Source: a virus. Taken from it: a stretch of DNA of 64,000 bases. Every line of letters begins with the position of its first letter. Positions within the stretch are counted from its first letter, which is position 1. The stretch covers positions 1 through 64,000 of the IMG/VR virus record IMGVR_UViG_3300008108_000002; one strand, 5' to 3'. Made by a program: the position numbers and the translations under genes. The notes beneath the pieces were generated by a model, which had not been told where the DNA came from, did not search any database, and was given only the letters and a program-made list of their open reading frames with translations. Positions 1-64,000 of the stretch are shown one piece after another.

Positions 1-1719
1 CTTAACAAATTGAACATTTAATTTAGCATTTTTCCACAATGGATTTTTAGGATCCATTCTTTGTTGTAGCAACCATATGGCAGATACCCTATGGGCACCA
101 TCTTCAAACTTACCGTTTAATACTATTGCTGGTGGCAACTTTGATAAACTTTCTGGATGATCCTTCAAGTAAGTAGCATACTCTATAACTTTTTTAGTAA
201 CGCCCCAACTATAATCTTTAGCGTCCCAATCATCGACTACATTGTTATAGTAAGGCACACCGGGTATAGATGATATAATATCTTTTACCGTCATTTGGCG
301 AGTTTGTATTTGGGCATCAGCACCGAACTGTTTTGGAGCACCTGAACTTGGTCCTGGTTGAGGGACGCCTTCCGCCATACCTTCACCGCCGGCATCTCCT
401 CCACCCTCACCTGATTCCCCACTACCACCATAGTAACTATATCCCGGGAAGAAGTATCTTCCAAGACTACGGTTTTTACTTTTCTTTTTTCTTTTTTTCT
501 TTGCTTCTGCCAAACCTTGCTTTACTGTTTTATAAGCACTCTGTAGCACAAACATATATTCTTTATCTGTTATGTCCGGTAATATACCTTCAACTGCTGT
601 ATTGAAAAAGTCATCACCTGCTATCATATTCATGGCATGTATCATACCCAATTCATCGACATTTTTTTCTTTTGCTACTTGTATGGCAATTTCTAATAGT
701 TTTCTTATTCTACGATTTCTATCATTCTCGCCACCGCCGTCATCTCTACTTGGTGGGGCAAATTCATTCAATGATTCTGATAAACGATCCCACATTTCTT
801 GTGTACCGCCCCATAGATTGTTTTGTGCTGATTTACGAAAACCTTGTGAAATTAATTGTTGGTCAGTATAACTACCACGGATCTGATTAGGACGTTTCCA
901 TATAAACTTATTACGAGTAGGATTAGTTTGTTGTGCTATCTTATTACGTGTTTTAATTACGTCACCATACGTAGGACTAACTGCTTCTTCTATATTTGTT
1001 ATTGCATAATCTTTTAACAACTTAAGAAACTTTACTTTCTTTTCAATTGATGCTTCTTTTAGTAAAGGTCTAGCTTGTTTAATCATCTCTGCTAGTTTCT
1101 TATTCTTTAATTGTTTAGCTGCTGGCACTTTGGGCTCCAAAACTGTTTTAGGTGTAGATTGCAAATATTGATCCAAGACTTGTTTGATTGTATCTTTGTG
1201 GCTACTCTTAGGATATAACTGACTAATGATTTGTTCTTTATTTACATCGTCTGCATTAGTATACATGTCACGTACTTGTGATCCAGAATATACTTCTTGA
1301 CCATTAACAGTAAAATCTTTTTTCTTTGTGACTAGTACATAAGCATTTTTACCATATGGATTACATTGGTCTAAACTGACAAATGGTTGGAAGTATGCGG
1401 GACTACCATCTTTTTTAGTGTATGGCATAGGGTCACGCTCACTACGTACTAATACAAATATATCTTTTGCAGGGTCAAATATTTCTAAAATTTCTTTAGG
1501 ATTGAGCGGCTGCCTTACTTCAACAAACGCATCTCTAACACCTGCTTGTTGTGCTAGAAACTTCTTTACTTTAAAAGGAATAGGTCGTTGTTTAACATCA
1601 TTGCTGGCGGCAACAAAGAATTCAGCATCAGGAAAGGCACGTTTAGCCTCTACATAACTGCTCAAATGTCCTGCATGAAAGGGTTGAAACCCTCCACCAT
1701 AAACAACAACTACCGCCAT
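1..1719 (-). CDS. Nucleotidyltransferase fused to ParB/Srx-like domain (3' partial)
   Basis: The reading frame is open from the ATG at 1719 to the window edge (573 codons, C-terminus missing). Residues 1-160 look like a cytidylyltransferase-fold nucleotidyltransferase: a GGGFQPFHAGH segment carries the HxGH motif at 15-18, and SGSQVR at 145-150 matches the second (I/S)SxxxR motif of that superfamily (NMN adenylyltransferase type). A Gly/Ser-rich linker follows. Near residue 540, EDGAHR within a ParB/sulfiredoxin-like segment resembles the DGxHR motif of ParB-type nucleotide-binding domains. The start lies one base after the stop of the gene upstream. The substrate cannot be told; NAD metabolism or transfer of a nucleotide to a small molecule are both possible. 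Confidence 0.75.
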   Translation of the reverse strand, partial: MAVVVVYGGGFQPFHAGHLSSYVEAKRAFPDAEFFVAASNDVKQRPIPFKVKKFLAQQAGVRDAFVEVRQPLNPKEILEIFDPAKDIFVLVRSERDPMPYTKKDGSPAYFQPFVSLDQCNPYGKNAYVLVTKKKDFTVNGQEVYSGSQVRDMYTNADDVNKEQIISQLYPKSSHKDTIKQVLDQYLQSTPKTVLEPKVPAAKQLKNKKLAEMIKQARPLLKEASIEKKVKFLKLLKDYAITNIEEAVSPTYGDVIKTRNKIAQQTNPTRNKFIWKRPNQIRGSYTDQQLISQGFRKSAQNNLWGGTQEMWDRLSESLNEFAPPSRDDGGGENDRNRRIRKLLEIAIQVAKEKNVDELGMIHAMNMIAGDDFFNTAVEGILPDITDKEYMFVLQSAYKTVKQGLAEAKKKRKKKSKNRSLGRYFFPGYSYYGGSGESGEGGGDAGGEGMAEGVPQPGPSSGAPKQFGADAQIQTRQMTVKDIISSIPGVPYYNNVVDDWDAKDYSWGVTKKVIEYATYLKDHPESLSKLPPAIVLNGKFEDGAHRVSAIWLLQQRMDPKNPLWKNAKLNVQFVK

Positions 1720-1720
1720 T

Positions 1721-2056
1721 TTAGTATGCTACCTTAACGTTATCAATTAACCCATTAGTAAACCCGGCGGCTATAGCACGTAAGTATGTAAAATTACCAC
1801 GTATATTTGTAAAACTTCTTTGAGTTAAATTAGTACCATTAATAGTATATATGTTAATCCAATCAGTAGCAGAAGGCTCATCTACTATTGTAGCTTGTAT
1901 TATAATAAGACCTGTGAAATTAGTCAAACTCCATGAGAATGTTTGATAGTTATGATTTATGTAATAGCCCGCTCCGGGTTGTGCAGTACCTGTCACATTA
2001 GGCCCCGACGTATGCGGCGTCTGTGGTAATAATGTTATTGTAGTAACTTGGCTCAT
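1721..2056 (-). CDS. Putative virion beta-sandwich protein
   Basis: A 111-residue protein rich in Thr, Asn and Ile without charged clusters, as expected of an all-beta structural protein. Its middle (LTNFTGLIIIQATI, then a DWINIY segment) matches the C-terminal third of the protein at 51918-52679 (LDNFTGDVVIQGSTI, then DWYNIH), so the two share a module. The start ATG overlaps the stop of the upstream 54-codon gene (TAATG), which suggests translational coupling. Function unknown; a tail or fibre accessory role is inferred from the late promoter upstream of the pair. Confidence 0.7.
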   Translation of the reverse strand: MSQVTTITLLPQTPHTSGPNVTGTAQPGAGYYINHNYQTFSWSLTNFTGLIIIQATIVDEPSATDWINIYTINGTNLTQRSFTNIRGNFTYLRAIAAGFTNGLIDNVKVAY

Positions 2057-2220
2057 TATGCGCTTTCTACTTCAACAACAACGGAATCGCCTACTAATTC
2101 TTGGGCGACTTGTTCTAATGCAGCCTGAATTTCAGCACTAGTTATGCTAGTACCTTCATCACTGTCCTTAACTATTCTGCTAAATTTGATGACTAATACA
2201 TCTTCGACAATCTTTGCCAT
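2056..2220 (-). CDS. Small hypothetical protein (54 aa)
   Basis: A short ORF starting MAKIVEDVLVIKFSR and ending EVESA. The predicted product is acidic and mixes beta-prone hydrophobic stretches with a central helix. Support: it fills an otherwise empty gap, starts 24 bases after a GATAAATA late box (2245-2252), and its stop overlaps the start of the next gene as TAATG. No family recognised. Confidence 0.65.
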   Translation of the reverse strand: MAKIVEDVLVIKFSRIVKDSDEGTSITSAEIQAALEQVAQELVGDSVVVEVESA

Positions 2221-2244
2221 GGTATATACCCTATTGTAATAGAG

Positions 2245-2252
2245 TATTTATC
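2245..2252 (-). promoter_or_regulatory. Late promoter box GATAAATA
   Basis: Exact GATAAATA on the minus strand, 24 bases upstream of the ATG at 2220. It matches the T4 late consensus TATAAATA in seven of eight positions and is the form repeated before structural genes across this window. Confidence 0.7.
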
Positions 2253-2255
2253 ATT

Positions 2256-2984
2256 TTAGATAGGTTCAGGTCGTTTTTCTAATTTGTAGCGTTTTCCTAA
2301 AAATTCACCATGCATTAATGATAGATAACTTAACACGCTTTCATCATCATAATCAATGAAATGATTAGGATTAGTAAATCTATAACGCCAACTCCAATGA
2401 GGTGATGTACCGTCAGTAGACCCTTTTACCCAATATTTTAAAGACGGGCTAGGATGTAATCCCGAAATACGGTTGAATAAATCATTCAGTTGTATAGCAA
2501 AATTATTTTCAACTTTTTTAGATTTTAGATATACTCTGAATCTATGTTTGGGGTTATTGACAAAAGACTTTACCCCTATAAAATTGCTAGTTTGTACTTC
2601 GGTATAATCATAATATATTCCCGGTTTAATGGTCTCAACAGTTTTTAACAAACTTAAATCATTACTAAAAAATGCTATTTTATTATGTTCTACTCTAACT
2701 GTTCCTGCAACGTTTTCTTTGAAAGAATTGCGAAGTTCTATAAACAGTTTAAGAGCTTCTAAGTTAAAAGTTACAACAGGTAAATCTTCTTTTCTGATTT
2801 TTTTCCAACCTGTGGTAGCGTTATATCGCTTTATTAAACCCTCAATATTTTTTTCATATGTGGCATATCTTATACCCTCTATAGTGAATCGTACTCTATA
2901 CTTATATTTACCATAGTAATTATCATCTCGGTAATCGAAAAAATCAATACCCGGAACGTCACTGACTGATTTCAATAATCCCAT
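2256..2984 (-). CDS. Hypothetical protein
   Basis: About 242 residues, rich in Tyr, Phe, Lys and Arg, with no motif I recognise. An upstream GTG at 2990 is in frame; I prefer the ATG at 2984 because a purine-rich GGTGGGTGAGA precedes it closely. The 5' end overlaps the 3' end of the ClpA-like gene by about 25 bases, so it is probably the last gene of the DnaJ-ClpA transcription unit. There is no signal peptide or membrane segment. Confidence 0.7.
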   Translation of the reverse strand: MGLLKSVSDVPGIDFFDYRDDNYYGKYKYRVRFTIEGIRYATYEKNIEGLIKRYNATTGWKKIRKEDLPVVTFNLEALKLFIELRNSFKENVAGTVRVEHNKIAFFSNDLSLLKTVETIKPGIYYDYTEVQTSNFIGVKSFVNNPKHRFRVYLKSKKVENNFAIQLNDLFNRISGLHPSPSLKYWVKGSTDGTSPHWSWRYRFTNPNHFIDYDDESVLSYLSLMHGEFLGKRYKLEKRPEPI

Positions 2985-5235
2985 TCTCACCCACCGTTGC
3001 TGTTAATTTAGGTTGTACATCAAACATAATCTTGTAATCTACTAAATTGATATTGATATGTGCACCTTTGATTCTATCAAATAGAATCTTCTTACTTAAA
3101 GGAACTCTAATAAGTTCATCAATTTTTCTACTCAATGGTCTAGCACCCATCTTGCTATCATATCCATGCTCTGCTAGATATTCTACTACAGGTTCAGTCA
3201 GATTGATTGTGATGTCGTTATTTTCTTTTAACGATTTCTTCAACTCATCGGTAAACTTGATAACAATCTTCTTAATAGCCAACATATCAAGTTTAGTGAA
3301 CTTACATATCATATCTAACCGATTACGGAACTCTGGTTTGAAGAACTCTTTTAATGCTCGGTCATCATCACCTGTACGTTCTTGATTACCAAACCCGATC
3401 TGATTTCGTTCACTATCACTTGCACCTAAATTACTTGTTAAGATAATGATAGTATTCTTGCAGTTAACTTCTTTACCATTAGATCCGGTAATACGTCCTT
3501 CGTCTAACATCTGCAAGAAGATATTAAATATATCAGGATGAGCTTTTTCAACTTCATCAAACAACAATATACTGTGAGGATTCTTGCTCAAGTCATTAAT
3601 CAATCGTCCACCTGATACTTGGCTATCATTGAATCCAACATAACCCGGTGGGGGACCAATCAAACTAGAAACTGAATACTTCTCTGAATACTCTGACATA
3701 TCATATTTGAGTAAGGGCATATCTAAACTACTACTCAATAATCTAGCTAGTTCAGTTTTACCTGTACCAGTCGGGCCTAAGAACAAAAAACTACTCATTG
3801 GTCGTGTTTGATTACCGATACCTGCAAACGACACATAGATACGCTCAAGTACTTTATCAACTGTATCTTCTTGACCATAAAGCTTATTCTTAATGTTAGC
3901 TTCTAAACTAAAGATACGTTCATAACTATCACTGTTTAGTTTATCAGCAGGAACTTTAGTCATGCGTTCAACTTGTTCATATACTAACTCTTTTGTAATA
4001 TCTACTTGTTGATTACCTAATACACGTTGTTTGGCACAAGCCGCGTCAATCAAATCTATGGATTTGTCAGGATTCTTACGGTCATGCATATAACGTGTAG
4101 CACTATCAACTGCCGCTGTAATTGCATCATCGGTAATGTTTACTGAGTGGAAGTCATTCAATCGTGTGCTTAGACCTTTAAGGATACGAATAGTAGAATC
4201 ACGATCCGGCTCATCTACGCCCACACGATAGAATCTACGCATCAATGCACGATCCTTCTCAAATGATTCATAGTACTCTTCCCAAGTAGTGCTAGCAATA
4301 ACTTTCAAGTTACCTTTAGTAATAGCCGGTTTAATCATGTTAGCAAAGTCAACACTACCATTGTTAGCTGAACCACTGCCTTTCATAGTATGCGCTTCAT
4401 CAATGAATAGTACTGCTTTCTTTTTAGTAACTAATGCTTCTAGTACCGATTTAATCTTTTCTTCAAAGTCACCACGATATTTAGAACCAGCAAGTAATGA
4501 TCCCACTTCAAGCGAATACAACTCATGATCCTTTAAGAACTTGGGTACCTCATCGTTGATGATTTTACTTGCTAGACCTTCTGCAATTGCAGTTTTACCT
4601 ACACCAGGATCACCTACCATCAATACATTTGATTTAAATCGTTTAGCAAGAACGTTAACTATGTCATCTACTTCTTTAGTACGACCTATCATTGGTTCAA
4701 GTTTACCTTGACGGGCCAAATCAGTTAAGTTGGTTGTATATTCTTCCAAGATTTCATCAGCCCGATCGGTAGTTAATGGTGCTTCGCCTTCATTGTTTTT
4801 GTAGTATTTTTGCCAGAATGGTATAAATTCGTTTTTATTAATACCATACTTTAAGAAGAAGTAATGTGCGTGTGTATTTGTTTCGTTACTGATGCTAAGA
4901 TACAAATCAATAGTTGTAACAAATTTACGACCAGTAAACAATACTTGTGTTACCGAACGATTCATTACACGTTCTAAGCTATTTGTTTTACGTGGTTGAA
5001 TTTCTTGTTCAATATCAGAAGATGCTTCAATACTACGTTGGTTATCTAGGTATCCACTTACATCTTTAACCATAGTTGCAGTATCAACTCCAAAGTCGTC
5101 TAAAACTTTACTAAAGGGTGAATATGTTATTAGAGACAATAATAAATGTTCAATAGTGCAATATTCATGTCTACGAACTTTTGCTAGGCCTATTGCCTGT
5201 TCAATAATATGTTCAATTTCTGGGCTATGATTCAT
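2959..5235 (-). CDS. clpA: ClpA-type AAA+ unfoldase
   Basis: A 758-residue Hsp100 protein: Clp N-domain (about 1-145), first AAA+ module with Walker A GDPGVGKT (208-215) and Walker B AVLFIDEAH (274-282), second module with GPTGTGKT (487-494) and ILLFDEVEKAH (556-566). There is no long coiled-coil middle domain, which argues for ClpA over ClpB. An IGF tripeptide at 613-615 sits where ClpA carries its ClpP-docking loop, so the protein could feed a host ClpP. No ClpP or ClpS is encoded here. An AAGAGGT ribosome site precedes the ATG. It lies directly behind a DnaJ-like gene, suggesting a phage protein-quality unit. Confidence 0.93.
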   Translation of the reverse strand: MNHSPEIEHIIEQAIGLAKVRRHEYCTIEHLLLSLITYSPFSKVLDDFGVDTATMVKDVSGYLDNQRSIEASSDIEQEIQPRKTNSLERVMNRSVTQVLFTGRKFVTTIDLYLSISNETNTHAHYFFLKYGINKNEFIPFWQKYYKNNEGEAPLTTDRADEILEEYTTNLTDLARQGKLEPMIGRTKEVDDIVNVLAKRFKSNVLMVGDPGVGKTAIAEGLASKIINDEVPKFLKDHELYSLEVGSLLAGSKYRGDFEEKIKSVLEALVTKKKAVLFIDEAHTMKGSGSANNGSVDFANMIKPAITKGNLKVIASTTWEEYYESFEKDRALMRRFYRVGVDEPDRDSTIRILKGLSTRLNDFHSVNITDDAITAAVDSATRYMHDRKNPDKSIDLIDAACAKQRVLGNQQVDITKELVYEQVERMTKVPADKLNSDSYERIFSLEANIKNKLYGQEDTVDKVLERIYVSFAGIGNQTRPMSSFLFLGPTGTGKTELARLLSSSLDMPLLKYDMSEYSEKYSVSSLIGPPPGYVGFNDSQVSGGRLINDLSKNPHSILLFDEVEKAHPDIFNIFLQMLDEGRITGSNGKEVNCKNTIIILTSNLGASDSERNQIGFGNQERTGDDDRALKEFFKPEFRNRLDMICKFTKLDMLAIKKIVIKFTDELKKSLKENNDITINLTEPVVEYLAEHGYDSKMGARPLSRKIDELIRVPLSKKILFDRIKGAHININLVDYKIMFDVQPKLTATVGENGIIEISQ

Positions 5236-5253
5236 TATGTTACCTCTTTTAAG

Positions 5254-6018
5254 TTATTTACTAGCAATAATGCTATTAGTGATAGAACTGTCAATTATAT
5301 CAGGAATGAATGGATCAAGCAAGATCATTTGGTCCCCTGCTATACCATTTCTAATTAAACCCTGTCCCGAAATACGTAGTAAACTTCCAGGTTGTGTTTT
5401 TGGGTTAACTGTTACTGCTAAAGTTTTACCACTGATAGTAGTAAACTCAAAGCTATCACCTACGATTAGATCCAAAACACTTATTTTGTGTGTAGAGTAC
5501 AAGTTCATACCTCTTCTTTCAAATTTATGATGAGGTTTAACTCTAAACTCTACTATAAGTATAGCGTTAGGAAGCATATTTTCATAGCGTATTTGTTGAC
5601 CGTTTTCTATACCTTGTGGTATTTCTACCCTTATGGTTTGGTTAAGGTTATTACCATTGAAATGTAATACCTGTTCTCCGCTAGTGTACACCTGTTCCAA
5701 TGATATCCATACATCGGTTTTGTAGGTTGGATTAGAAGGTTGTTGTCTCTGACTAAACATTTGACCGAATAAATCGTTGATGTTAAATCCTTGGTTAGAG
5801 AAGTGAAATCCACCGGGGAAACCTTGTGCATGTGGATTGTCATAGTCTTGTTTTTTCTGCGGGTCGCTTAATGTGTCATATGCTACTTGAATTTTTTGGA
5901 ACTGGGCAGTATCACCGCCCTTATCCGGGTGATGAATACTTGCAAGTCTACGATATGCTTTTTTTACTTCGTCAGGAGTAGCGTTTTTTGCTACCCCTAA
6001 AATTTGATAATGATCCAT
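5254..6018 (-). CDS. dnaJ: DnaJ-like J-domain co-chaperone
   Basis: Residues 1-60 form a J-domain with the HPD motif in HHPDKGGD. A Gly/Phe-rich stretch follows (GFPGGFHF and onward), then two DnaJ C-terminal beta domains. The CxxCxGxG zinc-binding repeats of full DnaJ are absent, so it is of the CbpA (type II) kind. It would stimulate host DnaK and deliver clients. The start codon is six bases from a TATAAT -10 element and no Shine-Dalgarno is seen, so the mRNA may be leaderless. The ClpA-like gene starts 18 bases downstream. Confidence 0.9.
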   Translation of the reverse strand: MDHYQILGVAKNATPDEVKKAYRRLASIHHPDKGGDTAQFQKIQVAYDTLSDPQKKQDYDNPHAQGFPGGFHFSNQGFNINDLFGQMFSQRQQPSNPTYKTDVWISLEQVYTSGEQVLHFNGNNLNQTIRVEIPQGIENGQQIRYENMLPNAILIVEFRVKPHHKFERRGMNLYSTHKISVLDLIVGDSFEFTTISGKTLAVTVNPKTQPGSLLRISGQGLIRNGIAGDQMILLDPFIPDIIDSSITNSIIASK

Positions 6019-6024
6019 CTGATA

Positions 6025-6052
6025 ATTATAACACCTTAGTGTTAAAAGTCAA
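6025..6052 (-). promoter_or_regulatory. Sigma70-type promoter of the dnaJ-clpA unit
   Basis: TTGACT, 16 bp, TATAAT on the minus strand. The -10 ends six bases before the ATG at 6018. The spacer holds an inverted repeat TAACAC-ctta-GTGTTA (6029-6044) that overlaps the -10 and could be an operator. Confidence 0.75.
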
Positions 6053-6053
6053 A

Positions 6054-6662
6054 TTAAGATTTACCCTCAATTTTTTCTTTTGTTCTACCGTACGCGGCGA
6101 TACCTAGAACTGCACCCATAGCAATGTGGTAAAGACCAGCACCCTGTAATGTTAATGGTTGCCACTGGCTTGTTACTGAACCTTTACTTAATGCTTGTAA
6201 TAAACTCCATAATACCGGGAATATAACAAAGTCAACTGTACAAGTTAACATATATACCCAGCCCATAACTGGACGCCATTTTTTGTTAATCCAATCAGTA
6301 TTGTCATTAGCTACTAATACGTCTGCCCCTTGTGCGGCATTTGATCCTGCTTGTGTAAGATTTGGTGTCGATCCAGATGAATTCGCTCCCGCTCCAAAGT
6401 TTGAATTGCTACCAAAGCCGCCTCTGCTGCCATATGGTTGTGATCCAAAATTGTTTGTGGTTGGTGAACCAAATGAGCCAAAGTCTCCTGTTGAACTACC
6501 GATTGCTGATGTACTGAATGCATTACTTGAACCTCCAAAACTACTATTTTTCGAGAACTCACTAACAGTAGGATCTGCCGCTAATTGCTCATAGTGATCG
6601 TCATCTTTTGCAATTGTATTGTCTTGTGGTCCCGATTTTCTTGCTAGTAGCGTTTGCGCCAT
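6054..6662 (-). CDS. Holin, 3-TM GTA-holin-like
   Basis: A 202-residue protein with a Gly/Ser/Asn-rich, probably disordered N-terminal half (1-120) and a C-terminal membrane part. That part begins KKWRPVMGWVYMLTCT, runs through about three hydrophobic helices and ends in a charged KEKIEGKS tail. WRP followed by three TM segments is the signature of the holin family first described in gene transfer agents (GTA_holin_3TM). It would permeabilise the inner membrane for the GH19 endolysin at 15402-16025. Start supported by AAGGAG eight bases upstream. Confidence 0.75.
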   Translation of the reverse strand: MAQTLLARKSGPQDNTIAKDDDHYEQLAADPTVSEFSKNSSFGGSSNAFSTSAIGSSTGDFGSFGSPTTNNFGSQPYGSRGGFGSNSNFGAGANSSGSTPNLTQAGSNAAQGADVLVANDNTDWINKKWRPVMGWVYMLTCTVDFVIFPVLWSLLQALSKGSVTSQWQPLTLQGAGLYHIAMGAVLGIAAYGRTKEKIEGKS

Positions 6663-6672
6663 TATGTTCTCC

Positions 6673-7212
6673 TTATAATCCAGCTTTTGCTATAAAATCT
6701 TTTAGTATGTTATCTTTTTCAAAATACACATTGTGCGGTTCTAATCCAGCACGACTACGCATCTCATTGAGATCCGTTTCTTTTAATTTTCTATACTCAT
6801 GTGGACTTAGTATTATTTTAGATTTTAATAATTCCACAGTAACTTCATGTTCTTCTTCGTCAATGATTACAGACCAATCTTTTAAAGAAAGATCAGTTAA
6901 TGTATCCATATCTTCTATCATTTCAATAATACGTTCAGGTGTTCTTGTTCTACGATCCATTTCAACAAATACTAAATATTTGCCTGGACTTACTTCACCT
7001 TCGCTTGTTTGTGCATCTAGTACATAGTCATAACCACGCTCTAACCAATCTACTAAATCTTCTGCAACTTGTTTGCCCTTAACCGTGAAAGTCACTGTAA
7101 CGATTTCGTCATCATCGCCCATTTTAGCTTCATACTTATCTATTGTTGCTATAGGTACTACCATGTTTTCTAAATCATGGTAATCTAATGTTTCATTAAT
7201 AATTTTTCTCAT
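6673..7212 (-). CDS. Hypothetical acidic protein
   Basis: 179 residues, strongly acidic (DDDEIVTV, DEEEHEVTVE), with alternating beta-like and helical stretches and no recognised motif. The start overlaps the stop of the upstream gene (TAATG) behind a GGAGGT ribosome site, so the two are translationally coupled. Position beside the holin and in a late unit suggests a virion or assembly role, but nothing proves it. Confidence 0.7.
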   Translation of the reverse strand: MRKIINETLDYHDLENMVVPIATIDKYEAKMGDDDEIVTVTFTVKGKQVAEDLVDWLERGYDYVLDAQTSEGEVSPGKYLVFVEMDRRTRTPERIIEMIEDMDTLTDLSLKDWSVIIDEEEHEVTVELLKSKIILSPHEYRKLKETDLNEMRSRAGLEPHNVYFEKDNILKDFIAKAGL

Positions 7213-7841
7213 TATAGACCTCCGCCTAGGGGAATTTGTCCGCCTACTGGTAATGCAGGTCCTCCGGGTGCTGGCATGCCTCCCATTTGATCTGCGGGTG
7301 CTTTGCCCTCTTCACCCTCTAAACCTTCTTTATCTAAATCATCATCGTATGCACTATCTAGTTCTTCTAGGTCAATAGTTTGGTCTGCTAAATCAATACT
7401 ACCCTCACGGATATCATTCATCAATTCTCTAGGGATTTCAATTCTAACTAACCAAACCATGCGCTCAGTTAGTTTAGGGTAATGTGTTCCTGGTTTATAG
7501 TCTTCAGGAGTCTTTATATCTACTGGTACTTTAATTGTAGTTTTCTTAAACTGTATAGTGCATCCTAAATTTATTAAACGTTTGCCACCTCTTGGGTCTG
7601 GCATTAGTTTTTCAGGATACATAAAAATGCAAGAAACACTATATCGTTTACTGTCCGGACCGTCTACTAGTTCACCTAGTCCCCAGTTTTTGTATGCATA
7701 CAAGTCAGCTTCATCCAAAACACGTTCAAAATCTAATAAAGTGTTAATGGAAGCATCACTGGTATATATACCCTTGACAGTATCTATAATACTAGGGTAA
7801 TCAATGTTGGTAAAGAAATCGTCTGCTGGAAGTTTGCTCAT
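7212..7841 (-). CDS. Hypothetical protein with Gly/Pro-rich tail
   Basis: 209 residues: a folded-looking part (1-160), an acidic stretch around 160-180 (DDDLDKEGLEGEEGK) and a Gly/Pro/Met-rich tail. No family recognised. The ATG follows a GATAAATA late box after only six bases and has no Shine-Dalgarno, predicting a leaderless late mRNA. First gene of a late unit with 6673-7212 and the holin. Confidence 0.7.
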   Translation of the reverse strand: MSKLPADDFFTNIDYPSIIDTVKGIYTSDASINTLLDFERVLDEADLYAYKNWGLGELVDGPDSKRYSVSCIFMYPEKLMPDPRGGKRLINLGCTIQFKKTTIKVPVDIKTPEDYKPGTHYPKLTERMVWLVRIEIPRELMNDIREGSIDLADQTIDLEELDSAYDDDLDKEGLEGEEGKAPADQMGGMPAPGGPALPVGGQIPLGGGL

Positions 7842-7847
7842 AATTAG

Positions 7848-7855
7848 TATTTATC
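7848..7855 (-). promoter_or_regulatory. Late promoter box abutting a start codon
   Basis: GATAAATA followed by CTAATT and the ATG at 7841. Transcription from this box would start at or next to the A of the ATG. Confidence 0.6.
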
Positions 7856-7902
7856 TTTTATCAACACATTGTATTGATAATCAAAAAACGGACTGAGCCT
7901 AA

Positions 7903-7910
7903 TATTTATC
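7903..7910 (-). promoter_or_regulatory. Second late promoter box upstream of 7841
   Basis: Another exact GATAAATA on the minus strand, 61 bases before the ATG at 7841. It would give a conventional leader for the same gene. The 7842-8010 gap is a divergent promoter region between this late unit and phoH. Confidence 0.55.
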
Positions 7911-7957
7911 GTTTTTCATTACTTAAAAACTACTCTATATTGCATGATCCATATGGA

Positions 7958-7965
7958 TGTAAATA
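7958..7965 (+). promoter_or_regulatory. Possible late-like box for phoH
   Basis: TGTAAATA on the plus strand, about 45 bases before the preferred phoH start. It matches the late box in its last six bases. No good sigma70 pair was found in the gap. Confidence 0.3.
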
Positions 7966-8010
7966 GACTTGAGTGTTATGAGAACTCGGCTCGATACAAA
8001 GGAGAATACT

Positions 8011-8793
8011 TTGAGCAAACGCAAAACAGGCGCATTACGCAAACAAGAACAAGACACACGTTATTCACACAGTAAAAAACATGATCCACAAACATTCTAT
8101 AAACAAGAAAGCAAAACAATCAATTTTGACCAAAGTCGCATCAAACTAGACCGTAGACCGATACAACTGGTACCCAAATCTTTAAATCAAGAAAAATACA
8201 TTCTAGCTCTTTTAGATAAAGATACTGATATAGTTGTGGTTGGAGGACCGGCTGGGACAGGTAAAACGTATCTTGCAATGCTGGCTGCTATTAAGTCATT
8301 AAAAGCAGGTGAGGTAGATCGTATTATCTTAACACGCCCGGCAGTGGGTGTAGACGATGAAAAGCATGGATTCTTGCCAGGTGATCTTAATCAAAAGATG
8401 GAACCATGGACAAGACCTTTACTTGATGTTTTACGTGAATATTATACGGCAGCGGAAATCGCCCACATGCTAGAAGAACAGATAGTTGAAATTGCACCCC
8501 TAGCATTCTGTCGAGGTCGAAACTTTAAAAATAGCTATATAATATTAGATGAAGCTCAAAATGCAACACCTGGTCAACTCAAAATGATTATGACTAGAAT
8601 CGGCGTTGGTAGTAAGATTGTAATTACTGGCGACATTGAACAAGCCGATAGAAAAACAGCCGACAATGGGCTACTAGACTTACAAAATCGATTGAGGAAG
8701 GGGGTGATTCCAGGGTTGCAACAGTGCCACTTTGAACTGAAAGATGTTCAAAGACACAAGATAATTGAGCATGTACTTAAATTGTACTTATAA
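8011..8793 (+). CDS. phoH: PhoH-like ATPase
   Basis: A 260-residue PhoH-family protein. Walker A is GGPAGTGKT (78-86), Walker B is YIILDEAQNA, and TGDIEQ and LTRP match further PhoH motifs. PhoH proteins are NTPases or RNA helicase-like proteins common in aquatic phages; their role in infection is unsettled. The frame is open from a TTG at 7969, but I choose the TTG at 8011 because AAGGAG ends six bases before it. The codons upstream read MSVMRTRLDTKENT and look non-coding. The gene stands alone on the plus strand and ends in a strong terminator. Confidence 0.9.
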   Translation: MSKRKTGALRKQEQDTRYSHSKKHDPQTFYKQESKTINFDQSRIKLDRRPIQLVPKSLNQEKYILALLDKDTDIVVVGGPAGTGKTYLAMLAAIKSLKAGEVDRIILTRPAVGVDDEKHGFLPGDLNQKMEPWTRPLLDVLREYYTAAEIAHMLEEQIVEIAPLAFCRGRNFKNSYIILDEAQNATPGQLKMIMTRIGVGSKIVITGDIEQADRKTADNGLLDLQNRLRKGVIPGLQQCHFELKDVQRHKIIEHVLKLYL

Positions 8794-8817
8794 AAAAGAG
8801 GGCGAAAGCCCTCTTTT
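8792..8817. terminator. Bidirectional terminator after phoH
   Basis: Stem GAGGGC / GCCCTC with a GAAA tetraloop, flanked by an A-run on the left and a T-run on the right. It works in both directions between the convergent phoH and the gene ending at 8816. Confidence 0.9.
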
Positions 8818-9067
8818 ATGTTTTAGCTTCTGCTTCTAACCGTTCAATAATGTTAGGGTATAATTGCCTATAATAGGCATCTAACTTTTCCCAATCAGTA
8901 TCTACTTTCTTTCCTTCAATAACACACTTATCTACTCTCCGATTCTTGTAATCCATAATCACATTACAAGTCTGAATGTCATTTGGTCTAGTATTTTTAC
9001 TAACACTAACAACTTCATCGATCTGTCCACCTGCTTTGGTGGTATATGTAACTAAAAAATATCTCAT
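8816..9067 (-). CDS. Hypothetical protein
   Basis: 83 residues beginning MRYFLVTYTTKAGGQIDEVV, mixed alpha/beta and Lys-rich. I recall similar small proteins in T4-like aquatic phages but none with a known function. Last gene of the gp44 unit; the start lies eight bases after the gp44 stop. Confidence 0.65.
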   Translation of the reverse strand: MRYFLVTYTTKAGGQIDEVVSVSKNTRPNDIQTCNVIMDYKNRRVDKCVIEGKKVDTDWEKLDAYYRQLYPNIIERLEAEAKT

Positions 9068-9075
9068 GTTTTTCC

Positions 9076-9999
9076 TTAACTGGTAAGTTCAATAATTGTG
9101 GCTGCTAGATTGATTTCTGGAATACCCACAAGACTTAAGTTTGCCAAACCATTACGAATTATAATAACTGACGCATCTTTGCGTTCTTGTGAATTTCCCC
9201 ACAAATCTAAATTTTCGTACATCCATCTGTATGTATCTTCAATACGACTTGGATACAACGCAAGATATTGAAGTAGTTGTTGACGACCTTCAATAATCTT
9301 ACCGGACTTAAACAACTGTGTAGCTTCTGCTAACAAACTGTCTTCTCCGTCTGTTGTAGTGGATGTATTGATAAGTTTACCAGTACTACTGTTGACTTGA
9401 AGTTGATTCAAACACTTACGTAAGTCTGGATATGTAGCACGTATATAGTTATCCAATACATCTAAATCAAATTCAACACCCTCAGTTAACAACACTTTTG
9501 CCGCACGTGTAGTAAACTCTGTTCTGTCTGTCTTTGTGATGTGAAACTCATGACATCTGCTCTTAAGTGCTGGTATAATACGATGCTGATAGTTACATGT
9601 TAGAATGAATCGTGCAGTCATATGATACGCTTCCATATCATTACGCAATGCTGCCTGACCAGCTGGGGTCAAGTAATCAGCTTCATCTAATAATACGACT
9701 TTAAACTTACCAAATGGCATTGTTTGCACAAATCCTAAAATTTTGTCACGTACAACGTCAACACTATTTTCACGTGAAGCATTGATTTCTAGTGTATCGT
9801 ATTCATTAATACCTAGTTCATTAATCAATATTTTTGCTAGTGTGGTCTTACCTGTACCTGGCTCACCACTCAACAACAAGTGAGGGATACTCTGAGTCTT
9901 AACCCAGCCAGTAACCTGTTGTCGTTGATTGTCATCTACAAAAACATAGTCCTCAATTATATTAGGACGATACTTCTCAACCCATAGTTGATTCTTCAT
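9076..9999 (-). CDS. 44: Sliding clamp loader large subunit (gp44)
   Basis: 307-residue AAA+ clamp-loader ATPase. It opens with WVEKYRP, the RFC/gp44 hallmark. Walker A is SGEPGTGKTT (44-53), Walker B is VVLLDEADYL, and an SRC motif (KSRCHEF) supplies the arginine finger. With gp62 (56659-57249) it would load the gp45 clamp onto primer junctions; gp45 is not in this window. gp44 and gp62 lie next to each other in T4 but are 47 kb apart here. The start overlaps the stop of the upstream gene by four bases. Confidence 0.95.
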   Translation of the reverse strand: MKNQLWVEKYRPNIIEDYVFVDDNQRQQVTGWVKTQSIPHLLLSGEPGTGKTTLAKILINELGINEYDTLEINASRENSVDVVRDKILGFVQTMPFGKFKVVLLDEADYLTPAGQAALRNDMEAYHMTARFILTCNYQHRIIPALKSRCHEFHITKTDRTEFTTRAAKVLLTEGVEFDLDVLDNYIRATYPDLRKCLNQLQVNSSTGKLINTSTTTDGEDSLLAEATQLFKSGKIIEGRQQLLQYLALYPSRIEDTYRWMYENLDLWGNSQERKDASVIIIRNGLANLSLVGIPEINLAATIIELTS

Positions 10000-10298
10000 T
10001 TTTTTAACATTTCCAATGTAATAACGTGTGCAATACCTTGACCTAAATCAGTTTCACTATTGATAATATGTAGTGCGGTATCGTGCCTGTCTGTTTTCTC
10101 ATTATACGATGAATACTCCAATACATAACCACCATTAGCCATATGAATTGTAAAATTCATACCTCTACTATCGAGGTGTGAGCCGCGACTAACAAGGGCA
10201 ACACCTCTTCTAGTAGAAGGATGTTTTGATTCTACCACCTCATTAATATCCTGTGGAAAAATAAAATTATGTAGTTTTAATCTTAACCAGTTTATCAT
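9996..10298 (-). CDS. Hypothetical protein
   Basis: 100 residues, basic N-terminus (MINWLRLKLHNF), beta-rich middle with SRGMNFTIHMANGGYVLEY. No family recognised. The ORF overlaps gp44 by four bases and follows the co-chaperonin gene by nine, so it belongs to this replication/chaperone operon. Confidence 0.65.
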   Translation of the reverse strand: MINWLRLKLHNFIFPQDINEVVESKHPSTRRGVALVSRGSHLDSRGMNFTIHMANGGYVLEYSSYNEKTDRHDTALHIINSETDLGQGIAHVITLEMLKK

Positions 10299-10307
10299 TG
10301 TGTTCCT

Positions 10308-10676
10308 TTATACTTTGTCACTCATTGTTAAATCGTAGACGGGCTCGTCACTTACAAGTAGTATATCATTAATATCTACTCTGCGTATGGTGTGTTTGCC
10401 CGTTTCATCTTCAATATCGACACCTCGAGTCCATCTTCCGTGTGATATACAGATCCATTTACCCGGAACTAATTCAGGATCAGTTTGATCGGGTCCTACT
10501 GCATAAATCTGCGCCCAACGAGGTCTGATACCTGATGACTTCATATCATCGTTTGGTAAAATGATACCACTGTGCGTGATACGTTCATCAAATGTCATGT
10601 CATATACAATGACATGTTCACCTAATGGTTTAAATTGATCCTTGTTGAATCTATGTGGTTCAAATGCTAATTTCAC
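10308..10676 (-). CDS. 31: GroES-like co-chaperonin (gp31 type)
   Basis: 122 residues with the Cpn10 plan: an FKPLGEHVIVYD opening strand, a mobile-loop region with ITHSGIILPNDDMK, and a closing RRVDINDILLV strand. T4 gp31 and its relatives replace host GroES so that GroEL can fold the large major capsid protein; that role is inferred. The product lacks other domains. Start overlaps the upstream stop by four bases. Confidence 0.85.
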   Translation of the reverse strand: MKLAFEPHRFNKDQFKPLGEHVIVYDMTFDERITHSGIILPNDDMKSSGIRPRWAQIYAVGPDQTDPELVPGKWICISHGRWTRGVDIEDETGKHTIRRVDINDILLVSDEPVYDLTMSDKV

Positions 10677-10978
10677 TTTTTAATTTCCTCGTCATCATCT
10701 TCTTCAAATTCTAATTCTTCAGCAGTCAACTCGTTTTTATCGATTGTTTTATCTGCTTCAATAGGTGATCGATTCAAATTGTTAGGAGCAGTAGTAACTG
10801 TTTTATTGTAAGAGTTTTTGATTCTATTAGTAGAATCACGTACTATCTTACCATGAGGATCAATAATATCCCCTCTTGCATTAACATTCATATTGCCCAC
10901 AGCACGTGTCTTTTCATTCTTTGTAGCTAATGTGGACATATCAATTGTTTTACCTCTTGCTGATTTGTACATTGACAT
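10673..10978 (-). CDS. Hypothetical protein with acidic tail
   Basis: 101 residues starting MSMYKSARGKTIDMSTLATK, with a KTRAVGNMNVNARGDIIDP core and a Glu/Asp-rich C-terminus. I recall the KSARGKxIDM start as conserved in T4-like cyanophages, where function is unknown. The start follows AAGGAGAAAAATC. Probably a small structural or assembly protein. Confidence 0.7.
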   Translation of the reverse strand: MSMYKSARGKTIDMSTLATKNEKTRAVGNMNVNARGDIIDPHGKIVRDSTNRIKNSYNKTVTTAPNNLNRSPIEADKTIDKNELTAEELEFEEDDDEEIKK

Positions 10979-10989
10979 GATTTTTCTCC

Positions 10990-11511
10990 TTATTTTAAAA
11001 ATTCGTCTATAGAAAGGTCGTAGAACAAACTATTTATCCTATGTACTCCTATTAGGTAAAGAACATAACTAGATACACTACTTCCTCTACCTACTCCCCA
11101 AATTACATTATTCTTACGCATTGTATCTACGAGATACTTTAAATATTGTAACAGCGGGAACATCTCCCGTTCTTGAAACATTATTAGTTCTTTTCCCGCA
11201 CGTTGTAATTCTTCTTCAGTTTTACATTGGTCCAACACAAATTTAGCGATATCTAACTCACTATATTCAGTTGGCATATTCCAATTGTTCTGACTACGAT
11301 TATCAAATTCGATTGTTGATATATCTTCAGGTTGATATTGAGTAATTGTAGGTAAATTTGTAATACCCAATATATCTGAAAAATCTATAGTAGTATCAAC
11401 TAATGCATTTCTGATTGAACGTGTAGGATCAGACATATACAGATTGCATAAATCTTGTTCAGTTAGAATTTGCCTACTATGTTTATCTACATGCATACCA
11501 TATGATAGCAT
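10990..11511 (-). CDS. DnaE-like fragment 1: GRGS motif of C-family polymerase
   Basis: 173 residues. The last 50 resemble the start of the palm of bacterial Pol III alpha: an FPLLQYLKYLVDTM helix, then WGVGRGSSVSSYVLYLIG (GRGSS at 141-145, compare DnaE GRGSAAGSLVAYxLG), then FYDLSIDEFLK (163-173, compare DnaE YDLLFERFLN). The protein stops exactly there. In DnaE the catalytic PDxDxDF motif comes next; here that motif opens the separate gene at 53099-53704. The N-terminal 110 residues are not recognised and no PHP domain is visible. Start at ATG 11511 is uncertain because no ribosome site stands out; MHVDKHSR six codons later is an alternative. Confidence 0.65.
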   Translation of the reverse strand: MLSYGMHVDKHSRQILTEQDLCNLYMSDPTRSIRNALVDTTIDFSDILGITNLPTITQYQPEDISTIEFDNRSQNNWNMPTEYSELDIAKFVLDQCKTEEELQRAGKELIMFQEREMFPLLQYLKYLVDTMRKNNVIWGVGRGSSVSSYVLYLIGVHRINSLFYDLSIDEFLK

Positions 11512-11539
11512 AGTTAATTGTAATAATCAACTATTATGG

Positions 11540-12154
11540 TTATTTATTTTTGTTGTCAAATATGCCAAAAACTATTTCTGCGCTTGGTGTGCTTTTACCC
11601 AATTGTGGTTTCTCTTCCCAACCCAAAAAAACGTCTTCCCAATCAACAGGTGGTTTGGACAATTTAAGAATCTTCTTGTTTTTGCTATTAGATAATAGAT
11701 TAGAAATTTTAGTGTTACTATCATGCCACCATCCGGGTAACTTGAATGGCCCGGTATTCTCATCATATCCATGTAGACAACGTACACCATCACTCATTTT
11801 ACTACAGATAGAAAGGTCAGTGATAGATAATCTACCCTCTGTGATAGCGTTTAGTTTTACCATAAGCATGATGCCTATGATTTGGTCATACGGTTCTTCT
11901 GGTAGTATACAGACCTTCATGTTAGCTTCAGCATATTTTTCAATAGCTATTGTTTCAGTGTCTTGTACAAAGATGCAATTCTCAATACTTTCTTGTAAGA
12001 AGTATTTTATTCGTTCTAGTGCAATGTTTTGTTCTCTTATAGATTCTGATTCTACCATAAAGTCAATATCTACATCGTACAAGTTCATAAAAAAATCATC
12101 ACTGAAGTGTACGCCTGTTTGGAAGTCAAAACTTCTATTAATTCTAGCTGTCAT
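11540..12154 (-). CDS. Hypothetical protein
   Basis: 204 residues beginning MTARINRSFDFQTGVHFSDDF. No domain recognised; a NIALERIKYFLQESIENC helix and a PGWWHDSN segment are the most distinctive parts. I recall similar proteins in other T4-like phages, all unnamed. Start overlaps the stop of the 76-residue gene upstream (one-base overlap). Confidence 0.65.
   Translation of the reverse strand: MTARINRSFDFQTGVHFSDDFFMNLYDVDIDFMVESESIREQNIALERIKYFLQESIENCIFVQDTETIAIEKYAEANMKVCILPEEPYDQIIGIMLMVKLNAITEGRLSITDLSICSKMSDGVRCLHGYDENTGPFKLPGWWHDSNTKISNLLSNSKNKKILKLSKPPVDWEDVFLGWEEKPQLGKSTPSAEIVFGIFDNKNK
11541..11548 (-). promoter_or_regulatory. Late-type box AATAAATA
   Basis: AATAAATA on the minus strand, 29 bases before the ATG at 11511. 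It overlaps the stop of the upstream gene. Confidence 0.45.
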
Positions 12155-12384
12155 TATGATTTGGTAATGTTAATTTTGTTTTCTAAATTTTGTTTCTTGT
12201 ATACTTCATCTATACGGCGGGTGTACTCTGCATTATAGCTTTCTAATGCCATTTGTATTTGCGGAACCAACGTAGGGTGTAGTGTTCTACTAGCTTGAAA
12301 TAACCTAGAATTCAATTGAGAAATAGTTTTCTGCAATTCGTCTATAGTTTTATCTTCTAAGTTATGTATGAAGGGATGTTGCAT
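12154..12384 (-). CDS. Hypothetical helical protein
   Basis: 76 residues from the ATG at 12384 (MQHPFIHNLEDKTIDELQ), mostly helical with heptad-like leucines, so a small coiled coil is likely. An upstream in-frame ATG at 12402 lies inside the preceding gene's end. The 12384 ATG sits four bases after an AATAAATA late box and lacks a Shine-Dalgarno, predicting a leaderless mRNA. Confidence 0.6.
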   Translation of the reverse strand: MQHPFIHNLEDKTIDELQKTISQLNSRLFQASRTLHPTLVPQIQMALESYNAEYTRRIDEVYKKQNLENKINITKS

Positions 12385-12388
12385 TAGG

Positions 12389-12396
12389 TATTTATT
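12389..12396 (-). promoter_or_regulatory. Late box abutting the 12384 start
   Basis: AATAAATA, then CCTA, then ATG. It overlaps the stop codon of the gene upstream. Confidence 0.5.
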
Positions 12397-13201
12397 ACAC
12401 ACTACCTAGAGTAACTTTTTTCCATATAACAGTAGAGCCGTCATATGTACCTGTACAAAAATACAAGTTAGCACCATCAGTAGCTATCGCACCGGGTAAG
12501 TCACCCTGTGCACCAATAGCAGTTATAGTTCTATTACCAGTTACTTGTGTTGTTTTTTGTGGGCGAGTTAATGGTTCAATATCTAGTGTTACACCGCAAT
12601 CGGTTGTAGTGATGTTATACGATAGATTCTTTGTATTGTATGGTGCAGTAATTTTATTAGTATATACTGAATTAGCAATAGGTGTGGCTAAGTTACTTGT
12701 ATAATTTTCTAATAGCGATGCTGTTTTTGTCATACCTAATACTGGTTTTGCATTAGCATCATTAGTAGTAACAGGGAAAGAAACTACAGCATTAGCATTA
12801 GCAACAGTTAATTGTAATTGCACATTGCTTTGTGTACTAGAAGGACTCCATCCGCCAAAGTTAAGAGTAGTATTAGCTACGATTGTACCATATTGTACGT
12901 CACCTTTACTTACATCAATAGTCGCTGTGCCTGATATGTTATTACCTAAATTAAATGTGGTTGCTCTAAAGCTTCTCACTAAAGCATTGCTAATCAATGT
13001 GTTAGCCATGTTGTTATCAACTACTGATCCGGTTAATGCAGACTTTACAACTACTTTGTTTTGTAAATCTGTAATCTCAGTGGCAGCAGTATCTAAGTTA
13101 ACCTTAATACTAGAAAAATTATCTCTGAAACCTTGGGAGCTATTGTTTACTCCGGGTACTGGGTAATTTGGGTCTATTCCGTTTGTGTCAATTGTACTCA
13201 T
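12395..13201 (-). CDS. Tail fibre-like structural protein
   Basis: 268 residues. The N-terminus (YPVPGVNNSSQGFRDNFSSI followed by an AATEITDLQNK coiled-coil stretch) is the attachment module I recall from fibre or whisker proteins of T4-like cyanophages. The rest is Thr/Asn/Ala-rich beta structure. The 1324-residue fibre at 16036-20010 opens with a related RTAFQKSQNNFTELY segment. Late-like box CTAAATA at 13220-13226. Confidence 0.7.
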   Translation of the reverse strand: MSTIDTNGIDPNYPVPGVNNSSQGFRDNFSSIKVNLDTAATEITDLQNKVVVKSALTGSVVDNNMANTLISNALVRSFRATTFNLGNNISGTATIDVSKGDVQYGTIVANTTLNFGGWSPSSTQSNVQLQLTVANANAVVSFPVTTNDANAKPVLGMTKTASLLENYTSNLATPIANSVYTNKITAPYNTKNLSYNITTTDCGVTLDIEPLTRPQKTTQVTGNRTITAIGAQGDLPGAIATDGANLYFCTGTYDGSTVIWKKVTLGSV

Positions 13202-13219
13202 AATATTATTCCGATATTG

Positions 13220-13226
13220 TATTTAG
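13220..13226 (-). promoter_or_regulatory. Weak late box CTAAATA
   Basis: CTAAATA followed by CAATATCGG, 18 bases upstream of the ATG at 13201. One mismatch to the usual ATAAATA core. Confidence 0.35.
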
Positions 13227-15400
13227 TAGTCAACTTGCTTTGGTAAAATAGTTTTCTGCGGGAACAATACAGCAAAGTCATTAATATCTAATGGGTTAGG
13301 CTCAGGAGTACCGCTAGGTAATTCATTCCATTGAGCAGGTGACAAGTAATTGTTGTAGTCAAATGTTGCAGTTTTATCTACAAGATATCGGTCAACTTGG
13401 AAGTTAATTCTATTGATACGATAATCCCAATTGTTGACTATATTTTCTTTAATAGTATCAGAGTAGCCAGGTAATGTATAGCATATTACCCACGCTTGAA
13501 TGTATCCCAAAATAACACCATTAGACTGTTGAGTAGTCATCCATTTAGGAAGTAAATCTACATTGTAGTTATTACCAATGATAGACGATACTTCTTCTCG
13601 CATGTTTTTAAAACTAGCAGGGTAAAGTTTTCTAACTTGTCCCGGTGTTAAACTTGTTGTGTAATCTTGCCCTAATACTTCTTCAAAACTAGTGAAGATT
13701 TTTGTACTACTAATTTGCCATGGACCTAAGTTTAAGTCAATATACTTGGGCCAATATATCTCAGGTGGTACGCTTACACCTGTTTGACTGTTGACTAACT
13801 CATCAACTACTTGACTATAAACGACTTCATATATCACATTACCGTTTTTGTCTTTTGCTACTGCTGTTTTAAGATCACCCAAGATAACTTGTCTCCAGTA
13901 ATGATTCTTCTGCACAGCGTCAATGTAACTTTCTATTGAACTAGAATTCATTCCATATGCATGTACATATGACACATTAGTTGCTTTACCAAAGTAAGGG
14001 TCGGTTGGTCTATACAAATATTCAGGTGGTATAAGTTCATCATTAACTAATAATGTATTCAACACATCTCTATCATTTAGACTAGGTGTGGCTTTGAAGT
14101 ACAAGTTTTCATAAACTGCAGGATAATCAATACGAATTGTTAATTTAAATTGTTTTTGTATTGCTAATAAAGGATAGGTAGGAGAAAACGCTTCTATTAA
14201 AAATATGTACTCAGAAGTATCACCTTCTTCCATCATAGTAGTTTTAGGTTGTTGGGCTACTCTACCTATAATTTCACCGTTTGAAGATAATGTTAGGTTA
14301 GGAGGAAAGTCACCACTAATCAATCTGTATGACAATGCATATTGTGAGTCTGCGTTTACATACAAATCACTGATAGCACCATTAGAAATGTAACCTAAAT
14401 CTTCTTCAGTTATCCATACTACATCATTTACAACATTATTACTTACAGTAATTAAGAATGGTTGGTACGGGGATGCAATTGACCTGGTGTCAGCTTTTTG
14501 AACACTTACAGTAAAACTAAATTGAGAGATACCAGTTGAATTCAAAACTGGTTTACCTGTAATCCAGCCTGTATTAGTATCACCTGTCAAACCTAATGGT
14601 AGACCTCTAAAATCATAATATAAATTTGATCCATCAAAATCTTTACCTAATATTTTAAATGAAAAGAAGTCACTACTAGTAACTGTGGGAATATAATTAG
14701 ATGTTATATAGTAATCATAATACGAGTCAGTTGGGCTTATATTAAATGTTGCTGGATTTAAGTTCAGTATTGCCGGTACCCTTGTTTTTCCAGGATTAGA
14801 TAAATTCCAATTGTTAACAGTTATTGAATAAATTTTTACGTCATTGCCTAATGGGCTCGCTAACGATACGGTAAAGCTATATGTTTTTGTAGTAGGCGCA
14901 TTTGAAGCATTAACCGGAGGAGCAGGATACCCTCTGATTCTTCCTGTCTCATTAATTTCCAAACCAGGAGGAAGCAAGCCACTAGTTTTTGTTATAACTA
15001 CTGTATTAGTACTTACTGGATTGGTATAATTTAATTGAATGTCTACCCACTTACTATCGAACGTTTGCAAAATCTTACCAGCTGGGGTAGTCAGTTTAGG
15101 TTCAGCGGCAGCGGATGTAGTGATAGAGAATGTTCTATCAGTGAGGTTAAATTTGTCATCCGTGCATCTTATAGTGAAAGTATAATTTATATTAACAGCT
15201 ACACTATCTAATATACCAGTTATTAAACCATTCTTATTTATAGAAACGTTTGCGCCTGCAGGGAGACTACCGCTTAATAATTTGTAAGTGACTGAAGTAG
15301 CAGGTAATACTGCCTGAGCACTTACCGGAATAGATATGACTGAATTAGACGGGTAAGTACCTAGACTTCCTGCATTAGTTATCCAAACTGGTTGTGCCAT
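13223..15400 (-). CDS. Virion structural protein with Ig-like domains
   Basis: 725 residues. Three or more repeats carry the putative-Ig (He_PIG/cadherin-like) signature LPxGLxIxxxGxIxG: at LPAGANVSINKNGLITG, at LPPGLEINETGRIRG and at FPPNLTLSSNGEIIG. The C-terminal 150 residues (LPKWMTTQQ, YIQAWVICYTLPGYS, NFQVDRYLVD) resemble a C-terminal module I recall in large cyanophage virion proteins. Such Ig-like stacks usually sit on the particle surface and bind host glycans; that is inference. Start overlaps the endolysin stop region. Confidence 0.75.
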   Translation of the reverse strand: MAQPVWITNAGSLGTYPSNSVISIPVSAQAVLPATSVTYKLLSGSLPAGANVSINKNGLITGILDSVAVNINYTFTIRCTDDKFNLTDRTFSITTSAAAEPKLTTPAGKILQTFDSKWVDIQLNYTNPVSTNTVVITKTSGLLPPGLEINETGRIRGYPAPPVNASNAPTTKTYSFTVSLASPLGNDVKIYSITVNNWNLSNPGKTRVPAILNLNPATFNISPTDSYYDYYITSNYIPTVTSSDFFSFKILGKDFDGSNLYYDFRGLPLGLTGDTNTGWITGKPVLNSTGISQFSFTVSVQKADTRSIASPYQPFLITVSNNVVNDVVWITEEDLGYISNGAISDLYVNADSQYALSYRLISGDFPPNLTLSSNGEIIGRVAQQPKTTMMEEGDTSEYIFLIEAFSPTYPLLAIQKQFKLTIRIDYPAVYENLYFKATPSLNDRDVLNTLLVNDELIPPEYLYRPTDPYFGKATNVSYVHAYGMNSSSIESYIDAVQKNHYWRQVILGDLKTAVAKDKNGNVIYEVVYSQVVDELVNSQTGVSVPPEIYWPKYIDLNLGPWQISSTKIFTSFEEVLGQDYTTSLTPGQVRKLYPASFKNMREEVSSIIGNNYNVDLLPKWMTTQQSNGVILGYIQAWVICYTLPGYSDTIKENIVNNWDYRINRINFQVDRYLVDKTATFDYNNYLSPAQWNELPSGTPEPNPLDINDFAVLFPQKTILPKQVDY

Positions 15401-15401
15401 A

Positions 15402-16025
15402 TTAATGTGCGCCTAATGCATGTAATGCAATTTCGTAGTGATGTTTTCTATCTTCTAAACCAATAGTTCCACCGTTGATACGTTTTGTCAATGTAACAAA
15501 ATCATCTTTATCGCAATATTGATTTAAGTTATTGTTATCCCAAAACCATCCCGCACTACTTACTGCACCTGCTGATGTTTCTAAATATGCCACTGTATCT
15601 TCTAAGCTAATACCCAAATCTTCAGCAAATTTGGTATAGTTTTGTTTACCGGTTAATTGAATTAAACCACGACCACAAAATTTGTAGCCGTCGCCTGATT
15701 CTTCTGGTCCATTACCCATACGATTTGCATATACTCTGTTAGCGATTTTAGCTGGCTGACGTTCATATTGTCTTGCTAAATCTTCTGTAGGAAAATACTT
15801 TTTGAACGTACCCATTAATCCTTTAGCACTATAGTTCAAGTTCTCTTTTACAAAATTAAATCCACCGGATTCGTGTGCTGTTTGAGCTAAAAATGCTGCC
15901 ACACGTTTAGGATTAGTGTACATATCATAATACTCTGCTACTTCATGTAGTGGCATCGCATATGTTTCTAATATGCTAGTTCTTGTTTTAGGACATATTT
16001 TTTGTAAAATCTCAATAGTTATCAT
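15402..16025 (-). CDS. GH19-family endolysin
   Basis: 207 residues from the ATG at 16025. The chitinase-19/lysozyme fold is shown by AFLAQTAHESGGF, which carries the catalytic Glu in HESGG, and by YKFCGRGLIQLTGKQNY. No signal peptide is present, so release depends on a holin such as the one at 6054-6662. A longer frame reaches a TTG at 16061 inside the previous gene; I reject it because AAAGGAAA lies just before 16025, ten bases after the upstream stop. Embedded among tail genes, it could instead be a tail-associated lysozyme. Confidence 0.88.
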   Translation of the reverse strand: MITIEILQKICPKTRTSILETYAMPLHEVAEYYDMYTNPKRVAAFLAQTAHESGGFNFVKENLNYSAKGLMGTFKKYFPTEDLARQYERQPAKIANRVYANRMGNGPEESGDGYKFCGRGLIQLTGKQNYTKFAEDLGISLEDTVAYLETSAGAVSSAGWFWDNNNLNQYCDKDDFVTLTKRINGGTIGLEDRKHHYEIALHALGAH

Positions 16026-16035
16026 CTTTTTTCCT

Positions 16036-19000
16036 TTATAGTCTACCAACTGCAATTTCAACTATACCTTCTGTGCCGGTAAAATTCTCTAAACTCTTAC
16101 CTATTATTGAACCCATGATAGGCTGACTGCATGCCATTGCCCTACCGTTGCCTGCACTAACCATTATATCACCTTTGGCAATATCACCCACTACTTTGCA
16201 AGGTACACGACCTTGCAATGCTAATGATACAGGGAATTCACAATCAATATTACTATTCATTACATATGCTGGAGCAGTTGTTACAATACCGGCTACTTTT
16301 GCTGACATTGGAGTCATTGAAGTAGTGATTTCATTATCACCTCCAAATTCTACTACAGTACCTGATTCAATATCTTTATCACCTGCGTAGTATTCTGCTA
16401 AGTCAGAGTATGTTGCCATTAATTTAGATCCACTTGACAACACCCAATTACCAGTAATTGTACCTGCAGCTGATGCACTTCCTGCATTTAATCCTATTGC
16501 ATATGCAACATTCATATACATACTTCCGGTACTATCACGATTTGCAACTCTATTTGCTAATGCTAATGGGGTAGAATCAACTGTAAATGTAATGTCACCT
16601 GTACCATTATAGTAACCACCAGCAAGGCCGTAACCAGCTGTTAAGTTTTTCAATGTGCCACCTAAACCTACACCAGATATCTGAGGTAATGTCCATGCCA
16701 AACCTGTACCTGAAGGAGCCATAGTCAATACTTGATTTGGTTGTCCTTTAGTTAAAAACGCAGTAGTATCTTTTGCAGTTTGATATATAACCGTCGTATC
16801 ACCACCACCTGATATATTACCTTTAAGATTACCAATGAATTGTACAGCAGTAATGTTACCTGCTTCAAAGTTACTACTTGTATCACGTAATACAATCTTA
16901 TTAGCTGTATTTCCTGATACTGCATCGACTGACCAAATTATATCACCACTTCCATTGTACTTACCACCTATTATGTATGCACCATTCGAATGGTCTTTTA
17001 AATCTTTACCTAATTTAATACCAGATATAGTTCCTGCTACCCATTTAGGGGCGGCACCAGTACCACCAGATATTAATGCCTGATCTGCTGTTCCGGGGGC
17101 AAGCATAGCTGTAGTACTAACACCATTCTGATAAGGTATTGAGCCAAAGACTCCGCCTAATATGTTTGCCGCACTCAGTGACGCTCCGGTAGTATCAGCA
17201 TAAGTTGCACTTGCAACCTTACCTGATACATTCGAACCTACTACAAGATTTGCAACATCTGCAGTTTTGATGTTAGTAAGGCCAGAGCCGTTACCGATAA
17301 ATGATTTACCTTCAATTGTGCCGCCCGATGTTATTCCACCTGTTACAGCTAACTTAGTTAGAGTTCCGACTGCAGTAATATTAGGCTGATCCGCTGTTTT
17401 AACAGTGCCTGCAAACGTTGCATTAACTGCATCAGTTATACTACCTTGTATATCACCAACAAACAACTTAGCTGTAACTTTATCACCTAAATTACTTTCA
17501 CCACTTGCATTAATACCACCGTCTGATTTACGTTTGACAATTTTATCAGCAGTACCTGCTACATCTAAATCTACTGCAATAGTAAGTGCATCTTTACCTA
17601 TGTACGTTGAACCAGATTTTTCAAACCCTGTACCAAATGTCAATGTTTTTAAGTTATCACCTAAAGGAATTGTAGAAATAGTTCCTGCTGCCCATGTAGG
17701 AGCTCCGCCACCAGATGATTTTAAGAATTGACCCGCATCACCCGGGGATGTTATTCCAGTAGATCCGGTTGCTTTTTGATATACAACTCCACCTGCACTA
17801 CCACCGTCAAAATTTATTGCTCTAGTTGCAAGATCGGCTGTGGCCGCTTTTGTTGCATTATCTGCAAGAATTGCAGTTGCCACTTTACCGGTTACATTAC
17901 TACCTGGTATATCATCTAATCCGGATCCTAGACCCCTAAAGATAGGAGCAACTAATGATTCTTGTGATTTATCATAATAGAACTTTGAATCATTACCTAC
18001 TTTGCCGCCAGGCTCCATAAACAATACAGTTTTTGTAGGCGCGTCCGTTTCAAATGAACCTACAAAGTTACCGTAAAAGTTACCAAAGAAACTTTTAGCA
18101 CTAATATTTTCATTAGATATAATATTACCACCAACACCCATACCACCTGTTATGATTGCTGCACCTGTTGTGTAAGATATACTAGGTGTAGCGTCTGTCA
18201 ATATTATTGTTGTACCTGATATACCTTTAGCTTCAATATTACCTGATGCATTTCTAACAACAATTTTACTTCCAGTAGGTGCAGATGTAGCATCAACGCT
18301 AAATGTTTGTCCTGATGTGCCGTCATAACCAGTAGAGCCTGTTAAGAAACTGCCAGGTAATAGTTTAGGTAAATTTTGACCAATTGGTGTACCACTAATT
18401 GTCCCCTTTACCCACTTAGGAGAACCTGTACCAGTAGATATAAACGCATCACCATTTGTTCCAGGAGGAACAAATTTTGTTACATTAGGTTGTGCTTGAT
18501 ATGGTACTTCACCGCCTGTACCTTCAAATAAATTACGTGCCCATAATACTGGCCCTAATACATTTGGACCTGATGTACATTCTAATGTAAAGCCATTACC
18601 TTCATAATTAGTAGCAAATAATGTTTCTGTTGTTTTATCCCATGTGAAGTTTGCGTGTCCTGCAGTACTACCGTTATCATTAAATTGAACTTGTGTATCA
18701 GTACCGGCAGCAACTACAGAAGATGCTGGTAAAGGATTACTACCAACAATTCCCGACACATCTAGCCATGATAAGGCACCTGCACCATCAGTAGTTAATA
18801 CATAGTTTATTGTACCACCTGATATATGCAAATTAGCTATATCTATTGTAGCACTTACTGGATTCAATATGTTAGCAAAAATATATTCTGCAAAGACATT
18901 ACCACCCGGATCACGAACTACTACTTTATCTGGATCAGCAGTTACTGATCCATCAACATCAAATTGAACATCTATATTACCGTTATATGCATTTGCATTT

Positions 19001-20010
19001 GATAATATCCAATTACCATTTTTTAACGCCGCTAGTGTATTACCTAATGCAATACCAGAAATTGTACCATTAGCCCAGTATATACCGTTAGCACTATCAC
19101 TTATAAGTACATCACCTACGTTTCCAACATTAGCAAATCCTGTTGTATCTACACCTGTTTGAATTAATAGTTGTCCTGCATTACCACCAATAATACCACC
19201 TGCAAAATTAGCATAGTTAGCATAGTTAGCCATATTAGCAAGTTCTATTCCAGTTAATAGACTACCATTACCTATAAAGAAATTAGCAGTTGCATTACCG
19301 GTATTAATATCAAGACTTATAAAATGATTTGCTGATGCTGTATCACCTAAATTAGCATTACCTGCTATTATAGTCCCTACAGCAGTTACAGTATTAGACT
19401 GTATATTATCAGCATCAATATCACCTCGTACTGTTAAAGTCAATCCATCCCATGTTAAATTAGGTGAACCATCAAACACACCAGAATTGTTATACATAAC
19501 TTGTGTGTTTGATCCAGGTGCACTAAATGTGCCCTTTATGGTACCACCAATAACATTTCCACGGAAGTTACTTGCAGTAATATCACCTGTAACAGTTAAG
19601 TTATTTAAAGCACCAATACCAGTAATACCCGGTTGTGGTCCTGCAGTTAATGCACCTGAAATAAAATTAGCAGTTACTTTATTAACTACAATATTAGCTG
19701 CCAAATCCATTGCAATAGGGGTACTTGCTGTTGTGATTGTAGCAGTCTGACCTGTTGGTGTACCTATACCAACACGTAAATTGTTAGCAGTTTGAACTGT
19801 GACGCTAGAAATATTAGCAGTAACAGTAACATTACCCTGTGTTTGATTTACTGATATACCAGCACCCGGCTGTACGCTTACAACACCAGTAGATACCGTT
19901 AACGTATATAGTTCAGTGAAATTGTTTTGTGATTTTTGGAAGGCAGTTCTAATGGCATCCGCATCAGGATCATTAGGGAACACGCCAAAGTCTATTAGCT
20001 CTTGAGACAT
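16036..20010 (-). CDS. Long tail fibre protein
   Basis: 1324 residues dominated by Gly/Asn/Thr-rich fibre repeats. A unit of about 100 residues recurs: GAPKWVxGTISGxxLG, a Gly-rich turn, YxGSGDIxxxVD, then NKIVxRD. QPNITAVGTLTKL-type repeats are shared with the second fibre at 40365-43505. The C-terminal 130 residues (MATYSDLAEYYAGDKD, LQGRVPCKVVGDIAKGD, GIVEIAVGRL) form a compact tip domain I recall from cyanophage fibres. It follows its own late box and leads an operon with the endolysin and the Ig-like protein. Confidence 0.82.
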   Translation of the reverse strand: MSQELIDFGVFPNDPDADAIRTAFQKSQNNFTELYTLTVSTGVVSVQPGAGISVNQTQGNVTVTANISSVTVQTANNLRVGIGTPTGQTATITTASTPIAMDLAANIVVNKVTANFISGALTAGPQPGITGIGALNNLTVTGDITASNFRGNVIGGTIKGTFSAPGSNTQVMYNNSGVFDGSPNLTWDGLTLTVRGDIDADNIQSNTVTAVGTIIAGNANLGDTASANHFISLDINTGNATANFFIGNGSLLTGIELANMANYANYANFAGGIIGGNAGQLLIQTGVDTTGFANVGNVGDVLISDSANGIYWANGTISGIALGNTLAALKNGNWILSNANAYNGNIDVQFDVDGSVTADPDKVVVRDPGGNVFAEYIFANILNPVSATIDIANLHISGGTINYVLTTDGAGALSWLDVSGIVGSNPLPASSVVAAGTDTQVQFNDNGSTAGHANFTWDKTTETLFATNYEGNGFTLECTSGPNVLGPVLWARNLFEGTGGEVPYQAQPNVTKFVPPGTNGDAFISTGTGSPKWVKGTISGTPIGQNLPKLLPGSFLTGSTGYDGTSGQTFSVDATSAPTGSKIVVRNASGNIEAKGISGTTIILTDATPSISYTTGAAIITGGMGVGGNIISNENISAKSFFGNFYGNFVGSFETDAPTKTVLFMEPGGKVGNDSKFYYDKSQESLVAPIFRGLGSGLDDIPGSNVTGKVATAILADNATKAATADLATRAINFDGGSAGGVVYQKATGSTGITSPGDAGQFLKSSGGGAPTWAAGTISTIPLGDNLKTLTFGTGFEKSGSTYIGKDALTIAVDLDVAGTADKIVKRKSDGGINASGESNLGDKVTAKLFVGDIQGSITDAVNATFAGTVKTADQPNITAVGTLTKLAVTGGITSGGTIEGKSFIGNGSGLTNIKTADVANLVVGSNVSGKVASATYADTTGASLSAANILGGVFGSIPYQNGVSTTAMLAPGTADQALISGGTGAAPKWVAGTISGIKLGKDLKDHSNGAYIIGGKYNGSGDIIWSVDAVSGNTANKIVLRDTSSNFEAGNITAVQFIGNLKGNISGGGDTTVIYQTAKDTTAFLTKGQPNQVLTMAPSGTGLAWTLPQISGVGLGGTLKNLTAGYGLAGGYYNGTGDITFTVDSTPLALANRVANRDSTGSMYMNVAYAIGLNAGSASAAGTITGNWVLSSGSKLMATYSDLAEYYAGDKDIESGTVVEFGGDNEITTSMTPMSAKVAGIVTTAPAYVMNSNIDCEFPVSLALQGRVPCKVVGDIAKGDIMVSAGNGRAMACSQPIMGSIIGKSLENFTGTEGIVEIAVGRL

Positions 20011-20030
20011 AAATATCCAACCTTATTGAG

Positions 20031-20038
20031 TATTTATC
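20031..20038 (-). promoter_or_regulatory. Late promoter box GATAAATA
   Basis: GATAAATACTCAATAAGG on the minus strand, about 20 bases before the ATG at 20010. The extended string recurs nearly unchanged at 49488-49495. Confidence 0.75.
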
Positions 20039-20062
20039 AAATTTTGTAGCACATTAGGTTCC

Positions 20063-20093
20063 AAAAAAATAGCTCGGTTAACCGAGCTATTTT
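20063..20093. terminator. Bidirectional terminator
   Basis: A 12-bp stem AAAATAGCTCGG / CCGAGCTATTTT with a TTAA loop, with A- and T-runs at the edges. It closes the unit ending with the 830-residue gene and insulates the fibre promoter at 20031. Confidence 0.9.
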
Positions 20094-20106
20094 ATAGCTT
20101 TTTATA

Positions 20107-22599
20107 TTACCTAATACCGCTTAATTTCATCCAATCATTGATTGATTCACGGAATGCTACTTGTGTTGGGTTACCAACAGTGTTATTATGCTTCATTTTG
20201 TGCATATCATTTCCCATAGATAACAATGCTTTTAGCTTCATCATTTCTGTGTTAGCCATTGCATCACCACCGGCGTCATTAGAGAAGTTTTCTTCTACTT
20301 GTTCACTATCACATGAGTGACCCTCATACATAGCTCCGCCACATTCGTTGCAAGTCTGATCACCTTCTTCTTTTACTTGCTCCATATCACCGTCACCGTC
20401 TAAATCAGCCTTTTTCTTACCTGCTTGTTTAGCCTTTAATACGTTATATGCATACTTATTGCCTTCTTCGACTTCTTCTTCTTCTAAGCTACCGCCCATT
20501 GCACCACCTGCTGCGGCACCCATCGGGCCACCCACTAGTGCACCAAGACCGGCGCCGATGCCAGCGCCTACAACGCCCTCATCAGTAGTTTCTTCTTTAG
20601 AATTTTCTTCGTCATCATAAGACTGTTTATCAGAATCTTCTTCGCCTTCTTCATCTTCGTAGTCAGAAGTAACTTCTAATTCACCAGTAGCTGGAGCTTC
20701 TGCACCAGTCTCAATACCGGTCATCTTTTTAATCAATGCTAACATATCATCGCCGTCACCAACTACTGAGGGTGACATTTCAGGCTCAACACCGTGACCC
20801 TCAGGTTCTGCACCATGTGCATGTGCATCTATTGGCGCTCCATAAGCACTAGTAGGCTTATCACCACCAAATACACCTAACCCTGCTTGACGTACAATAG
20901 CTAACAATTCTTGTGCATCTGCATCAGTAGCATTAATACTTACTGAATCAGGTGAGCCTTGCTGACCTGTACTGCTAGAAACTGTAATGCCTTCATTTAA
21001 TAATGAGTTAAGTTCCTTTTCCCAACTTTCAACTTGCATATCTTTCATGTTTTTTCCTTCTAGGGCAAAAGGACTTTTCTTGGCTAAGTCCCTCATTAAA
21101 CCAGTTGTTGTTTTAGGATCAGTTAATGTATTACTTGTATCATTAACTTGTCCGAGGCTCAACGGGAAATCAGATCCTGCTTGCTTACGCATAACTGCAG
21201 GTTTCTGCACAATGTTTGGCCTAGCACCAAACGGTAGTGTAGATGTATTTCCCATTGGAACAGTACCTGTTCTAATTCCTTCATCTAATTCACCTTCATC
21301 TTTAAAGAAGTCTAATGCAATCTTTACAAGAGAACGCTGTGCGCCATCACTTAGACCATTATACTTGTCATCATGCTGTACTGCCGCAAGAATTTGTTTT
21401 TCCGCACGTTCAGCATTATGACCTTTAATGTTAAATGCGCTACGGAAAGGTGCGCTATCAATATCAGCAATCAAATCATCAACAAAATGTTTGACCGCAC
21501 TTTCATAAATGTTCATACTTTCATCTACTTTCTTCTTCTTACCTAAGGCTTCAAAATCAGCCTTAGTCAATTTACCTTTTGGTGGTGCAACATCTAATTT
21601 ATCTTGATCACCTGGTAAATCTTTTGTTTCTTTAACTTTCTCTGGCAAGCCTTTATGTTTAGTACTTGCAAAGTCTTTAGCATCAGATTTCTTCATAGTC
21701 TTTGCTACTTTACCAACTTCTTTACTTGCTGGCTTTTCACCCTTTTGAGCGGCGTGTACCATACCCATGAATTTTTGTTGCTTCTTACTTACTGCTTTTT
21801 CAGCTAATGGTTGATTGGAACCCGGCTTAGTTAACGTAACGTTGCCCATGTTAACTAAATCACCTAACTTTTTAATTTGATCTGCTGGTCCACTAGCAAC
21901 TTGTTGACCTGTTTGTGTAGTCATTGTTGCAGATGGTTTGCCAGCTGGCATGCCTGGCTTTACAATTACTTTTTGTCCTGCTTGAGGAGCAGTACCTGTC
22001 ATTGGAATTGGACTTTCTTCTTCTACATTCGATTTGAAAGAACCACTTGGTATACGTTTAACTTGTTGTGGTTTAATAAACTTAGGTGTGACTTTTGTTG
22101 CAAGTGCTGTAACAGGTTTACCGCTAGCATCAATTGTTTTACCTATAGCTTGTTTCTCATGGCTACGTGCAAAATGCGGATTCTTTTCATAATAATCTCT
22201 ATGAATCTTATTCATACCGGCAATTCTGTCTGCTGATATTTCGTAATCATCATTCTCATTAAGAGTCTTCTGACTTTCAACTTCTTCAATGAACTCTTTT
22301 AAGCTGTGCTTTTTACTTTTCTTACCAATATCTTTTTCTGGCTTTTTACCGCCACCAAATACATTGTGAAGATGTTTAGTGTCATACTTCTTTACTTCAC
22401 CTGTTTCGTCAGCGTCTTTCTTGGGACGACCACGACCTTTTTTCTCGGTTGATTTGGCTTTAACTTTGTTGCCTTCTTCATCTTCGTCATCCTTGCGACC
22501 ATATCCACCTGGTTCAGCAGTATGTACTCTGCCACCCTTGACTTCTTTCGTAGCCTCGGATAATTGGCTTAATGATTCTAACATGCTTCTGAAATCCAT
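20107..22599 (-). CDS. Large AT-hook, candidate internal head protein
   Basis: 830 residues, Lys/Glu-rich and largely disordered. An AT-hook GRGRPKK sits at 55-61. A glycine-zipper stretch (GVVGAGIGAGLGALVGG and onward) lies near residues 690-720. A CNECGGAMYEGHSC cluster near 760 could bind zinc. The N-terminus MDFRSMLESLSQLSEA contains LSE before Ala, a match to the T4 prohead protease rule (L/I)xE. Together these suggest a DNA-binding protein packaged in the head; this is inference. The start is the first ATG, just after the upstream stop. A terminator follows. Confidence 0.65.
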   Translation of the reverse strand: MDFRSMLESLSQLSEATKEVKGGRVHTAEPGGYGRKDDEDEEGNKVKAKSTEKKGRGRPKKDADETGEVKKYDTKHLHNVFGGGKKPEKDIGKKSKKHSLKEFIEEVESQKTLNENDDYEISADRIAGMNKIHRDYYEKNPHFARSHEKQAIGKTIDASGKPVTALATKVTPKFIKPQQVKRIPSGSFKSNVEEESPIPMTGTAPQAGQKVIVKPGMPAGKPSATMTTQTGQQVASGPADQIKKLGDLVNMGNVTLTKPGSNQPLAEKAVSKKQQKFMGMVHAAQKGEKPASKEVGKVAKTMKKSDAKDFASTKHKGLPEKVKETKDLPGDQDKLDVAPPKGKLTKADFEALGKKKKVDESMNIYESAVKHFVDDLIADIDSAPFRSAFNIKGHNAERAEKQILAAVQHDDKYNGLSDGAQRSLVKIALDFFKDEGELDEGIRTGTVPMGNTSTLPFGARPNIVQKPAVMRKQAGSDFPLSLGQVNDTSNTLTDPKTTTGLMRDLAKKSPFALEGKNMKDMQVESWEKELNSLLNEGITVSSSTGQQGSPDSVSINATDADAQELLAIVRQAGLGVFGGDKPTSAYGAPIDAHAHGAEPEGHGVEPEMSPSVVGDGDDMLALIKKMTGIETGAEAPATGELEVTSDYEDEEGEEDSDKQSYDDEENSKEETTDEGVVGAGIGAGLGALVGGPMGAAAGGAMGGSLEEEEVEEGNKYAYNVLKAKQAGKKKADLDGDGDMEQVKEEGDQTCNECGGAMYEGHSCDSEQVEENFSNDAGGDAMANTEMMKLKALLSMGNDMHKMKHNNTVGNPTQVAFRESINDWMKLSGIR

Positions 22600-22823
22600 T
22601 ATTTTGATCCTTTATTTTGATTTATGATTAAGTTCTCAATGCGGTCTAATTGAGCATTAGCATCACTTAATCTTTTTTCACTTGCTTCTACTTTAGTATG
22701 TACTATTGCAAGTTTTTTATCCATCTCACCTATTTTACCATCCATTGTCATATAACCAGTGCCACCTATACTGCAGGCACCAATTAATATCCAACTAATT
22801 TGTGTAGTAGAAAAGTCAATCAT
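22599..22823 (-). CDS. Small membrane-anchored coiled-coil protein
   Basis: 74 residues: one hydrophobic helix at about 9-26 (ISWILIGACSIGGTGYM) followed by a charged heptad-like helix (EASEKRLSDANAQLDRIENL). The topology resembles small phage inner-membrane proteins such as i-spanins or class III holins, but no family motif is seen. It overlaps both neighbours by one base, suggesting coupling. Confidence 0.6.
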   Translation of the reverse strand: MIDFSTTQISWILIGACSIGGTGYMTMDGKIGEMDKKLAIVHTKVEASEKRLSDANAQLDRIENLIINQNKGSK

Positions 22824-23419
22824 TATCTTCTTGCTCCTGTAGGAGGAAGTTGCGGCCTAGTCATTTTACTCATAGGACTAATTGTATTAATACCTTCTTT
22901 ACTTTTGTTAGGCTGAGTAGCAGTCTTTGGCGCATCGTATGGAATATTAATGCTAGATTTTTTAGGGATGACACGGTCAAGATATTGATTAGCATATTCT
23001 TTGCTAGCTTCTTTACCATCATCTGCCATTTCAGTTTTTAACAACAATGGACTGTCATCAACTTGATTAGCATACTGCTCCGCTGTATGTTCAATGCTAT
23101 CAGCAAACTCAGTTGTTTGCATTCTAACACGATTAATATTACAACCACATGCTTGAGCACATTGTTGAATCATTGGCTCAGTAGCTGGGTATTTAAACTC
23201 AACTTTAATGATAGTCAACGAATCATTTGATGCATCAGGAAAACCTTGAATAGATTTTCTTATAGGTGTGGATTTAGGTGTGTCGATCTTTACTGGATCG
23301 AATTTACTTAGATTGTATTTGAACATTTCCATAAACTTTGCATCGCAATCACCTAAGATTTTGATAGTATATTGATATGTTCTGACACTCTCTGTTAGAT
23401 AATGACGTAGGCTCTTCAT
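22823..23419 (-). CDS. Candidate internal head protein with CTS-like leader
   Basis: 198 residues. The start MKSLRHYLTES aligns with the T4 internal-protein leader MKTYQEFIAEA: an aromatic at 7, then LTE at 8-10 before a small residue, which fits cleavage by the gp21 prohead protease. The remainder has a YQYTIKILGDCDAKFMEMF strand-helix start and a Pro/Ser-rich tail. No enzymatic motif is recognised. It lies directly downstream of gp16 with a late box overlapping the gp16 stop. Confidence 0.6.
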   Translation of the reverse strand: MKSLRHYLTESVRTYQYTIKILGDCDAKFMEMFKYNLSKFDPVKIDTPKSTPIRKSIQGFPDASNDSLTIIKVEFKYPATEPMIQQCAQACGCNINRVRMQTTEFADSIEHTAEQYANQVDDSPLLLKTEMADDGKEASKEYANQYLDRVIPKKSSINIPYDAPKTATQPNKSKEGINTISPMSKMTRPQLPPTGARR

Positions 23420-23438
23420 TGTTTTATTCCTGTATTAA

Positions 23439-23939
23439 TTATTTATCACTATTGTCTTTTTTGTTTGCCAACAATGTTTTTAGTAGTTCATTCCTATCTA
23501 ATAGATTGCCCTCGCCCAGTGGGGTGCTTTGTATTTCTTCTATCTTAGACTGTGTTTTATGATCCAATGATGCTTTTTTAAGTTGTAAGTCAATCATTTT
23601 AAGTTTTTTGTTGATTTTAGCTGTTTTTGCTGTGATTGCATGACCTAACATACTACTAGCACTATTGAAGATTTCACTAGCAAATCTACTATCAACTTGC
23701 ATACCTAGATCCATCAAGTCTTTATAGCTGTTAGTTGCTAGACTAGCTAATTCATCCATCTCAATGTCGCTTGCTTCTAATCCCCTAACTTGAGGAAGTG
23801 CATTCTCAATCTTTTCTAGATTAGAATATGCTTCTTGCGTGATTACTTGAGCTTCAGCTTTTTCAATGTTGGATTCGTTTATTTCCTTTTCTGATTCAAA
23901 ATCAGGAAGATCAAACAATTCACTTAGTTTTTTGGTCAT
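23439..23939 (-). CDS. 16: Terminase small subunit (gp16)
   Basis: 166 residues, mostly helical. EMDELASLATNSYKDLMDLG and the RFASEIFNSASSMLGHAITA - KTAKINKKLK series match the central helices of T4-like gp16. gp16 forms rings that recognise DNA and regulate the gp17 packaging motor; gp17 is not in this window. Preceded by a late box at 23961-23968. Confidence 0.85.
   Translation of the reverse strand: MTKKLSELFDLPDFESEKEINESNIEKAEAQVITQEAYSNLEKIENALPQVRGLEASDIEMDELASLATNSYKDLMDLGMQVDSRFASEIFNSASSMLGHAITAKTAKINKKLKMIDLQLKKASLDHKTQSKIEEIQSTPLGEGNLLDRNELLKTLLANKKDNSDK
23440..23447 (-). promoter_or_regulatory. Late promoter box GATAAATA
   Basis: GATAAATA on the minus strand overlapping the gp16 stop (AGT GAT AAA TAA), 20 bases before the ATG at 23419, which follows ACAGGAATAAAACA. 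Confidence 0.7.
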
Positions 23940-23960
23940 ACAACTATCCTATTATAGTAG

Positions 23961-23968
23961 TATTTATT
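23961..23968 (-). promoter_or_regulatory. Late promoter box AATAAATA
   Basis: AATAAATACTACTATAATAGG on the minus strand, 21 bases before the gp16 ATG. It overlaps the gp4 stop. Confidence 0.65.
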
Positions 23969-24404
23969 TGCGGGTGCCGCCCTTGTAGAAAAGGTCATCC
24001 TCAGTAATTACACGAAATGTGATGCCGCTTCGCTTGCAGTATGTATTGGCTGCTGCCCATTTAGCATGATTAAGTGCTACCACTGCTCTATCTCTAGCAT
24101 TAGCTTTTTTGCTTTCAATAATACTTTGTTTCTTGGGTTTGATTTCAACCATCTCTGCTATTTGTTTACCAAACTTATTCTGATATACAATAAAAAAGTC
24201 AGGGATATACATAGATGGCTTACCCGTCAATGGGTTACGATAGGGTATTGAAATTGCTTCACTTGCCCATTGCAATACTGCATCATTCTTATCACAGAAT
24301 TGCATGAATGTAAACTCCCAACCGCTACGATATCTAGGTTTATGTTTACCTACATATTTTTCTGGTTTAGTTGGTACGAATACACCTTGTGCAAAGTTTG
24401 CCAT
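23964..24404 (-). CDS. 4: Head completion nuclease-like protein (gp4)
   Basis: 146 residues matching T4 gp4: KYVGKHKPRYRSGWEFTFMQ at the N-terminus, VLQWASEAISIPY, and a PD-(D/E)XK motif read as IPDFFIVY then VEIKPKKQ. gp4 (with gp50) acts on filled heads before tail joining and shares the TnsA-like nuclease fold. It overlaps the 119-residue gene upstream by one base. Confidence 0.9.
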   Translation of the reverse strand: MANFAQGVFVPTKPEKYVGKHKPRYRSGWEFTFMQFCDKNDAVLQWASEAISIPYRNPLTGKPSMYIPDFFIVYQNKFGKQIAEMVEIKPKKQSIIESKKANARDRAVVALNHAKWAAANTYCKRSGITFRVITEDDLFYKGGTRK

Positions 24405-24763
24405 TATACCACAATGTTACGTTGAACAGGTTCGTTTGGTACTGGCTCTATACTAACACCGTATAAAGTTGTTTTGCTTTTTATACCGTTGAGATAGTAC
24501 GCCATAAGTGCAGTAGTTTGTAACTTACTTTTACCTTTAATATAGTCTAGTAATGATAATGCATCTTCCCCAATGACATTAGCAATTCTAAATAAAAAGG
24601 CTGTGAAGTTTTTTGCTATGCTTTTACTCTGTGATATTTCTAAGAAGTACGAATACACTATATCATATTCGTTTGAGTTTACTACCGTTTGGAAGTTGTA
24701 GAAAGAATCAAAAATCTTTACAGTATTATCTAAATTTGAATATGTTTCGTCAATAAGGGCCAT
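24404..24763 (-). CDS. Hypothetical late protein
   Basis: 119 residues, helical (FLEISQSKSIAKNFTAFLFR, DALSLLDYIKGKSKLQ) with a Pro-rich end. Unrecognised. It sits between tail and gp4 genes and is coupled to gp4 by a one-base overlap, so an assembly role is likely. Confidence 0.65.
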   Translation of the reverse strand: MALIDETYSNLDNTVKIFDSFYNFQTVVNSNEYDIVYSYFLEISQSKSIAKNFTAFLFRIANVIGEDALSLLDYIKGKSKLQTTALMAYYLNGIKSKTTLYGVSIEPVPNEPVQRNIVV

Positions 24764-24782
24764 AATATTAGTTCTATATTAT

Positions 24783-25967
24783 TTAACCCACTCTAGGTGG
24801 TTTACCTAAAAAGTTTGATATGTTGCCGTTGATATTGTTAGCTATGTCAGCTACAGGAAACTTAAACGGATTATTTGAATTAGGAGGAGGGTTAATCGAA
24901 TTAGCTACGGTAGATAAAGCTTCTGATTTAGCAATCTTAAGAATATTTTGAGGATTCTTAAACGTGTTCTTCATTGCTCCTGCTTTTTGTATAGCACCAA
25001 TCCAGTTACCGTCTTTTAAGTCTTGCATTGTACCACCGATGCCATCAACTAAACCACCTTGTCCTAATATACTTGAATTAGAACCAGGTCTTGCAATAGG
25101 GCTAAGTGTTCTATCATAGTGTTCTATATCACCAAACTCAGGAACATATTTGCTAGGATTTTTTCCATCAACTGCACCTTCGTAATACTTAACTGTCTCG
25201 TAACGCAATGTCATTTGATGTTCCATGATACCGTTACTAGCAGAGTAATCATATGTATCGTGGCTAAAACTCTCAATGATAGGATTAACTAACTTGTACA
25301 TTACAAAGTTATGTTGATTAAAACCATATACGTTGATTGATCTAAAGAACGGAGCTTTACTAGATCCAATAGTTGCGCCTAGATTAGTTTGTTGTCCGTT
25401 GCCTGACTCACCTACATAACCCCAATCATCATTACCCGTGATAGAAGGTTGATATAGATTACGTGTGTTCATATCTAATTGACCTGAATTACCGTATGAA
25501 GGTTTACCACCATATGATGATGGAGTAGGTGTATATGATTCGTATGGATCAGTTTGTACACTATCTTTGAAGTAGTATGAATAGTAGTTATACCATAACT
25601 TTCTAATCAAATTACCATTATCATCATGGAATGTGATATTGATAGGATCATATTTGATTTTGGTTTGCACAATTCTAGTACGATTGTACTGATTCATTGT
25701 GTGCAAATCAAATGTATACTTAGGCAATTGAACAGTTTTAACTGCTAACCCGAAAAAGTTTTTAGTCCCATCAGGAAATTGAAAGCTATCACCTAATAGT
25801 TGATAGTTTATGTCAAAGTAGACATGAAACAAGAACTTATATTTAGGAGAAAACTGATAAGAGTTAGTTCTAAACGTTTTACTAGCGTGAGTATAATCAC
25901 GAAGGTACTCACTGCCAAAGAATCCTTTGACAGTGTCCTTTAACAAGTCTTGGAAGAATCCTGCCAT
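24783..25967 (-). CDS. Tail-tube-related baseplate/tail structural protein
   Basis: 394 residues. YKFLFHVYFDIN, VKTVQLPKYTFDLHTMNQYN and VQTKIKYDPINITFHDDNGN follow the pattern of the gp19/gp48/gp54 tube-like fold (strand, loop, LPxF, strand, D-D-N). I recall close relatives in T4-like cyanophages, named only as virion proteins. It could be the tube initiator or cap at the baseplate. The C-terminal 100 residues are Gly/Asn-rich. Seven bases separate it from the gp19 stop. Confidence 0.7.
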   Translation of the reverse strand: MAGFFQDLLKDTVKGFFGSEYLRDYTHASKTFRTNSYQFSPKYKFLFHVYFDINYQLLGDSFQFPDGTKNFFGLAVKTVQLPKYTFDLHTMNQYNRTRIVQTKIKYDPINITFHDDNGNLIRKLWYNYYSYYFKDSVQTDPYESYTPTPSSYGGKPSYGNSGQLDMNTRNLYQPSITGNDDWGYVGESGNGQQTNLGATIGSSKAPFFRSINVYGFNQHNFVMYKLVNPIIESFSHDTYDYSASNGIMEHQMTLRYETVKYYEGAVDGKNPSKYVPEFGDIEHYDRTLSPIARPGSNSSILGQGGLVDGIGGTMQDLKDGNWIGAIQKAGAMKNTFKNPQNILKIAKSEALSTVANSINPPPNSNNPFKFPVADIANNINGNISNFLGKPPRVG

Positions 25968-25973
25968 TAGTTA

Positions 25974-26603
25974 TTAACTACCAATACCAGTTACTGCTGT
26001 ACCACCAAATGCACGACCTACACTAGTACCAATACCAGATGTCAATGGGCTTTGAATAGCATTATCATAACGTACAGTCAATGAGATAGTAGCCATTTCG
26101 TTTGAGCTATAATTCATGTTGTTGTAGTTAACAGTCTGAATAAAGCAACCATAAAGTTCCCATTTCTCTAATACTGTTGGTGTAGCTAAACCATTTCCGC
26201 CATCTAGTACTTCATAGTTTATTTCAAACTTATAATCTTGTGCAGTTGCGGCACTAGCTTGTTCAACAAAATCCATTTGTTTCTGAATTTGTTGACCTAC
26301 TAATTTACTAACGTTACCACCTGCGTCATCACGCATGTTGATAGTTGTAGTGGTCCACTCATGTTTACCAGCTAGATATATTTTACTATTGTAAATATCA
26401 ATTGGTATTTCCGTAAATGAAACACTGGGTCTTGCAATATCAATAACTTGTTTGGTTAGCTCTTGTGTAGAGCCACCTGTACCAAAGTTCAAAAATAATG
26501 CTCTGAAACGATATTGCAATTTAGGCATCAATAGGCCCTGAGAGCTAGGTGTGTTGTCTGCTCCTACGGTCATATTGAACAGTGATTGTGAGGCTGTTGC
26601 CAT
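25974..26603 (-). CDS. 19: Tail tube protein (gp19)
   Basis: 209 residues matching gp19 of T4-like phages: IARPSVSFTEIPIDIYNSKI, then GKHEWTTTTINMRDD, VGQQIQKQMDF, LDGGNGLATPTVLEKWELYG and a final strand LTVRYDNAIQS. Forms the inner tube through which DNA passes. Strong ribosome site TAGGAG and late box upstream. Lies directly behind the sheath gene, as in T4. Confidence 0.92.
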   Translation of the reverse strand: MATASQSLFNMTVGADNTPSSQGLLMPKLQYRFRALFLNFGTGGSTQELTKQVIDIARPSVSFTEIPIDIYNSKIYLAGKHEWTTTTINMRDDAGGNVSKLVGQQIQKQMDFVEQASAATAQDYKFEINYEVLDGGNGLATPTVLEKWELYGCFIQTVNYNNMNYSSNEMATISLTVRYDNAIQSPLTSGIGTSVGRAFGGTAVTGIGS

Positions 26604-26622
26604 GTTATTTCTCCTATATAAT

Positions 26623-26630
26623 TATTTATC
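26623..26630 (-). promoter_or_regulatory. Late promoter box GATAAATA (gp19)
   Basis: GATAAATAATTATATAGGAG on the minus strand, 19 bases before the gp19 ATG and just past the sheath-gene terminator. It gives gp19 its own transcript. Confidence 0.75.
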
Positions 26631-26636
26631 TTATCA

Positions 26637-26658
26637 TAAAAGTCCCCCGAGGGGGACT
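26637..26658 (-). terminator. Terminator after gp18
   Basis: Stem AGTCCCC / GGGGACT with a CGAG loop followed by TTTT on the minus strand, four bases after the gp18 stop. Confidence 0.85.
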
Positions 26659-26661
26659 ATA

Positions 26662-29600
26662 TTATGCTGATGCTGATAAGGCCCCAGTGTTAACAATACG
26701 AACCGGGATGTAAATGAATTCAGCCGCTTTCACTGGCTCAATTGCAATATCAATCCATAATTCATTTCTATCGATTCGTGCTGGTGTGTTATTTTGTGTA
26801 TCACACTGTACGATGTAGTCATATAAACCACGTTTTGCAACTAGGTCAATAAACAATGTTTGTACAACACCTGCAATTTGATTACGTGTTAATGCATCAT
26901 TAGGCTCAAACACAAATGGTCTTGCAAGAACTTGTAGACGTTCACGGATGTAGCAAACTAAACGTGCTACGTTTGTTCTATCCATCGCACTCATTGTGTC
27001 TTTACTGTTCTTATTACCATAGTTTAGTAATCCAACACCTGTAAAGAATGCTAATGGGTTGATTTGATTTGTATACAATACATCACGAATGCCTTGACGA
27101 TTCTTGATAACTTGGAATTCACCAGTAGTTGCATCTAAGTAACCAATATTCAATGCGTTGTCAATAGTACCACGACGTGTACCTGCTGCCGCTAACCAAG
27201 GATAAGCTACAGCATCGTTTCGTAAGAATGTACGTAACATCATATGACTTGCAGGAACAACAACTTGTGCACCAGTTGTATCTGTTGTGATACCACTTGG
27301 ATAGAATACACCTAAGTATTCGTTGCGTGTAACCCAACCATCTTCACCTGATGAGCTTGCACCGGCTGCATTTGTAGCCCAATTCTGAATATCAGTTGCT
27401 TGGTCTGCTAAACGCAATGGAGTGTCACCAACGATATACGCTGTATTGTTTCTCTCATTGTTCAATGTAACCATGTCAGGCTGTAATTCAACATAGTTAG
27501 GAGCAGCCATTAAGTTGAAATATGTGTCCTCTTCACGAATTGACATATTTGTAGATACTGCTGAACGCAATGCTTGTACAACTATGTTACGTTGAGCTTT
27601 ACGACCCATATATGGTGAACCGTTAGTGTTTAGACCACTTGCGGATACCCATGTATATGATTGACTCGGTAATGAACCACTTGGATAGTTGTTTGCAGTG
27701 AAATAGTTTGTTCTAAACTGTTTTACATTGTAGCCACTACGGCGTGTGTTGAATAACAACATACCTGTTGGGTACAAATCAGGGTCTGGACAATCTAAAT
27801 CTGTAAAGTTGCTTGTTAGCATAGAAACGATTGTTGGGATCGGATCGTTAACTGGATCAACTGCGCCAGAACTAGCCCAACGTGCATCAGCAAACAATAC
27901 ACCTTCACTACTTACTTGGTCAGTAGTATCAACTAACACCCATTGATCTACACCGTCAACTGATTGCCAACGACTTAATACTGGATAGTTTTCTAGGTCA
28001 GCAGCACTTGTGCTAATCCATAGATCACCATATACCAACGCAGTACCGTCACTTTGTTCAGTTGGAGCAACTGCGGCACAGATTGGACCATCGGGATCAG
28101 TTGCAGGTGAACCAGTTGCTGACGGGAAACCATCGCTATTGAAGTTTACATTTCTGTAACCTTTCCAAGTACCTGATTGGTTAACCATAATATCAACTTC
28201 ATCAGCTACTGAATAGAACCAGTTAGTGTTGTTGAGTGGATTAGATGCAGGAGCACCTTCATTAGCTGTATAATCTAAACTTATCCAGTTACTTATTTGA
28301 GTAGTATATCTAGCTTTAGCAACACTTGTTTGCAATACGCTAGCACTAATAATAGCACCAGATAGTGTATCAACTGCAGTTACTATCAAAGAGCAATTGT
28401 TAGCAGGAGCATCACCGCCTAGTTGAGTACCTGTAATAGTCAATACGTCACCTACTGAATAGTTTTCACCGGCATTTACTGGAGTAGCATTTGCAGTATA
28501 ACTAAGACCAGCTGCAGTAATAGTAAACGTTGCTGGACCAGCTGGTTCAGCTTGTCCGGTACCGCCTGTTGTTTCGCCTACTGCTGTAAACACACTGAAA
28601 GGACCAAATCCTGCATTAATTGCACCATCTAAACCTGAATCAGAAATAGTTCCATTGCTAGTACCTTGCACAACACCAAAATTATTAACATAGTCATCAA
28701 TGATAATCTGACCACCTTGAGTGTGTGAAAGTTGAATTGAACCTTCATTCGTAACAATTGCTGTAGTATTTGGTATACCAGCAGCTTGCCATGCAGTAAC
28801 AAAATCTACTGCATCAACTGTACCACTTGATGGCATTTGCACTGTGTAGACACTCGACAAACTGCTACTACCCGGTACACTAACTTGTACATTAATACAT
28901 GCATTGTTAGTAAATGTTGGGCTTGTGTCTGTACCAGTCGCTACTGTAGCACCTGTTGCCAGTCTTTCTTTAAGAATAACAGGAGCACTGGTCCAACTAT
29001 TCATATAACCATATTGACCATAAGTAGAACCAGCTGGAATAGCTTTTCCTCCTGTACTGTCTAACGCATATGTAGCTGCCCAATCAGAAGAATACATATT
29101 GCAATTTTGTACAATATACTGATCTAGTATACTATTGTACTTAGAAAGTAATAGATTTGCACCACTGCCTGTAACACTTGTCTTAATCCATACTGAACCT
29201 GATATTCTAGGTTGAGATTGTGAGCTACCCCATAATGGCATCTGAGCAGATGTGCCATATGTAGTAAGTGATTGGTAATACGTTTTACCATCTACTAACC
29301 CTAAATCTTCTAAAGGAGTTCCTGTTAGATTGTTTACAGTAACATAAGAATTAGCACTTACTTGTGCAGAATATATGTATAACTTGTTACCTACATTTTC
29401 CGCAAATACTTCATCGATTCCATAATCATTGATAGCAGATACTACACCATCAATATCGTTATTAGGACTGTTAGGTACTGTAATTTCTAATGTAAAATTA
29501 GAAGTAATAATTTCAAACTTGTCACCCACTGTTACTGTAGGATTGTAAGTTGCACCGATCGCAGTAGGGACACTCTTCTTCCAGTCAACACCACCCAATT

Positions 29601-30237
29601 GAACCCAGACATTATCCAAGTTTTTATAAAAATAAGTAGAATTACTTGTAGGACCTGTTGTTGGTTGGGATGCAATAACTGCGTAACTACCAACATTACC
29701 TAAACTAACTTTTGGATAGTCGCCAGTCAAATCTGTACTGTCAGTAATTACTAACGGAGTCTTCTCTACAAATTTCTGTGTTGTACTGTTCCATTCGTAA
29801 ATTCCCCAATCACTTGATGTAGTATCTAACCAATAAGTGCCATCAGCTGGGTCACCCAATGGACGGGAAATAGATCCTGTTAAACTTGCTAAGTCTACGT
29901 CTGCACGTAGTACAAAGCAACGATTTGTTGTACCCAATAATGAGTAAGCGGCTAGTAGACCATATTCATTTAACTCATACCCTTGAATAGGTACATTTGT
30001 ACTTGTCTTATAGAAAAATGGATTTCCGTATAAGTTTACTAAGTCACGTTGACTTGTTACTTGATATAATTTATTAGCGTTAGCTTTTGTAGTTGCCGCT
30101 GCTACCCCAGTACCGGCTGCATTTGTTTTATTCTGTGCGGTAGCTAAGATAATTAAAGGGACTGAATTTGAGGCTGATGGAACGTATTGACTTTCGTCAA
30201 TGATCGTAACTTGTACGCCTGGTGATACTAGTGCCAT
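26662..30237 (-). CDS. 18: Tail sheath protein (gp18), enlarged
   Basis: 1191 residues against 659 in T4. The N-terminus (SPGVQVTIIDESQYVP) and the C-terminal 330 residues (SGSLPSQSYTWVSASG, KAQRNIVVQALRSAVSTN, MDRTNVARLVCYIRERLQ, FEPNDALTRNQI, ELWIDIAIEPVKAAEFIYIP) are clear sheath parts. The middle (about 130-850) holds extra Thr/Ser/Gly-rich beta domains that should decorate the outside of the tail. An AAAGGAAAA ribosome site precedes the start. A late box lies at 30290-30297 and a terminator follows. Confidence 0.93.
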   Translation of the reverse strand: MALVSPGVQVTIIDESQYVPSASNSVPLIILATAQNKTNAAGTGVAAATTKANANKLYQVTSQRDLVNLYGNPFFYKTSTNVPIQGYELNEYGLLAAYSLLGTTNRCFVLRADVDLASLTGSISRPLGDPADGTYWLDTTSSDWGIYEWNSTTQKFVEKTPLVITDSTDLTGDYPKVSLGNVGSYAVIASQPTTGPTSNSTYFYKNLDNVWVQLGGVDWKKSVPTAIGATYNPTVTVGDKFEIITSNFTLEITVPNSPNNDIDGVVSAINDYGIDEVFAENVGNKLYIYSAQVSANSYVTVNNLTGTPLEDLGLVDGKTYYQSLTTYGTSAQMPLWGSSQSQPRISGSVWIKTSVTGSGANLLLSKYNSILDQYIVQNCNMYSSDWAATYALDSTGGKAIPAGSTYGQYGYMNSWTSAPVILKERLATGATVATGTDTSPTFTNNACINVQVSVPGSSSLSSVYTVQMPSSGTVDAVDFVTAWQAAGIPNTTAIVTNEGSIQLSHTQGGQIIIDDYVNNFGVVQGTSNGTISDSGLDGAINAGFGPFSVFTAVGETTGGTGQAEPAGPATFTITAAGLSYTANATPVNAGENYSVGDVLTITGTQLGGDAPANNCSLIVTAVDTLSGAIISASVLQTSVAKARYTTQISNWISLDYTANEGAPASNPLNNTNWFYSVADEVDIMVNQSGTWKGYRNVNFNSDGFPSATGSPATDPDGPICAAVAPTEQSDGTALVYGDLWISTSAADLENYPVLSRWQSVDGVDQWVLVDTTDQVSSEGVLFADARWASSGAVDPVNDPIPTIVSMLTSNFTDLDCPDPDLYPTGMLLFNTRRSGYNVKQFRTNYFTANNYPSGSLPSQSYTWVSASGLNTNGSPYMGRKAQRNIVVQALRSAVSTNMSIREEDTYFNLMAAPNYVELQPDMVTLNNERNNTAYIVGDTPLRLADQATDIQNWATNAAGASSSGEDGWVTRNEYLGVFYPSGITTDTTGAQVVVPASHMMLRTFLRNDAVAYPWLAAAGTRRGTIDNALNIGYLDATTGEFQVIKNRQGIRDVLYTNQINPLAFFTGVGLLNYGNKNSKDTMSAMDRTNVARLVCYIRERLQVLARPFVFEPNDALTRNQIAGVVQTLFIDLVAKRGLYDYIVQCDTQNNTPARIDRNELWIDIAIEPVKAAEFIYIPVRIVNTGALSASA

Positions 30238-30289
30238 GTTGTTTTCCTTTTGTGTTATGATTTTGAGGGTTAACGCCCTAACGTACTAA

Positions 30290-30297
30290 TATTTATC
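30290..30297 (-). promoter_or_regulatory. Late promoter box GATAAATA (gp18)
   Basis: GATAAATATTAGTACG on the minus strand, 52 bases before the sheath ATG. It is back to back with the plus-strand box at 30345-30352. Confidence 0.7.
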
Positions 30298-30344
30298 AGA
30301 AGGACGTAAAAACTGCCGAAAATGGTGCCTTCGAAGGTTCCTAT

Positions 30345-30352
30345 CATAAATA
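30345..30352 (+). promoter_or_regulatory. Late box abutting the 30358 start
   Basis: CATAAATA, then TCACT, then ATG at 30358. No Shine-Dalgarno, so a leaderless start is predicted. Confidence 0.5.
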
Positions 30353-30357
30353 TCACT

Positions 30358-30702
30358 ATGAGACCTATATGTAAGCAATGCAATAAGAACTTTTGCGCTA
30401 TTAATTACAAACGTAATGACATAATACACTATCGGTCTAAATGTGATGAGTGTGGTCGTAAGAATAATAAGAAAAAAGCTAGAGTACCCAGCTGGCAAAA
30501 AGCAGGATACAAGAAAAAAGCCGCATGTGATTTATGCGGCTTTAAGGGATTGTTTACTAGTCAGCTTACCGTCTTCTACATTGACGGTAACTTAGATAAT
30601 AACGAACTAATAAACTTACGTAGTATCTGTCTTAACTGTGTAGAAGTTGTCAAACGTAAAGAAGTTACTTGGCGTAGGGGTGACTTAGAAGTTGACTACT
30701 GA
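30358..30702 (+). CDS. Zinc-ribbon / degenerate HNH-like protein
   Basis: 114 residues from the ATG at 30358; an upstream in-frame start at 30322 would cover the promoter box. Four CxxC pairs (5/8, 29/32, 57/60, 91/94) make two zinc sites. YIDGNLDNNELINLRSICLN follows the HNH pattern (HxDGNxxNNxxxNLxxLCxxC) with the first His replaced by Tyr. I recall this protein as widespread in T4-like aquatic phages, with no function assigned. It may be a non-catalytic DNA- or RNA-binding HNH relative. The 3' end overlaps gene 1 on the other strand. Confidence 0.72.
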   Translation: MRPICKQCNKNFCAINYKRNDIIHYRSKCDECGRKNNKKKARVPSWQKAGYKKKAACDLCGFKGLFTSQLTVFYIDGNLDNNELINLRSICLNCVEVVKRKEVTWRRGDLEVDY

Positions 30703-31317
30703 GTTTACTTGCCCGTGTAATGAATCAATACTTCCGTTGTTGTCAATATAGTAGTCGTACAACAATCCTACACTACTGTACTCACTTGCATGAACATTGT
30801 GCCCTTCTAGTATTAACTTGGCTTTTTGATATTGTTCGCTACTTTCAGATTCATTGTTGTAATCAACTGCGGCACTATACCATACTGGACGTGACCCACG
30901 ATTAACTCTCATAGTCACACCACCTACACTTTTAATTGAATTAACTTCATTTGCAAATCTGCAATCAGTAATAACAATATTTTCGTCTGTCTGACGTAGT
31001 TTGTTCTCTACACTAGCAACCCAGATATCTTTATGAAATCCATTACGACAAACTTCTGTTCCCCAATATTGTAGTACCCATCTAGGTGTAATTTCCATAC
31101 CTAATCGGTCACTCCACCAGTCATCACGTTTTTCACGCCATTCTCTACTAGACTTAGTTGAACCCTCTAGTAAATCTCTATTCCAACCAAATACTGCGGC
31201 TACTGCGTCTTTCAATGAGGCCGCAAAACTAACACGTTTGAATCCGTGAAATGTGCAAAGATAGTCAGCAATTGTATCTTTACCTGACCCAATCAATCCT
31301 GTAACTCCAATAATCAT
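30685..31317 (-). CDS. 1: Deoxynucleoside monophosphate kinase (gp1)
   Basis: 210 residues from the ATG at 31317 (MIIGVTGLIGSGKDTIADY, P-loop GLIGSGKD). GTEVCRNGFHKDIWV and VITDCRFANEV match the T4 gp1 dNMP kinase, which phosphorylates dGMP, dTMP and hydroxymethyl-dCMP. The longer frame to 31338 is rejected because AGGAG lies seven bases before 31317. That ribosome site is one arm of a hairpin (31325-31353) spanning the promoter. Confidence 0.92.
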   Translation of the reverse strand: MIIGVTGLIGSGKDTIADYLCTFHGFKRVSFAASLKDAVAAVFGWNRDLLEGSTKSSREWREKRDDWWSDRLGMEITPRWVLQYWGTEVCRNGFHKDIWVASVENKLRQTDENIVITDCRFANEVNSIKSVGGVTMRVNRGSRPVWYSAAVDYNNESESSEQYQKAKLILEGHNVHASEYSSVGLLYDYYIDNNGSIDSLHGQVNSVVNF

Positions 31318-31324
31318 ATGGTAA

Positions 31325-31353
31325 CTCCTGTAATACATATTGTACTACAGGAG
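31325..31353 (-). promoter_or_regulatory. Hairpin spanning promoter and ribosome site of gene 1
   Basis: Arms CTCCTGTA (31325-31332) and TACAGGAG (31346-31353). On the minus-strand RNA the 3' arm is the AGGAG ribosome site. The -10 element lies in the loop, so RNA begun locally lacks the 5' arm. Confidence 0.6.
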
Positions 31354-31367
31354 AGCGGTAAAGTAAA
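31339..31367 (-). promoter_or_regulatory. Sigma70-type promoter of gene 1
   Basis: TTTACT, 17 bp, TACAAT on the minus strand, 22 bases before the ATG at 31317. Confidence 0.65.
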
Positions 31368-31391
31368 GAGTTTAGGTTATCTTTAATTATA

Positions 31392-32009
31392 TTATTTACC
31401 ACTATCAGAGTTAACTAACTTGATGTTAGATATTTGCTGTTGTGGGTAAAAACAAACGCCTTGTCTAAACCCATAATCAACAGAATGCGGGGTATATATA
31501 ACCCCGTCATACCCAGCTGCCTTTATCTTTGGAAGAGAGTCTGTAGCATGACCTTCGTACCCTGCTTTCTGATCCAGCACGACATAAGGATTTTTCAAAG
31601 TTATCTTTATTTTGTAAAGATAGTTTCCTTCCCATGTGTATCTATCATCACTGAAATAAAATTCGTCTGTTGGGAGAATTTTTTTTATTTCTGAATCAGA
31701 AGAATGGTAGGCTGTAAAAGTAATCGGCTTACCAAATTTGAAGGAATCAAAATTGCCCTCCGCCACACCTTGAACATGTTTACCTTCTCGTAAGCTTATT
31801 TGGTCAATAGGTAAACTAGCAAAATTGCCAGAGTTACCGTAAGATGCAAAAGGTTTAAAAATAACTCTATCACCATTAATTTCACCGGTGGCAATACCTA
31901 CTAATTTGCCTTTATAGAAAACTTTATTGCCGGCTTTTAATTTTTCTGCTTTAGATAAAAACTTATTAGGCGGAGTTAAGCTCTCTTGTAAAAATTCAAT
32001 AGCTCTCAT
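31392..32009 (-). CDS. ADP-ribosyltransferase-like protein with head-targeting leader
   Basis: 205 residues. Residues 98-195 follow the ART pattern seen in polyvalent and MuF-type phage effectors: TAYHSSDSEI, FYFSDDRYTWEGNYLY, KITLKNPYVVLD, AAGYDGVIYT and FYPQQQIS. The leader MRAIEFLQES matches T4 internal-protein leaders (MKTYQEFIAEA) with LQE at 7-9 before Ser, a prohead protease site. A GVAEG at 81-85 may be a second cut or linker. By analogy with T4 Alt it could be packaged and injected to modify host proteins; this is inference. It is coupled to gp13, whose stop lies at its start. Confidence 0.65.
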   Translation of the reverse strand: MRAIEFLQESLTPPNKFLSKAEKLKAGNKVFYKGKLVGIATGEINGDRVIFKPFASYGNSGNFASLPIDQISLREGKHVQGVAEGNFDSFKFGKPITFTAYHSSDSEIKKILPTDEFYFSDDRYTWEGNYLYKIKITLKNPYVVLDQKAGYEGHATDSLPKIKAAGYDGVIYTPHSVDYGFRQGVCFYPQQQISNIKLVNSDSGK

Positions 32010-32771
32010 TTAGCCTTGTACCCAAGTCAATGGTTGACTATAATCTACATAACGCTTTAAGTCTTCTAGTAACTGTGCTTGCATCTCTTTGGATTCTGCT
32101 TTCATGGCTGCACCGTTCAAACTTGTACCGCCACCTGGTCCTGCAATGCTAGCAAACTTCTCACGTGCTTCACCGATGATGCCCTTAAGGATAGCTAAGA
32201 TCCAGTCGCTAATCCAAACACCTGCACCCGGATCCTGTAGCAATACTGCTTCAGGCTTCTGAATGTCTGCCCAAATCAATACATGCTCTCCGCTACCTTT
32301 TACATCACGTACAATACGTAATTCTTTAGTTACTGGATTAAATGTGAATATTACATATCCACCGAACATACGTGCGGCTAGTTCAACATATCCTGCATAC
32401 ATGTCATATGTAGCTAGACCACCTGCATAATTATAGTTAAGCAAGTATGTGTTCAAAATAGCACTTGAGAATGGATCAAATGCTGATGCACCAGGACCAG
32501 TCTCCATCCCGATACTTCTACGAAATAACTGTCTTACGTTAATGAATTCGCTAGGCAAAGTGTAAACATCTACATTCTTTTCTAACGTCAATAATGTATA
32601 AGATTCTTCAGTAGAATTCTGTGCCCTTTGACGATAGATACTAATAGCATATCTATATGCTGATTCAAAGTGTTCGGGTCCAATCTCAAGGTCAACTATT
32701 CCGTCACCTAAACGTAGTCGTAAATTTCTAAATAAGTCTTCTTTTAATTGGTCTAATGTAGCACCTGCCAT
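32010..32771 (-). CDS. 13: Neck protein (gp13)
   Basis: 253 residues matching gp13 of T4-like phages: a YRYAISIYRQRAQNSTEESY helix, YTLPSEFINVRQLFRRSIG, the LLNYNYAGGLATYDMYAGYV core, and IIGEAREKFASIAGPGGGTS near the end. gp13 joins gp14 in the neck that seals the filled head. The start follows CTGGAGATTATT, inside a perfect 15-bp hairpin. Confidence 0.92.
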   Translation of the reverse strand: MAGATLDQLKEDLFRNLRLRLGDGIVDLEIGPEHFESAYRYAISIYRQRAQNSTEESYTLLTLEKNVDVYTLPSEFINVRQLFRRSIGMETGPGASAFDPFSSAILNTYLLNYNYAGGLATYDMYAGYVELAARMFGGYVIFTFNPVTKELRIVRDVKGSGEHVLIWADIQKPEAVLLQDPGAGVWISDWILAILKGIIGEAREKFASIAGPGGGTSLNGAAMKAESKEMQAQLLEDLKRYVDYSQPLTWVQG

Positions 32772-32772
32772 A

Positions 32773-32807
32773 ATAATCTCCAGATAATGTATTTATCTGG
32801 AGATTAT
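32773..32807 (-). promoter_or_regulatory. Perfect hairpin over late promoter and ribosome site of gp13
   Basis: Arms ATAATCTCCAGATAA (32773-32787) and its exact complement (32793-32807) with a five-base loop. On the RNA the 3' arm holds the GGAG site of gp13. The late box overlaps the loop and the 5' arm. Confidence 0.75.
32790..32797 (-). promoter_or_regulatory. Late promoter box GATAAATA (gp13)
   Basis: Expected start of transcription is about 32783, just before CTGGAG. RNA made here would lack the 5' arm of the hairpin. Confidence 0.7.
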
Positions 32808-32810
32808 CAA

Positions 32811-33530
32811 TCAAAGAAATGTAAAGTTACTAGAAAATGCGTCTGCTGATTTTGCCCTAGTAGCAAGGTGTTTCATGTTCTTATGTGAGATTCTAAAGTT
32901 AACTCCTGAATCACGCACATCTAACAAGAACAATGATTCAGGTCCTGCACTAATAGTAAAATCAGCTTTATAGATTTCATCATAATCCAACAGTTCACCC
33001 TTAAACAATGCCATCATACCTCGTTCTGAAACGATTGATTGCAGTTCATCGTAAGACTTTTCTAAATCTTCCTGAATGTGGTCATAGTCAAAATAGTAGA
33101 CATTTACATCAGTAATAGCACACAAATTATTGTCATACCATACATCAATATGACCTTGCATTTTTTTATAAACATCTGACTGTCTATAAGATTTATTTAC
33201 TAAATCATACCATTTAGAATGCCCAATTGTAGTCGCATTATCTGCAATAGATGTAGCGTTATGGGACTTGATATCTAGCCCATATTCTAATACATCAGGA
33301 CCCTTTTTAGTTTCACCATTACGGCAAACTGGATCAAAAAATTCAAGAACCATTCGTTCAATTTCTCTACCAGTACTGCCATGTGGGTTTGCAATACCCA
33401 CATGTTGTTTAGGAACTGATTTTCCAATCAATTGATCTCTCAAAAACTCAATACCCTCTTGTGTAATCCTACGTGTAATTTTAGGATACTTACTAGGGCC
33501 ATGTACTACGTCTTCATATAATGCTGTCAT
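32811..33530 (-). CDS. Putative PD-(D/E)XK endonuclease
   Basis: 239 residues. GPDVLEYGLDIKSH (PD at 78-79, DIK at 86-88) with REIERM before it (E57) fits a PD-(D/E)XK nuclease of the restriction or MutH/Sau3AI kind. No target-recognition domain is recognised. It ends a non-structural operon (35509 to 32811) with MazG and small unknowns. Start overlaps the MazG stop by four bases. Alternative: a repair or homing-type nicking enzyme. Confidence 0.6.
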   Translation of the reverse strand: MTALYEDVVHGPSKYPKITRRITQEGIEFLRDQLIGKSVPKQHVGIANPHGSTGREIERMVLEFFDPVCRNGETKKGPDVLEYGLDIKSHNATSIADNATTIGHSKWYDLVNKSYRQSDVYKKMQGHIDVWYDNNLCAITDVNVYYFDYDHIQEDLEKSYDELQSIVSERGMMALFKGELLDYDEIYKADFTISAGPESLFLLDVRDSGVNFRISHKNMKHLATRAKSADAFSSNFTFL

Positions 33531-33940
33531 AAATCACCTTCTTTTCTGTTTTCACTATAAAATGCATCAAAGTGTCCTCCTGGATATCGGGATTCTAACT
33601 TTGATACGTTCTCTGCAATGATATCATTGGGATCATAGTTCAATGCTCGGCAAGCATTAGTCCAATACCAAATGATATCTCCCAACTCACGCTTCATGTG
33701 AAAACGATTTTCTTCAGTAAAAGGTTTACCCTGGAACATCATCTTCTTAACAATCTCGCTAAACTCTCCACCTTCACTGGCTAACCCTGTGCTTGCTGTC
33801 ATAAGCAATGCAGGATTAATGTTAGAGTGTTGCTTCAACTCTCTTAGTCTGGCTATAAGTGTCTCTGTATCATTACTAGCATCACTAGTAACAGCTTGTA
33901 CAAAATCTTTGTATTTGTTTAAATCAATGTTTTGTGACAT
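33527..33940 (-). CDS. mazG: MazG-like nucleotide pyrophosphohydrolase
   Basis: 137 residues. TGLASEGGEFSEIVKKMMF and RELGDIIWYWTNACRAL give the MazG metal-binding ExxE and ExxD helices, and LESRYPGGHFD closes the fold. MazG enzymes hydrolyse (d)NTPs or alarmone-like nucleotides; phage copies are thought to tune host nucleotide pools. Start overlaps the upstream stop by one base. Confidence 0.85.
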   Translation of the reverse strand: MSQNIDLNKYKDFVQAVTSDASNDTETLIARLRELKQHSNINPALLMTASTGLASEGGEFSEIVKKMMFQGKPFTEENRFHMKRELGDIIWYWTNACRALNYDPNDIIAENVSKLESRYPGGHFDAFYSENRKEGDL

Positions 33941-34161
33941 TACTTTCCAATCAATCCGTACAAACCCTTAGCAAGTGATTCTAACTCACTCTCACTCATA
34001 TAAAAACTGTAAGTTGAACTCATGTCAACATCACCTTTTTTATCTTTTGTTTCCTGAATAAACTCAACTGCATAGAGATCATTAGGATTAATAGCTCTCC
34101 ATTGCTTCACACGCAATCTAAAAGCTTCGTTATCTTTAACTGTAAATTCTTTCACTTCCAT
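33940..34161 (-). CDS. Hypothetical protein
   Basis: 73 residues starting MEVKEFTVKDNEAFRLRVKQ with a C-terminal helix SESELESLAKGLYGLIGK. Unrecognised. One-base overlaps on both sides place it in the MazG operon. Confidence 0.6.
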   Translation of the reverse strand: MEVKEFTVKDNEAFRLRVKQWRAINPNDLYAVEFIQETKDKKGDVDMSSTYSFYMSESELESLAKGLYGLIGK

Positions 34162-34343
34162 TATACTAGGTCCTTAAACATGTTTTTTCTACCTTCTTCC
34201 CCTACAAGCATGTCAAATACTTCTTTGACACGCTGTAACATAGCGCAATTAAGCATAAGCAAGTCACGCCTATCATCGCACATCATAATTTGCTGGTCAA
34301 TCGGCTTGACTAACTCAGTCATACGTTCTTGAATATCATTCAT
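34161..34343 (-). CDS. Small helical hypothetical protein
   Basis: 60 residues from the ATG at 34343 (MNDIQERMTELVKPIDQQIM), Met-rich and wholly helical. The ATG overlaps the upstream TGA (TGATG), so the TTG one codon earlier is not needed. Unrecognised. Confidence 0.6.
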   Translation of the reverse strand: MNDIQERMTELVKPIDQQIMMCDDRRDLLMLNCAMLQRVKEVFDMLVGEEGRKNMFKDLV

Positions 34344-35509
34344 CAAAATGCTTTCAAAATAATCATACCTTCATTAAAGCGGCCATTAGGTGTAGTACTG
34401 ACTGCTTTAATATCTTTAAAGTACTTACGAGCGGCTGGCTTGCTACCCATAATTTCTTTAATCTGCTCTGCCGGTTTACGTAATGTTTTTATTTCACTTT
34501 GTGCAGTATCAAATCCTAACAACGTATTACCTTTGACAGTAAATGTTTTGCTGTAATCATCTGCAACATAATGATGTAACTTGCGTTTTGCTGTATCATA
34601 TACCCAAGCTTCACTTGCACCATGAAGTTTTGTGGGATGTACGCTTGCCAAATCTAACTTACTTGCTGTATCTTTAAATACTTTCAAGTACTTCAATTTT
34701 GCTACCTGTTTCTCTACAGGAACAGCTTTTCGGGCACGTGGGGCTTTTGCCGCTTTCTTAACACTAACGTAACTGTTCAGGTCTCCCAGAACTTGTTCGA
34801 TAAACTTAAGTATATTCTTAATTTGAGTTTTTGTCAAATGCTGGTAACCCTGAACAAGTTGTGCATCCTTGCCCTTTGCAACCTCATCAAACTCGTTTTG
34901 TTTCTTTTTCCATACATCAGCTAACAAACTGATATGTTGTGGCATTACGTTCTTTTTTGCTACTTCATCCATAGGCTTAAATGAATGTTTTGTGGGTGCG
35001 CCTGCTGTAATAAAATCATCAAACATACCTTCAAGTTCGCCTGCCGCATCACGTGCTTTATCTTTCAGAATGTCCTGAATATTCGGACGTGTAGCTGATT
35101 CTTCTTTTTCTTTAGGTATTTCGGGTTTAACTAAACACTTTAATACTCGGGAAATCTCGTTCTGTAATGTAGCTTCCTCATGTTCTGACAGTTCTAACCC
35201 TCTAAGATTCATACGTGCCAACCAGCAGAATGTCATTAGGAATTCACTTTCATGAACCTTACGCATCTTTTTAGCATCTTCTGTGCGGTTGTTATAATCT
35301 AAGTATTGACTTAGTAGTTCCTTAGCATCTTTTTTAGTATAGAAACGGTTATACCAATTGAAGCTTCGGGCTAGTGTAACATTTCGTTTATCCTCATCGG
35401 GTTGCAATGGGAAGAAGGGTTCGTCACCTAAATATTTTGTATCTGCATCTCTTGGGTTCAATGCCTTGACAAAGTGGTCTTCTGTATGTTTGCCTTTACG
35501 TGTAGCCAT
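34343..35509 (-). CDS. Large Lys-rich hypothetical protein
   Basis: 388 residues from the ATG at 35509, which follows AGGAGAGCGC. Lys-rich and helical: EHEEATLQNEISRVLKCLV, a KKAAKAPRARKAVPVEKQ basic linker, then a beta-rich end (SEAWVYDTAKRKLHHYVADD). I recall such proteins in T4-like cyanophages with no assigned role. The basic linker suggests nucleic-acid binding. First gene of a five- or six-gene operon. Confidence 0.65.
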   Translation of the reverse strand: MATRKGKHTEDHFVKALNPRDADTKYLGDEPFFPLQPDEDKRNVTLARSFNWYNRFYTKKDAKELLSQYLDYNNRTEDAKKMRKVHESEFLMTFCWLARMNLRGLELSEHEEATLQNEISRVLKCLVKPEIPKEKEESATRPNIQDILKDKARDAAGELEGMFDDFITAGAPTKHSFKPMDEVAKKNVMPQHISLLADVWKKKQNEFDEVAKGKDAQLVQGYQHLTKTQIKNILKFIEQVLGDLNSYVSVKKAAKAPRARKAVPVEKQVAKLKYLKVFKDTASKLDLASVHPTKLHGASEAWVYDTAKRKLHHYVADDYSKTFTVKGNTLLGFDTAQSEIKTLRKPAEQIKEIMGSKPAARKYFKDIKAVSTTPNGRFNEGMIILKAF

Positions 35510-35536
35510 GCGCTCTCCTAGTTGATAATACTTAGT

Positions 35537-35565
35537 ATTGTACACTAGATTCCAATTAAATGCAA
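35537..35565 (-). promoter_or_regulatory. Sigma70-type promoter of the MazG operon
   Basis: TTGCAT, 17 bp, TACAAT on the minus strand. A dyad AATAC-ttA-GTATT (35527-35539) lies directly after the -10. Confidence 0.75.
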
Positions 35566-35587
35566 GAATTTTTTCACCTTACAACAC

Positions 35588-35595
35588 GATAAATA
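35588..35595 (+). promoter_or_regulatory. Late promoter box GATAAATA (gp14)
   Basis: GATAAATACTACACAATTGG on the plus strand, 20 bases before the gp14 ATG at 35616. Confidence 0.7.
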
Positions 35596-35615
35596 CTACA
35601 CAATTGGATTAAACG

Positions 35616-37274
35616 ATGCCAAAACTCTCACTTTATAGACCACAAAAATCAAACGATTTTAAGTTTTTGGATAAAACAATATCCGAAATGTTTACTATCG
35701 GCGCTACCGACTTGTTTGTTCACAAATATATTGGGATTAAGAATAATGGACCAAGCAATGATCTTACTCAACCGCAATATACTACACCAAACGTAACAGA
35801 TATTCAGGACTTACTATTCTTAGAAAATCGTGACAGAAAATATGATCCGGATATTTATAGAATACGTGGACATTATAATGTGCAGAATCTAGATTTTGAT
35901 TTGAGTCAGTTTGGATTATTCTTAAACAACGATATTATCTTTATCACGGTTCATTATAATGATATGATGAATATTATAGGTAGAAAGTTAATAGTTGGTG
36001 ACGTATTAGAATTACCGCACCTAACTGATTATCATCCATTAAATGAAACTATACCAGTTGGATTAAGAAGATATTATCAAGTTACTGATGGTAATTATGC
36101 TAGTGAAGGGTTTAGTCCTACATGGTATCCGCACTTATGGCGTATCAAATGCGAACCATTAGTAGATTCACAAGAATATGCAGATATTATGAATCAACCA
36201 ATTAATAAGGATAATTACTTAGGTGATTGGGATAATACAAAAGAGTATCCAGTTGGATATACAGTAACATATGGTGGCACAACTTATACAGTAATAGCGC
36301 CCGGGCCAGCACCAGTTGGCGTACCATGTACTGATACAGAATATTGGGAGGTCGATACGGCTAGCACACTACAAGATATTATTGGTAGGTACAATAAGAA
36401 CATTGAAATCAATGATGCTGTTATTGCAGAAGCTATGAGAATAGTTCCAAAATCAGGTTACGATAGAAGTCAATTATATGTTGTACCTACATATGATAAC
36501 AATGCACCGGCACCCCCAGTCAATGTTGTTATAACTAAAGAAGCTCCTACAGTTCAAGGCACTGTTACATTTGTAACTAGCTCATTGTACGGAAACCCTA
36601 GTCCTGTACTAAAGATTAGTGCAGCCGCATTAAAGAGTTTGTGGGACTTAACTGCTGATGATACATCTGCATTACGTGCATTCATTCAAGCAAGTTTACA
36701 GATTGCTGAGATACCACCTGAAGTAACTGATAGTGGTAGTGGAGCACTTGAGGGTACAACAGTATTAACTGTTAAATCTATGGGAGAAATCACTGGCCCA
36801 TATGGTACATCAGATAATACATATATTACCAGTGACCAAGATCCAGTAGCGCCCGGATTTAACAGTGAGATTATACCTGGCATCATTGACTATCGTGCTG
36901 ATACTGATCCTAGATTCAGATATATTAAACGTCAAAGCCCAAGAAGCTTTGGTTATATTGATGGATACTTGACAGGTGATGGCACAGCTCCTAATGGTGA
37001 ACCAGTTGCAGCGGGAACTAACTTCCCAGCTACAGCCGAGATAGGTGATTACTTCTTACGTACTGATTATTTACCGCAACAATTATTCCGTTGGGATGGT
37101 GTATTGTGGATCAAGATAAGTGAGAATGTAAGAACTGGACTAGGATTTACTAGCGATGATAAATCACAGCTAAGTACATTCATTAACAATAGCAATGTAA
37201 CTGTATTGACTAACGGTACGACAATACCTGAGAGACAAGCATTGTCGTCTATACTTAGAATTCAAACAGATTAA
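35616..37274 (+). CDS. 14: Neck protein (gp14), enlarged
   Basis: 552 residues against 256 in T4. The N-terminal 200 residues are a clear gp14: DFKFLDKTISEMFTIGATDL, LFLENRDRKYDPDIY, FDLSQFGLFLNNDIIF, RKLIVGDVLELPHLTDY and GFSPTWYPHLWRIK. Near 205-250 an insert (GDWDNTKEYPVGYTVTYGG, then YWEV) resembles a CBM5/12 carbohydrate-binding module. The C-terminus has another Trp-containing beta unit (QQLFRWDGVLWIKI). These additions may reach the cell surface or decorate the neck. It is one of the few plus-strand genes. Confidence 0.88.
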   Translation: MPKLSLYRPQKSNDFKFLDKTISEMFTIGATDLFVHKYIGIKNNGPSNDLTQPQYTTPNVTDIQDLLFLENRDRKYDPDIYRIRGHYNVQNLDFDLSQFGLFLNNDIIFITVHYNDMMNIIGRKLIVGDVLELPHLTDYHPLNETIPVGLRRYYQVTDGNYASEGFSPTWYPHLWRIKCEPLVDSQEYADIMNQPINKDNYLGDWDNTKEYPVGYTVTYGGTTYTVIAPGPAPVGVPCTDTEYWEVDTASTLQDIIGRYNKNIEINDAVIAEAMRIVPKSGYDRSQLYVVPTYDNNAPAPPVNVVITKEAPTVQGTVTFVTSSLYGNPSPVLKISAAALKSLWDLTADDTSALRAFIQASLQIAEIPPEVTDSGSGALEGTTVLTVKSMGEITGPYGTSDNTYITSDQDPVAPGFNSEIIPGIIDYRADTDPRFRYIKRQSPRSFGYIDGYLTGDGTAPNGEPVAAGTNFPATAEIGDYFLRTDYLPQQLFRWDGVLWIKISENVRTGLGFTSDDKSQLSTFINNSNVTVLTNGTTIPERQALSSILRIQTD

Positions 37275-37885
37275 GCTTTTTTAAGTTTACAATTATCAAA
37301 GTGCCATCTTGGCATTGTACAAGAACCGCCTTGTTTTAGACAATGAGGGCACTCTACTATTTTGTATTTCATACCTGTGCGAGTTTTTGCACTTTTATCA
37401 ATCCATTCTTGCGGAAGTGGACGACCTTTATTTTTATTAGGACTGCTTCGTATTTTAGGTTTTTTATATTTTTTACCTATCTTTTTTGCAAGATATTCCT
37501 GAGAACGTTTTATCCCGGTTTGTCTTTTACTTTTATTCACATTTTCTTCAAAAGTATGCTTTCTTCCTGTTTGGGCCTTTGAAATTTTGCTACGACCTAT
37601 TGGTCCTGGATCACCGCCATCACCTGATTCTGTCTTTAAATTAGCCCAATCATTACTGCTAACTACATTCCATAATATACTGTAATATTCTCCCCATTGT
37701 TTAACTTCATCATTAGTTGCACATTCTCTTAAAATTTCAGTATCATAATCAGATCCATGTTTTTTTAGATGTGATTTCCAATATTTACCAGATCCGGTAT
37801 ATGAGTGAGGGTCGTTTGATGTAGTTTTACCTAAGTACTGTAATCCAGTAATACGATGGGTCTTTTTATAAAGATAAATAGTCAT
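37271..37885 (-). CDS. GIY-YIG homing endonuclease
   Basis: 204 residues, antisense between gp14 and gp15. The N-terminal domain (IYLYKKTHRITGLQYLGKTT, then YTGSGKYW) is a GIY-YIG nuclease of the Seg type. It is followed by two NUMOD3-like DNA-binding repeats (SKAQTGRKHTFEENVNKSKR and SKR-QTGIKRSQE) and a basic C-terminal zinc-like CPHC...HFDNC segment. It probably spreads by cutting a related phage lacking it. AAGGAG precedes the start. The first codons overlap the late box of gp15 on the other strand. Confidence 0.88.
   Translation of the reverse strand: MTIYLYKKTHRITGLQYLGKTTSNDPHSYTGSGKYWKSHLKKHGSDYDTEILRECATNDEVKQWGEYYSILWNVVSSNDWANLKTESGDGGDPGPIGRSKISKAQTGRKHTFEENVNKSKRQTGIKRSQEYLAKKIGKKYKKPKIRSSPNKNKGRPLPQEWIDKSAKTRTGMKYKIVECPHCLKQGGSCTMPRWHFDNCKLKKA
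37873..37880 (+). promoter_or_regulatory. Late promoter box GATAAATA (gp15)
   Basis: GATAAATA on the plus strand, inside the 5' end of the antisense endonuclease gene, about 87 bases before the preferred gp15 start. Between them lies an imperfect hairpin with GTAACT/AGTTAC arms. Confidence 0.6.
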
Positions 37886-37966
37886 GCTGATGCTCCTTGA
37901 TAGCTTTAGAGTAACTGGGTGTCCGAAACCGCGAGTTACACTATTATTTATACAAGGGACTTAATT

Positions 37967-39352
37967 TTGGCTTCTTACTTTTATGATAATCAGATCCGCA
38001 GGTTTCTGGTTCAATTCGCAAGAATCTTTAGTAACTGGCAAGTTACTAAAGGGAAAGACCCTGCAGGCAATGACATTCAAGTACGTGTGCCAATCATGTA
38101 CGGTGATCAAAGTCGTATGGCAGCTACTCAAATAGCTGAAAACAGTCCTAGCAGTTTGCCTAGCGCACCACTGATTACTTACTATATTACCGGACTTGAA
38201 TACGACCAACGTAGAACACAAGATCCTTATTTTATTGAACAACTTGATGTTCGTCAAAAGACATTCAATCAGCAAACAGGTCAATATGAAACAACACAAG
38301 GTCAAGCATTTAGTGTTGAACGTATCATGCCTGTACCCTATACGTTAAGAATTACCGTAGACTTTTGGACTACGAACTATAATCAGAAATTAGAATTAAT
38401 TGAGCAATTAGGTGTATTGTTTAATCCAAGCATGGAAATACAAAGCACTGATAACTTTATTGATTGGACTAGTTTAAGTGTTGTATATCAAGATGGATTA
38501 ACATTTAGTAGTCGTGTTATTCCACAAGGTAGCGGCAATCCTGTTGATGTGATGACTTGGAAATTCTACATGCCTATATGGATTAGTAGTGCGGCTAAGA
38601 TTACTAAGATGAATATCATCTACAAGATTATTGCTAGTATCTTTAAGGGTAATGCACTGTCAGATATGCAAGACGATGAATTACTATTAGGTACTCGTCA
38701 AAAGATAACTCCATATGGATATAAAATATTACTATTAGGTAATACACTACAAGTATTACCAGATGGTGCAGCATTTACACCTGGCAACAATACATTAGAT
38801 ACACCTGCAGGTCCTAATAGTGAGGTTATATGGGAAAGCTTTTTAAATGTATACGGTACTGTTAGACCGGGTATCAGTCAGATATGGTTACAAAACCCAT
38901 ATATGGATACTGATATTGTAGGTACTATAGCATTTAACCCAACAGATGATAGATTATTAATATATAACATTGATACTGATACCTTACCGGCCAACACTAT
39001 GGATGCAGTTGATAGCGTTATAAATCCATTGCAAAAAGGACCTAGCACTCCTAGTGAAGAAAATGGATTACCTGAACCTGTAATTGGTCAGCGTTATTTG
39101 ATTGTTGAAGATATCGGTAGTGATAACAATATTGAAACATCAAACGCATGGGGTAACTTAGTTGCACATGCAAATGACATTATTGAGTTTGATGGTACTA
39201 ATTGGATAGTAAGTTTTAATTCTACGATAATTAGCGATATTCAATTTGTTACTAACTTAACCACTGGTGTACAATATCGTTTTGATGGTATGTCATGGAT
39301 GAAAGCGTATGAAGGATGGTATGCTCCAGGAGATTTTAGCATAGTGATTTAA
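37967..39352 (+). CDS. 15: Tail sheath stabiliser/completion protein (gp15)
   Basis: 461 residues from a TTG at 37967, after AAGGGAC. The start ASYFYDNQIRRFLVQFARIF aligns with T4 gp15 (FGYFYNSSFRRYATL). VRVPIMYGDQSRMA, MPVPYTLRITVDFWTTNY and YMPIWISSAAKI continue the family. A GTG at 37919 is in frame but its 16 extra codons do not fit the family. The last 90 residues (IIEFDGTNWIVSFN, QYRFDGMSWMKAYEGWYAP) form an extra beta module absent from T4 gp15, reminiscent of Trp-rich adhesin units. Confidence 0.9.
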   Translation: MASYFYDNQIRRFLVQFARIFSNWQVTKGKDPAGNDIQVRVPIMYGDQSRMAATQIAENSPSSLPSAPLITYYITGLEYDQRRTQDPYFIEQLDVRQKTFNQQTGQYETTQGQAFSVERIMPVPYTLRITVDFWTTNYNQKLELIEQLGVLFNPSMEIQSTDNFIDWTSLSVVYQDGLTFSSRVIPQGSGNPVDVMTWKFYMPIWISSAAKITKMNIIYKIIASIFKGNALSDMQDDELLLGTRQKITPYGYKILLLGNTLQVLPDGAAFTPGNNTLDTPAGPNSEVIWESFLNVYGTVRPGISQIWLQNPYMDTDIVGTIAFNPTDDRLLIYNIDTDTLPANTMDAVDSVINPLQKGPSTPSEENGLPEPVIGQRYLIVEDIGSDNNIETSNAWGNLVAHANDIIEFDGTNWIVSFNSTIISDIQFVTNLTTGVQYRFDGMSWMKAYEGWYAPGDFSIVI

Positions 39353-39355
39353 ACA

Positions 39356-39363
39356 GATAAATT
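39356..39363 (+). promoter_or_regulatory. Variant late box GATAAATT abutting Nudix start
   Basis: GATAAATT, then ACTAT, then ATG at 39369; no Shine-Dalgarno. One base off the late box but with the same start-codon spacing as the leaderless late genes. Confidence 0.4.
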
Positions 39364-39368
39364 ACTAT

Positions 39369-39788
39369 ATGCACAAAAATATTTCAGCGGGCGTATTCTT
39401 CTATTGTTCCCAAACTAAACGATTGCTATTCTTATTAAGAAGCGATGAAAAGAACATTGGTAATTGGGGACTGCCCGGTGGAAAGCTTGAAGAAGGTGAA
39501 ACACTAATAGAAGGTGTTGAACGTGAGTGCAGTGAAGAAATTAACTTCTTTCCAGAACATGCAAAACTAATACCTATACAGAAATTTGTGAATAACACAT
39601 TCACTTATCATACATTCTTTTGTATCATTGAGAATGAATTCATTCCTATATTAAATGAAGAACATGTAGGTTATGCTTGGGTAGATTATAGAAGATATCC
39701 TAAACCACTACATCCTGGTTTATTCAACACAGTAAACTTTGAAGTGGTTCAAGAAAAGATACAGAAGATAATAAAAAAAGCGACCTAA
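39369..39788 (+). CDS. Nudix hydrolase
   Basis: 139 residues. The Nudix box GKLEEGETLIEGVERECSEE (starting at 38) fits GX5EX7REUXEE, with Asn in place of the last Gly. The N-terminal strand and YHTFFCIIENEF are typical of the fold. Substrate cannot be read from sequence; T4 NudE cleaves ADP-ribose and Ap3A. Ends in a strong terminator. Confidence 0.88.
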   Translation: MHKNISAGVFFYCSQTKRLLFLLRSDEKNIGNWGLPGGKLEEGETLIEGVERECSEEINFFPEHAKLIPIQKFVNNTFTYHTFFCIIENEFIPILNEEHVGYAWVDYRRYPKPLHPGLFNTVNFEVVQEKIQKIIKKAT

Positions 39789-39801
39789 GTCGCTTTTTTT
39801 T
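39773..39801. terminator. Bidirectional terminator after Nudix
   Basis: Stem AAAAGCGAC / GTCGCTTTT with a CTAA loop and a long T-run on the plus strand, A-run on the other side. Separates convergent units. Confidence 0.92.
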
Positions 39802-39813
39802 ATTATGTTGATA

Positions 39814-40272
39814 TTAATCGTTGTTTTCAACTGATACTTTTTCATAATCAGTACCAGGAGTAGTACCAGCAGCCGCTGTAGTAAAGAATGACAACAAATA
39901 CTTAGTATCTGAAAAGTCTAATGCCCATTTGTTTGTCATAGTAGAAAAACGAATTGGGTCTCCGTTATTATCAGTTGCAGTGATTGTCATGTCATCATCT
40001 GCTAAACTATCATCAGCAACATCAGCCAATGTACATACACCGGTATTTACACCGTCAGTGACTAAGTACTTACGTTTTGCTTTTTGACGTAAGATATACC
40101 CGTCTGCTTCTGCGTTTGCGCCAATCTTTACACGTACTACTACGTTAAGACTTACGTTATTTCCACCAACTACTCCTATTCCGTTACCGTTAAATCCGTT
40201 ATCTGTTGTACCGTCATTTGGGAATCCGATATCGATTGTTGAGTCTTTTGCTATTTTAAGTGGTCTTGCCAT
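39814..40272 (-). CDS. Putative virion (decoration-type) protein
   Basis: 152 residues: MARPLKIAKDSTIDIGFPND, then GNNVSLNVVVRVKIG, GYILRQKAKRKYLVTDG, TGVCTLAD and KWALDFSDTKY. I recall this as a conserved, unnamed small structural protein of T4-like cyanophages. Strong late promoter, long leader with a GC-rich hairpin, AAGGAG site and its own terminator suggest high expression, which fits a head decoration protein; not proven. Confidence 0.7.
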   Translation of the reverse strand: MARPLKIAKDSTIDIGFPNDGTTDNGFNGNGIGVVGGNNVSLNVVVRVKIGANAEADGYILRQKAKRKYLVTDGVNTGVCTLADVADDSLADDDMTITATDNNGDPIRFSTMTNKWALDFSDTKYLLSFFTTAAAGTTPGTDYEKVSVENND

Positions 40273-40353
40273 TTGTTTTCTCCTTGAATATTGTGGGTTC
40301 TATCCACTACGCGGGGGGACCGCATAAACTCCCCGAATTGAGAGTGTATTATA

Positions 40354-40361
40354 TATTTATC
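40354..40361 (-). promoter_or_regulatory. Late promoter box GATAAATA
   Basis: GATAAATATATAATACAC on the minus strand, about 80 bases before the ATG at 40272. The leader holds a six-pair GC-rich stem between 40312 and 40335. Confidence 0.65.
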
Positions 40362-40364
40362 TAA

Positions 40365-43300
40365 TTACCTAGCAATTGGTACCGGAACGCCTACATTACC
40401 GGCTACATCAACTCCAACTGTTATTTTATAGACACCGAAGCCATCTGTAATATACAATCCATCTGCCCCACCTAATAGTTGCCAGTTAGGTGCTGTTGGC
40501 CAGTTAGAAGTATTTGCATCAGATGTATCTTTAATCACAACACTAGCTAAGTATGCATTTCTAAAGAATGAACTACCTAATGCTTCATCCTCACTATCAC
40601 CCAAGTTAGTAGTAAAGTCGCTTACTGGAATAAACGAATGTGAGTTAGGTGCTGTTGAATCATTCTTTGCTAATACTATTGCATCCGTGTTAGCAGTATT
40701 TGCTAACTGGGGAGCTCCAAAGCCTGCAGCTTGTAATGGTACTATCCCTACTAATGCATCAAATACTAATATACCTGAACCTGAATGTGCAGGCTTATCA
40801 AGTATACTGAATCCAGTAGGATCAGTCGATATATACATATTGGTCACTGAACCATCTAATATCAAAGCATCAGTTGAATTTATACTATTTGTGCCTGATA
40901 TACGTAATGAAGTTAAGTTACCTACACTAGTAATATTACTTTGTTGTGCTCCTGTAACATATCCAGCATACGCAGAATAGTTTGCGTTTGCTACGTCACC
41001 GCTAATAGCATTTCCATCAATACCGGTTATGTTGCTACCATCACCATACAAGTAATTTGCAGTTACAATATTAACTGTTTCGATGTTACCGATATTAGCA
41101 TTACCGGTTACTTCTAACACTGTTAGATTACCAAGACTAGTAATGTTAGGCTGTGCATTTACTGAAACAGTATTTGCAATATCAGCGTTAGATACTGCAC
41201 CTAATATGTTACCTGCAGGCAAGTTTATTAAATTAGCACCGCTACCGATAAAGAAGTTAGCAATAACTGCATTACCTAAGTTAGCATTACCACCAGTAAT
41301 ATTACCAGTTACTGTCAAGTTTGTTAAGTTACCTACACTAGTGATATTAGGTTGTGCATTAGTTGTTAGCGTACCAGTCATTAAGGTTACTGCTAATGTG
41401 TTTGTAGAATTGTTAAATGTAAAGTCTGCACTACCAGTAAATGCACCACTTACATTAAACTGTACAGAATTTGCGTTAGAGTCAGGAGATTGAGCCGATA
41501 CCCAAGTTAAATTGCCGGTTCCATCTGTTCTTAAGAATTGACCATTTGCTCCACCCGTAATATTAACATTACCTACATTACCCAGTGTGGTAATACCTGA
41601 TACAGTTAAGTTAGATAATGTACCTAAACTAGTTATATTAGGTTGAGCATTATCATTAACTGTATTTGCAACTAATGCAGAATTAGCAGAGCCTGCATAT
41701 GACGCAAAGTTTGCATTTGCAACTTGTCCTACATTAGCGCCATTGATATTAGTTAGATTAGCACCACTACCAACAAAGAAGTTAGCAACAACTGCATTTG
41801 CACCACTTAAATTACCTGCAGTGATATTACCAGTGACAATTAAACTTGTTAAGTTACCCACACTAGTAATATTAGGCTGTGCGGCTGTTGTAATAGTACC
41901 TGCTATGTTAGCTACTGTTAATGTATTTGAACCACTATTGAAAGTGAAGGCTGAACTTGCACCAAATGCACCAGCATCATTAAATTGAATTTCGCTATTA
42001 GCACCGCCGGGTGTGCCACCACCACCACCAGGTGTAGCCCATGTTAAAGTACCTGCACCATTTGTTCTTAAGAATTGACCACTAGTACCGCCGGGTATCT
42101 TAACGTTAGAAACGCTAGCTGTCTGTAGTATACCATTAACAGTTATATTTGGTACGGTTGCTAAGAAATTTATAGGATCATATGTTAATGCGGCGTCGCC
42201 ACCGAATGACCCATTATTGTTGAATTGAATGAATGTGTTTGAACCGCCCGGTGGTGTAGAAGTAGCTAATGCCGGCTCCCATGATAGTCCACCTAATCCA
42301 TTAGTAGTTAACACATAACCATTAACACCACCTGAAATTCTAACATTGGCTGCATTACCTAAATAACTAATACCATCTACAGCTAATGTGCTTAGATTAC
42401 CAATACTAGTAATGTTAGGCTGTGCGGCTGTAGTTAATGTACCGCTTACTGTATTTGCAGTTACTGATGCAACATTGATAGTGTTGGTTGAAAGATACAA
42501 GTTACCTGTTATACTAACACCATTAGTGTTAGATGAAATATTTTGTGTTCCTAAGTTGATTGTAGTTCCACTTAGATACAAATCTCTCCACTTAAGTGAA
42601 CTAGAACCCAAGTCAAAAGTTTCATCAGATGAAGGGACTAGGTTAGATTGTACACGACTTGTAACTCTAAGATTACCTACGTTTGCTAAACCAGTACTGA
42701 ATAAATTACCGACGTTAGCATTACCTGTTACTGCTATTCTACCTGAAATATTAGCGTTGCCACCAGTAATGTTTCCTGTAATAGTTGCATTATTAGCTAC
42801 AATAATACTAGTGAATGCACCTGTGTTAGGTGTACCTGCACCCACTGTACCGTTATGTGGACCTATCAAATTACCGTATATATTACCTGATGTAACATTA
42901 ATATTACCGGCGTTAGTAAGTTCGCCGGTAACTTCATTGTATACAAAGCCGGAACTACCACCAAAGGTAGTACCACCTTGATTGTATTGAATTTGACTGT
43001 TAGCACCACCTGGTGTTCCAGAAACAACGTTGCCAGTTAAGAATGCTGCCCAAGTTAAGTTACCTGTACCGTCTGTTTGTAATATATAACCGTTAGTACC
43101 GCCGCCTAACTTAACGTAGTCAGCATGACCTAAGTGAACATTGACATTATTATATTGACTAGTATTACCAGGCTGTTTAGCGTTTCCACCTGCATTAACC
43201 CACTCTAAGTTAGTAGAGTTTGCGATGTTTTTAGCAACAACTAACTGCCCGGGAACAACGTTTGATAAATTAATATTGCCGTTACCAGTACCTGTAATTT

Positions 43301-43505
43301 TTCCGAAACTTAAATTACTAACCTCAGTGAGAATTTCTGTTTGTGTAGTAGTACTTGAATTAGCGGCAGGATGTATTACAGGATCGTTACCTATATATAT
43401 ACGCCTGTCATCAGTTGCAAAACCGATCTCCCCGATATCTAATTGGGGTAAGTCAACGTTTGCACCTGTACGGTGTTGAATTTTGGAGATTTGTACGATA
43501 GCCAT
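40365..43505 (-). CDS. Second tail fibre protein
   Basis: 1046 residues. A head module (QISKIQHRTGANVDLPQLDI - GEIGFATDDRRIYIG) is followed by at least six copies of QPNITSVGNLTSLxVTGNIT and several of LRTDGTGNLTW and GGANSxIQFN. The repeats look like a triple-stranded beta fibre. The C-terminus (SEDEALGSSFFRNAYLASVV) may be the tip. It shares repeat families with 16036-20010, so the two are paralogues. No intramolecular chaperone motif recognised. Confidence 0.8.
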   Translation of the reverse strand: MAIVQISKIQHRTGANVDLPQLDIGEIGFATDDRRIYIGNDPVIHPAANSSTTTQTEILTEVSNLSFGKITGTGNGNINLSNVVPGQLVVAKNIANSTNLEWVNAGGNAKQPGNTSQYNNVNVHLGHADYVKLGGGTNGYILQTDGTGNLTWAAFLTGNVVSGTPGGANSQIQYNQGGTTFGGSSGFVYNEVTGELTNAGNINVTSGNIYGNLIGPHNGTVGAGTPNTGAFTSIIVANNATITGNITGGNANISGRIAVTGNANVGNLFSTGLANVGNLRVTSRVQSNLVPSSDETFDLGSSSLKWRDLYLSGTTINLGTQNISSNTNGVSITGNLYLSTNTINVASVTANTVSGTLTTAAQPNITSIGNLSTLAVDGISYLGNAANVRISGGVNGYVLTTNGLGGLSWEPALATSTPPGGSNTFIQFNNNGSFGGDAALTYDPINFLATVPNITVNGILQTASVSNVKIPGGTSGQFLRTNGAGTLTWATPGGGGGTPGGANSEIQFNDAGAFGASSAFTFNSGSNTLTVANIAGTITTAAQPNITSVGNLTSLIVTGNITAGNLSGANAVVANFFVGSGANLTNINGANVGQVANANFASYAGSANSALVANTVNDNAQPNITSLGTLSNLTVSGITTLGNVGNVNITGGANGQFLRTDGTGNLTWVSAQSPDSNANSVQFNVSGAFTGSADFTFNNSTNTLAVTLMTGTLTTNAQPNITSVGNLTNLTVTGNITGGNANLGNAVIANFFIGSGANLINLPAGNILGAVSNADIANTVSVNAQPNITSLGNLTVLEVTGNANIGNIETVNIVTANYLYGDGSNITGIDGNAISGDVANANYSAYAGYVTGAQQSNITSVGNLTSLRISGTNSINSTDALILDGSVTNMYISTDPTGFSILDKPAHSGSGILVFDALVGIVPLQAAGFGAPQLANTANTDAIVLAKNDSTAPNSHSFIPVSDFTTNLGDSEDEALGSSFFRNAYLASVVIKDTSDANTSNWPTAPNWQLLGGADGLYITDGFGVYKITVGVDVAGNVGVPVPIAR

Positions 43506-43530
43506 AGTATAATCTTTATATGATTATACT
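43506..43530 (-). promoter_or_regulatory. Hairpin between late box and start of fibre gene
   Basis: Arms AGTATAATC (43506-43514) and GATTATACT (43522-43530), nine pairs with a seven-base loop, ending at the ATG. Expected transcription start (about 43523) removes nearly all of the 5' arm. Confidence 0.6.
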
Positions 43531-43537
43531 ATTTATC
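43530..43537 (-). promoter_or_regulatory. Late promoter box GATAAATA (fibre)
   Basis: GATAAATAGTATAATC on the minus strand, 24 bases before the ATG at 43505. Confidence 0.7.
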
Positions 43538-43542
43538 AACTA

Positions 43543-44229
43543 TTATAGGAACTGTGAATAGTATTTGTCTAAACGTTCAAACCAGACAGTAGAATATTTG
43601 TCGAACTCAGAGCCTTCTAAGATAAACTCCTGATAGATATTGTCAGCAGAACACATGAAAATGACACCTTTACGTATCTTTGTACCGTGTACTTCATTAT
43701 GTGCGTTAGCATAGGCTGCTAATTGAACAAAGTAGTCTTCGATCCACTCACGCTTTTTAGGTTTATTAGTTTGTTTATGATCCATGATAGCTTCATTGCC
43801 ATCATGTATACCTACTAAGTCTGTCGTCCCTGCATAAATCTTCGGAAAGTAGAGCGGCACTTCTGTACCCCACCATTCACTGCAGTTAACAAGACCTTGA
43901 TTAATGATAGTTTGCGCCATAATATGGCTTTGCAAGCTATACGGATTGCTTCCGGGCTCACCTGTTGCTCCTGTCTTAATATAATTCTCAAGCCATTTGT
44001 GCATTCGTGTTCCACGGCCTGCGGCTTCAGTTGTAATCTCTTGTGCTTTTTGATGTCCTACTCGGTTACGCCACTCTTGCAAAGCTTTTTTACTTTCTTC
44101 ACTTTTAGTAGCTTCTAATACAGTAGTAACACTGGGTAGTTTTTCACCATCCGGAGTAGCATAGCGGCGTTTGCCGTCTACTTCCACTCTACTCATGGGA
44201 ACGTAGTTATATTTATTTGGTATGTACAT
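43543..44229 (-). CDS. RecB/Cas4-like PD-(D/E)XK exonuclease
   Basis: 228 residues. GRGTRMHKWLE (His77), AGTTDLVG (Asp137), IMDHKQT (Asp150-x-Lys152) and QLAAYANAH (Gln169-x3-Tyr173) give the full RecB-type nuclease order. Relatives in T4-like cyanophages are called exonucleases. The ATG at 44229 is six bases from a TACAAT -10 and lacks a Shine-Dalgarno. An alternative start at 44196 (MSRVEVDGKRRY) is closer to the relatives' start and follows an AATAAATA at 44210-44217. Confidence 0.82.
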   Translation of the reverse strand: MYIPNKYNYVPMSRVEVDGKRRYATPDGEKLPSVTTVLEATKSEESKKALQEWRNRVGHQKAQEITTEAAGRGTRMHKWLENYIKTGATGEPGSNPYSLQSHIMAQTIINQGLVNCSEWWGTEVPLYFPKIYAGTTDLVGIHDGNEAIMDHKQTNKPKKREWIEDYFVQLAAYANAHNEVHGTKIRKGVIFMCSADNIYQEFILEGSEFDKYSTVWFERLDKYYSQFL

Positions 44230-44235
44230 ATGGTA

Positions 44236-44264
44236 ATTGTACTACACTTTTACATGTAATACAA
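44236..44264 (-). promoter_or_regulatory. Sigma70-type promoter of the exonuclease gene
   Basis: TTGTAT, 17 bp, TACAAT; six bases from -10 to the ATG at 44229. Confidence 0.65.
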
Positions 44265-44273
44265 TCTAAAAGG

Positions 44274-44594
44274 TCAATTTAATGCTTTGTTTGCCATTTG
44301 TTTACGAATTTTTTCGTTTTCGTCCGGGCTCGGATCTGGTCCAATTTGTTCATCGCCCTTAAATGTAACTGTGTCATCGTTAATATCAGCTATGATATTT
44401 TTAAGTGGCTCTTTTTTTACGATATCAAAAAGATCAGATTTGCCTAGTGCAACACCCTGATCTTTTAACATTCTTAAGAATTCGTCTGTTGATAATGGTT
44501 GTTGCGAACCTTGAAATAGGCTTTTAAGTTGACTAGTAACTGCCGTCAACTTAACACGCAACGGATCATTATCCGCGAATTCGTATATTCTCAT
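44274..44594 (-). CDS. Hypothetical late protein
   Basis: 106 residues from the ATG at 44594 (MRIYEFADNDPLRVKLTAVT), helical with a charged C-terminus. A longer frame to 44807 is a shadow of the Gly/Met/Asp repeat of the gene upstream, whose stop lies one base before 44594. Unrecognised. Co-transcribed with the scaffold-like protein, so head assembly is possible. Confidence 0.6.
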   Translation of the reverse strand: MRIYEFADNDPLRVKLTAVTSQLKSLFQGSQQPLSTDEFLRMLKDQGVALGKSDLFDIVKKEPLKNIIADINDDTVTFKGDEQIGPDPSPDENEKIRKQMANKALN

Positions 44595-44595
44595 T

Positions 44596-45351
44596 TTAGC
44601 GTTTAGCTCTGCCGACTGGAGATTCTGGTTCTTCTTCAGGCTCTTCTGGTAATTCAGGACCAGCATCTGCTCCCATATCACCACCGACTTCAAGGTCGTC
44701 ACCTGACATGTCTTGCCCGCCCATATCAGCACCCATGTCACCACCCATGTCACCACCCATGTCAGCACCCATGTCACCACCCATTTCTCCACCACCGAAA
44801 CCACCACCTTGACCAGTGATAGAACCTAGTGCACCTTGCAATCCTGTTTTAGATTGTGTTAGTGATTGTTGTAATGCGCTCAATGCTTCGGATACTTGGC
44901 TGTTAAATTGCTCACCTTCGCTTGTACCAAACTCGCTGTTGACACCGTCAACAACTGCAGGTAGTTCTTTGACTAGCATGTCAGATACTTGCTCAATCAT
45001 TTTTTGCATTGCATCGACCATTTCTTGTGCGGCTAAAACAACCTGTGACTTCTCAACTTCTTCGTTTTCTACAACGATGCGTTGATTGTACATAGGCATT
45101 GCTTTAAGTTCACCGTAGTGATGAGTTAATGCTTGTTCCATGAATATCAATTTAAGATACGCTGAATTCTTTTCTGTACCAACTCCGCTTTTATTGGATT
45201 TGGTCTCGTTAATCAAGCCTCGTACCTTGTTTAGCATACGCTTAGTCTCAAAAGGTCCTAACTTATCCACACTGAATGTTTGGTTAAATTGTTCTTTTAA
45301 GGCTTGCTTAGCCATTAAACTTGGTTTCATGTTAAATTCTGTAAGTTTCAT
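44596..45351 (-). CDS. Scaffold-like or internal head protein with GGDMGAD repeat
   Basis: 251 residues from the ATG at 45351 (MKLTEFNMKPSLMAKQALKE); upstream codons to 45417 precede the ribosome site and overlap the late box. Helical and acidic (VLAAQEMVDAMQKMIEQVSD), then a repetitive tail of about seven GGDMGAD-like units and a Pro/Glu-rich end. The composition is like a prohead core or scaffold protein; no motif proves it. Late box at 45378-45385. Confidence 0.6.
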   Translation of the reverse strand: MKLTEFNMKPSLMAKQALKEQFNQTFSVDKLGPFETKRMLNKVRGLINETKSNKSGVGTEKNSAYLKLIFMEQALTHHYGELKAMPMYNQRIVVENEEVEKSQVVLAAQEMVDAMQKMIEQVSDMLVKELPAVVDGVNSEFGTSEGEQFNSQVSEALSALQQSLTQSKTGLQGALGSITGQGGGFGGGEMGGDMGADMGGDMGGDMGADMGGQDMSGDDLEVGGDMGADAGPELPEEPEEEPESPVGRAKR

Positions 45352-45377
45352 AGTGTTTTCCCAGAGTACTAATATTG

Positions 45378-45385
45378 TATTTATC
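45378..45385 (-). promoter_or_regulatory. Late promoter box GATAAATA
   Basis: GATAAATACAATATTAG on the minus strand, 26 bases before the ATG at 45351. Confidence 0.7.
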
Positions 45386-45394
45386 AGTTTTGAA

Positions 45395-45874
45395 TTATTT
45401 TGTGGTTTGCTCGGCAAATTTGCTCTGCTGCCACTTTTGCATTTTTCTTATATGAAGGTCCAATTCACATGTTAATTCTTTTTTCTTTATAGTGTTGGTC
45501 TGTAACTTATTCAAGTAGATAGCTTTCATATCTACATCTTTGGATTTTTTGTACATTTTTTTGTATAACTCTATATTGAATTCAGAACTATTTATTTGCT
45601 TATCAAGCATACTGACTTTATTAGATTCCATTATAAGATTTCTATGATCCATAGTAGCCCATGTTACTGCCGTCTTTAAGTCGCTGAAAGTGTTAATCTG
45701 TTCATTTCCTATATGTACGCTATAACAATCTCTTTCTTTAAGTATCACATATATACCAAACAACAAATATTCCCCATTACCATTGGGCAGTATCAATGAC
45801 TTGAGTAGTTTTGTTGTTCTAGGAGAACTAATAATGTTAGTTAGTGCTGTGAACAGCTTATTTTCATCAATCAT
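45395..45874 (-). CDS. Hypothetical helical protein
   Basis: 159 residues from the ATG at 45874 (MIDENKLFTALTNIISS), preceded by GAGGTG. The C-terminal half is a long charged helix (LYKKMYKKSKDVDMKAIY and onward) likely to coil. Unrecognised. Eight-base overlap with the upstream gene. Confidence 0.6.
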   Translation of the reverse strand: MIDENKLFTALTNIISSPRTTKLLKSLILPNGNGEYLLFGIYVILKERDCYSVHIGNEQINTFSDLKTAVTWATMDHRNLIMESNKVSMLDKQINSSEFNIELYKKMYKKSKDVDMKAIYLNKLQTNTIKKKELTCELDLHIRKMQKWQQSKFAEQTTK

Positions 45875-46328
45875 GTAACACCTCAAAGTATATATTTTTA
45901 AGCTCAGGACTTATATCTAAGAAATTAGGTAACTTGTCCCACTCATTCAATTTAGTAAGCATTGGTACGCTATCACAGTCAGTGTACAATGCTCCTAATT
46001 CTGTTATCCCATCGTCAAATACACTATAGTAATTTACAGTGAAATTAAATGCCCATTTAGGTACAGGTTTATCTTCAGTAGAATCAAACAAAAATCCAAA
46101 ATGCTGAAACTCTGTAAATGTAATATCTTGTTTTTCAGGTACTGTTATGTCTTCAGGTTGTGAGCGCAATGATATAACTTGCAGTACTGTGTCAAAATTA
46201 CATTGACGGTTTCTATCATTATTCCATCGCTTCAAAGCATTCTCATCTAAGTTAGATGGTGGTTTTCTATTTAATACACCAGTATTTGTAATATCAAATA
46301 ATGTGTGGCATCTAATTTTAGTAGTCAT
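45867..46328 (-). CDS. Conserved hypothetical protein
   Basis: 153 residues starting MTTKIRCHTLFDITNTGVLN. I recall this start as conserved in T4-like aquatic phages. Beta-rich in the middle (PKWAFNFTVNYYSVFDDG). Role unknown. The ATG lies four bases after an AATAAATA late box with no Shine-Dalgarno, another predicted leaderless late mRNA. Confidence 0.65.
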   Translation of the reverse strand: MTTKIRCHTLFDITNTGVLNRKPPSNLDENALKRWNNDRNRQCNFDTVLQVISLRSQPEDITVPEKQDITFTEFQHFGFLFDSTEDKPVPKWAFNFTVNYYSVFDDGITELGALYTDCDSVPMLTKLNEWDKLPNFLDISPELKNIYFEVLHD

Positions 46329-46332
46329 GCTG

Positions 46333-46340
46333 TATTTATT
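46333..46340 (-). promoter_or_regulatory. Late box abutting the 46328 start
   Basis: AATAAATA, then CAGC, then ATG. Confidence 0.5.
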
Positions 46341-46376
46341 GAAAATAGGTGAATTAGAATATTAAGTTATAGCCAC

Positions 46377-46404
46377 AAAAAAACCCGAGAGACTCGGGTT
46401 TTTT
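46377..46404. terminator. Bidirectional terminator
   Basis: Stem CCCGAG / CTCGGG with an AGA loop, flanked by A7 and T6. Follows the 117-residue gene. Confidence 0.92.
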
Positions 46405-46418
46405 AAGTAAACTAAAGA

Positions 46419-46772
46419 TTAGTTTGTGAAAGTTGCACCGTTAGATGTTGTCCCGCCTGTTGCAGTATCCAATGTACCTGTTGTCCAAGCACCTGTTGGG
46501 TATACTGCAATTGCTAGAGTGTCAGTAGAGGCGTCTGTAACTTCATAGATGTATACAGTAGCTAATTGCTGAATTGCATCCATAGCTCCCTTTAATACTG
46601 CGCCGCTAGTAGCCACATTAGCTAAAGCGATAGTAAAAAAGTCTAATTTAGGACCTTGTGGTTGAACTGTGGCTGCCGATGTAGCTGCGTTAACTGCGCC
46701 AACTGTATAGCTAGCTGTGTCATAATTCATTACTGGCTTAAAGTCGCCATGTGTACGTGTTGTTGATGCCAT
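46419..46772 (-). CDS. Small abundant-type virion protein
   Basis: 117 residues, rich in Ala/Thr/Gly with almost no charge after residue 20 (SYTVGAVNAATSAATVQPQG). Monocistronic: own late box, AAAGGAAAA ribosome site and strong terminator, the layout of a highly expressed capsid or tail protein. A head decoration role is plausible. No family recognised with confidence. Confidence 0.65.
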   Translation of the reverse strand: MASTTRTHGDFKPVMNYDTASYTVGAVNAATSAATVQPQGPKLDFFTIALANVATSGAVLKGAMDAIQQLATVYIYEVTDASTDTLAIAVYPTGAWTTGTLDTATGGTTSNGATFTN

Positions 46773-46786
46773 GATATTTTTCCTTT

Positions 46787-46816
46787 AAAAGTATGAGTCA
46801 TATAGACTCTACTTTT
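46787..46816 (-). promoter_or_regulatory. Hairpin next to the ribosome site of 46772
   Basis: Arms AAAAGTATGAGTC and GACTCTACTTTT pair over 12 bp with one bulge and a five-base loop. The late box overlaps its 5' end on the RNA, and AAAGGAAA follows its 3' end. Confidence 0.5.
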
Positions 46817-46823
46817 ATTTATG
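46816..46823 (-). promoter_or_regulatory. Late promoter box CATAAATA
   Basis: CATAAATA on the minus strand, 43 bases before the ATG at 46772. Confidence 0.6.
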
Positions 46824-46857
46824 CCAGGTACAAAAAAATGTTGGTTTTGGGTTAACT

Positions 46858-48165
46858 TTAGCCACGTCCAGCTAAGTGCTGTGCGCTAAAACCACCCAAA
46901 CGGTCTACATATTTGACACCGTGTGCTACATAGCCTTCTTGGCTCTCTGCACCACCCTGTAAGTATCCCTTGACTGGACTTTGCTTCCCAGCAATGTCTA
47001 AGTCATTATATATGTGCATTTTTAACTTGTATATCTCACCCCAAACTCTATACAAATATAGCATACCTTTTTGATTAGCTTGGATGTGATTCAATATCAT
47101 TTGTTTATTGTTATCTGTCATCTTTGCAGTAGCTAATTTTGTTTGAACATAGTTCATAAAATCTTTACCCATCATCTTTAATGCATTATTGATAACAGCA
47201 TCACGTTGTTTGGGTGTTTGACTAGCACTTAAGCTAGGTGCAATCTTTCGTACTTCATAGTTAATATAGCTGGTAAGAAATCCACGGAAAGCATCATTTG
47301 TTGTTTTGTTGGCTAAGGGTATTCCAGCTACAAACTTGTCAATGCTAGGAGCTAGTGGTGCTAACATTTTCTTAACTCGTTCAATAGCATCATCCCATCC
47401 TCCGGAATTCATTTCAGGAGTGATTGCCATCTTACTAGGAAGTATAGCTATACTAGACTTTGGTGGAACTTGAAGTTGTCCTAAGCTACCATTGAGTGAT
47501 TGTGCAAAATCAGTTGCTTTGTACGTTTCTTTTTTACCCTGTCGTCTAGCTTCTTGTGTAGCTTCTATTGCTTTTTGATGTGCATCAGCAGGTATGAACT
47601 GATGTATAGCTATACCAGCACGTTTACCTGTTATGTGTTGTTTTGCAAAATCACTATTTGCTTGAATCTTGTACTCAATACCTGTAGGATTAGGTCTAAA
47701 AATATAGAATCCATTTGTGTCTGCTAACGGAGCACCAAACAGTACATCACCCCAATAATACCCTAGTGTTTTAGGAGTTGCTTTTTGTAATCCAGGCCAT
47801 AGATTAGTAACATCCTGTATCATAGTACCCCTGTCTACACCTCTGTTAACATCATATTGTGCAAACTGTTTAGGGCTGAATACATTTCTACCACTGTCAT
47901 CTACTTTGTCAAACATATGCTTGTCCATGACTCTGAATTTACCATCAGGACCGTATCCAAATATCAATGCAGGACTACCGTCCCATTTGATTGTAGCTTG
48001 ATCTGGCTGTTGTATAGTAGCTGTCATGTGTTTCAATGCGGTATCTAGCCCTCGACTACCTTGCATGATAACAATATCTTCAGGATGCGTTAAATGGGCT
48101 TTGGCTAATTCAGCCTCAGTCAATAGTAGTGCTGAAAGTTTATCAACAATGTTACTTAGATCCAT
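46858..48165 (-). CDS. KWDG nucleotidyltransferase/ligase-like virion protein
   Basis: 435 residues. ATIKWDGSPALIFGYG (Lys60, Asp62, Gly63) matches motif I (KxDG) of DNA/RNA ligases and capping enzymes. GYVAHGVKYVDRLGGFSAQ at the C-terminus resembles the EGxV-type end. I recall this family (DUF6267-like) in T4-like cyanophages with no proven activity. The N-terminus has LTE at 15-17 before Ala, a possible prohead protease site, so it may ride inside the head. Overlaps the upstream gene by one base. Confidence 0.68.
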   Translation of the reverse strand: MDLSNIVDKLSALLLTEAELAKAHLTHPEDIVIMQGSRGLDTALKHMTATIQQPDQATIKWDGSPALIFGYGPDGKFRVMDKHMFDKVDDSGRNVFSPKQFAQYDVNRGVDRGTMIQDVTNLWPGLQKATPKTLGYYWGDVLFGAPLADTNGFYIFRPNPTGIEYKIQANSDFAKQHITGKRAGIAIHQFIPADAHQKAIEATQEARRQGKKETYKATDFAQSLNGSLGQLQVPPKSSIAILPSKMAITPEMNSGGWDDAIERVKKMLAPLAPSIDKFVAGIPLANKTTNDAFRGFLTSYINYEVRKIAPSLSASQTPKQRDAVINNALKMMGKDFMNYVQTKLATAKMTDNNKQMILNHIQANQKGMLYLYRVWGEIYKLKMHIYNDLDIAGKQSPVKGYLQGGAESQEGYVAHGVKYVDRLGGFSAQHLAGRG

Positions 48166-49235
48166 TATCTTCTCTTAAACTTTTTAGACTCTTTTGGTTG
48201 TATATCACTAACATCTTGTGGTCTACTACCTGGACGGTATGCTTTTGAAATAGATGGATCTCTAGGTAAATTAGATTTCATTTTACGTGACAATTCATCG
48301 GCAGCTTTATTATATCCCGGCATTGATTGTTCAGCATCTTTAGGGGGTGTAGTAGACTGAGTACTTGTTGGTCTAGTATTTTGTTGTGTTCCTTGATCGC
48401 CGGGATAAGGTGTACCTTTAGTTCCGGCTGCGCTTGAACCACCTATACCTGAAGTTAAATCTTTGATTACATGAGCATATCTTGAGGCATCTTTTCTGCT
48501 TAGTAGATACGCAACATCTCGTAAAATCTTGTCTAAATCACTAGCTGAATTTGGTGTCCTATATAGTTGACCCAATGCATCCATTATCTTCTCAGCAGTT
48601 ACACTAGTTTGATTAGGTGTACTAGTTGAAGCTTCGGGTTTGGCATTTATTTGTTTATTTAGAGGTGCGACCGGTGAAGTGAGTGCAGGAGAATTTTTTG
48701 AATTAGGTGTCGTTGGTCCTGTTGGGCTAGGTGTTGTAGGACCAGTAGGTGTCGTAGGGCTAGGTGTTGTAGGACCAGTAGGTTGAGTTGGTGCACCACC
48801 TCCACCACGTCTCGGAGTAGATCCACCTGAAGCTTCTGGTGCACCACCAGTTTTTCTAGAGTCACGGTATTTGTCTGCTAATATATACATATAATTAGCA
48901 ACTTTTTGTAAAGATCCTGCGCCTGGATTAGGTCCGGCTTGTGTAGAAAGTTTAGTTAAATTCTCTATTTCTATAGGAGTTAAATTCCAACCATATTGTG
49001 CGGCATATGTTTTTAAATAATCATCTAAATCAAATCCACCTACTCCTGCACTTTTTGAAGATTTAACATTTAATGCTAATTGATTGGCAAATTTCTTTAT
49101 GAAATTATTTTTAAGTGCAGCCTGTTGACCAGTCTGACCATATAATCCACCGCCAGTTACTTTATATAAACCGGATTTAATTGTATCGGCTAGGTCTTCT
49201 TTAACAACTGGTCTAATCTCACTGATTTTCATCAT
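48165..49235 (-). CDS. Hypothetical protein with Pro/Thr-rich repeat
   Basis: 356 residues. A helical N-terminal part, a low-complexity stretch around 150-185 with repeated PTGPTTPSP units, a second helical part (AEKIMDALGQLYRT) and a basic end (PKESKKFKRR). It starts with AAGGAAAA before ATGATG; either ATG could be used. Probably an internal or assembly protein of the late class; no function readable. Confidence 0.6.
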   Translation of the reverse strand: MMKISEIRPVVKEDLADTIKSGLYKVTGGGLYGQTGQQAALKNNFIKKFANQLALNVKSSKSAGVGGFDLDDYLKTYAAQYGWNLTPIEIENLTKLSTQAGPNPGAGSLQKVANYMYILADKYRDSRKTGGAPEASGGSTPRRGGGGAPTQPTGPTTPSPTTPTGPTTPSPTGPTTPNSKNSPALTSPVAPLNKQINAKPEASTSTPNQTSVTAEKIMDALGQLYRTPNSASDLDKILRDVAYLLSRKDASRYAHVIKDLTSGIGGSSAAGTKGTPYPGDQGTQQNTRPTSTQSTTPPKDAEQSMPGYNKAADELSRKMKSNLPRDPSISKAYRPGSRPQDVSDIQPKESKKFKRR

Positions 49236-49467
49236 TTTTCCTTATACTTTTAGAAAATCTGCTCTTATCACGTGATTTAATAGCACTTAATAGTTTTTTC
49301 TCTAAAATAGATGCTTTTTCATTATCATAGTTCTTACCTATCATTTCTAATAAGTTGATAGCACTGGTAATAATATGCTCGGCACGACTCTCAATGAGGT
49401 ACTTAGTATCTTTTTGATCGCCAATGGCTTGTAGTTCTTCTAACAGGCTACGTGTCTTTTTTTGCAT
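49219..49467 (-). CDS. Conserved small helical protein
   Basis: 82 residues: MQKKTRSLLEELQAI, ESRAEHIITSAINLLEMI and AIKSRDKSRFSKSIRK. I recall this short protein as conserved in T4-like cyanophages, function unknown. Very basic at both ends. Late box at 49488-49495; the 3' end overlaps the next gene. Confidence 0.65.
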   Translation of the reverse strand: MQKKTRSLLEELQAIGDQKDTKYLIESRAEHIITSAINLLEMIGKNYDNEKASILEKKLLSAIKSRDKSRFSKSIRKNDENQ

Positions 49468-49487
49468 AATGCAGATTCCCTATTGAG

Positions 49488-49495
49488 TATTTATC
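49488..49495 (-). promoter_or_regulatory. Late promoter box GATAAATA
   Basis: GATAAATACTCAATAGGG on the minus strand, 20 bases before the ATG at 49467. Overlaps the gp41 stop, so late genes begin directly behind the helicase. Confidence 0.7.
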
Positions 49496-50921
49496 ACTTT
49501 TTAAGATTGTTCAACATTGATTTTAATTTACTGCCCTGAACATCTGCCATAACACGATTTGTAACTGGTTCTAATTCTGATTCTATTTTATTATTAAATC
49601 CAACATTATTGTCAACTACAGTAGATTGAGTCCGTAATTTACTCATAATATCATTGGGACTTGAATGAGTTTGTTGCTTATCCCCATATCCCTCAGGATC
49701 GCTATCTGTGATACGCATGGTATCAATACTATATTCTAAATCAATTTTCTGACCTACGCCTGTTGAGCTACGTGATTTCATGCATTGAATCTGATACTTC
49801 CCACGCTCACGCATACTACGACTTGTAAAGATACCAAACACATTATCTGCTGTATTAATCTTACTGATACCACCTGCAATGTGACTATGATCGAACTCAA
49901 TTTCTTCAACAGCACTACGATTTAACTGAGATGCTGTGACCATAAGAATACCTAATTCTTTTGCTAAATTACGTAATTCTTCTGAAACATATTTGTCTTT
50001 AATAAACTGATCGTTAGGATTAACTTTGACTGATACAGGCATAACGAGATCCAAATAGTCAATCATTACAAAGTCAACTTTGATTCCTGTCTGAATCTGA
50101 ACTTCTTTCAAATATGAACGAATGTCATTAACATTACTTTGTGCAGGCAAACCTTTGACACGATATTGTCCTGACTTCTTACCTACCATCTTAACTCTAA
50201 GTTCAGTGCCCTCAATATCTTTACGAATATCTCGGGTACTCATACTTGTTAACATTGCATCTGTACGCAATGACGTTAGTTCTTCGCTAAGTTCCAATGA
50301 AACATAAACACCACTTAATCCTTGTTGTAACCAGTTCAATGCAATGTTCATCATGACCAATGATTTACCTGAACCTGAGCCACCTGCAAAGATATTCAAT
50401 TCACCACGACTAAAGCCACCATACAACAATCTATCCATCTGGGGCCAACCTGTACTAACTTGTCCACCTGCATTAAAATATTTGTTGATACGACTTTTAG
50501 GATCAGCGAAATAATCTGTACCCATGTCTCTTTGCAAACTGATTTGTACCGCATCTTTGATTAGTTTCTCAACAGGACCAAAATCTCCCTTCTCAAGCAT
50601 ATCGGCTGACTTAAGAATTGCACGTTCTAGTTCTTGTCGTTTAGTAAAGGATTCAAATTCTTCTAAGAACCATTCTGTATGTTTTTCTCCGAATTCTTCG
50701 ATTAGTGCAATGTCCATTCCTGTTGTTGCTTTAATCTGTGATATATCCGGAAGTATACTATACTTCTCGCTGTATTCTTTCATAAACTCAGCGACTGGTC
50801 TTATCGATTTATCAAAGTTGTCAGCATTCATAATGTTCATAACTCGGGTATACAATTCCGAATTAGTTAACATCATCTGCAAAAACAATCTTTGTACGTC
50901 TACGTTATAGTCCTTTAGCAA
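49494..50921 (-). CDS. 41: Replicative DNA helicase (gp41)
   Basis: 475-residue DnaB-family helicase. The N-terminal helical domain is followed by STGWPQMDRLLYGGFSRGEL, Walker A GGSGSGKS, VDFVMIDYLDLV (Walker B) and VTASQLNRSA. It unwinds the fork on the lagging strand and partners with the primase encoded just upstream; the genes overlap by 17 bases. Confidence 0.95.
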   Translation of the reverse strand: MLKDYNVDVQRLFLQMMLTNSELYTRVMNIMNADNFDKSIRPVAEFMKEYSEKYSILPDISQIKATTGMDIALIEEFGEKHTEWFLEEFESFTKRQELERAILKSADMLEKGDFGPVEKLIKDAVQISLQRDMGTDYFADPKSRINKYFNAGGQVSTGWPQMDRLLYGGFSRGELNIFAGGSGSGKSLVMMNIALNWLQQGLSGVYVSLELSEELTSLRTDAMLTSMSTRDIRKDIEGTELRVKMVGKKSGQYRVKGLPAQSNVNDIRSYLKEVQIQTGIKVDFVMIDYLDLVMPVSVKVNPNDQFIKDKYVSEELRNLAKELGILMVTASQLNRSAVEEIEFDHSHIAGGISKINTADNVFGIFTSRSMRERGKYQIQCMKSRSSTGVGQKIDLEYSIDTMRITDSDPEGYGDKQQTHSSPNDIMSKLRTQSTVVDNNVGFNNKIESELEPVTNRVMADVQGSKLKSMLNNLKK

Positions 50922-51879
50922 TTTTCTTCCTGTTCATTTCTATTTTAATTTTACTATTTGTTGCACTCTGTAGTATACTCATTAGGGTTGGTAACTTCCC
51001 ATATCTTACTACAGCATCATTAACATCTTTGATATCAGCTTCCCAATTAGGTAAGCTAACTTGATAACCCAATTCTAATGCTCTGTCACACATCTTTAGT
51101 CCTGTCTTATCTCTGTCAGGAACTACAATAATTTGTTTATTTAATGTTGATATTAATTGTGCTTGGTCATTGCTAATGTCATCGTGCATAACTGCGATAC
51201 CGTCAATGCTTAATGCGTCAAATATACCTTCTGTCAATATACACGCACTCCATTGATTCTTCTGTATATCAATATTGAATACGTAACCGGGTTGTTGTTC
51301 GTTAATGTATTTGGGGATTTTGTTGTCTAAGAATCTACTAGTGTGACCAACGATTTTATTCTTATATGTATAAGGGATAACAATACGTTGTGACATTCTA
51401 CCAAACTCACGAGGAGTTACTAAGAAGGGGTAGTCATTATAATTTATCTTGCGTTTACTTAGATAGTCTATGTATACTTTGTGCGCTGGATTATTAGGAT
51501 CAATCAAATCACCATCAGGCAATTGATGATCCTTGAATTTCATTTTGAAATTTATTCGTTTGGGCTGAGTGAAATCTAATATGTCTTTATGTGCTAGACT
51601 TTCTAAGCTCCACTTTTGTATTTGGTCAGTATCAACACCTAACCATGTTAGTAGTTGTTTTGCTTTAGGGGTAATTGTTTTACCTAATGTAAAGTTACAG
51701 CTAAAGCTACAGTTAAAACAATGATAGGTCCAATTAGTAGGGCCATCGAATTTAATTCCGCCCCTATGACGTTTATCTTGTTTATGACCACGATGACTAC
51801 AACACGCCGCATTGAAGCTGTACCAACCACTGTGTGTTAGTTTACGTTTACCCGGTATCAGAGATAGAATATCAAACAT
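50905..51879 (-). CDS. 61: DNA primase (gp61)
   Basis: 324 residues. An N-terminal zinc site reads AACCSHRGHKQDKRHRGG then HCFNCSFSC. TOPRIM elements are ILTEGIFDALSI and VVPDRDKTG. It primes Okazaki fragments with gp41. The ATG at 51879 is six bases from the -10 of a near-consensus promoter and has no Shine-Dalgarno, so a leaderless mRNA is predicted. Confidence 0.92.
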   Translation of the reverse strand: MFDILSLIPGKRKLTHSGWYSFNAACCSHRGHKQDKRHRGGIKFDGPTNWTYHCFNCSFSCNFTLGKTITPKAKQLLTWLGVDTDQIQKWSLESLAHKDILDFTQPKRINFKMKFKDHQLPDGDLIDPNNPAHKVYIDYLSKRKINYNDYPFLVTPREFGRMSQRIVIPYTYKNKIVGHTSRFLDNKIPKYINEQQPGYVFNIDIQKNQWSACILTEGIFDALSIDGIAVMHDDISNDQAQLISTLNKQIIVVPDRDKTGLKMCDRALELGYQVSLPNWEADIKDVNDAVVRYGKLPTLMSILQSATNSKIKIEMNRKKIAKGL

Positions 51880-51885
51880 ACTAGT

Positions 51886-51914
51886 ATTGTAGCATGTTTT
51901 TAGATGTAAGTCAA
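51886..51914 (-). promoter_or_regulatory. Sigma70-type promoter of gp61-gp41
   Basis: TTGACT, 17 bp, TACAAT, six bases, ATG. A palindrome ATACTAGTAT (51878-51887) covers the expected transcription start. Confidence 0.8.
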
Positions 51915-51917
51915 TTT

Positions 51918-52679
51918 TTAACGGACAACCAGACTAGTAATATCACCAGTTGTTACGTTAGCATATTGTGCCCTTACGTAAGGATGGTATCCCTCACATA
52001 AGAAATATAAACTTTCGGTTGCGTTTGCAAATGTATTTGCTTCGTGTATGTTATACCAATCACCATTTGGGATAGTAGATCCTTGTATTACTACATCGCC
52101 GGTAAAGTTGTCCAATGACATTTGCACACCCAATATATCTGTGAATAATGGATTGTCGTATGTGCTGAATACACTGCTGTAGAATGTTACACCTACATTG
52201 CTTATGGGTGCGTGACTTGGGATAGTTACAGGAATAGTATTAATATATCCTGGTAATACACTATCAATAACTTTTACTGTACCACGTGCATTTGCATCGG
52301 GACTAACAAAGGCAGCTGTATGTGCAGTTCCCTCTACTACCTCTAGTGAATAGAAACACATTTGAGGTTCTACATCTACAATATCAGTAGCATCTAGCTC
52401 TAATTGAGTTATACCAGTCAATGGCAATAAATTGGTTAATTGCTTACTAAAATATACCATAGAACCATCATATTTGATAAGTCTAAAAGAGATAGTTTTA
52501 CCGGTAATATTTACTGGTTTCTGTTCTTGGTTTAGGAACTGAAACTGAATCTTGTTTTCCACGCCCTTGTTTAGGGTTAAATCTTTTGCATACACGATAT
52601 CATATCTCCTATTGCTAGAGCCGGAATACAACACTACTGTTTGACGTTGTGTGTAATAATAAACATTTGTTGAATACAA
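51918..52679 (-). CDS. Putative virion beta-structure protein
   Basis: 253 residues from a TTG at 52679, supported by AAAGGAG seven bases before it. YAKDLTLNKGVENKIQFQFL and TGKTISFRLIKYDGSMVYF look like a phage baseplate or fibre upper domain. The last third (LDNFTGDVVIQGSTI, DWYNIH, HPYVRAQYANV) matches the 111-residue protein at 1721-2056. Late box at 52698-52705. It is a structural gene isolated among replication genes. Confidence 0.65.
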   Translation of the reverse strand: MYSTNVYYYTQRQTVVLYSGSSNRRYDIVYAKDLTLNKGVENKIQFQFLNQEQKPVNITGKTISFRLIKYDGSMVYFSKQLTNLLPLTGITQLELDATDIVDVEPQMCFYSLEVVEGTAHTAAFVSPDANARGTVKVIDSVLPGYINTIPVTIPSHAPISNVGVTFYSSVFSTYDNPLFTDILGVQMSLDNFTGDVVIQGSTIPNGDWYNIHEANTFANATESLYFLCEGYHPYVRAQYANVTTGDITSLVVR

Positions 52680-52697
52680 AATGAGACTCCTTTATCA

Positions 52698-52705
52698 TAT
52701 TTATG
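52698..52705 (-). promoter_or_regulatory. Late promoter box CATAAATA
   Basis: CATAAATATGATAAAGGAG on the minus strand, 18 bases before the TTG at 52679. Confidence 0.6.
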
Positions 52706-52733
52706 ACAAATAATATAAAGACATTTTTGCCCG

Positions 52734-52741
52734 AATAAATA
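52734..52741 (+). promoter_or_regulatory. Late-type box AATAAATA
   Basis: AATAAATA on the plus strand, 18 bases before the ATG at 52760; a second, weaker CTAAATAA abuts the ATG. Confidence 0.5.
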
Positions 52742-52759
52742 CTTCCGAGAACTAAATAA

Positions 52760-53140
52760 ATGCTTCATAACGACTTTTTCAAACGACTAACCGAGAACCA
52801 CCCCTTTATAACGGTCTGCTCATACGCAGGCCAAGATTATGTAGGCATAGTTCAAAATAGAGATGATGTAGTAACTACCATCTACGACTATGGATCTATT
52901 ATAGACCAAGTAATACGAGAAAAATTCTTAGAACTAGGGGATATATGGTGGTGGGAATCTAATAGATTAGTGCCCATTAATATGTTCTTAAAAGAAGATT
53001 GGATGATCTTTAAACCCTATCTAAGAACATTTAACAATAAGAGTCTGACTATATTACACGGTCCTATATGTAGTATGTTAGAACTAAGCAAACGTAAGTC
53101 AAAGCGTAAAAGTATTACCCTGGTCAAGAGGATATCCTAA
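52760..53140 (+). CDS. Conserved hypothetical protein
   Basis: 126 residues: MLHNDFFKRLTENHPFITVC, DIWWWESNRLVPINMFLKED and a basic end SKRKSKRKSITLVKR. I recall it as a well-conserved, unnamed protein of T4-like cyanophages. The WWWESNRxxPINxFLK block is its hallmark. It runs towards the polymerase-fragment gene and overlaps its 3' end by about 40 bases. Confidence 0.7.
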   Translation: MLHNDFFKRLTENHPFITVCSYAGQDYVGIVQNRDDVVTTIYDYGSIIDQVIREKFLELGDIWWWESNRLVPINMFLKEDWMIFKPYLRTFNNKSLTILHGPICSMLELSKRKSKRKSITLVKRIS

Positions 53141-53704
53141 TTCATCAATCAAATTCATATGTACGACAACTAAATGAGCATATGCAATTGCGTGACTTTT
53201 CTTAAAACTATACCCATCAGTGCCTTTATCCCATACAGTTTTTGCAACTTCAGCCCACGTTAAACCAATTAAGTGTTTCTTTGCAGGACGAATGATAGAC
53301 AAGAACATAGCTAGTCTAGGGATGCTATCTATAGGTTCTTTCATTTTCTTAATGCTATTGTAGTGATTGTTTAAGTGAATCAAGTTTTCTACAAACTTTG
53401 CATCCTTTAACTTATCCCAATCAGGTTCACACATTAAGCACTTTAGATGTTCTTCACTTCTAACATAGTTATAAACATAAACATTTAACATATCTAATTT
53501 GAGATATCCACGTTGTTCTGCCTCAGAATAATCGATGTTAGCCATATCATTGATAGCATCGTAGGGTATATTAGTCACGTGAACACCTGTTGCATGTTTA
53601 CGAATAGGATTAACCTTACGCATTGCCGCAGGCGTATGCTTGATAAGACTTAATATCTTATCTCGGTCACCAAAGTCAATATCAATGTCTGAATTAAATT
53701 TCAT
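53099..53704 (-). CDS. DnaE-like fragment 2: catalytic Asp motifs of C-family polymerase
   Basis: 201 residues carrying, in DnaE order: SDIDIDFGDRDKIL (5-18, compare PDFDVDF; catalytic Asp pair), RKHATGVHV (35-43, compare KHAGGVVI), YLKLDML (67-73, compare VKFDFLG; third catalytic Asp), IPRLAMFLSIIRP (128-140, compare ALVALFRPG) and YSFKKSHAIAYA (165-176, compare GFNKSHSAAYA). Much of the fingers region is missing. It begins just where the fragment at 10990-11511 ends. Start overlaps the exonuclease stop by four bases. Whether it polymerises is unknown. Confidence 0.72.
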   Translation of the reverse strand: MKFNSDIDIDFGDRDKILSLIKHTPAAMRKVNPIRKHATGVHVTNIPYDAINDMANIDYSEAEQRGYLKLDMLNVYVYNYVRSEEHLKCLMCEPDWDKLKDAKFVENLIHLNNHYNSIKKMKEPIDSIPRLAMFLSIIRPAKKHLIGLTWAEVAKTVWDKGTDGYSFKKSHAIAYAHLVVVHMNLIDELGYPLDQGNTFTL

Positions 53705-54264
53705 TTAGGTGGTGCAACTAGGCCTGCTTTAATTAATTTAGTATACGCTTTTTGTACAACAATAGCCTGACGTTCAGCATCTTCTACTGCTTTGTGACTA
53801 GTAGAATGCCCACCGTCTTTAAGACTAACACCTGCAATTTCATATAATGTACGTGTATCTCTAACTGTCCAGAAAGGCCAGGGGATAGGATTAGGTTTGT
53901 CTGATGTTTGTCTCCAAGCAGACTCCATAACTACACAATCAAATGATGCACCATTACTCCAAACAGCACGACGGTTCCAACAGAACTTATAAAGAGTCTC
54001 CATGCACTCGCTAAATGGCAAACGTCCCCCGTCTCCCATAGCTTCTTCAAGTGCTTCAGGGCTCTGCTCACTCCACCATCGTAATGTATCTTCATTGATA
54101 CTCCTGTTATATATTTCTGTTTGATCCTCTACTGTAGGACGTAGTTCTAATCGTTCAACTACGCCACTACCTTTAGGATCGAATCGTACCGCACCGATGG
54201 TTAAGATAACACAGTTAGGTGTTGTATCTAAACTTTCAATGTCAATCATAATGTCATTTGCCAT
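53701..54264 (-). CDS. dexA: DexA-like 3'-5' exonuclease (DEDD)
   Basis: 187 residues of the RNase AS/DexA type: IMIDIESLDTTPNCVILTIG (Asp-x-Glu), LRWWSEQSPEA, VWSNGASFDCVVME and a final HKAVEDAERQA with the His and Asp of a DEDDh site. It may act as exonuclease on DNA or RNA. Its neighbour is the polymerase-like fragment, so a proofreading partnership is conceivable but not shown. Overlaps the ROK gene by 19 bases. Confidence 0.85.
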   Translation of the reverse strand: MANDIMIDIESLDTTPNCVILTIGAVRFDPKGSGVVERLELRPTVEDQTEIYNRSINEDTLRWWSEQSPEALEEAMGDGGRLPFSECMETLYKFCWNRRAVWSNGASFDCVVMESAWRQTSDKPNPIPWPFWTVRDTRTLYEIAGVSLKDGGHSTSHKAVEDAERQAIVVQKAYTKLIKAGLVAPPK

Positions 54265-55106
54265 AATAATGCCGCTCCAATTACACCTGCACTGTCACCT
54301 AATTTTGCTCTATATATAGGTGTGTTGAATTCATCATTGAATATATTCTTTTTAACAGATTCAATGCCTTGAGTGAATAATATATCATTATTACTGATTC
54401 CTCCGCCAATTACAATACAATCCGGGTCTAATACTTGAACTAAATTAGAAACTGCCAACCCAAACTTATTTAAAAAACATTCTTGTATCTCTGTCATTTC
54501 CATATATTCTTTTGTGGATAGTTTTTTATTTGTAAGATTGTATGCCCATGTGTCAATTCCTGATCCGCTTAACCAAGTTTCTACACATCCAATTCTACCG
54601 CAACGACACATTATATTGTTACTAGGGTCTAATGTTGTATGTCCCCATTCACAACTTATGTTATGAAATCCTTTATGTAGCATTCCATTAATCACTATGC
54701 CGCCTCCCACACCCGTACCTAATATCATTCCGAATACAGTATTATATCCATTGCCTACCCCTAACAATGATTCTGCTAAAGCAAAACATTGACTATCGTT
54801 GGCAATTTGTATCTTACGATTTAATCTAGTTTCCAACATACCTACAAAATCTGTATCGTTTAAAAATCCTATGCTAGAATTTATCATTAAACCGGTTCTA
54901 TTGCTTATGGATCCCGGCATACATACTCCCAATGTATGTTCTGTTGTATTAGTATACAGTATAGCTTTATTATAAAGAACTTCTATTTCTTCGTATACAG
55001 AACCTGTAGGAAGACGTTCTCTAAACAATACCTCATTTGTAGTTGATAACACACAACACTCAATTTTTGTTTTACCAATATCAACACCAATCTTATTCAT
55101 AATCAT
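54246..55106 (-). CDS. ROK-family sugar kinase
   Basis: 286 residues. The ATP site DIGKTK is at 9-14, the catalytic Asp is in ANDSQ (102-106), GTGVGGG is at 130-136, and the ROK zinc motif reads EWGHTTLD (153-160) then CRCGRIGCVE (167-176). The fold appears complete. ROK kinases phosphorylate glucose, fructose, N-acetylmannosamine or similar sugars. A kinase of this kind is unusual for a phage and may feed sugar nucleotides or modify carbon flow. Overlaps the DexA-like gene. Confidence 0.9.
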   Translation of the reverse strand: MIMNKIGVDIGKTKIECCVLSTTNEVLFRERLPTGSVYEEIEVLYNKAILYTNTTEHTLGVCMPGSISNRTGLMINSSIGFLNDTDFVGMLETRLNRKIQIANDSQCFALAESLLGVGNGYNTVFGMILGTGVGGGIVINGMLHKGFHNISCEWGHTTLDPSNNIMCRCGRIGCVETWLSGSGIDTWAYNLTNKKLSTKEYMEMTEIQECFLNKFGLAVSNLVQVLDPDCIVIGGGISNNDILFTQGIESVKKNIFNDEFNTPIYRAKLGDSAGVIGAALLWQMTL

Positions 55107-55328
55107 CTAAACCCATCGTAATGAAAACCATATTGCGTCTGCTTCTCTATCAAATTGAATGTTACAATATGATTCACCTTGAGTAACAACCTCGGGATGA
55201 AATGTCATATGCCACCCTTTACCATGCCAAAAGATTATAGGGTTACTATGTAACATAGGTCCTACATTCTCTATCAGTAAGTGTAACACTAATGCCCATG
55301 GTTTGTAAACCTTTATGATCACTGCCAT
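55107..55328 (-). CDS. Small FxLRW-family protein A
   Basis: 73 residues from the ATG at 55328 (MAVIIKVYKPWALV). Ends IQFDREADAIWFSLRWV, the signature shared with three tandem neighbours. Its stop directly precedes the ROK start. Role unknown. Confidence 0.6.
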   Translation of the reverse strand: MAVIIKVYKPWALVLHLLIENVGPMLHSNPIIFWHGKGWHMTFHPEVVTQGESYCNIQFDREADAIWFSLRWV

Positions 55329-55591
55329 TTTAGTAGAAACCATTCTAAATCTTTTTGTTCTTTAAACCAAAACTTGCTGTTGTTAATATACCATCGTGCG
55401 TTAGGAGTATATACTCCGGGCATATTATCGGTGCCACTGCGACCAAAGGTGTCAATACACCAATCTTCCATTAGTATCCAATATTGATTGGACTTTTTAT
55501 TATTTAATACCCAATCAAAACTAGGATAAGCAGTATAATATTTTGACCCAAATATCAAACCTTCTTCTAATATTAACTCCACTATGTCCAC
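55319..55591 (-). CDS. Small FxLRW-family protein B
   Basis: 90 residues ending KFWFKEQKDLEWFLLKWQ, the most diverged copy of the family motif. An IxMEDWCIDTFG segment in the middle resembles AWAVETFG in copy D. Overlaps both neighbours by about ten bases. Confidence 0.6.
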   Translation of the reverse strand: MDIVELILEEGLIFGSKYYTAYPSFDWVLNNKKSNQYWILMEDWCIDTFGRSGTDNMPGVYTPNARWYINNSKFWFKEQKDLEWFLLKWQ

Positions 55592-55797
55592 CTCAATGCA
55601 AAATAACTAGCATTGCTATCATTGTAAAAGGTAAATCTTGCATGTCGTTTTACAATAGGGTCATGGCTAAAGTTGTCATACTTCTCTTGGTAGTAAGCAT
55701 AATCAAAATCAACACCCTGTATCCAACCCATGTTTCGTAACTCATGGCCTATTTCCATAGTTCTTTTAGCAGTAATGTATAGGATAACATCAGCCAT
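55582..55797 (-). CDS. Small FxLRW-family protein C
   Basis: 71 residues ending RFTFYNDSNASYFALRWT. The N-terminal part (VILYITAKRTMEIGHELRNM) differs from the other copies, so only the C-terminal module is shared. Confidence 0.6.
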   Translation of the reverse strand: MADVILYITAKRTMEIGHELRNMGWIQGVDFDYAYYQEKYDNFSHDPIVKRHARFTFYNDSNASYFALRWT

Positions 55798-55798
55798 A

Positions 55799-55996
55799 TT
55801 ATCCCCATCTTAACTCAAAATGAATAGCATCACGCTCATCCTTAAAGTAAAAATCCATATAATCTTCTGTTGCATGTGTATCAAACTTATCTCCGGGCAA
55901 ACCAAATGTCTCTACCGCCCATGCACATTTTTGATTCCATGTAGGAATGTCATGATTTGTTTGCCATGGAATGCGAACCCTAGTACCCGCCTGCAT
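55799..55996 (-). CDS. Small FxLRW-family protein D
   Basis: 65 residues ending DFYFKDERDAIHFELRWG, with CAWAVETFGLPGDKF in the middle. First copy of the tandem set in transcription order. Starts within the end of the zinc-finger gene. Confidence 0.6.
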   Translation of the reverse strand: MQAGTRVRIPWQTNHDIPTWNQKCAWAVETFGLPGDKFDTHATEDYMDFYFKDERDAIHFELRWG

Positions 55997-56699
55997 TCAA
56001 TAACTCCTTGATTTGTGTAACAAGTTCTGGCTCACGTCTAAACTTTAACGTCCATTGTTCTGGATTAATATAATCAATAATCATTTTAACATGATCCGAA
56101 TTTAATGTGTCTAAGAAATGTACACCACTGTCACTCTGATACAACATCCAAGGACTAATCTTACCAGTTGTAATTGCATAACAAATCTTATTTACGTTAC
56201 CATATCTTAGAATATCATGAGGTAGTATATGTTCTGCTTGTGCTAATTCAATTGTATACTGAACACTACGAGTAATTGCATCATACGCATCCTCAACTCT
56301 AACATACTCTTGCAAAAATTTAGTATAGTTAGTGTCAGTTGCCCAATTATCAAGCTTGATTTGGTCTCGCAATAACCAATCAACATACCTGCTGATGTTG
56401 ATGCAATTTGTATCTACACAATATGTTCCAAACTTTGCAAATGCAATATAGTATGGACTCTTAATAAACTCTAGCTGAGTCTTTGTCTTTTTAGTTGCGG
56501 TGTGTTTGGTATAGAACTGTACAAAGGACTGATATGCAATACGATTGCTTTGCTTGTCTTTTTCTAACCAACGATGTTTAGTCTCACATATATGAGTAAG
56601 CAGAGTCCGTTCTTTTATAAACTCCCTGCTACAAAACTCACAACTGTGCTTAACCGATTTAGTTTCCTCGGCTTCTTTCGTACTTTTCAATGTCGGCAT
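55980..56699 (-). CDS. C2H2 zinc-finger hypothetical protein
   Basis: 239 residues. Near the N-terminus a C2H2 finger reads Cys20-x2-Cys23-x12-His36-x5-His42 (CEFCSREFIKERTLLTH). The rest is helical and Tyr-rich. I recall this arrangement in T4-like cyanophages beside gp62. It probably binds nucleic acid; its job in replication is unknown. Overlaps gp62 by 41 bases. Confidence 0.7.
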   Translation of the reverse strand: MPTLKSTKEAEETKSVKHSCEFCSREFIKERTLLTHICETKHRWLEKDKQSNRIAYQSFVQFYTKHTATKKTKTQLEFIKSPYYIAFAKFGTYCVDTNCINISRYVDWLLRDQIKLDNWATDTNYTKFLQEYVRVEDAYDAITRSVQYTIELAQAEHILPHDILRYGNVNKICYAITTGKISPWMLYQSDSGVHFLDTLNSDHVKMIIDYINPEQWTLKFRREPELVTQIKELLNAGGY

Positions 56700-57249
56700 G
56701 TGTAATTAATTGGCTTAATAATTCTATGTCAGATAGTTTGAGATGAGGATAAATTTGTGCTAGATAACATTTTTTTTTGTTGTCATCTATAAATGCTTCT
56801 GTGATGGCAGCTAGATCATCACTAGATGCACCTTTGTATACTTTACTGTAGTATTCTTTAATGTCTTTTGCTTTAGCTGGTTCTTTTAACGATGAAACTT
56901 TGCCAGACATGTGAGGTATCCACTGATGGAATTGCTTACCCATGCCAGGGCTGGCCGCACATAACATCATCCATTGTAGTTTAGGATGCCTCTGTACATA
57001 TTCATTGAACAGATGTTTGTTTGCCGCACACTCTGTACTCATTACATAATATGCACCCAACTCACCTGATGCTTTTATAGCACTCATCCAATGTGTCATC
57101 ATATAGGGAACAAACTTTTTTTGTTGTTCTTCTGTTAGCCTATCATAATAACCATAGTCTTTCTTGTCCATAGCTGTAAGTGCATCAAACAAGTCAAAGT
57201 CTTGTGCTACAAATTTTTCATCAATAGGGGTACTCTTTTTAGTTGCCAT
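56659..57249 (-). CDS. 62: Sliding clamp loader small subunit (gp62)
   Basis: 196 residues from the ATG at 57249 (MATKKSTPIDEKFVAQDFDL), preceded by GAAGAAAT. LFDALTAMDKKDYGYYDRLT, KFVPYMMTHWMSAIK and RHPKLQWMMLCAASPGMGKQ match gp62 of T4-like cyanophages; similarity to T4 gp62 itself is low. It partners gp44 encoded at 9076-9999. The longer frame to 57291 precedes the ribosome site. Confidence 0.78.
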   Translation of the reverse strand: MATKKSTPIDEKFVAQDFDLFDALTAMDKKDYGYYDRLTEEQQKKFVPYMMTHWMSAIKASGELGAYYVMSTECAANKHLFNEYVQRHPKLQWMMLCAASPGMGKQFHQWIPHMSGKVSSLKEPAKAKDIKEYYSKVYKGASSDDLAAITEAFIDDNKKKCYLAQIYPHLKLSDIELLSQLITHADIEKYERSRGN

Positions 57250-57306
57250 TATTTCTTCTACGCTTTGACTCCAATGAACTAACTTGAACAAATTCCCAGT
57301 CTATCA

Positions 57307-57807
57307 TCAGAAAGCCATTGAATAGTCTACTATTTCACAGTTTCGACTAATTTCTTTTACAAAAAATACACATCGTGGTTTGGGGCCATCATCAATAGGC
57401 ACACATAAGAATTGTCCATTTTTTAATCGAGGTGCATACCATGTTACATCTTGGTAAATATCTACAATGTCAATATCCTGAAAGCTAGGTCTGAATGCAC
57501 TCAATGGGTTGAATTCAAATGCTTTGAATCCTCTGTCATTGATACTAGTTAAAGGTAATGTTTCTAAGTCACCCATGTCAGGTTCACCGATAAGTATTTG
57601 CCAATCTACCGGCATCTTAATTTGTTTATCACCAATTCGTAATACTAATGCAGGACTATTAAATGATTCTAAGAATATTAATGGTATGTAATGATAGTCA
57701 ACGTTTTGTGGATTACTATTGTCTAGTATAGCAAAACGCAAATCGTCTACTTCTTCGGGTAATGTTTCTAAGTTATAAAAACGGTCTTCTAATGTTAAAA
57801 TTCTCAT
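57307..57807 (-). CDS. Conserved hypothetical protein
   Basis: 166 residues: RFAILDNSNPQNVDYHYIPL, FLESFNSPALVLRIGD, MPVDWQILIGEPDMGD, LETLPLTSINDRGFKAFEFN and CVFFVKEISRN. I recall it as one of the best-conserved unnamed proteins of T4-like cyanophages. All-beta in look, no catalytic motif. The ATG is six bases from a -10 element without Shine-Dalgarno. Probably transcribed with gp62. Confidence 0.72.
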   Translation of the reverse strand: MRILTLEDRFYNLETLPEEVDDLRFAILDNSNPQNVDYHYIPLIFLESFNSPALVLRIGDKQIKMPVDWQILIGEPDMGDLETLPLTSINDRGFKAFEFNPLSAFRPSFQDIDIVDIYQDVTWYAPRLKNGQFLCVPIDDGPKPRCVFFVKEISRNCEIVDYSMAF

Positions 57808-57813
57808 GTTGTT

Positions 57814-57842
57814 ATTCTATCACAATCTTATCTGTATGTCAA
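57814..57842 (-). promoter_or_regulatory. Sigma70-type promoter upstream of 57807
   Basis: TTGACA, 17 bp, TAGAAT, six bases, ATG. The -35 lies inside the end of the uvsW gene. Confidence 0.8.
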
Positions 57843-59285
57843 CTTTTCTAAGTCGAAAGGGTAATTAGCTTCTTTATAAAAAGTCTTACGTTGGGTCAAG
57901 TGCCGTTTAGCAAACTTACAACTACTGGTTATGTCGTAGATTTGTACATGGTCTTTATCTTCTGCTTTACGAATTCCTCGACCGATGCTTTGGATAACAC
58001 GGACGAATGATTTTCCAGGTTCAATGAGAACCAGATTAAAAATCCTAGGTATGTTGATACCAACAGCAGCCACACCATATGTTGCCACAATAATTTTATT
58101 ACTTGAGGTTGCAACTTCGTCATATTCTTCTTTCCTTTCATTCATATTGGTAGCACCGCTAACAAATACACTACCGGGTAATCTATTAACAATCTCTTTT
58201 CCTGCATTAACCCTATCAACAAGGATCAATGTATTGCCTGTATTATTGATACCACTGATTAAACTAGCAATCTTATCTAATCGTTCACTATCTTCTAGTA
58301 AGTGTTTCAATTCACTCTGATAGTTAGTAAACTCTTTCCCATCTTGTAATTGCATAATATTAACGTGACAACGTGCTAATACACCCTGATCTTGCAATTC
58401 ACTTGCTGATAGTTTACCAATCACATTGCCCAAACTAACAAAGATACTTTGTGCTTCAAACTTAGCTTTAGGGATAGTTCCTGTTAAGCCCCAACGAATG
58501 GGCACTTTAGCAAATACACTTGTAAGTAATGTTTTGAGTGCGTCAGCTTTAGCCATGTGAACTTCATCGACCATAACACAAACTACATCTTCAATGAAGT
58601 CACCGATCTCTACTTCAGCTTCACCACTCTTTGTTTTCTTAAGCATGTTATTTAAACTCTGCCAAGTGCATATGGTATGTGTCTTGTTGTATTCTTTACG
58701 ATCACCAAAGTATACACCAACATCTAATCCTAGATTAATGTAGTCTGCCTCTGTCTGTGTTACTAATGATTTGTTTGGAACGATAACAATACTACGTCCA
58801 TACTTCTCAATACTATAGCTTAGTGCGGCAGTCATCAATGTCTTACCTGCACCTGTAGCAATCTCTTGCAATGACTGTGGGTTCTCTAGGAAGTTATTAA
58901 CAATTTCAATTTGATAGTCACGTAGTACTACTGGCTTACCTTCTTGTGGATGACCTTTAGGCCAGTTCTTATGTTTGAATGTATCCTCTGAAACTTTGTC
59001 AAAAGTAAAGGTTGTAGTATAGTCTCTTAGGTCTTCTAAGTCAATATCATATCCAATACGATCCAGTACTGGTAATATTTCTGGTAACAGGTTAATGTAT
59101 GTACTTCCGGCTAAACTGAAGTAACTAACCTTACCATTCCATCTACCTAGTCTGACTGCAGGTAGATACCTTGCTCCGGGTATTTCATATTCAAACATCT
59201 TCATCAGAGTTTTTCGTTCCGATAAATCAAGTCCTTCTATTTTTACATTAACTTCGTCTTTGACAATTATTTTACATTGTTTCAT
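57828..59285 (-). CDS. uvsW: UvsW-like DNA helicase
   Basis: 485-residue superfamily-2 helicase: LRDYQIEIVNNFL, Walker A ATGAGKT, DEVHMAKA (Walker B), TGTIPKAK (motif III) and SIGRGIRKAEDKD (motif VI). The N-terminal 100 residues match the UvsW DNA-recognition part (YEIPGARYLPAVRLGRWNG). UvsW resolves recombination forks and R-loops and turns off origin replication late. Overlaps the HARP-like gene by four bases. Confidence 0.93.
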   Translation of the reverse strand: MKQCKIIVKDEVNVKIEGLDLSERKTLMKMFEYEIPGARYLPAVRLGRWNGKVSYFSLAGSTYINLLPEILPVLDRIGYDIDLEDLRDYTTTFTFDKVSEDTFKHKNWPKGHPQEGKPVVLRDYQIEIVNNFLENPQSLQEIATGAGKTLMTAALSYSIEKYGRSIVIVPNKSLVTQTEADYINLGLDVGVYFGDRKEYNKTHTICTWQSLNNMLKKTKSGEAEVEIGDFIEDVVCVMVDEVHMAKADALKTLLTSVFAKVPIRWGLTGTIPKAKFEAQSIFVSLGNVIGKLSASELQDQGVLARCHVNIMQLQDGKEFTNYQSELKHLLEDSERLDKIASLISGINNTGNTLILVDRVNAGKEIVNRLPGSVFVSGATNMNERKEEYDEVATSSNKIIVATYGVAAVGINIPRIFNLVLIEPGKSFVRVIQSIGRGIRKAEDKDHVQIYDITSSCKFAKRHLTQRKTFYKEANYPFDLEKLTYR

Positions 59286-60283
59286 TTTATTGTTACCGGG
59301 GTACTATTTACAACTTGTATCACTTTGTCTGCACTTATTTCTATTGCAGTATTGATGGTATGTGCTGGGCAGATTACTACATAGTTTTTTAATGTGTTAT
59401 TACTCACATTACTTTTTGTAACTATCTCTATATTCTTTTCTTTTAATCCTATAACCAAATCCATCAATAAGCTAGAAAAACTATGTGTTACGGATAACAC
59501 TACAGCTTCACAACCAATCAATGGTAGTAGTTCTACTAGGTCTGTTAATTGAGATTTTTCTATTTCGGGACGTGTATTAGCGGCAAACTTTAATACATCA
59601 TCTATGTATAATGATTTATCTATTTCTACACCATACGTAGCTAACTTAGAAAAGCATAAAGGCGTCTTTTCTAATGGAATGTCTATAATTGATTCATGTA
59701 AGTATTCGTTTATACCAGCAATTAACAAATTACCGGACACTTCACATAATGTAGGATTCCATACTTTAATATGTTCAAACTGTTCAGCCACAATTAACAT
59801 GTGTTTAATGTCATCACAGAAATTAATTAGCTTATAGTTATCTGCAATGAGTGTTACTATTTTTTTCAAATTGGGTTCATTATAGTTTACAGTCCACTCT
59901 CGTTTATCTTTATCCCAATCACTGGTATTAATGTTTCTAAGTTCTTTGATAAAGTTTGTTTTATAGGGAGTACGTATGACTATCTTACCATTATCTAATT
60001 GTGCATATGCTGTAGTATATTCAGGTGAACTATTAATAGGTTCCTTTTTCCATGAAAGGTTTACTAACATATTAGCATCTAGTTCTTGTTTGGCTAATTG
60101 TCTAGCATATCTAATTGTTATCTTATTCAATAACTCTGCTTGATTAGTAGTTACAGGTTTGCCGGCACCTATGAAATTAATTTCAATGTTAGATAAGAAT
60201 CGATTGTCATAGGAACCTAAACTAACATTATGCAATAGATAATGTATCAGTTGTTCTTTTGTAGTAGGTTTCACTTTTGACAT
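59282..60283 (-). CDS. HARP-domain-like protein
   Basis: 333 residues. IVIRTPYKTNFIKELRNI, then WDKDKREWTVNYNEP and a following helix fit the HARP domain of SMARCAL1-type annealing helicases (a WDxxxKxW core). No helicase motif is present in this protein, but uvsW follows with a four-base overlap. The pair may work as a two-part annealing or fork-remodelling machine (inference). The ATG is six bases from TATAAT with no Shine-Dalgarno. Confidence 0.7.
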   Translation of the reverse strand: MSKVKPTTKEQLIHYLLHNVSLGSYDNRFLSNIEINFIGAGKPVTTNQAELLNKITIRYARQLAKQELDANMLVNLSWKKEPINSSPEYTTAYAQLDNGKIVIRTPYKTNFIKELRNINTSDWDKDKREWTVNYNEPNLKKIVTLIADNYKLINFCDDIKHMLIVAEQFEHIKVWNPTLCEVSGNLLIAGINEYLHESIIDIPLEKTPLCFSKLATYGVEIDKSLYIDDVLKFAANTRPEIEKSQLTDLVELLPLIGCEAVVLSVTHSFSSLLMDLVIGLKEKNIEIVTKSNVSNNTLKNYVVICPAHTINTAIEISADKVIQVVNSTPVTIK

Positions 60284-60289
60284 ATTAAT

Positions 60290-60318
60290 ATTATAGTACT
60301 TATGATAGTAGAAAGCAA
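60290..60318 (-). promoter_or_regulatory. Sigma70-type promoter of the HARP-uvsW unit
   Basis: TTGCTT, 17 bp, TATAAT, six bases, ATG. TTGCTT also resembles a T4 MotA box, but the spacing fits a -35 better. Confidence 0.8.
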
Positions 60319-60328
60319 GTGAATAGGC

Positions 60329-60352
60329 AAAAAAAGAGGACCGAAGTCCTCT
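60329..60352 (-). terminator. Terminator after the AAA+ gene
   Basis: Stem AGAGGAC / GTCCTCT with a TTCG loop on the minus strand, followed by T7. A 74-base 3' region separates it from the stop at 60427. Confidence 0.93.
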
Positions 60353-60426
60353 ATAAAATTAACTTAAGGAGATGAAAAAATTATCGAAACGGACTTATTG
60401 ACATTGCCGTTACGCACACTGCAGGG

Positions 60427-61455
60427 TTATGCTTTCATACAAGTTGTCTTAGCAAGATTCTGCCAGTTGTTGGGGCTAATCTTAACTAAGTCTGCAATCT
60501 TCAAACACATACGCAAGGACACTTCACGCAATTTAGTGTGATTGTCCCACATAAAGCTAATCACGGTTTGTGATTGTTCTTCAGTAAAATCATAATCTTT
60601 GAACAAACCACCATCAGCGTCACGATGTACTTGCTTGATACGCAACATCTTGTCACGATCACCATCAATAGTCAAGTCAAGAAAGTGACAACGTGACTGC
60701 AATGCCTCTAAGTGATCCTGCAATTTCTTAGACTTCAAGTTGCCGAATTTCAAGTTAGTGATAAAGATAGCACTACCATTGAAGTTGAAAGTATTCGGGA
60801 TACCTTCTTCACGCAACAACCGACTGTCAGAGTTCCAGCAAATTCTACGTGTCTTGCCTGAATCAAGTGCGGCCTTTAGAATGTTCAAACTCAAGTCATC
60901 AGTAAAAACTGAATCGCAATCATCAAAAATTAACACATTCTTTGTGTCAGAATACTTGTACAGTTGAGTATACAAACCCAATGCTGTCATAGCACCTTTA
61001 ACAATCTGAAAACGCACACGTTTGCCTGCAAGCTTGTCAAACATGCTTGCTTTCTCCATTTGTGTCTCAACACCATATGATTTGCCGACACCGGGCGGGC
61101 CTGAAACAATCATAGCACGAATATCACCATTGATACATGCACGTGACATTTCATCAAGGACCTCAAAACGAGTAGCAATACGGTCCATTGCTTCTTGTTC
61201 TGTTTCTTTCACAACTTCTTTCTTAAACTCTACTACAGCATTAGCCATAACTTTATCTCCATTTAAAAATTCAATATTATCAATCGTATCTACTAAAACT
61301 TTAATTTCAGCACTACGACCCGGGAATTGACCATCATTTTTAACAGTCACATAACTACCTTTTTTACTTGTCTGAAAACCCTTGACAAGTGTAAACACTT
61401 CACCTTTAACTGCTTCATTGCGATAAGAACCTGACAAAATGCGAACTGTAGACAT
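60427..61455 (-). CDS. AAA+ ATPase
   Basis: 342 residues. Walker A VSGPPGVGKS near 120, Walker B VLIFDDCDS, sensor ITNLKF and an Arg-finger-like SRCHFLDL. An N-terminal 80-residue beta domain (YRNEAVKGEVFTLVKGFQTS) looks like an SH3-like barrel. It is not gp44 and not a known T4 gene. I recall similar ATPases in aquatic T4-like phages, unnamed. Monocistronic with a strong promoter, AGGAG site and terminator, so early high expression is likely. Confidence 0.8.
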   Translation of the reverse strand: MSTVRILSGSYRNEAVKGEVFTLVKGFQTSKKGSYVTVKNDGQFPGRSAEIKVLVDTIDNIEFLNGDKVMANAVVEFKKEVVKETEQEAMDRIATRFEVLDEMSRACINGDIRAMIVSGPPGVGKSYGVETQMEKASMFDKLAGKRVRFQIVKGAMTALGLYTQLYKYSDTKNVLIFDDCDSVFTDDLSLNILKAALDSGKTRRICWNSDSRLLREEGIPNTFNFNGSAIFITNLKFGNLKSKKLQDHLEALQSRCHFLDLTIDGDRDKMLRIKQVHRDADGGLFKDYDFTEEQSQTVISFMWDNHTKLREVSLRMCLKIADLVKISPNNWQNLAKTTCMKA

Positions 61456-61489
61456 AGCTTCTCCTGTGTGTTAATCAATCAATACAAGT

Positions 61490-61518
61490 ATTATAGCACG
61501 AATGCCATTTATTAGCAA
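61490..61518 (-). promoter_or_regulatory. Promoter cassette copy 1 (AAA+ gene)
   Basis: TTGCTA, 17 bp, TATAAT, with a dyad AATACTTGTATT just after the -10 (61481-61492). Near-identical to the cassettes at 61889 and 62329. Confidence 0.82.
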
Positions 61519-61859
61519 ATTTTACGATGTGCGAATTCAAAAATTATACTAGCTTTACCGTGTTTAACATATACACCAGTCTTTCCTGCATGAATTAGTA
61601 ACTGTTCTACTTCATTACTAATTTTATCAGCAAGTTGCGGTGCCTCAACTTTGACAGTCATAAATTTTTCACGGAAATTCAAAAACACACGACTACGAAA
61701 GTATGCAGTTTCAGCCGCTTTTTTCAATAATTCACCTGATAAAATTTGATCTTTAGTATATAAATGCTTGTGATCACTATTGTACTGTTCACAATCTTGC
61801 CGGGCGTACCAAGCAGTTGTGCTAGTGCGTGAATCTTCATCAACGTTGAAATAAGACAT
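61512..61859 (-). CDS. Hypothetical protein
   Basis: 115 residues from the ATG at 61859 (MSYFNVDEDSRTSTTAWYAR), preceded by AAAGGAG. A LYTKDQILSGELLKKAAETA helix and a beta-rich end (GVYVKHGKASIIFEFAHRK). Unrecognised. The frame extends upstream to 61907, across the promoter, which is not coding. Confidence 0.65.
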   Translation of the reverse strand: MSYFNVDEDSRTSTTAWYARQDCEQYNSDHKHLYTKDQILSGELLKKAAETAYFRSRVFLNFREKFMTVKVEAPQLADKISNEVEQLLIHAGKTGVYVKHGKASIIFEFAHRKIC

Positions 61860-61888
61860 ATAAGCTCCTTTAATCAATCTATACAAGT

Positions 61889-61917
61889 ATTGTAGCACAA
61901 TGCCCATTTATTGTCAA
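61889..61917 (-). promoter_or_regulatory. Promoter cassette copy 2
   Basis: TTGACA, 17 bp, TACAAT on the minus strand, dyad ATACTTGTAT at 61881-61890. Drives the 115-residue gene. Confidence 0.85.
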
Positions 61918-61918
61918 A

Positions 61919-62296
61919 TTATGCTACCTTACGAAAATACTGATAGGGCAAGCCCAATGTATAGCACAAGTACTCATCATCACCCTGAGTGTCCTCAGCT
62001 TCGTGGATCCAGCGCATTGCTGTTGCACGGTCCTTAGCACCAGCATCAATCAATGATTGAATCCGTTGCTCAAAAACAACAGTTGCAGTAGACTCTGCCT
62101 CTTTACGGGCCTTGTCTTCGGCTTCAATAGCCACACGGAGTCCTTCAAATTCTGCATCAAAATCTGCCAGAGTCCAACCCGAAGTATCAACACCACGAGG
62201 ACGAACACCATAAGCGTCCTTATACATATCCCAATATATAGATTGGGCTTGTTCCAACTGAGTCAACTCTTCCCAAGATTTGAATTCTGTAGTCAT
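61919..62296 (-). CDS. Hypothetical protein
   Basis: 125 residues: SWEELTQLEQAQSIYWDMYK, DAYGVRPRGVDTSGWTLADF, then a charged helix and DDEYLCYTLGLPYQYF. I recall this YWDxYKDAYGxRPR motif from small proteins in many phages, function unknown. GAGGACT precedes the ATG. Confidence 0.68.
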   Translation of the reverse strand: MTTEFKSWEELTQLEQAQSIYWDMYKDAYGVRPRGVDTSGWTLADFDAEFEGLRVAIEAEDKARKEAESTATVVFEQRIQSLIDAGAKDRATAMRWIHEAEDTQGDDEYLCYTLGLPYQYFRKVA

Positions 62297-62328
62297 TTGT
62301 AGTCCTCTTTATCAGTTTCAATACAAGT

Positions 62329-62357
62329 ATTGTATCACGGGACCCATTTATTGTCAA
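62329..62357 (-). promoter_or_regulatory. Promoter cassette copy 3
   Basis: TTGACA, 17 bp, TACAAT, dyad AATACTTGTATT at 62320-62331. Overlaps the last bases of the gene ending at 62354. Confidence 0.85.
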
Positions 62358-63193
62358 CCGTGTACTATTTCCCAATTTTTAATACTCAAGTATTCAAATC
62401 CGTCTAAAGTCTTACAAAAAGTTGTTCCTGAGATTACAATTTGCTCATTTTTATTGAAAAAATGCTCCCAAAGCTTCAATAAAGTGTTGTTAGGTTGCAA
62501 CGCAATCAATACTCCGGTTCCGTTTGTAGTTTTTAACCAATAATGATATGCATCCAATGATTTAGTTTTCCTACGTAAACGTCTTAATGGCGTAAGAACT
62601 ATTGACTGCTGTTTACCGTTCATCTTATTATTTGTAGACCATTCTTGTTTAAGTACAAGTTCTGATTTAACCGCATCAAGTTTTACATCATAGTCATAGA
62701 ATGATGGCAAGTAATAAGCCAATCCAAACATCTTATCTACAATTTTTTTACGATCACCGTGAACAAACTCATTAAGGTCTGTTCTATAACTAGTAAACCT
62801 GGTGTTTACTAGTTTCATCATCATAATTTTTTTGCTGTAGTAGTTAGCAATAGTATCTGCTAATGTTCTGTCGTCTGCGGTTATGTTTCTAAACAATTCA
62901 TTATCAGTAAGTTTAGTTACAGTACTAACACTATTTGCCCGCATTCTATTCCAAGTTACACTCAATGCTAGTACATCTTCTGTAAATTCGTAAATTTCAT
63001 ATTTTTTTACATTAGGATTAATTCTATAATCAAAGGTAAATAAATCATCTGCTTGTATGCCAGAAATTTGAGCGGATGACAAATTGATAGTGCTGTTTAA
63101 ACTACTCAAGTTAATGTTACCTAGAGAATTTGTACCTGCAGATATACCTGATGCACCGTACCCTGTTATTGAAGGACAAGATGTTGTAGACAT
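62354..63193 (-). CDS. Hypothetical protein
   Basis: 279 residues. A Ser/Gly/Asn-rich N-terminal 50 residues (NLSSLNSTINLSSAQISG) precede a folded part with KIMMMKLVNTRFTSYRTDLN and TPLRRLRRKTKSLDAYHYWL. No family recognised. The mix of a fibre-like start and a globular end is odd. GGAAT weakly supports the start. Confidence 0.62.
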   Translation of the reverse strand: MSTTSCPSITGYGASGISAGTNSLGNINLSSLNSTINLSSAQISGIQADDLFTFDYRINPNVKKYEIYEFTEDVLALSVTWNRMRANSVSTVTKLTDNELFRNITADDRTLADTIANYYSKKIMMMKLVNTRFTSYRTDLNEFVHGDRKKIVDKMFGLAYYLPSFYDYDVKLDAVKSELVLKQEWSTNNKMNGKQQSIVLTPLRRLRRKTKSLDAYHYWLKTTNGTGVLIALQPNNTLLKLWEHFFNKNEQIVISGTTFCKTLDGFEYLSIKNWEIVHG

Positions 63194-63219
63194 TTAATTT
63201 ATTCCTATGTTTATGATAT

Positions 63220-63248
63220 ATTATATCACGGTGTTGATTAAACTACAA
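63220..63248 (-). promoter_or_regulatory. Sigma70-type promoter upstream of 63193
   Basis: TTGTAG, 17 bp, TATAAT, 27 bases before the ATG. It lacks the AATAC dyad of the cassettes. Confidence 0.65.
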
Positions 63249-63255
63249 TCACATC

Positions 63256-63714
63256 TTACCCGATTGTAATATCTTCCATTCCAGCTGTACGCAATCGTAC
63301 AATGTGACCTAGTTGCCATTGTTTTGCTTCAATGCCTTTAAGCACACCTAACCAACGATTACGTAGTAATGCAACTTCGTTGATAATGGTTTCATAGTCA
63401 ATGACTTCATCTTCGCCGTCAACATATTTTTCAGCATCACGACTTGTTAATGCACGATTATATGCTTCCAAATATTTTTGAAAGTGTTTACGTCGGATTT
63501 TTCGTAATTGTAAATTTAGATAACCCAACACAGCTTCAATTTCTTGAAGCTGGTTGAATCGATGTTCAGTAACTCCGGGCAATGCCGCAATGTTCTTTTC
63601 TACGTTACCATAGATTTTAACATCTTGCTTTGCAGATAATAACTCGTTTTCATAATGCGAGATAAAATCAGGAATTACTGATATACTTGCGCTTACTCTG
63701 GTGTACCAATTCAT
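63256..63714 (-). CDS. uvsY: UvsY-like recombination mediator
   Basis: 152 residues: NWYTRVSASISVIPDFISHY, then FNQLQEIEAVLGYLNLQLRK, SRDAEKYVDGE and RNRWLGVLKGIEAKQWQLGH. These match the UvsY homologues of T4-like cyanophages as I recall them. UvsY helps load UvsX recombinase onto gp32-coated ssDNA; neither partner lies in this window. Helical throughout. Three bases after the acidic gene. Confidence 0.75.
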   Translation of the reverse strand: MNWYTRVSASISVIPDFISHYENELLSAKQDVKIYGNVEKNIAALPGVTEHRFNQLQEIEAVLGYLNLQLRKIRRKHFQKYLEAYNRALTSRDAEKYVDGEDEVIDYETIINEVALLRNRWLGVLKGIEAKQWQLGHIVRLRTAGMEDITIG

Positions 63715-63717
63715 TGA

Positions 63718-63969
63718 TTACCAATCTTCGTCTTGGTCTTCATCTTCTTCAAATTCTTCGTAGTCTTCCTCAATATCATGTTGTTCAGCGTAACCTTTCA
63801 ATGCACCTAGCATCTCCTTGTCACCTCTGAACGCACTTTTGATATCGTCAGCTTCGTAGTTGTTATCAATCAATAAATTGATTAATGTGTCTGCGGCATC
63901 ACTACGTTCATTAAAATCAATATGTGAACGTAGTGCATCCCAAACTTCAGCAACAAAATCTAAACTCAT
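63718..63969 (-). CDS. Small acidic hypothetical protein
   Basis: 83 residues: AEVWDALRSHIDFNERSDAA, TLINLLIDNNYEADDIKSAF and a tail of almost only Asp and Glu. I recall it beside uvsY in related phages, unnamed. GAGGAGGG before the ATG is a strong ribosome site; the promoter is beyond the window. Confidence 0.68.
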   Translation of the reverse strand: MSLDFVAEVWDALRSHIDFNERSDAADTLINLLIDNNYEADDIKSAFRGDKEMLGALKGYAEQHDIEEDYEEFEEDEDQDEDW

Positions 63970-64000
63970 TCTGTACCCTCCTCCTCAGGTTGTACATTAC

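What the first reader, a model, noticed from the sequence alone, without database searches (positions are those of the whole stretch)
53099..53704. Minimal C-family polymerase fragment keeping all catalytic aspartates
Seen: this 201-residue protein holds five blocks in DnaE order (DIDIDF, KHATGVHV, YLKLDML, LAMFLSIIRP, FKKSHAIAYA). Known: in bacterial Pol III alpha the first and third blocks carry the three metal-binding aspartates. Here all are kept while most of the fingers, the PHP domain and the C-terminal domains are gone. A DEDD exonuclease gene overlaps upstream. A T4-type phage is expected to use a family-B polymerase, so a shrunken DnaE core is unexpected. It could be a specialised polymerase, a decoy for the host clamp or clamp loader, or a nucleotidyltransferase of a new kind.
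Basis: partly seen in the sequence, partly recalled or inferred. Interest (0 to 1): 0.85.

Follow-up and report, generated by a model that had tools for sequence, protein, structure and literature searches.

The report
Half of a split phage polymerase
This small gene is the catalytic half of a stripped-down relative of the bacterial replication polymerase, which large phages encode as two separate proteins; the arrangement was described in 2021, but I found no experiment that tests what it does.

Summary
The 201-aa protein at 53099-53704(-) carries the five Pol III alpha blocks in DnaE order. Homology is above chance: profile-profile score 46 against a maximum of 26 in 200 shuffles, and the best fold matches are Pol III alpha chains. 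D6, D8, D10, H37, K69, D71, R139, P140, F167 and H171 are invariant in 133 sequences.

It is not a self-contained minimal polymerase. It is the C-terminal half of a split one. The 173-aa protein at 10990-11511(-) ends where this one begins in DnaE (E. coli residues 393 and 400) and carries the invariant GRGS triphosphate-binding motif. All eight cultured jumbo phages checked carry one copy of each half plus a family-B polymerase. Gene neighbourhoods are conserved: primase/helicase beside the C-half, GroES-like and clamp-loader genes beside the N-half.

Iyer et al. 2021 (PMC7824862) already described this split, minimal Pol III alpha in "group 2.2" jumbo phages, and PHROGs names both halves "DNA polymerase". 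This is a new member of a known kind. Most likely the halves form one active site in an auxiliary polymerase beside PolB. Activity, association and role remain untested in anything I found. The decoy reading is disfavoured.

The parts
53099..53704 (-). C-half of split minimal Pol III alpha (201 aa): D6/D8 and D71 (metal-binding aspartates by homology to E. coli D401, D403, D555), K69, H37/G40, R139-P140 and F167-K168-H171 finger-side motifs
   Evidence: phrog_11778 E=2.7e-57; profile-profile vs DnaE; AlphaFold2 pLDDT 90.2 with Pol III alpha as the 11 best PDB fold matches; residues invariant in 133 sequences, except K168 at 97%
10990..11511 (-). N-half of split minimal Pol III alpha (173 aa): palm segment with the GRGS (G141-S144) triphosphate-binding motif; C-terminus aligns to E. 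coli DnaE residue 393, just before the catalytic DxD
   Evidence: Pfam DNA_pol3_alpha E=6.3e-9, profile 16-94; phrog_11127 E=1.2e-40; PDB DnaE hits ending at 'FLN'; hhalign 58.2 vs shuffle maximum 27.3; fold matches 7pu7 and 5lew at probability 1.00
9076..9999 (-). Clamp loader (T4 gp44 type), conserved neighbour of the N-half
   Evidence: phrog_168 E=1.1e-72; present in 86 of 87 N-half loci with enough downstream sequence
10308..10676 (-). GroES-like / head-morphogenesis chaperonin, conserved neighbour of the N-half
   Evidence: phrog_931 E=4.7e-15, phrog_3188; 87 of 87 loci
50905..51879 (-). DNA primase (Toprim), conserved neighbour about 1.2 kb downstream of the C-half
   Evidence: phrog_47 E=4.2e-32; same strand in 53 of 53 loci with 3.5 kb downstream
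49494..50921 (-). DnaB-like replicative helicase, next to the primase
   Evidence: phrog_19 E=1.7e-70
53701..54264 (-). DEDD exonuclease (Rv2179c-like), overlapping the C-half start by 4 bases; neighbour in part of the clade, not part of the conserved module
   Evidence: PF16473 E=2.1e-33; within 100 bp of the C-half in 40 of 138 loci; not annotated beside the C-half in the isolates

Best explanation
The gene encodes the C-terminal subunit of a two-polypeptide, minimal C-family DNA polymerase. The C-half carries the DxD strand, the third aspartate with its lysine, and two finger-side motifs (RP and FKKSHAxxYA). The N-half, 42 kb away, carries the GRGS motif that in Pol III alpha binds the incoming triphosphate. 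The chain is broken at the loop between these two elements of the Pol-beta-like palm, so the halves most likely associate non-covalently to build one active site. With no thumb, PHP, tail or recognised clamp-binding domains, it is probably a low-processivity auxiliary enzyme used beside the phage's family-B replicase. Its neighbours (primase, helicase, clamp loader) suggest work at or near the fork, for example brief primer extension or gap filling. Shown here: homology, split point, residue conservation, co-occurrence, gene context. Inferred: association, catalysis, role.
For: Five motifs in DnaE order; profile-profile score far above 200 shuffles for both halves. The halves are complementary and non-overlapping on DnaE: N-half to E. 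coli 393, C-half from 400. Confident models (pLDDT 90.2 and 90.8) whose best PDB fold matches are Pol III alpha. Catalytic D6/D8/D71 and K69 in 133 of 133 sequences, GRGS in 126 of 126. Purifying selection, dN/dS about 0.07-0.15 where computable. One copy each of both halves and a PolB in 8 of 8 cultured phages; both halves also in 3 of 3 metagenomic contigs over 250 kb. In 5 of 8 isolates the C-half itself gives a sub-threshold match to the Pol III finger family. Conserved replication neighbourhoods. Same conclusion reached independently by Iyer et al. 2021.
Against: No complex was predicted and no biochemistry was found. The missing thumb could preclude useful DNA binding. C-half sequence similarity to DnaE is weak without profiles, and the Foldseek E-values are only about 1e-3 (C-half) and 4e-2 (N-half). 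No fused form was found to support the pairing directly. PolB was not found on this 180-kb fragment.
Confidence: 0.75

Rival explanations
1. The split palm is an active nucleotidyltransferase but not a template-directed DNA polymerase (for example it modifies a nucleic-acid end, a nucleotide or a protein).
For: Thumb and most of the fingers are gone, leaving a Pol-beta-like palm, a fold shared with many non-polymerase nucleotidyltransferases (own knowledge).
Against: The RP and FKKSHAxxYA motifs from the finger side of DnaE are almost invariant and would be dispensable in a general nucleotidyltransferase; the genes sit with primase, helicase and clamp loader.
Confidence: 0.14
2. The C-half alone forms an active enzyme, the N-half being an unrelated regulator.
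For: All metal-binding aspartates are on the C-half; it is predicted to fold alone with high confidence.
Against: The GRGS segment used for triphosphate binding in C-family enzymes lies only on the N-half, is invariant there, and the N-half co-occurs in all eight cultured genomes checked.
Confidence: 0.05
3. The protein is a decoy or inhibitor that binds the host clamp, clamp loader or polymerase partners.
For: It resembles part of the host replicase and is small.
Against: The parts of Pol III alpha that bind clamp, tau and epsilon are absent, while active-site residues are absolutely conserved; the partner half with the matching active-site piece is present in all eight cultured genomes checked.
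Confidence: 0.04
4. It is a degenerate leftover of a captured dnaE gene with no enzymatic role.
For: Short, and broken relative to cellular DnaE.
Against: Found in 90 phage records and at least 323 stretches of viral contigs with invariant catalytic residues and dN/dS about 0.1.
Confidence: 0.02

Closest known systems
Split minimal Pol III alpha of group 2.2 jumbo phages (Iyer et al. 2021, PMC7824862; phrog_11778 and phrog_11127)
   Same: Same two proteins, same split into an NTP-binding N-terminal unit and a Mg/template-binding C-terminal unit, distant genes, coexistence with family-B polymerase.
   Different: Nothing essential. This is a metagenomic relative from a fragmentary genome in which the PolB gene was not recovered; a DEDD exonuclease gene abuts the C-half in part of this clade.
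Bacterial Pol III alpha (DnaE; E. coli, T. aquaticus, M. tuberculosis structures)
   Same: Palm motifs, catalytic aspartates, RP and FNKSHSAAYA finger-side motifs, fold.
   Different: About 374 aa in two chains instead of one chain of about 1,160 aa; no PHP, thumb, most fingers, tandem HhH, OB or tau-binding domains.
Truncated 'Pol III alpha' noted in CBB and Atu_ph07 genomes (PMC5259590, PMC6102473)
   Same: These papers annotated what is the N-half (172 aa, CBB_328; Atu_ph07 gp316).
   Different: The passages read do not recognise the C-half or the split.

Membership tests
C-family DNA polymerase (Pol III alpha) | DxD plus third Asp in KxDxL context, in order | tested here: met
   D6, D8, D71 and K69 in 133 of 133 sequences; aligned to E. 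coli PDFDVDF/KFDFLGL
C-family DNA polymerase (Pol III alpha) | GRGS-type triphosphate-binding motif in the same polypeptide | tested here: not met
   Absent from this protein; present on the separate 10990-11511 protein, invariant in 126 sequences
C-family DNA polymerase (Pol III alpha) | Fold related to DnaE structures | tested here: met
   11 best PDB fold matches are Pol III alpha, probability 0.75-1.00, TMq up to 0.53
C-family DNA polymerase (Pol III alpha) | PHP, thumb and full fingers domains | tested here: not met
   30 residues between DxD and KH against 109 in E. coli; 96 between third Asp and FKKSH against 201; no DNA_pol3_finger hit over cut-off in this or 11 related genomes. PHP was judged from protein length, not searched for.
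Split minimal Pol III alpha of group 2.2 jumbo phages | Two stand-alone proteins dividing the palm, encoded at distant loci | tested here: met
   Both halves in the window 42 kb apart; same in 8 isolates
Split minimal Pol III alpha of group 2.2 jumbo phages | Genome also encodes a family-B polymerase | tested here: inconclusive
   8 of 8 isolates yes, 4 of 10 related contigs yes; not found on this 180-kb fragment
Split minimal Pol III alpha of group 2.2 jumbo phages | The two halves form an active polymerase | not testable with these tools
   Proposed by Iyer et al.; no assay found in the papers searched

The most novel reading that the evidence does not exclude
A two-subunit polymerase whose single active site is assembled from two unlinked genes and works without a thumb or clamp-binding domain, serving as a dedicated primer-extending or gap-filling enzyme that hands over to the phage PolB, as DnaE does for PolC in Bacillus subtilis (PMC5627055).
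Probability: 0.3. Interest if true: 0.7.

Novelty: new member of a known kind. Interest (0 to 1): 0.4.

Why it matters
If active, this would be a very small C-family polymerase core and a natural test of how little of Pol III alpha is needed for catalysis. A polymerase whose active site is divided between two unlinked genes is unusual, and its coexistence with a family-B replicase raises a concrete question about division of labour at the phage fork. The idea is published and the families are catalogued; what is missing is an experiment, which the mapped split point and invariant residues make easy to specify.

Tried and rejected
Plain HMM search of the C-half against Pfam and PDB gave nothing or sub-threshold hits, so profile-profile and structure comparison were used instead.

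A fused N+C version was looked for among the 292 loci held at the time: no locus held both halves, let alone in one frame. Contig L318, fetched later, holds both, about 5.8 kb apart and in separate frames.

Remaining Pol III finger pieces elsewhere were sought and not found above cut-off. Inteins or trans-splicing: not seen by reading the termini, which end at EFLK and begin at MKFNSDIDIDF; no dedicated search was run.

Decoy, degenerate-remnant and C-half-alone readings were considered and ranked low. The DEDD exonuclease as a dedicated proofreading subunit was not adopted because its adjacency is limited to part of this clade. Whether the split form is ancestral or derived was not attempted; divergence from DnaE looked too great for a reliable tree.

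Full report
What is there. It has no Pfam or PDB hit by single-sequence search but falls in phrog_11778, 'DNA polymerase', at E=2.7e-57. The window lies in an IMG/VR virus record of 180,035 bases, probably a fragment of a jumbo phage, since the cultured relatives are 287-490 kb.

Is the DnaE relation more than chance? With 40 diverse sequences (A3), hhalign against a 26-sequence DnaE core profile scores 46.1 (local), while 200 column-shuffled versions reach at most 25.8. The permissive alignment places DIDIDF, KHATGV, KLDML, IIRP and FKKSHAIAYA on E. coli PDFDVDF (400), KHAGGV (510), KFDFLGL (553), FRPGPL (638) and FNKSHSAAYA (756). AlphaFold2 gives a confident model (pLDDT 90.2, pTM 0.83). 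Its eleven best PDB fold matches are all bacterial Pol III alpha chains, at probability 0.75-1.00 and TM-score up to 0.53 on the query length. The best E-value is only about 1e-3, as might be expected for a protein from which large domains have been removed. In five of eight isolate genomes the C-half gives a sub-threshold match to the Pol III finger family; in GAP32 an unrelated ORF scores slightly better.

What it lacks. The thumb (E. coli about 433-510) is gone: 30 residues separate DxD from KH here, against 109 in E. coli. Much of the fingers is gone: 96 residues between the third aspartate and FKKSH, against 201. PHP, tandem HhH, OB and tau-binding parts are absent, judging from length. 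The GRGS segment of the palm is also absent, so this protein alone does not hold a full C-family active site.

The other half. The 173-aa protein at 10990-11511(-) matches Pfam DNA_pol3_alpha over profile positions 16-94 and phrog_11127. Its family profile hits Pol III alpha structures and ends at 'FLN', E. coli 393 or T. aquaticus 455. Its profile-profile score is 58.2 against a shuffle maximum of 27.3. Its model (pLDDT 90.8) matches Pol III alpha first and also PolC. The two proteins therefore tile DnaE without overlap: the N-half ends at residue 393 and the C-half begins at about 400, immediately before the catalytic DxD.

Conservation. In 133 C-half sequences D6, D8, D10, H37, G40, K69, D71, R139, P140, F167, H171 and Y175 are invariant. 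In 126 N-halves G139, G141, R142, G143, S144, S148 and F171 are invariant. dN/dS is about 0.07-0.15 where it could be computed; dS is near saturation in most pairs. Both halves are under strong constraint at exactly the catalytic positions.

Distribution. The C-half is in 90 phage records and at least 323 stretches of IMG/VR contigs; the N-half in 84 records and at least 584 stretches. In eight diverse isolates (SCTP-2, Vibrio 2.275.O, PA5oct, Phosso, Atu_ph07, 121Q, RaK2, GAP32) each half occurs once, and a family-B polymerase is always present. Among ten long relatives in IMG/VR, eight have the N-half and four a PolB; all three over 250 kb have both halves. PolB was not found on the window's own fragment, which says little because the record is incomplete. 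Two hits in the cellular genome set sit on short MAG contigs; one carries a phage-like gene set.

Context. The C-half is followed by a small gene on the opposite strand overlapping its end, one further gene (structural in several isolates), then primase and DnaB-like helicase. The N-half is followed by a small unknown gene, a GroES-like gene and the gp44-type clamp loader. The window shows the same order. In fetched loci with enough sequence, primase follows in 53 of 53, GroES-like in 87 of 87 and clamp loader in 86 of 87; the isolates broadly agree.

Mechanism. The best-supported reading is that the halves associate to form one Pol-beta-like active site, the N-half supplying triphosphate binding and the C-half the metals and finger-side contacts. 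Without thumb or recognised clamp-binding parts the enzyme would be weakly processive, so an auxiliary role beside PolB, such as primer extension or gap filling near the fork, is the likeliest. B. subtilis DnaE, which briefly extends primers before PolC takes over (PMC5627055), is an analogy only. Homology, split point, conservation, co-occurrence and context are shown here. Association, catalysis and role are inferred.

Comparison with what is known. Iyer et al. [quoted passage not shown] That is this case. Earlier genome papers had noticed the N-half as a truncated Pol III alpha. I found no biochemical or genetic test in the papers searched.

Verdict. Observation confirmed; interpretation partly supported; a new member of a published but, as far as I could find, experimentally untested kind.

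Noticed in passing
window 52760-53140 (+): Small gene of phrog_11637, unknown function, on the strand opposite the C-half and overlapping its 3' end by about 40 bases. The convergent arrangement is kept in 123 of 140 related loci with room for it and in the seven isolate regions viewed, though not always overlapping.
   Followed up: partly
L318, 1-6831: Contig binned with a Bacteroidales MAG, apparently phage: N-half (6380-6829, cut by the contig end), GroES-like, clamp loader and C-half (3-596) lie in one 6.8-kb stretch, so the two halves are only about 5.8 kb apart here. The record title gives coverage of about 2.6, so an assembly join is possible.
   Followed up: partly
window 10673-10978 (-): Small protein of phrog_14844, unknown function, between the N-half and the GroES-like gene; found in 87 of 87 related N-half loci with enough downstream sequence.
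   Followed up: partly
window 54246-55106 (-): ROK-family protein (Pfam PF00480, E=8.8e-60), sugar-kinase or regulator type, with no PHROG match; unusual in a phage replication neighbourhood.
   Followed up: no
window 55107-55996 (-): Four consecutive small ORFs (65-90 aa) with similar C-termini ending in F-x-L-(R/K)-W plus one residue and no significant database match, possibly tandem duplicates.
   Followed up: partly
window 40365-43505 (-): 1,046-aa protein with a match just under the cut-off to the major tropism determinant N-terminal domain (Mtd_N, E=1.8e-5); no PHROG match.
   Followed up: no
window 26662-30237 (-): Unusually long (1,191 aa) tail sheath protein, phrog_10581 E=9.2e-206, longer than the 915-position profile.
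   Followed up: no

Follow-up and report, generated by a model that had tools for sequence, protein, structure and literature searches.

Promoters of two classes abutting start codons point to leaderless mRNAs in an uncultured T4-superfamily phage from a lake

In the genome of an uncultured lake phage, a sigma70 promoter (TTGACA-17-TAGAAT, 57813-57842, minus strand; -10 box at 57813-57818, -35 box at 57837-57842) stands immediately before a gene for a 166-aa conserved phage protein of unknown function (phrog_11279; 57307-57807, minus strand), leaving exactly six bases (AACAAC) between the -10 box and the ATG, and raising the question of whether the message has any leader at all. The window analysed comprises bases 1-64,000 of the 180,035-base virus record IMGVR_UViG_3300008108_000002, a member of the T4 superfamily (referred to here as G000). 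The genome carries a T4-type gene set (UvsW helicase, primase, SbcCD-type gp46/47, terminase, gp20 portal, gp23-type head protein and gp55-type late sigma), and 166 genes were called with our own gene finder, giving 94% coding. Protein by protein, the nearest cultured phages are jumbo members of the T4 superfamily (Phosso, Atu_ph07, PA5oct, RaK2 and 121Q types) at 30-56% identity. A megablast comparison with cultured phages gave no match, and close relatives are abundant among IMG/VR viral contigs. The phage has no tRNA genes, and thyA has a best cellular match of only 52% in a species collection, so that neither pointed to a host. The genome also contains a permuted (two-piece) tmRNA (genome 94131-94560, minus strand; L003:10131-10560), with a predicted tag ANDSQFLLAANA that ends in ANA, the usual end being LAA, as well as an Rfam 'freshwater-2' cis-regulatory RNA (window 40270-40345, minus strand, 66 bits) directly upstream of the gene at 39814-40272, and its largest open frame spans 5367 codons (111327-127430, minus strand).

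A sequence-only reading of the window had described five such starts (6018, 44229, 51879, 57807 and 60283), and the sequence bears out all five, which lie on the minus strand, each with a sigma70 -35 and a -10 box that ends exactly six bases before the ATG. Besides the gene at 57807, they involve a DnaJ-like J-domain protein (5254-6018; promoter at 6024-6051, TTGACT-16-TATAAT-TATCAG-ATG), an exonuclease (PD-(D/E)XK-like, phrog_298, 43543-44229; promoter at 44235-44264, TTGTAT-17-TACAAT-TACCAT-ATG), a DNA primase (phrog_47, 50905-51879; promoter at 51885-51914, TTGACT-17-TACAAT-ACTAGT-ATG) and a 333-aa protein of unknown function and no recognized family upstream of uvsW (59282-60283; promoter at 60289-60318, TTGCTT-17-TATAAT-ATTAAT-ATG). 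All five genes are predicted to be leaderless. The promoter of 44229 is the weakest of the five, at 8.9 bits; a candidate -35 element TTACAT was rejected there for its wrong spacing, and TTGTAT at 17 was taken instead.

Promoters were scored genome-wide with a fixed sigma70 weight matrix, its values being rounded approximations of published E. coli frequencies; the gap was defined as the number of bases between the end of the promoter box and the start codon, and a cut-off of at least 9 bits was applied. Counting the distance from -10 box to ATG over the whole genome, the check that the sequence-only reading had proposed, gives a peak at six bases: seven of the 166 called genes lie at gap 6, compared with 0.16 expected per position, and the adjacent gaps hold 0 genes each (Poisson P 5e-10, or 3e-8 corrected for 60 positions). 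The count rises to eight if the alternative start 44229 is added, the gene finder having called a later start there. Three of the genes at gap 6 lie outside the window, at 77606 (thymidylate synthase, ThyA), 93956 and 138913 (gp47, SbcD-like). AT-rich DNA offers TATAAT-like words everywhere, and the fitting ones might simply have been picked; when ATGs are counted after each such word in the raw sequence, regardless of called genes, gap 6 is indeed only weakly over-represented, and counting at called gene starts is therefore needed. At real starts, however, the excess is the seven against 0.16 given above, three cases come from sequence outside the window, and three relatives, along with homologs, repeat the pattern, which refutes chance and leaves it a negligible probability.

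The comparison covered five environmental phages, namely the phage under study, its relatives G001, G002 and G003, and the more distant G006. By the same procedure, G001, G002 and G003 have 5, 7 and 6 genes at gap 6, compared with 0.15-0.34 expected, and the early peak is weak in G006 (2 genes). Among distinct homologous upstream regions, gathered by protein similarity alone, the -10 box of the 57807 gene lies at gap 6 in 51 of 54, and the best promoter of gp47 does so in 49 of 70. For the exonuclease, 30 of 46 distinct homologs have gap 6 and 10 more have 7-8, and the primase has gap 6 in 15 of 25 and 7-8 in 6 more, with no Shine-Dalgarno site (SD). Homologs of the DnaJ-like gene, at 53-54% identity, are of leaderless type in G001 (gap 7) and in G002 and G003 (gap 6), and many homologs of the 60283 gene have TATAAT about six bases before an ATG, their N-termini aligning poorly. 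ThyA is an exception, with a gap-6 promoter here and in some relatives and no promoter in 37 of 53 upstream regions. Overall, orthologs hold the promoter spacing at 53-85% protein identity, and for early and late genes alike the exact distance recurs across hundreds of related viruses. When 91 non-redundant homologous upstream regions are anchored only at the ATG, TTG emerges at -35 to -33 and TANAAT at -12 to -7, with no SD and nothing conserved from -6 to -1. These are the textbook coordinates of a sigma70 promoter, if the A of the ATG is read as +1.

The absence of an SD is the second part of the pattern. In the five environmental phages pooled, an SD of at least 4 bases within 18 nt is found in 3 of 28 genes at gap 5-7, compared with 77 of 119 at gap 13-59 (Fisher 2.5e-7, the genomes being related and thus not fully independent). 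SD-like words do occur near 6018 (AGGTG) and 57807 (GTGA), but both fall within promoter sequence that precedes the predicted +1, and so would not be transcribed, such that no SD is found in the predicted transcribed leader of the sigma70-type genes. The genes named previously as having longer leaders (31317, 35509, 61455, 61859 and 62296) do carry AGGAG, AAGGAG or GAGG; examples are the gene at 34343-35509 (minus strand), whose promoter stands 27 bases upstream and whose leader contains AGGAG, and the phrog_1250 gene at 60427-61455 (minus strand), where the promoter is 34 bases upstream and the AGGAG leader is kept in homologs. In one relative (L026), the 57807 homolog has lost the -10 box and has a GGAG leader instead, with ATT as the codon at the start position, and the same genes have SD-type leaders in cultured relatives (AAGGAGG in PHA46, AGGAG in CBB, AAAGG in PA5oct), from which single genes appear to switch between SD-led and leaderless modes in evolution. 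The gene at 31317, SD-led here with its promoter 21 bases upstream and AGGAG, has an 86%-identical G001 ortholog that scores as leaderless at gap 6, a possible case of such a switch.

The assignment of start codons matters to this argument, as the ATG could instead be part of a promoter or regulator motif, with the true start at an SD-led codon downstream. Such downstream starts were raised by the sequence-only reading as the case against itself. Homologs align from residue 1, the 57807 gene among them; the codons right after the ATG are conserved (MFDI, MYIPNKYN, MRILTL), and the J domain of the DnaJ-like protein starts directly at MDHYQILGV, leaving no room for a downstream start at 6018. 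N-terminal homology thus supports the start codons of the leaderless genes, and with no point found in favour of downstream starts, that explanation is very unlikely.

A second promoter class has the same arrangement, in a two-way split that the sequence-only reading had missed. In each of the five environmental phages, ATAAATA, the core of the T4 late box, shows a 20-35-fold enrichment ahead of gene starts, and the phage under study has both the TATAAATA-type box and a gp55-type sigma gene (137954-138856 of its genome), as expected of T4-type late genes. In all five, the late promoters NATAAATA are bimodal, lying either 4-7 or about 16-27 bases before the ATG, with almost none between. The short-gap boxes number 7 in G000, 12 in G001, 7 in G002, 13 in G003 and 10 in G006. 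In the window, a T4-type late promoter GATAAATA (box 7848-7855; 7842-7855, minus strand) lies 6 bases before the ATG at 7841 of a virion structural protein (phrog_12928, 7212-7841, minus strand), a predicted leaderless late gene whose orthologs have gap 5 in G001, G002 and G003. A late promoter AATAAATA (box 12389-12396; 12385-12396, minus strand) lies 4 bases before the ATG at 12384, its ortholog having gap 5 in G003, and a possible late promoter, also AATAAATA (box 46333-46340; 46329-46340, minus strand) and a weaker case, lies 4 bases before the ATG at 46328. Elsewhere in the genome, the true start of the terminase is placed at 70914, with a late box at gap 6 (gap 5-6 in orthologs of three relatives), and the terminase is predicted to be leaderless. 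The same prediction applies to the portal (146859), although its late box is short-gap only in the nearest relatives and variable further out, and is therefore not taken as strong evidence.

The spacing of the late class is informative because it differs slightly from that of the early class. The short-gap mode is 5 in G001, G002 and G003, the three closest relatives, and 6 in G000 and G006; the late class, at gaps 4-7, is looser than the sigma70 class. The T4 late box occupies -13 to -6 (PMC1524935), so that a gap of 5 would put the A of the ATG at +1, just as a gap of 6 does for sigma70. In G001-G003, the three best-populated genomes, the late mode is thus one base off the early mode, in the direction that fits each polymerase, a strong argument that the constraint on position in both classes is that +1 coincides with the A of the ATG.

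This bears on the most serious rival, in which the promoters are real but longer polycistronic messages account for most of the translation, by coupling or otherwise independently of an SD, and the promoter abuts the ATG through genome compactness. The genes are tightly packed, with the 57807 promoter overlapping the end of the uvsW gene, and many other genes have a weak SD or none (an SD of at least 4 bases is present in 82 of the 166). Compactness, however, predicts a spread of short gaps, whereas the observed genes fill gap 6 and leave gaps 4, 5, 7 and 8 almost vacant, and the mode of the late class is a different one that fits its own start site. The polycistronic explanation is accordingly considered improbable, though better placed than chance or downstream starts; upstream read-through may still be an additional source of expression. 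The direct observations (promoter anatomy, exact spacing, conservation, N-termini and absence of an SD) are best explained by leaderless mRNAs as a conserved, genome-wide second initiation mode in this phage, and the probability that these genes are transcribed into leaderless mRNAs is put at roughly 0.88. The core claim of the sequence-only reading, that the promoters set +1 at this A and that the genes lack an SD and are hence leaderless, is supported by the genome-wide gap count, by three relatives and by homologous upstream regions from many contigs.

In the proposed mechanism, the six bases that separate the -10 box from the ATG would lead host RNA polymerase with sigma70 to begin the RNA of the early genes at the A of that codon, and the phage late polymerase, with the gp55-type sigma, would likewise start the late RNAs at the A from NATAAATA boxes that end about five bases before the ATG. 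The resulting 5'-AUG message, having no SD, would be bound by the ribosome directly at its end, alongside ordinary SD-led initiation in the same phage. Ribosome loading at the 5' AUG of leaderless mRNAs is established in E. coli (PMC3160421, PMC12340547); by analogy, entry at the 5' AUG and reading by 70S ribosomes may be expected here, whereas the further suggestion of the sequence-only reading, that host stress may favour such messages, is speculative. Genes whose products are known or expected to be required in low amounts (primase, exonuclease, SbcD-like gp47, DnaJ, terminase, portal) would tend to be leaderless, and the major head protein (151664), which has an AGGAG leader, and others keep AGGAG. 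The leaderless mode may suit proteins that are required only sparingly, an impression drawn from few genes.

Among phages, the textbook cases of leaderless mRNA are single genes such as lambda cI, one repressor gene transcribed from PRM. The phage genes described here resemble cI in having a 5'-terminal AUG, predicted from sequence, and no SD, but comprise replication as well as virion genes and are served by promoters of two classes. Lambda is where leaderless initiation was first found, and genes of this kind are familiar from bacteria (PMC3160421); one phage paper notes in an aside that transcripts of phages often lack a leader (PMC5312081). The closest bacterial parallel is in Deinococcus-Thermus, with a '-10 region adjacent to ORF' (PMC12340547): as in other bacterial leaderless genes, a -10 (TANNNT) lies about 6-7 bases before the ORF, with no SD. 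In those bacteria, however, the arrangement belongs to the cell and often lacks a -35; here it belongs to a phage, mostly comes with a -35-like element, and reaches into a phage-specific late promoter.

The trait is not shared by all T4-superfamily phages, short-gap promoters being absent or nearly so in T4, P-SSM2, Atu_ph07 and PA5oct. T4 has the same late box (TATAAATA), a gp55-type sigma gene and the same type of gene set, but none of its late boxes comes within 12 bases of a start, and it lacks a sigma70 peak at 6; P-SSM2 and Atu_ph07 have one late box that close each and PA5oct two, and Atu_ph07, like T4, has 0 genes at sigma70 gap 6. Pseudomonas phage PA5oct, among the nearest cultured relatives by protein identity, has no genome-wide peak, and its homologs of the 57807 gene and gp47 have AGG-type leaders; its exonuclease has TATAAT-7-ATG, and its primase, TTGACA-17-TATAAT-6-GTG, is its one gap-6 gene. 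The annotated start of that primase (145884; L432, PA5oct 145884-145910) follows the -10 box of a perfect consensus promoter but precedes the +1 predicted for it, and the true start is likely to be the second GTG (145890), six bases after TATAAT. The cultured pelagiphage HTVC008M, which infects Pelagibacter, shares the short-gap late boxes, with nine exactly 5 bases before an ATG, but has only one gene at the early gap of 6. Its short-gap late genes, which match the depositor-annotated starts where checked, include the tape measure, DNA end protector, tube cap and wedge initiator; the literature searched contained no account of leaderless genes in this phage.

Leaderless genes as such were already known; the new part is the two-class genome-wide arrangement in T4-type phages, for which no description was found in the literature searched (many subscription journals being outside the search), and the short/long split of T4-type late promoters is new here. 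The start-site annotation is corrected for the terminase here and for the primase in PA5oct, and HTVC008M and PA5oct are direct experimental systems. A wider proposal, which is tentative and rather unlikely, is that an abundant aquatic T4-like clade together with HTVC008M runs SD-led and leaderless programmes of translation in parallel, set gene by gene through promoter position, both for the sigma of the host and for the late sigma of the phage. If true, the leaderless set would be separately controllable, e.g. spared when SD sites are cut or initiation factors are limiting. For common freshwater T4-like phages and a cultured pelagiphage, though not for T4, the sequences thus indicate a second mode of initiation that is conserved and genome-wide, which bears on how protein dosage may be set in such phages.
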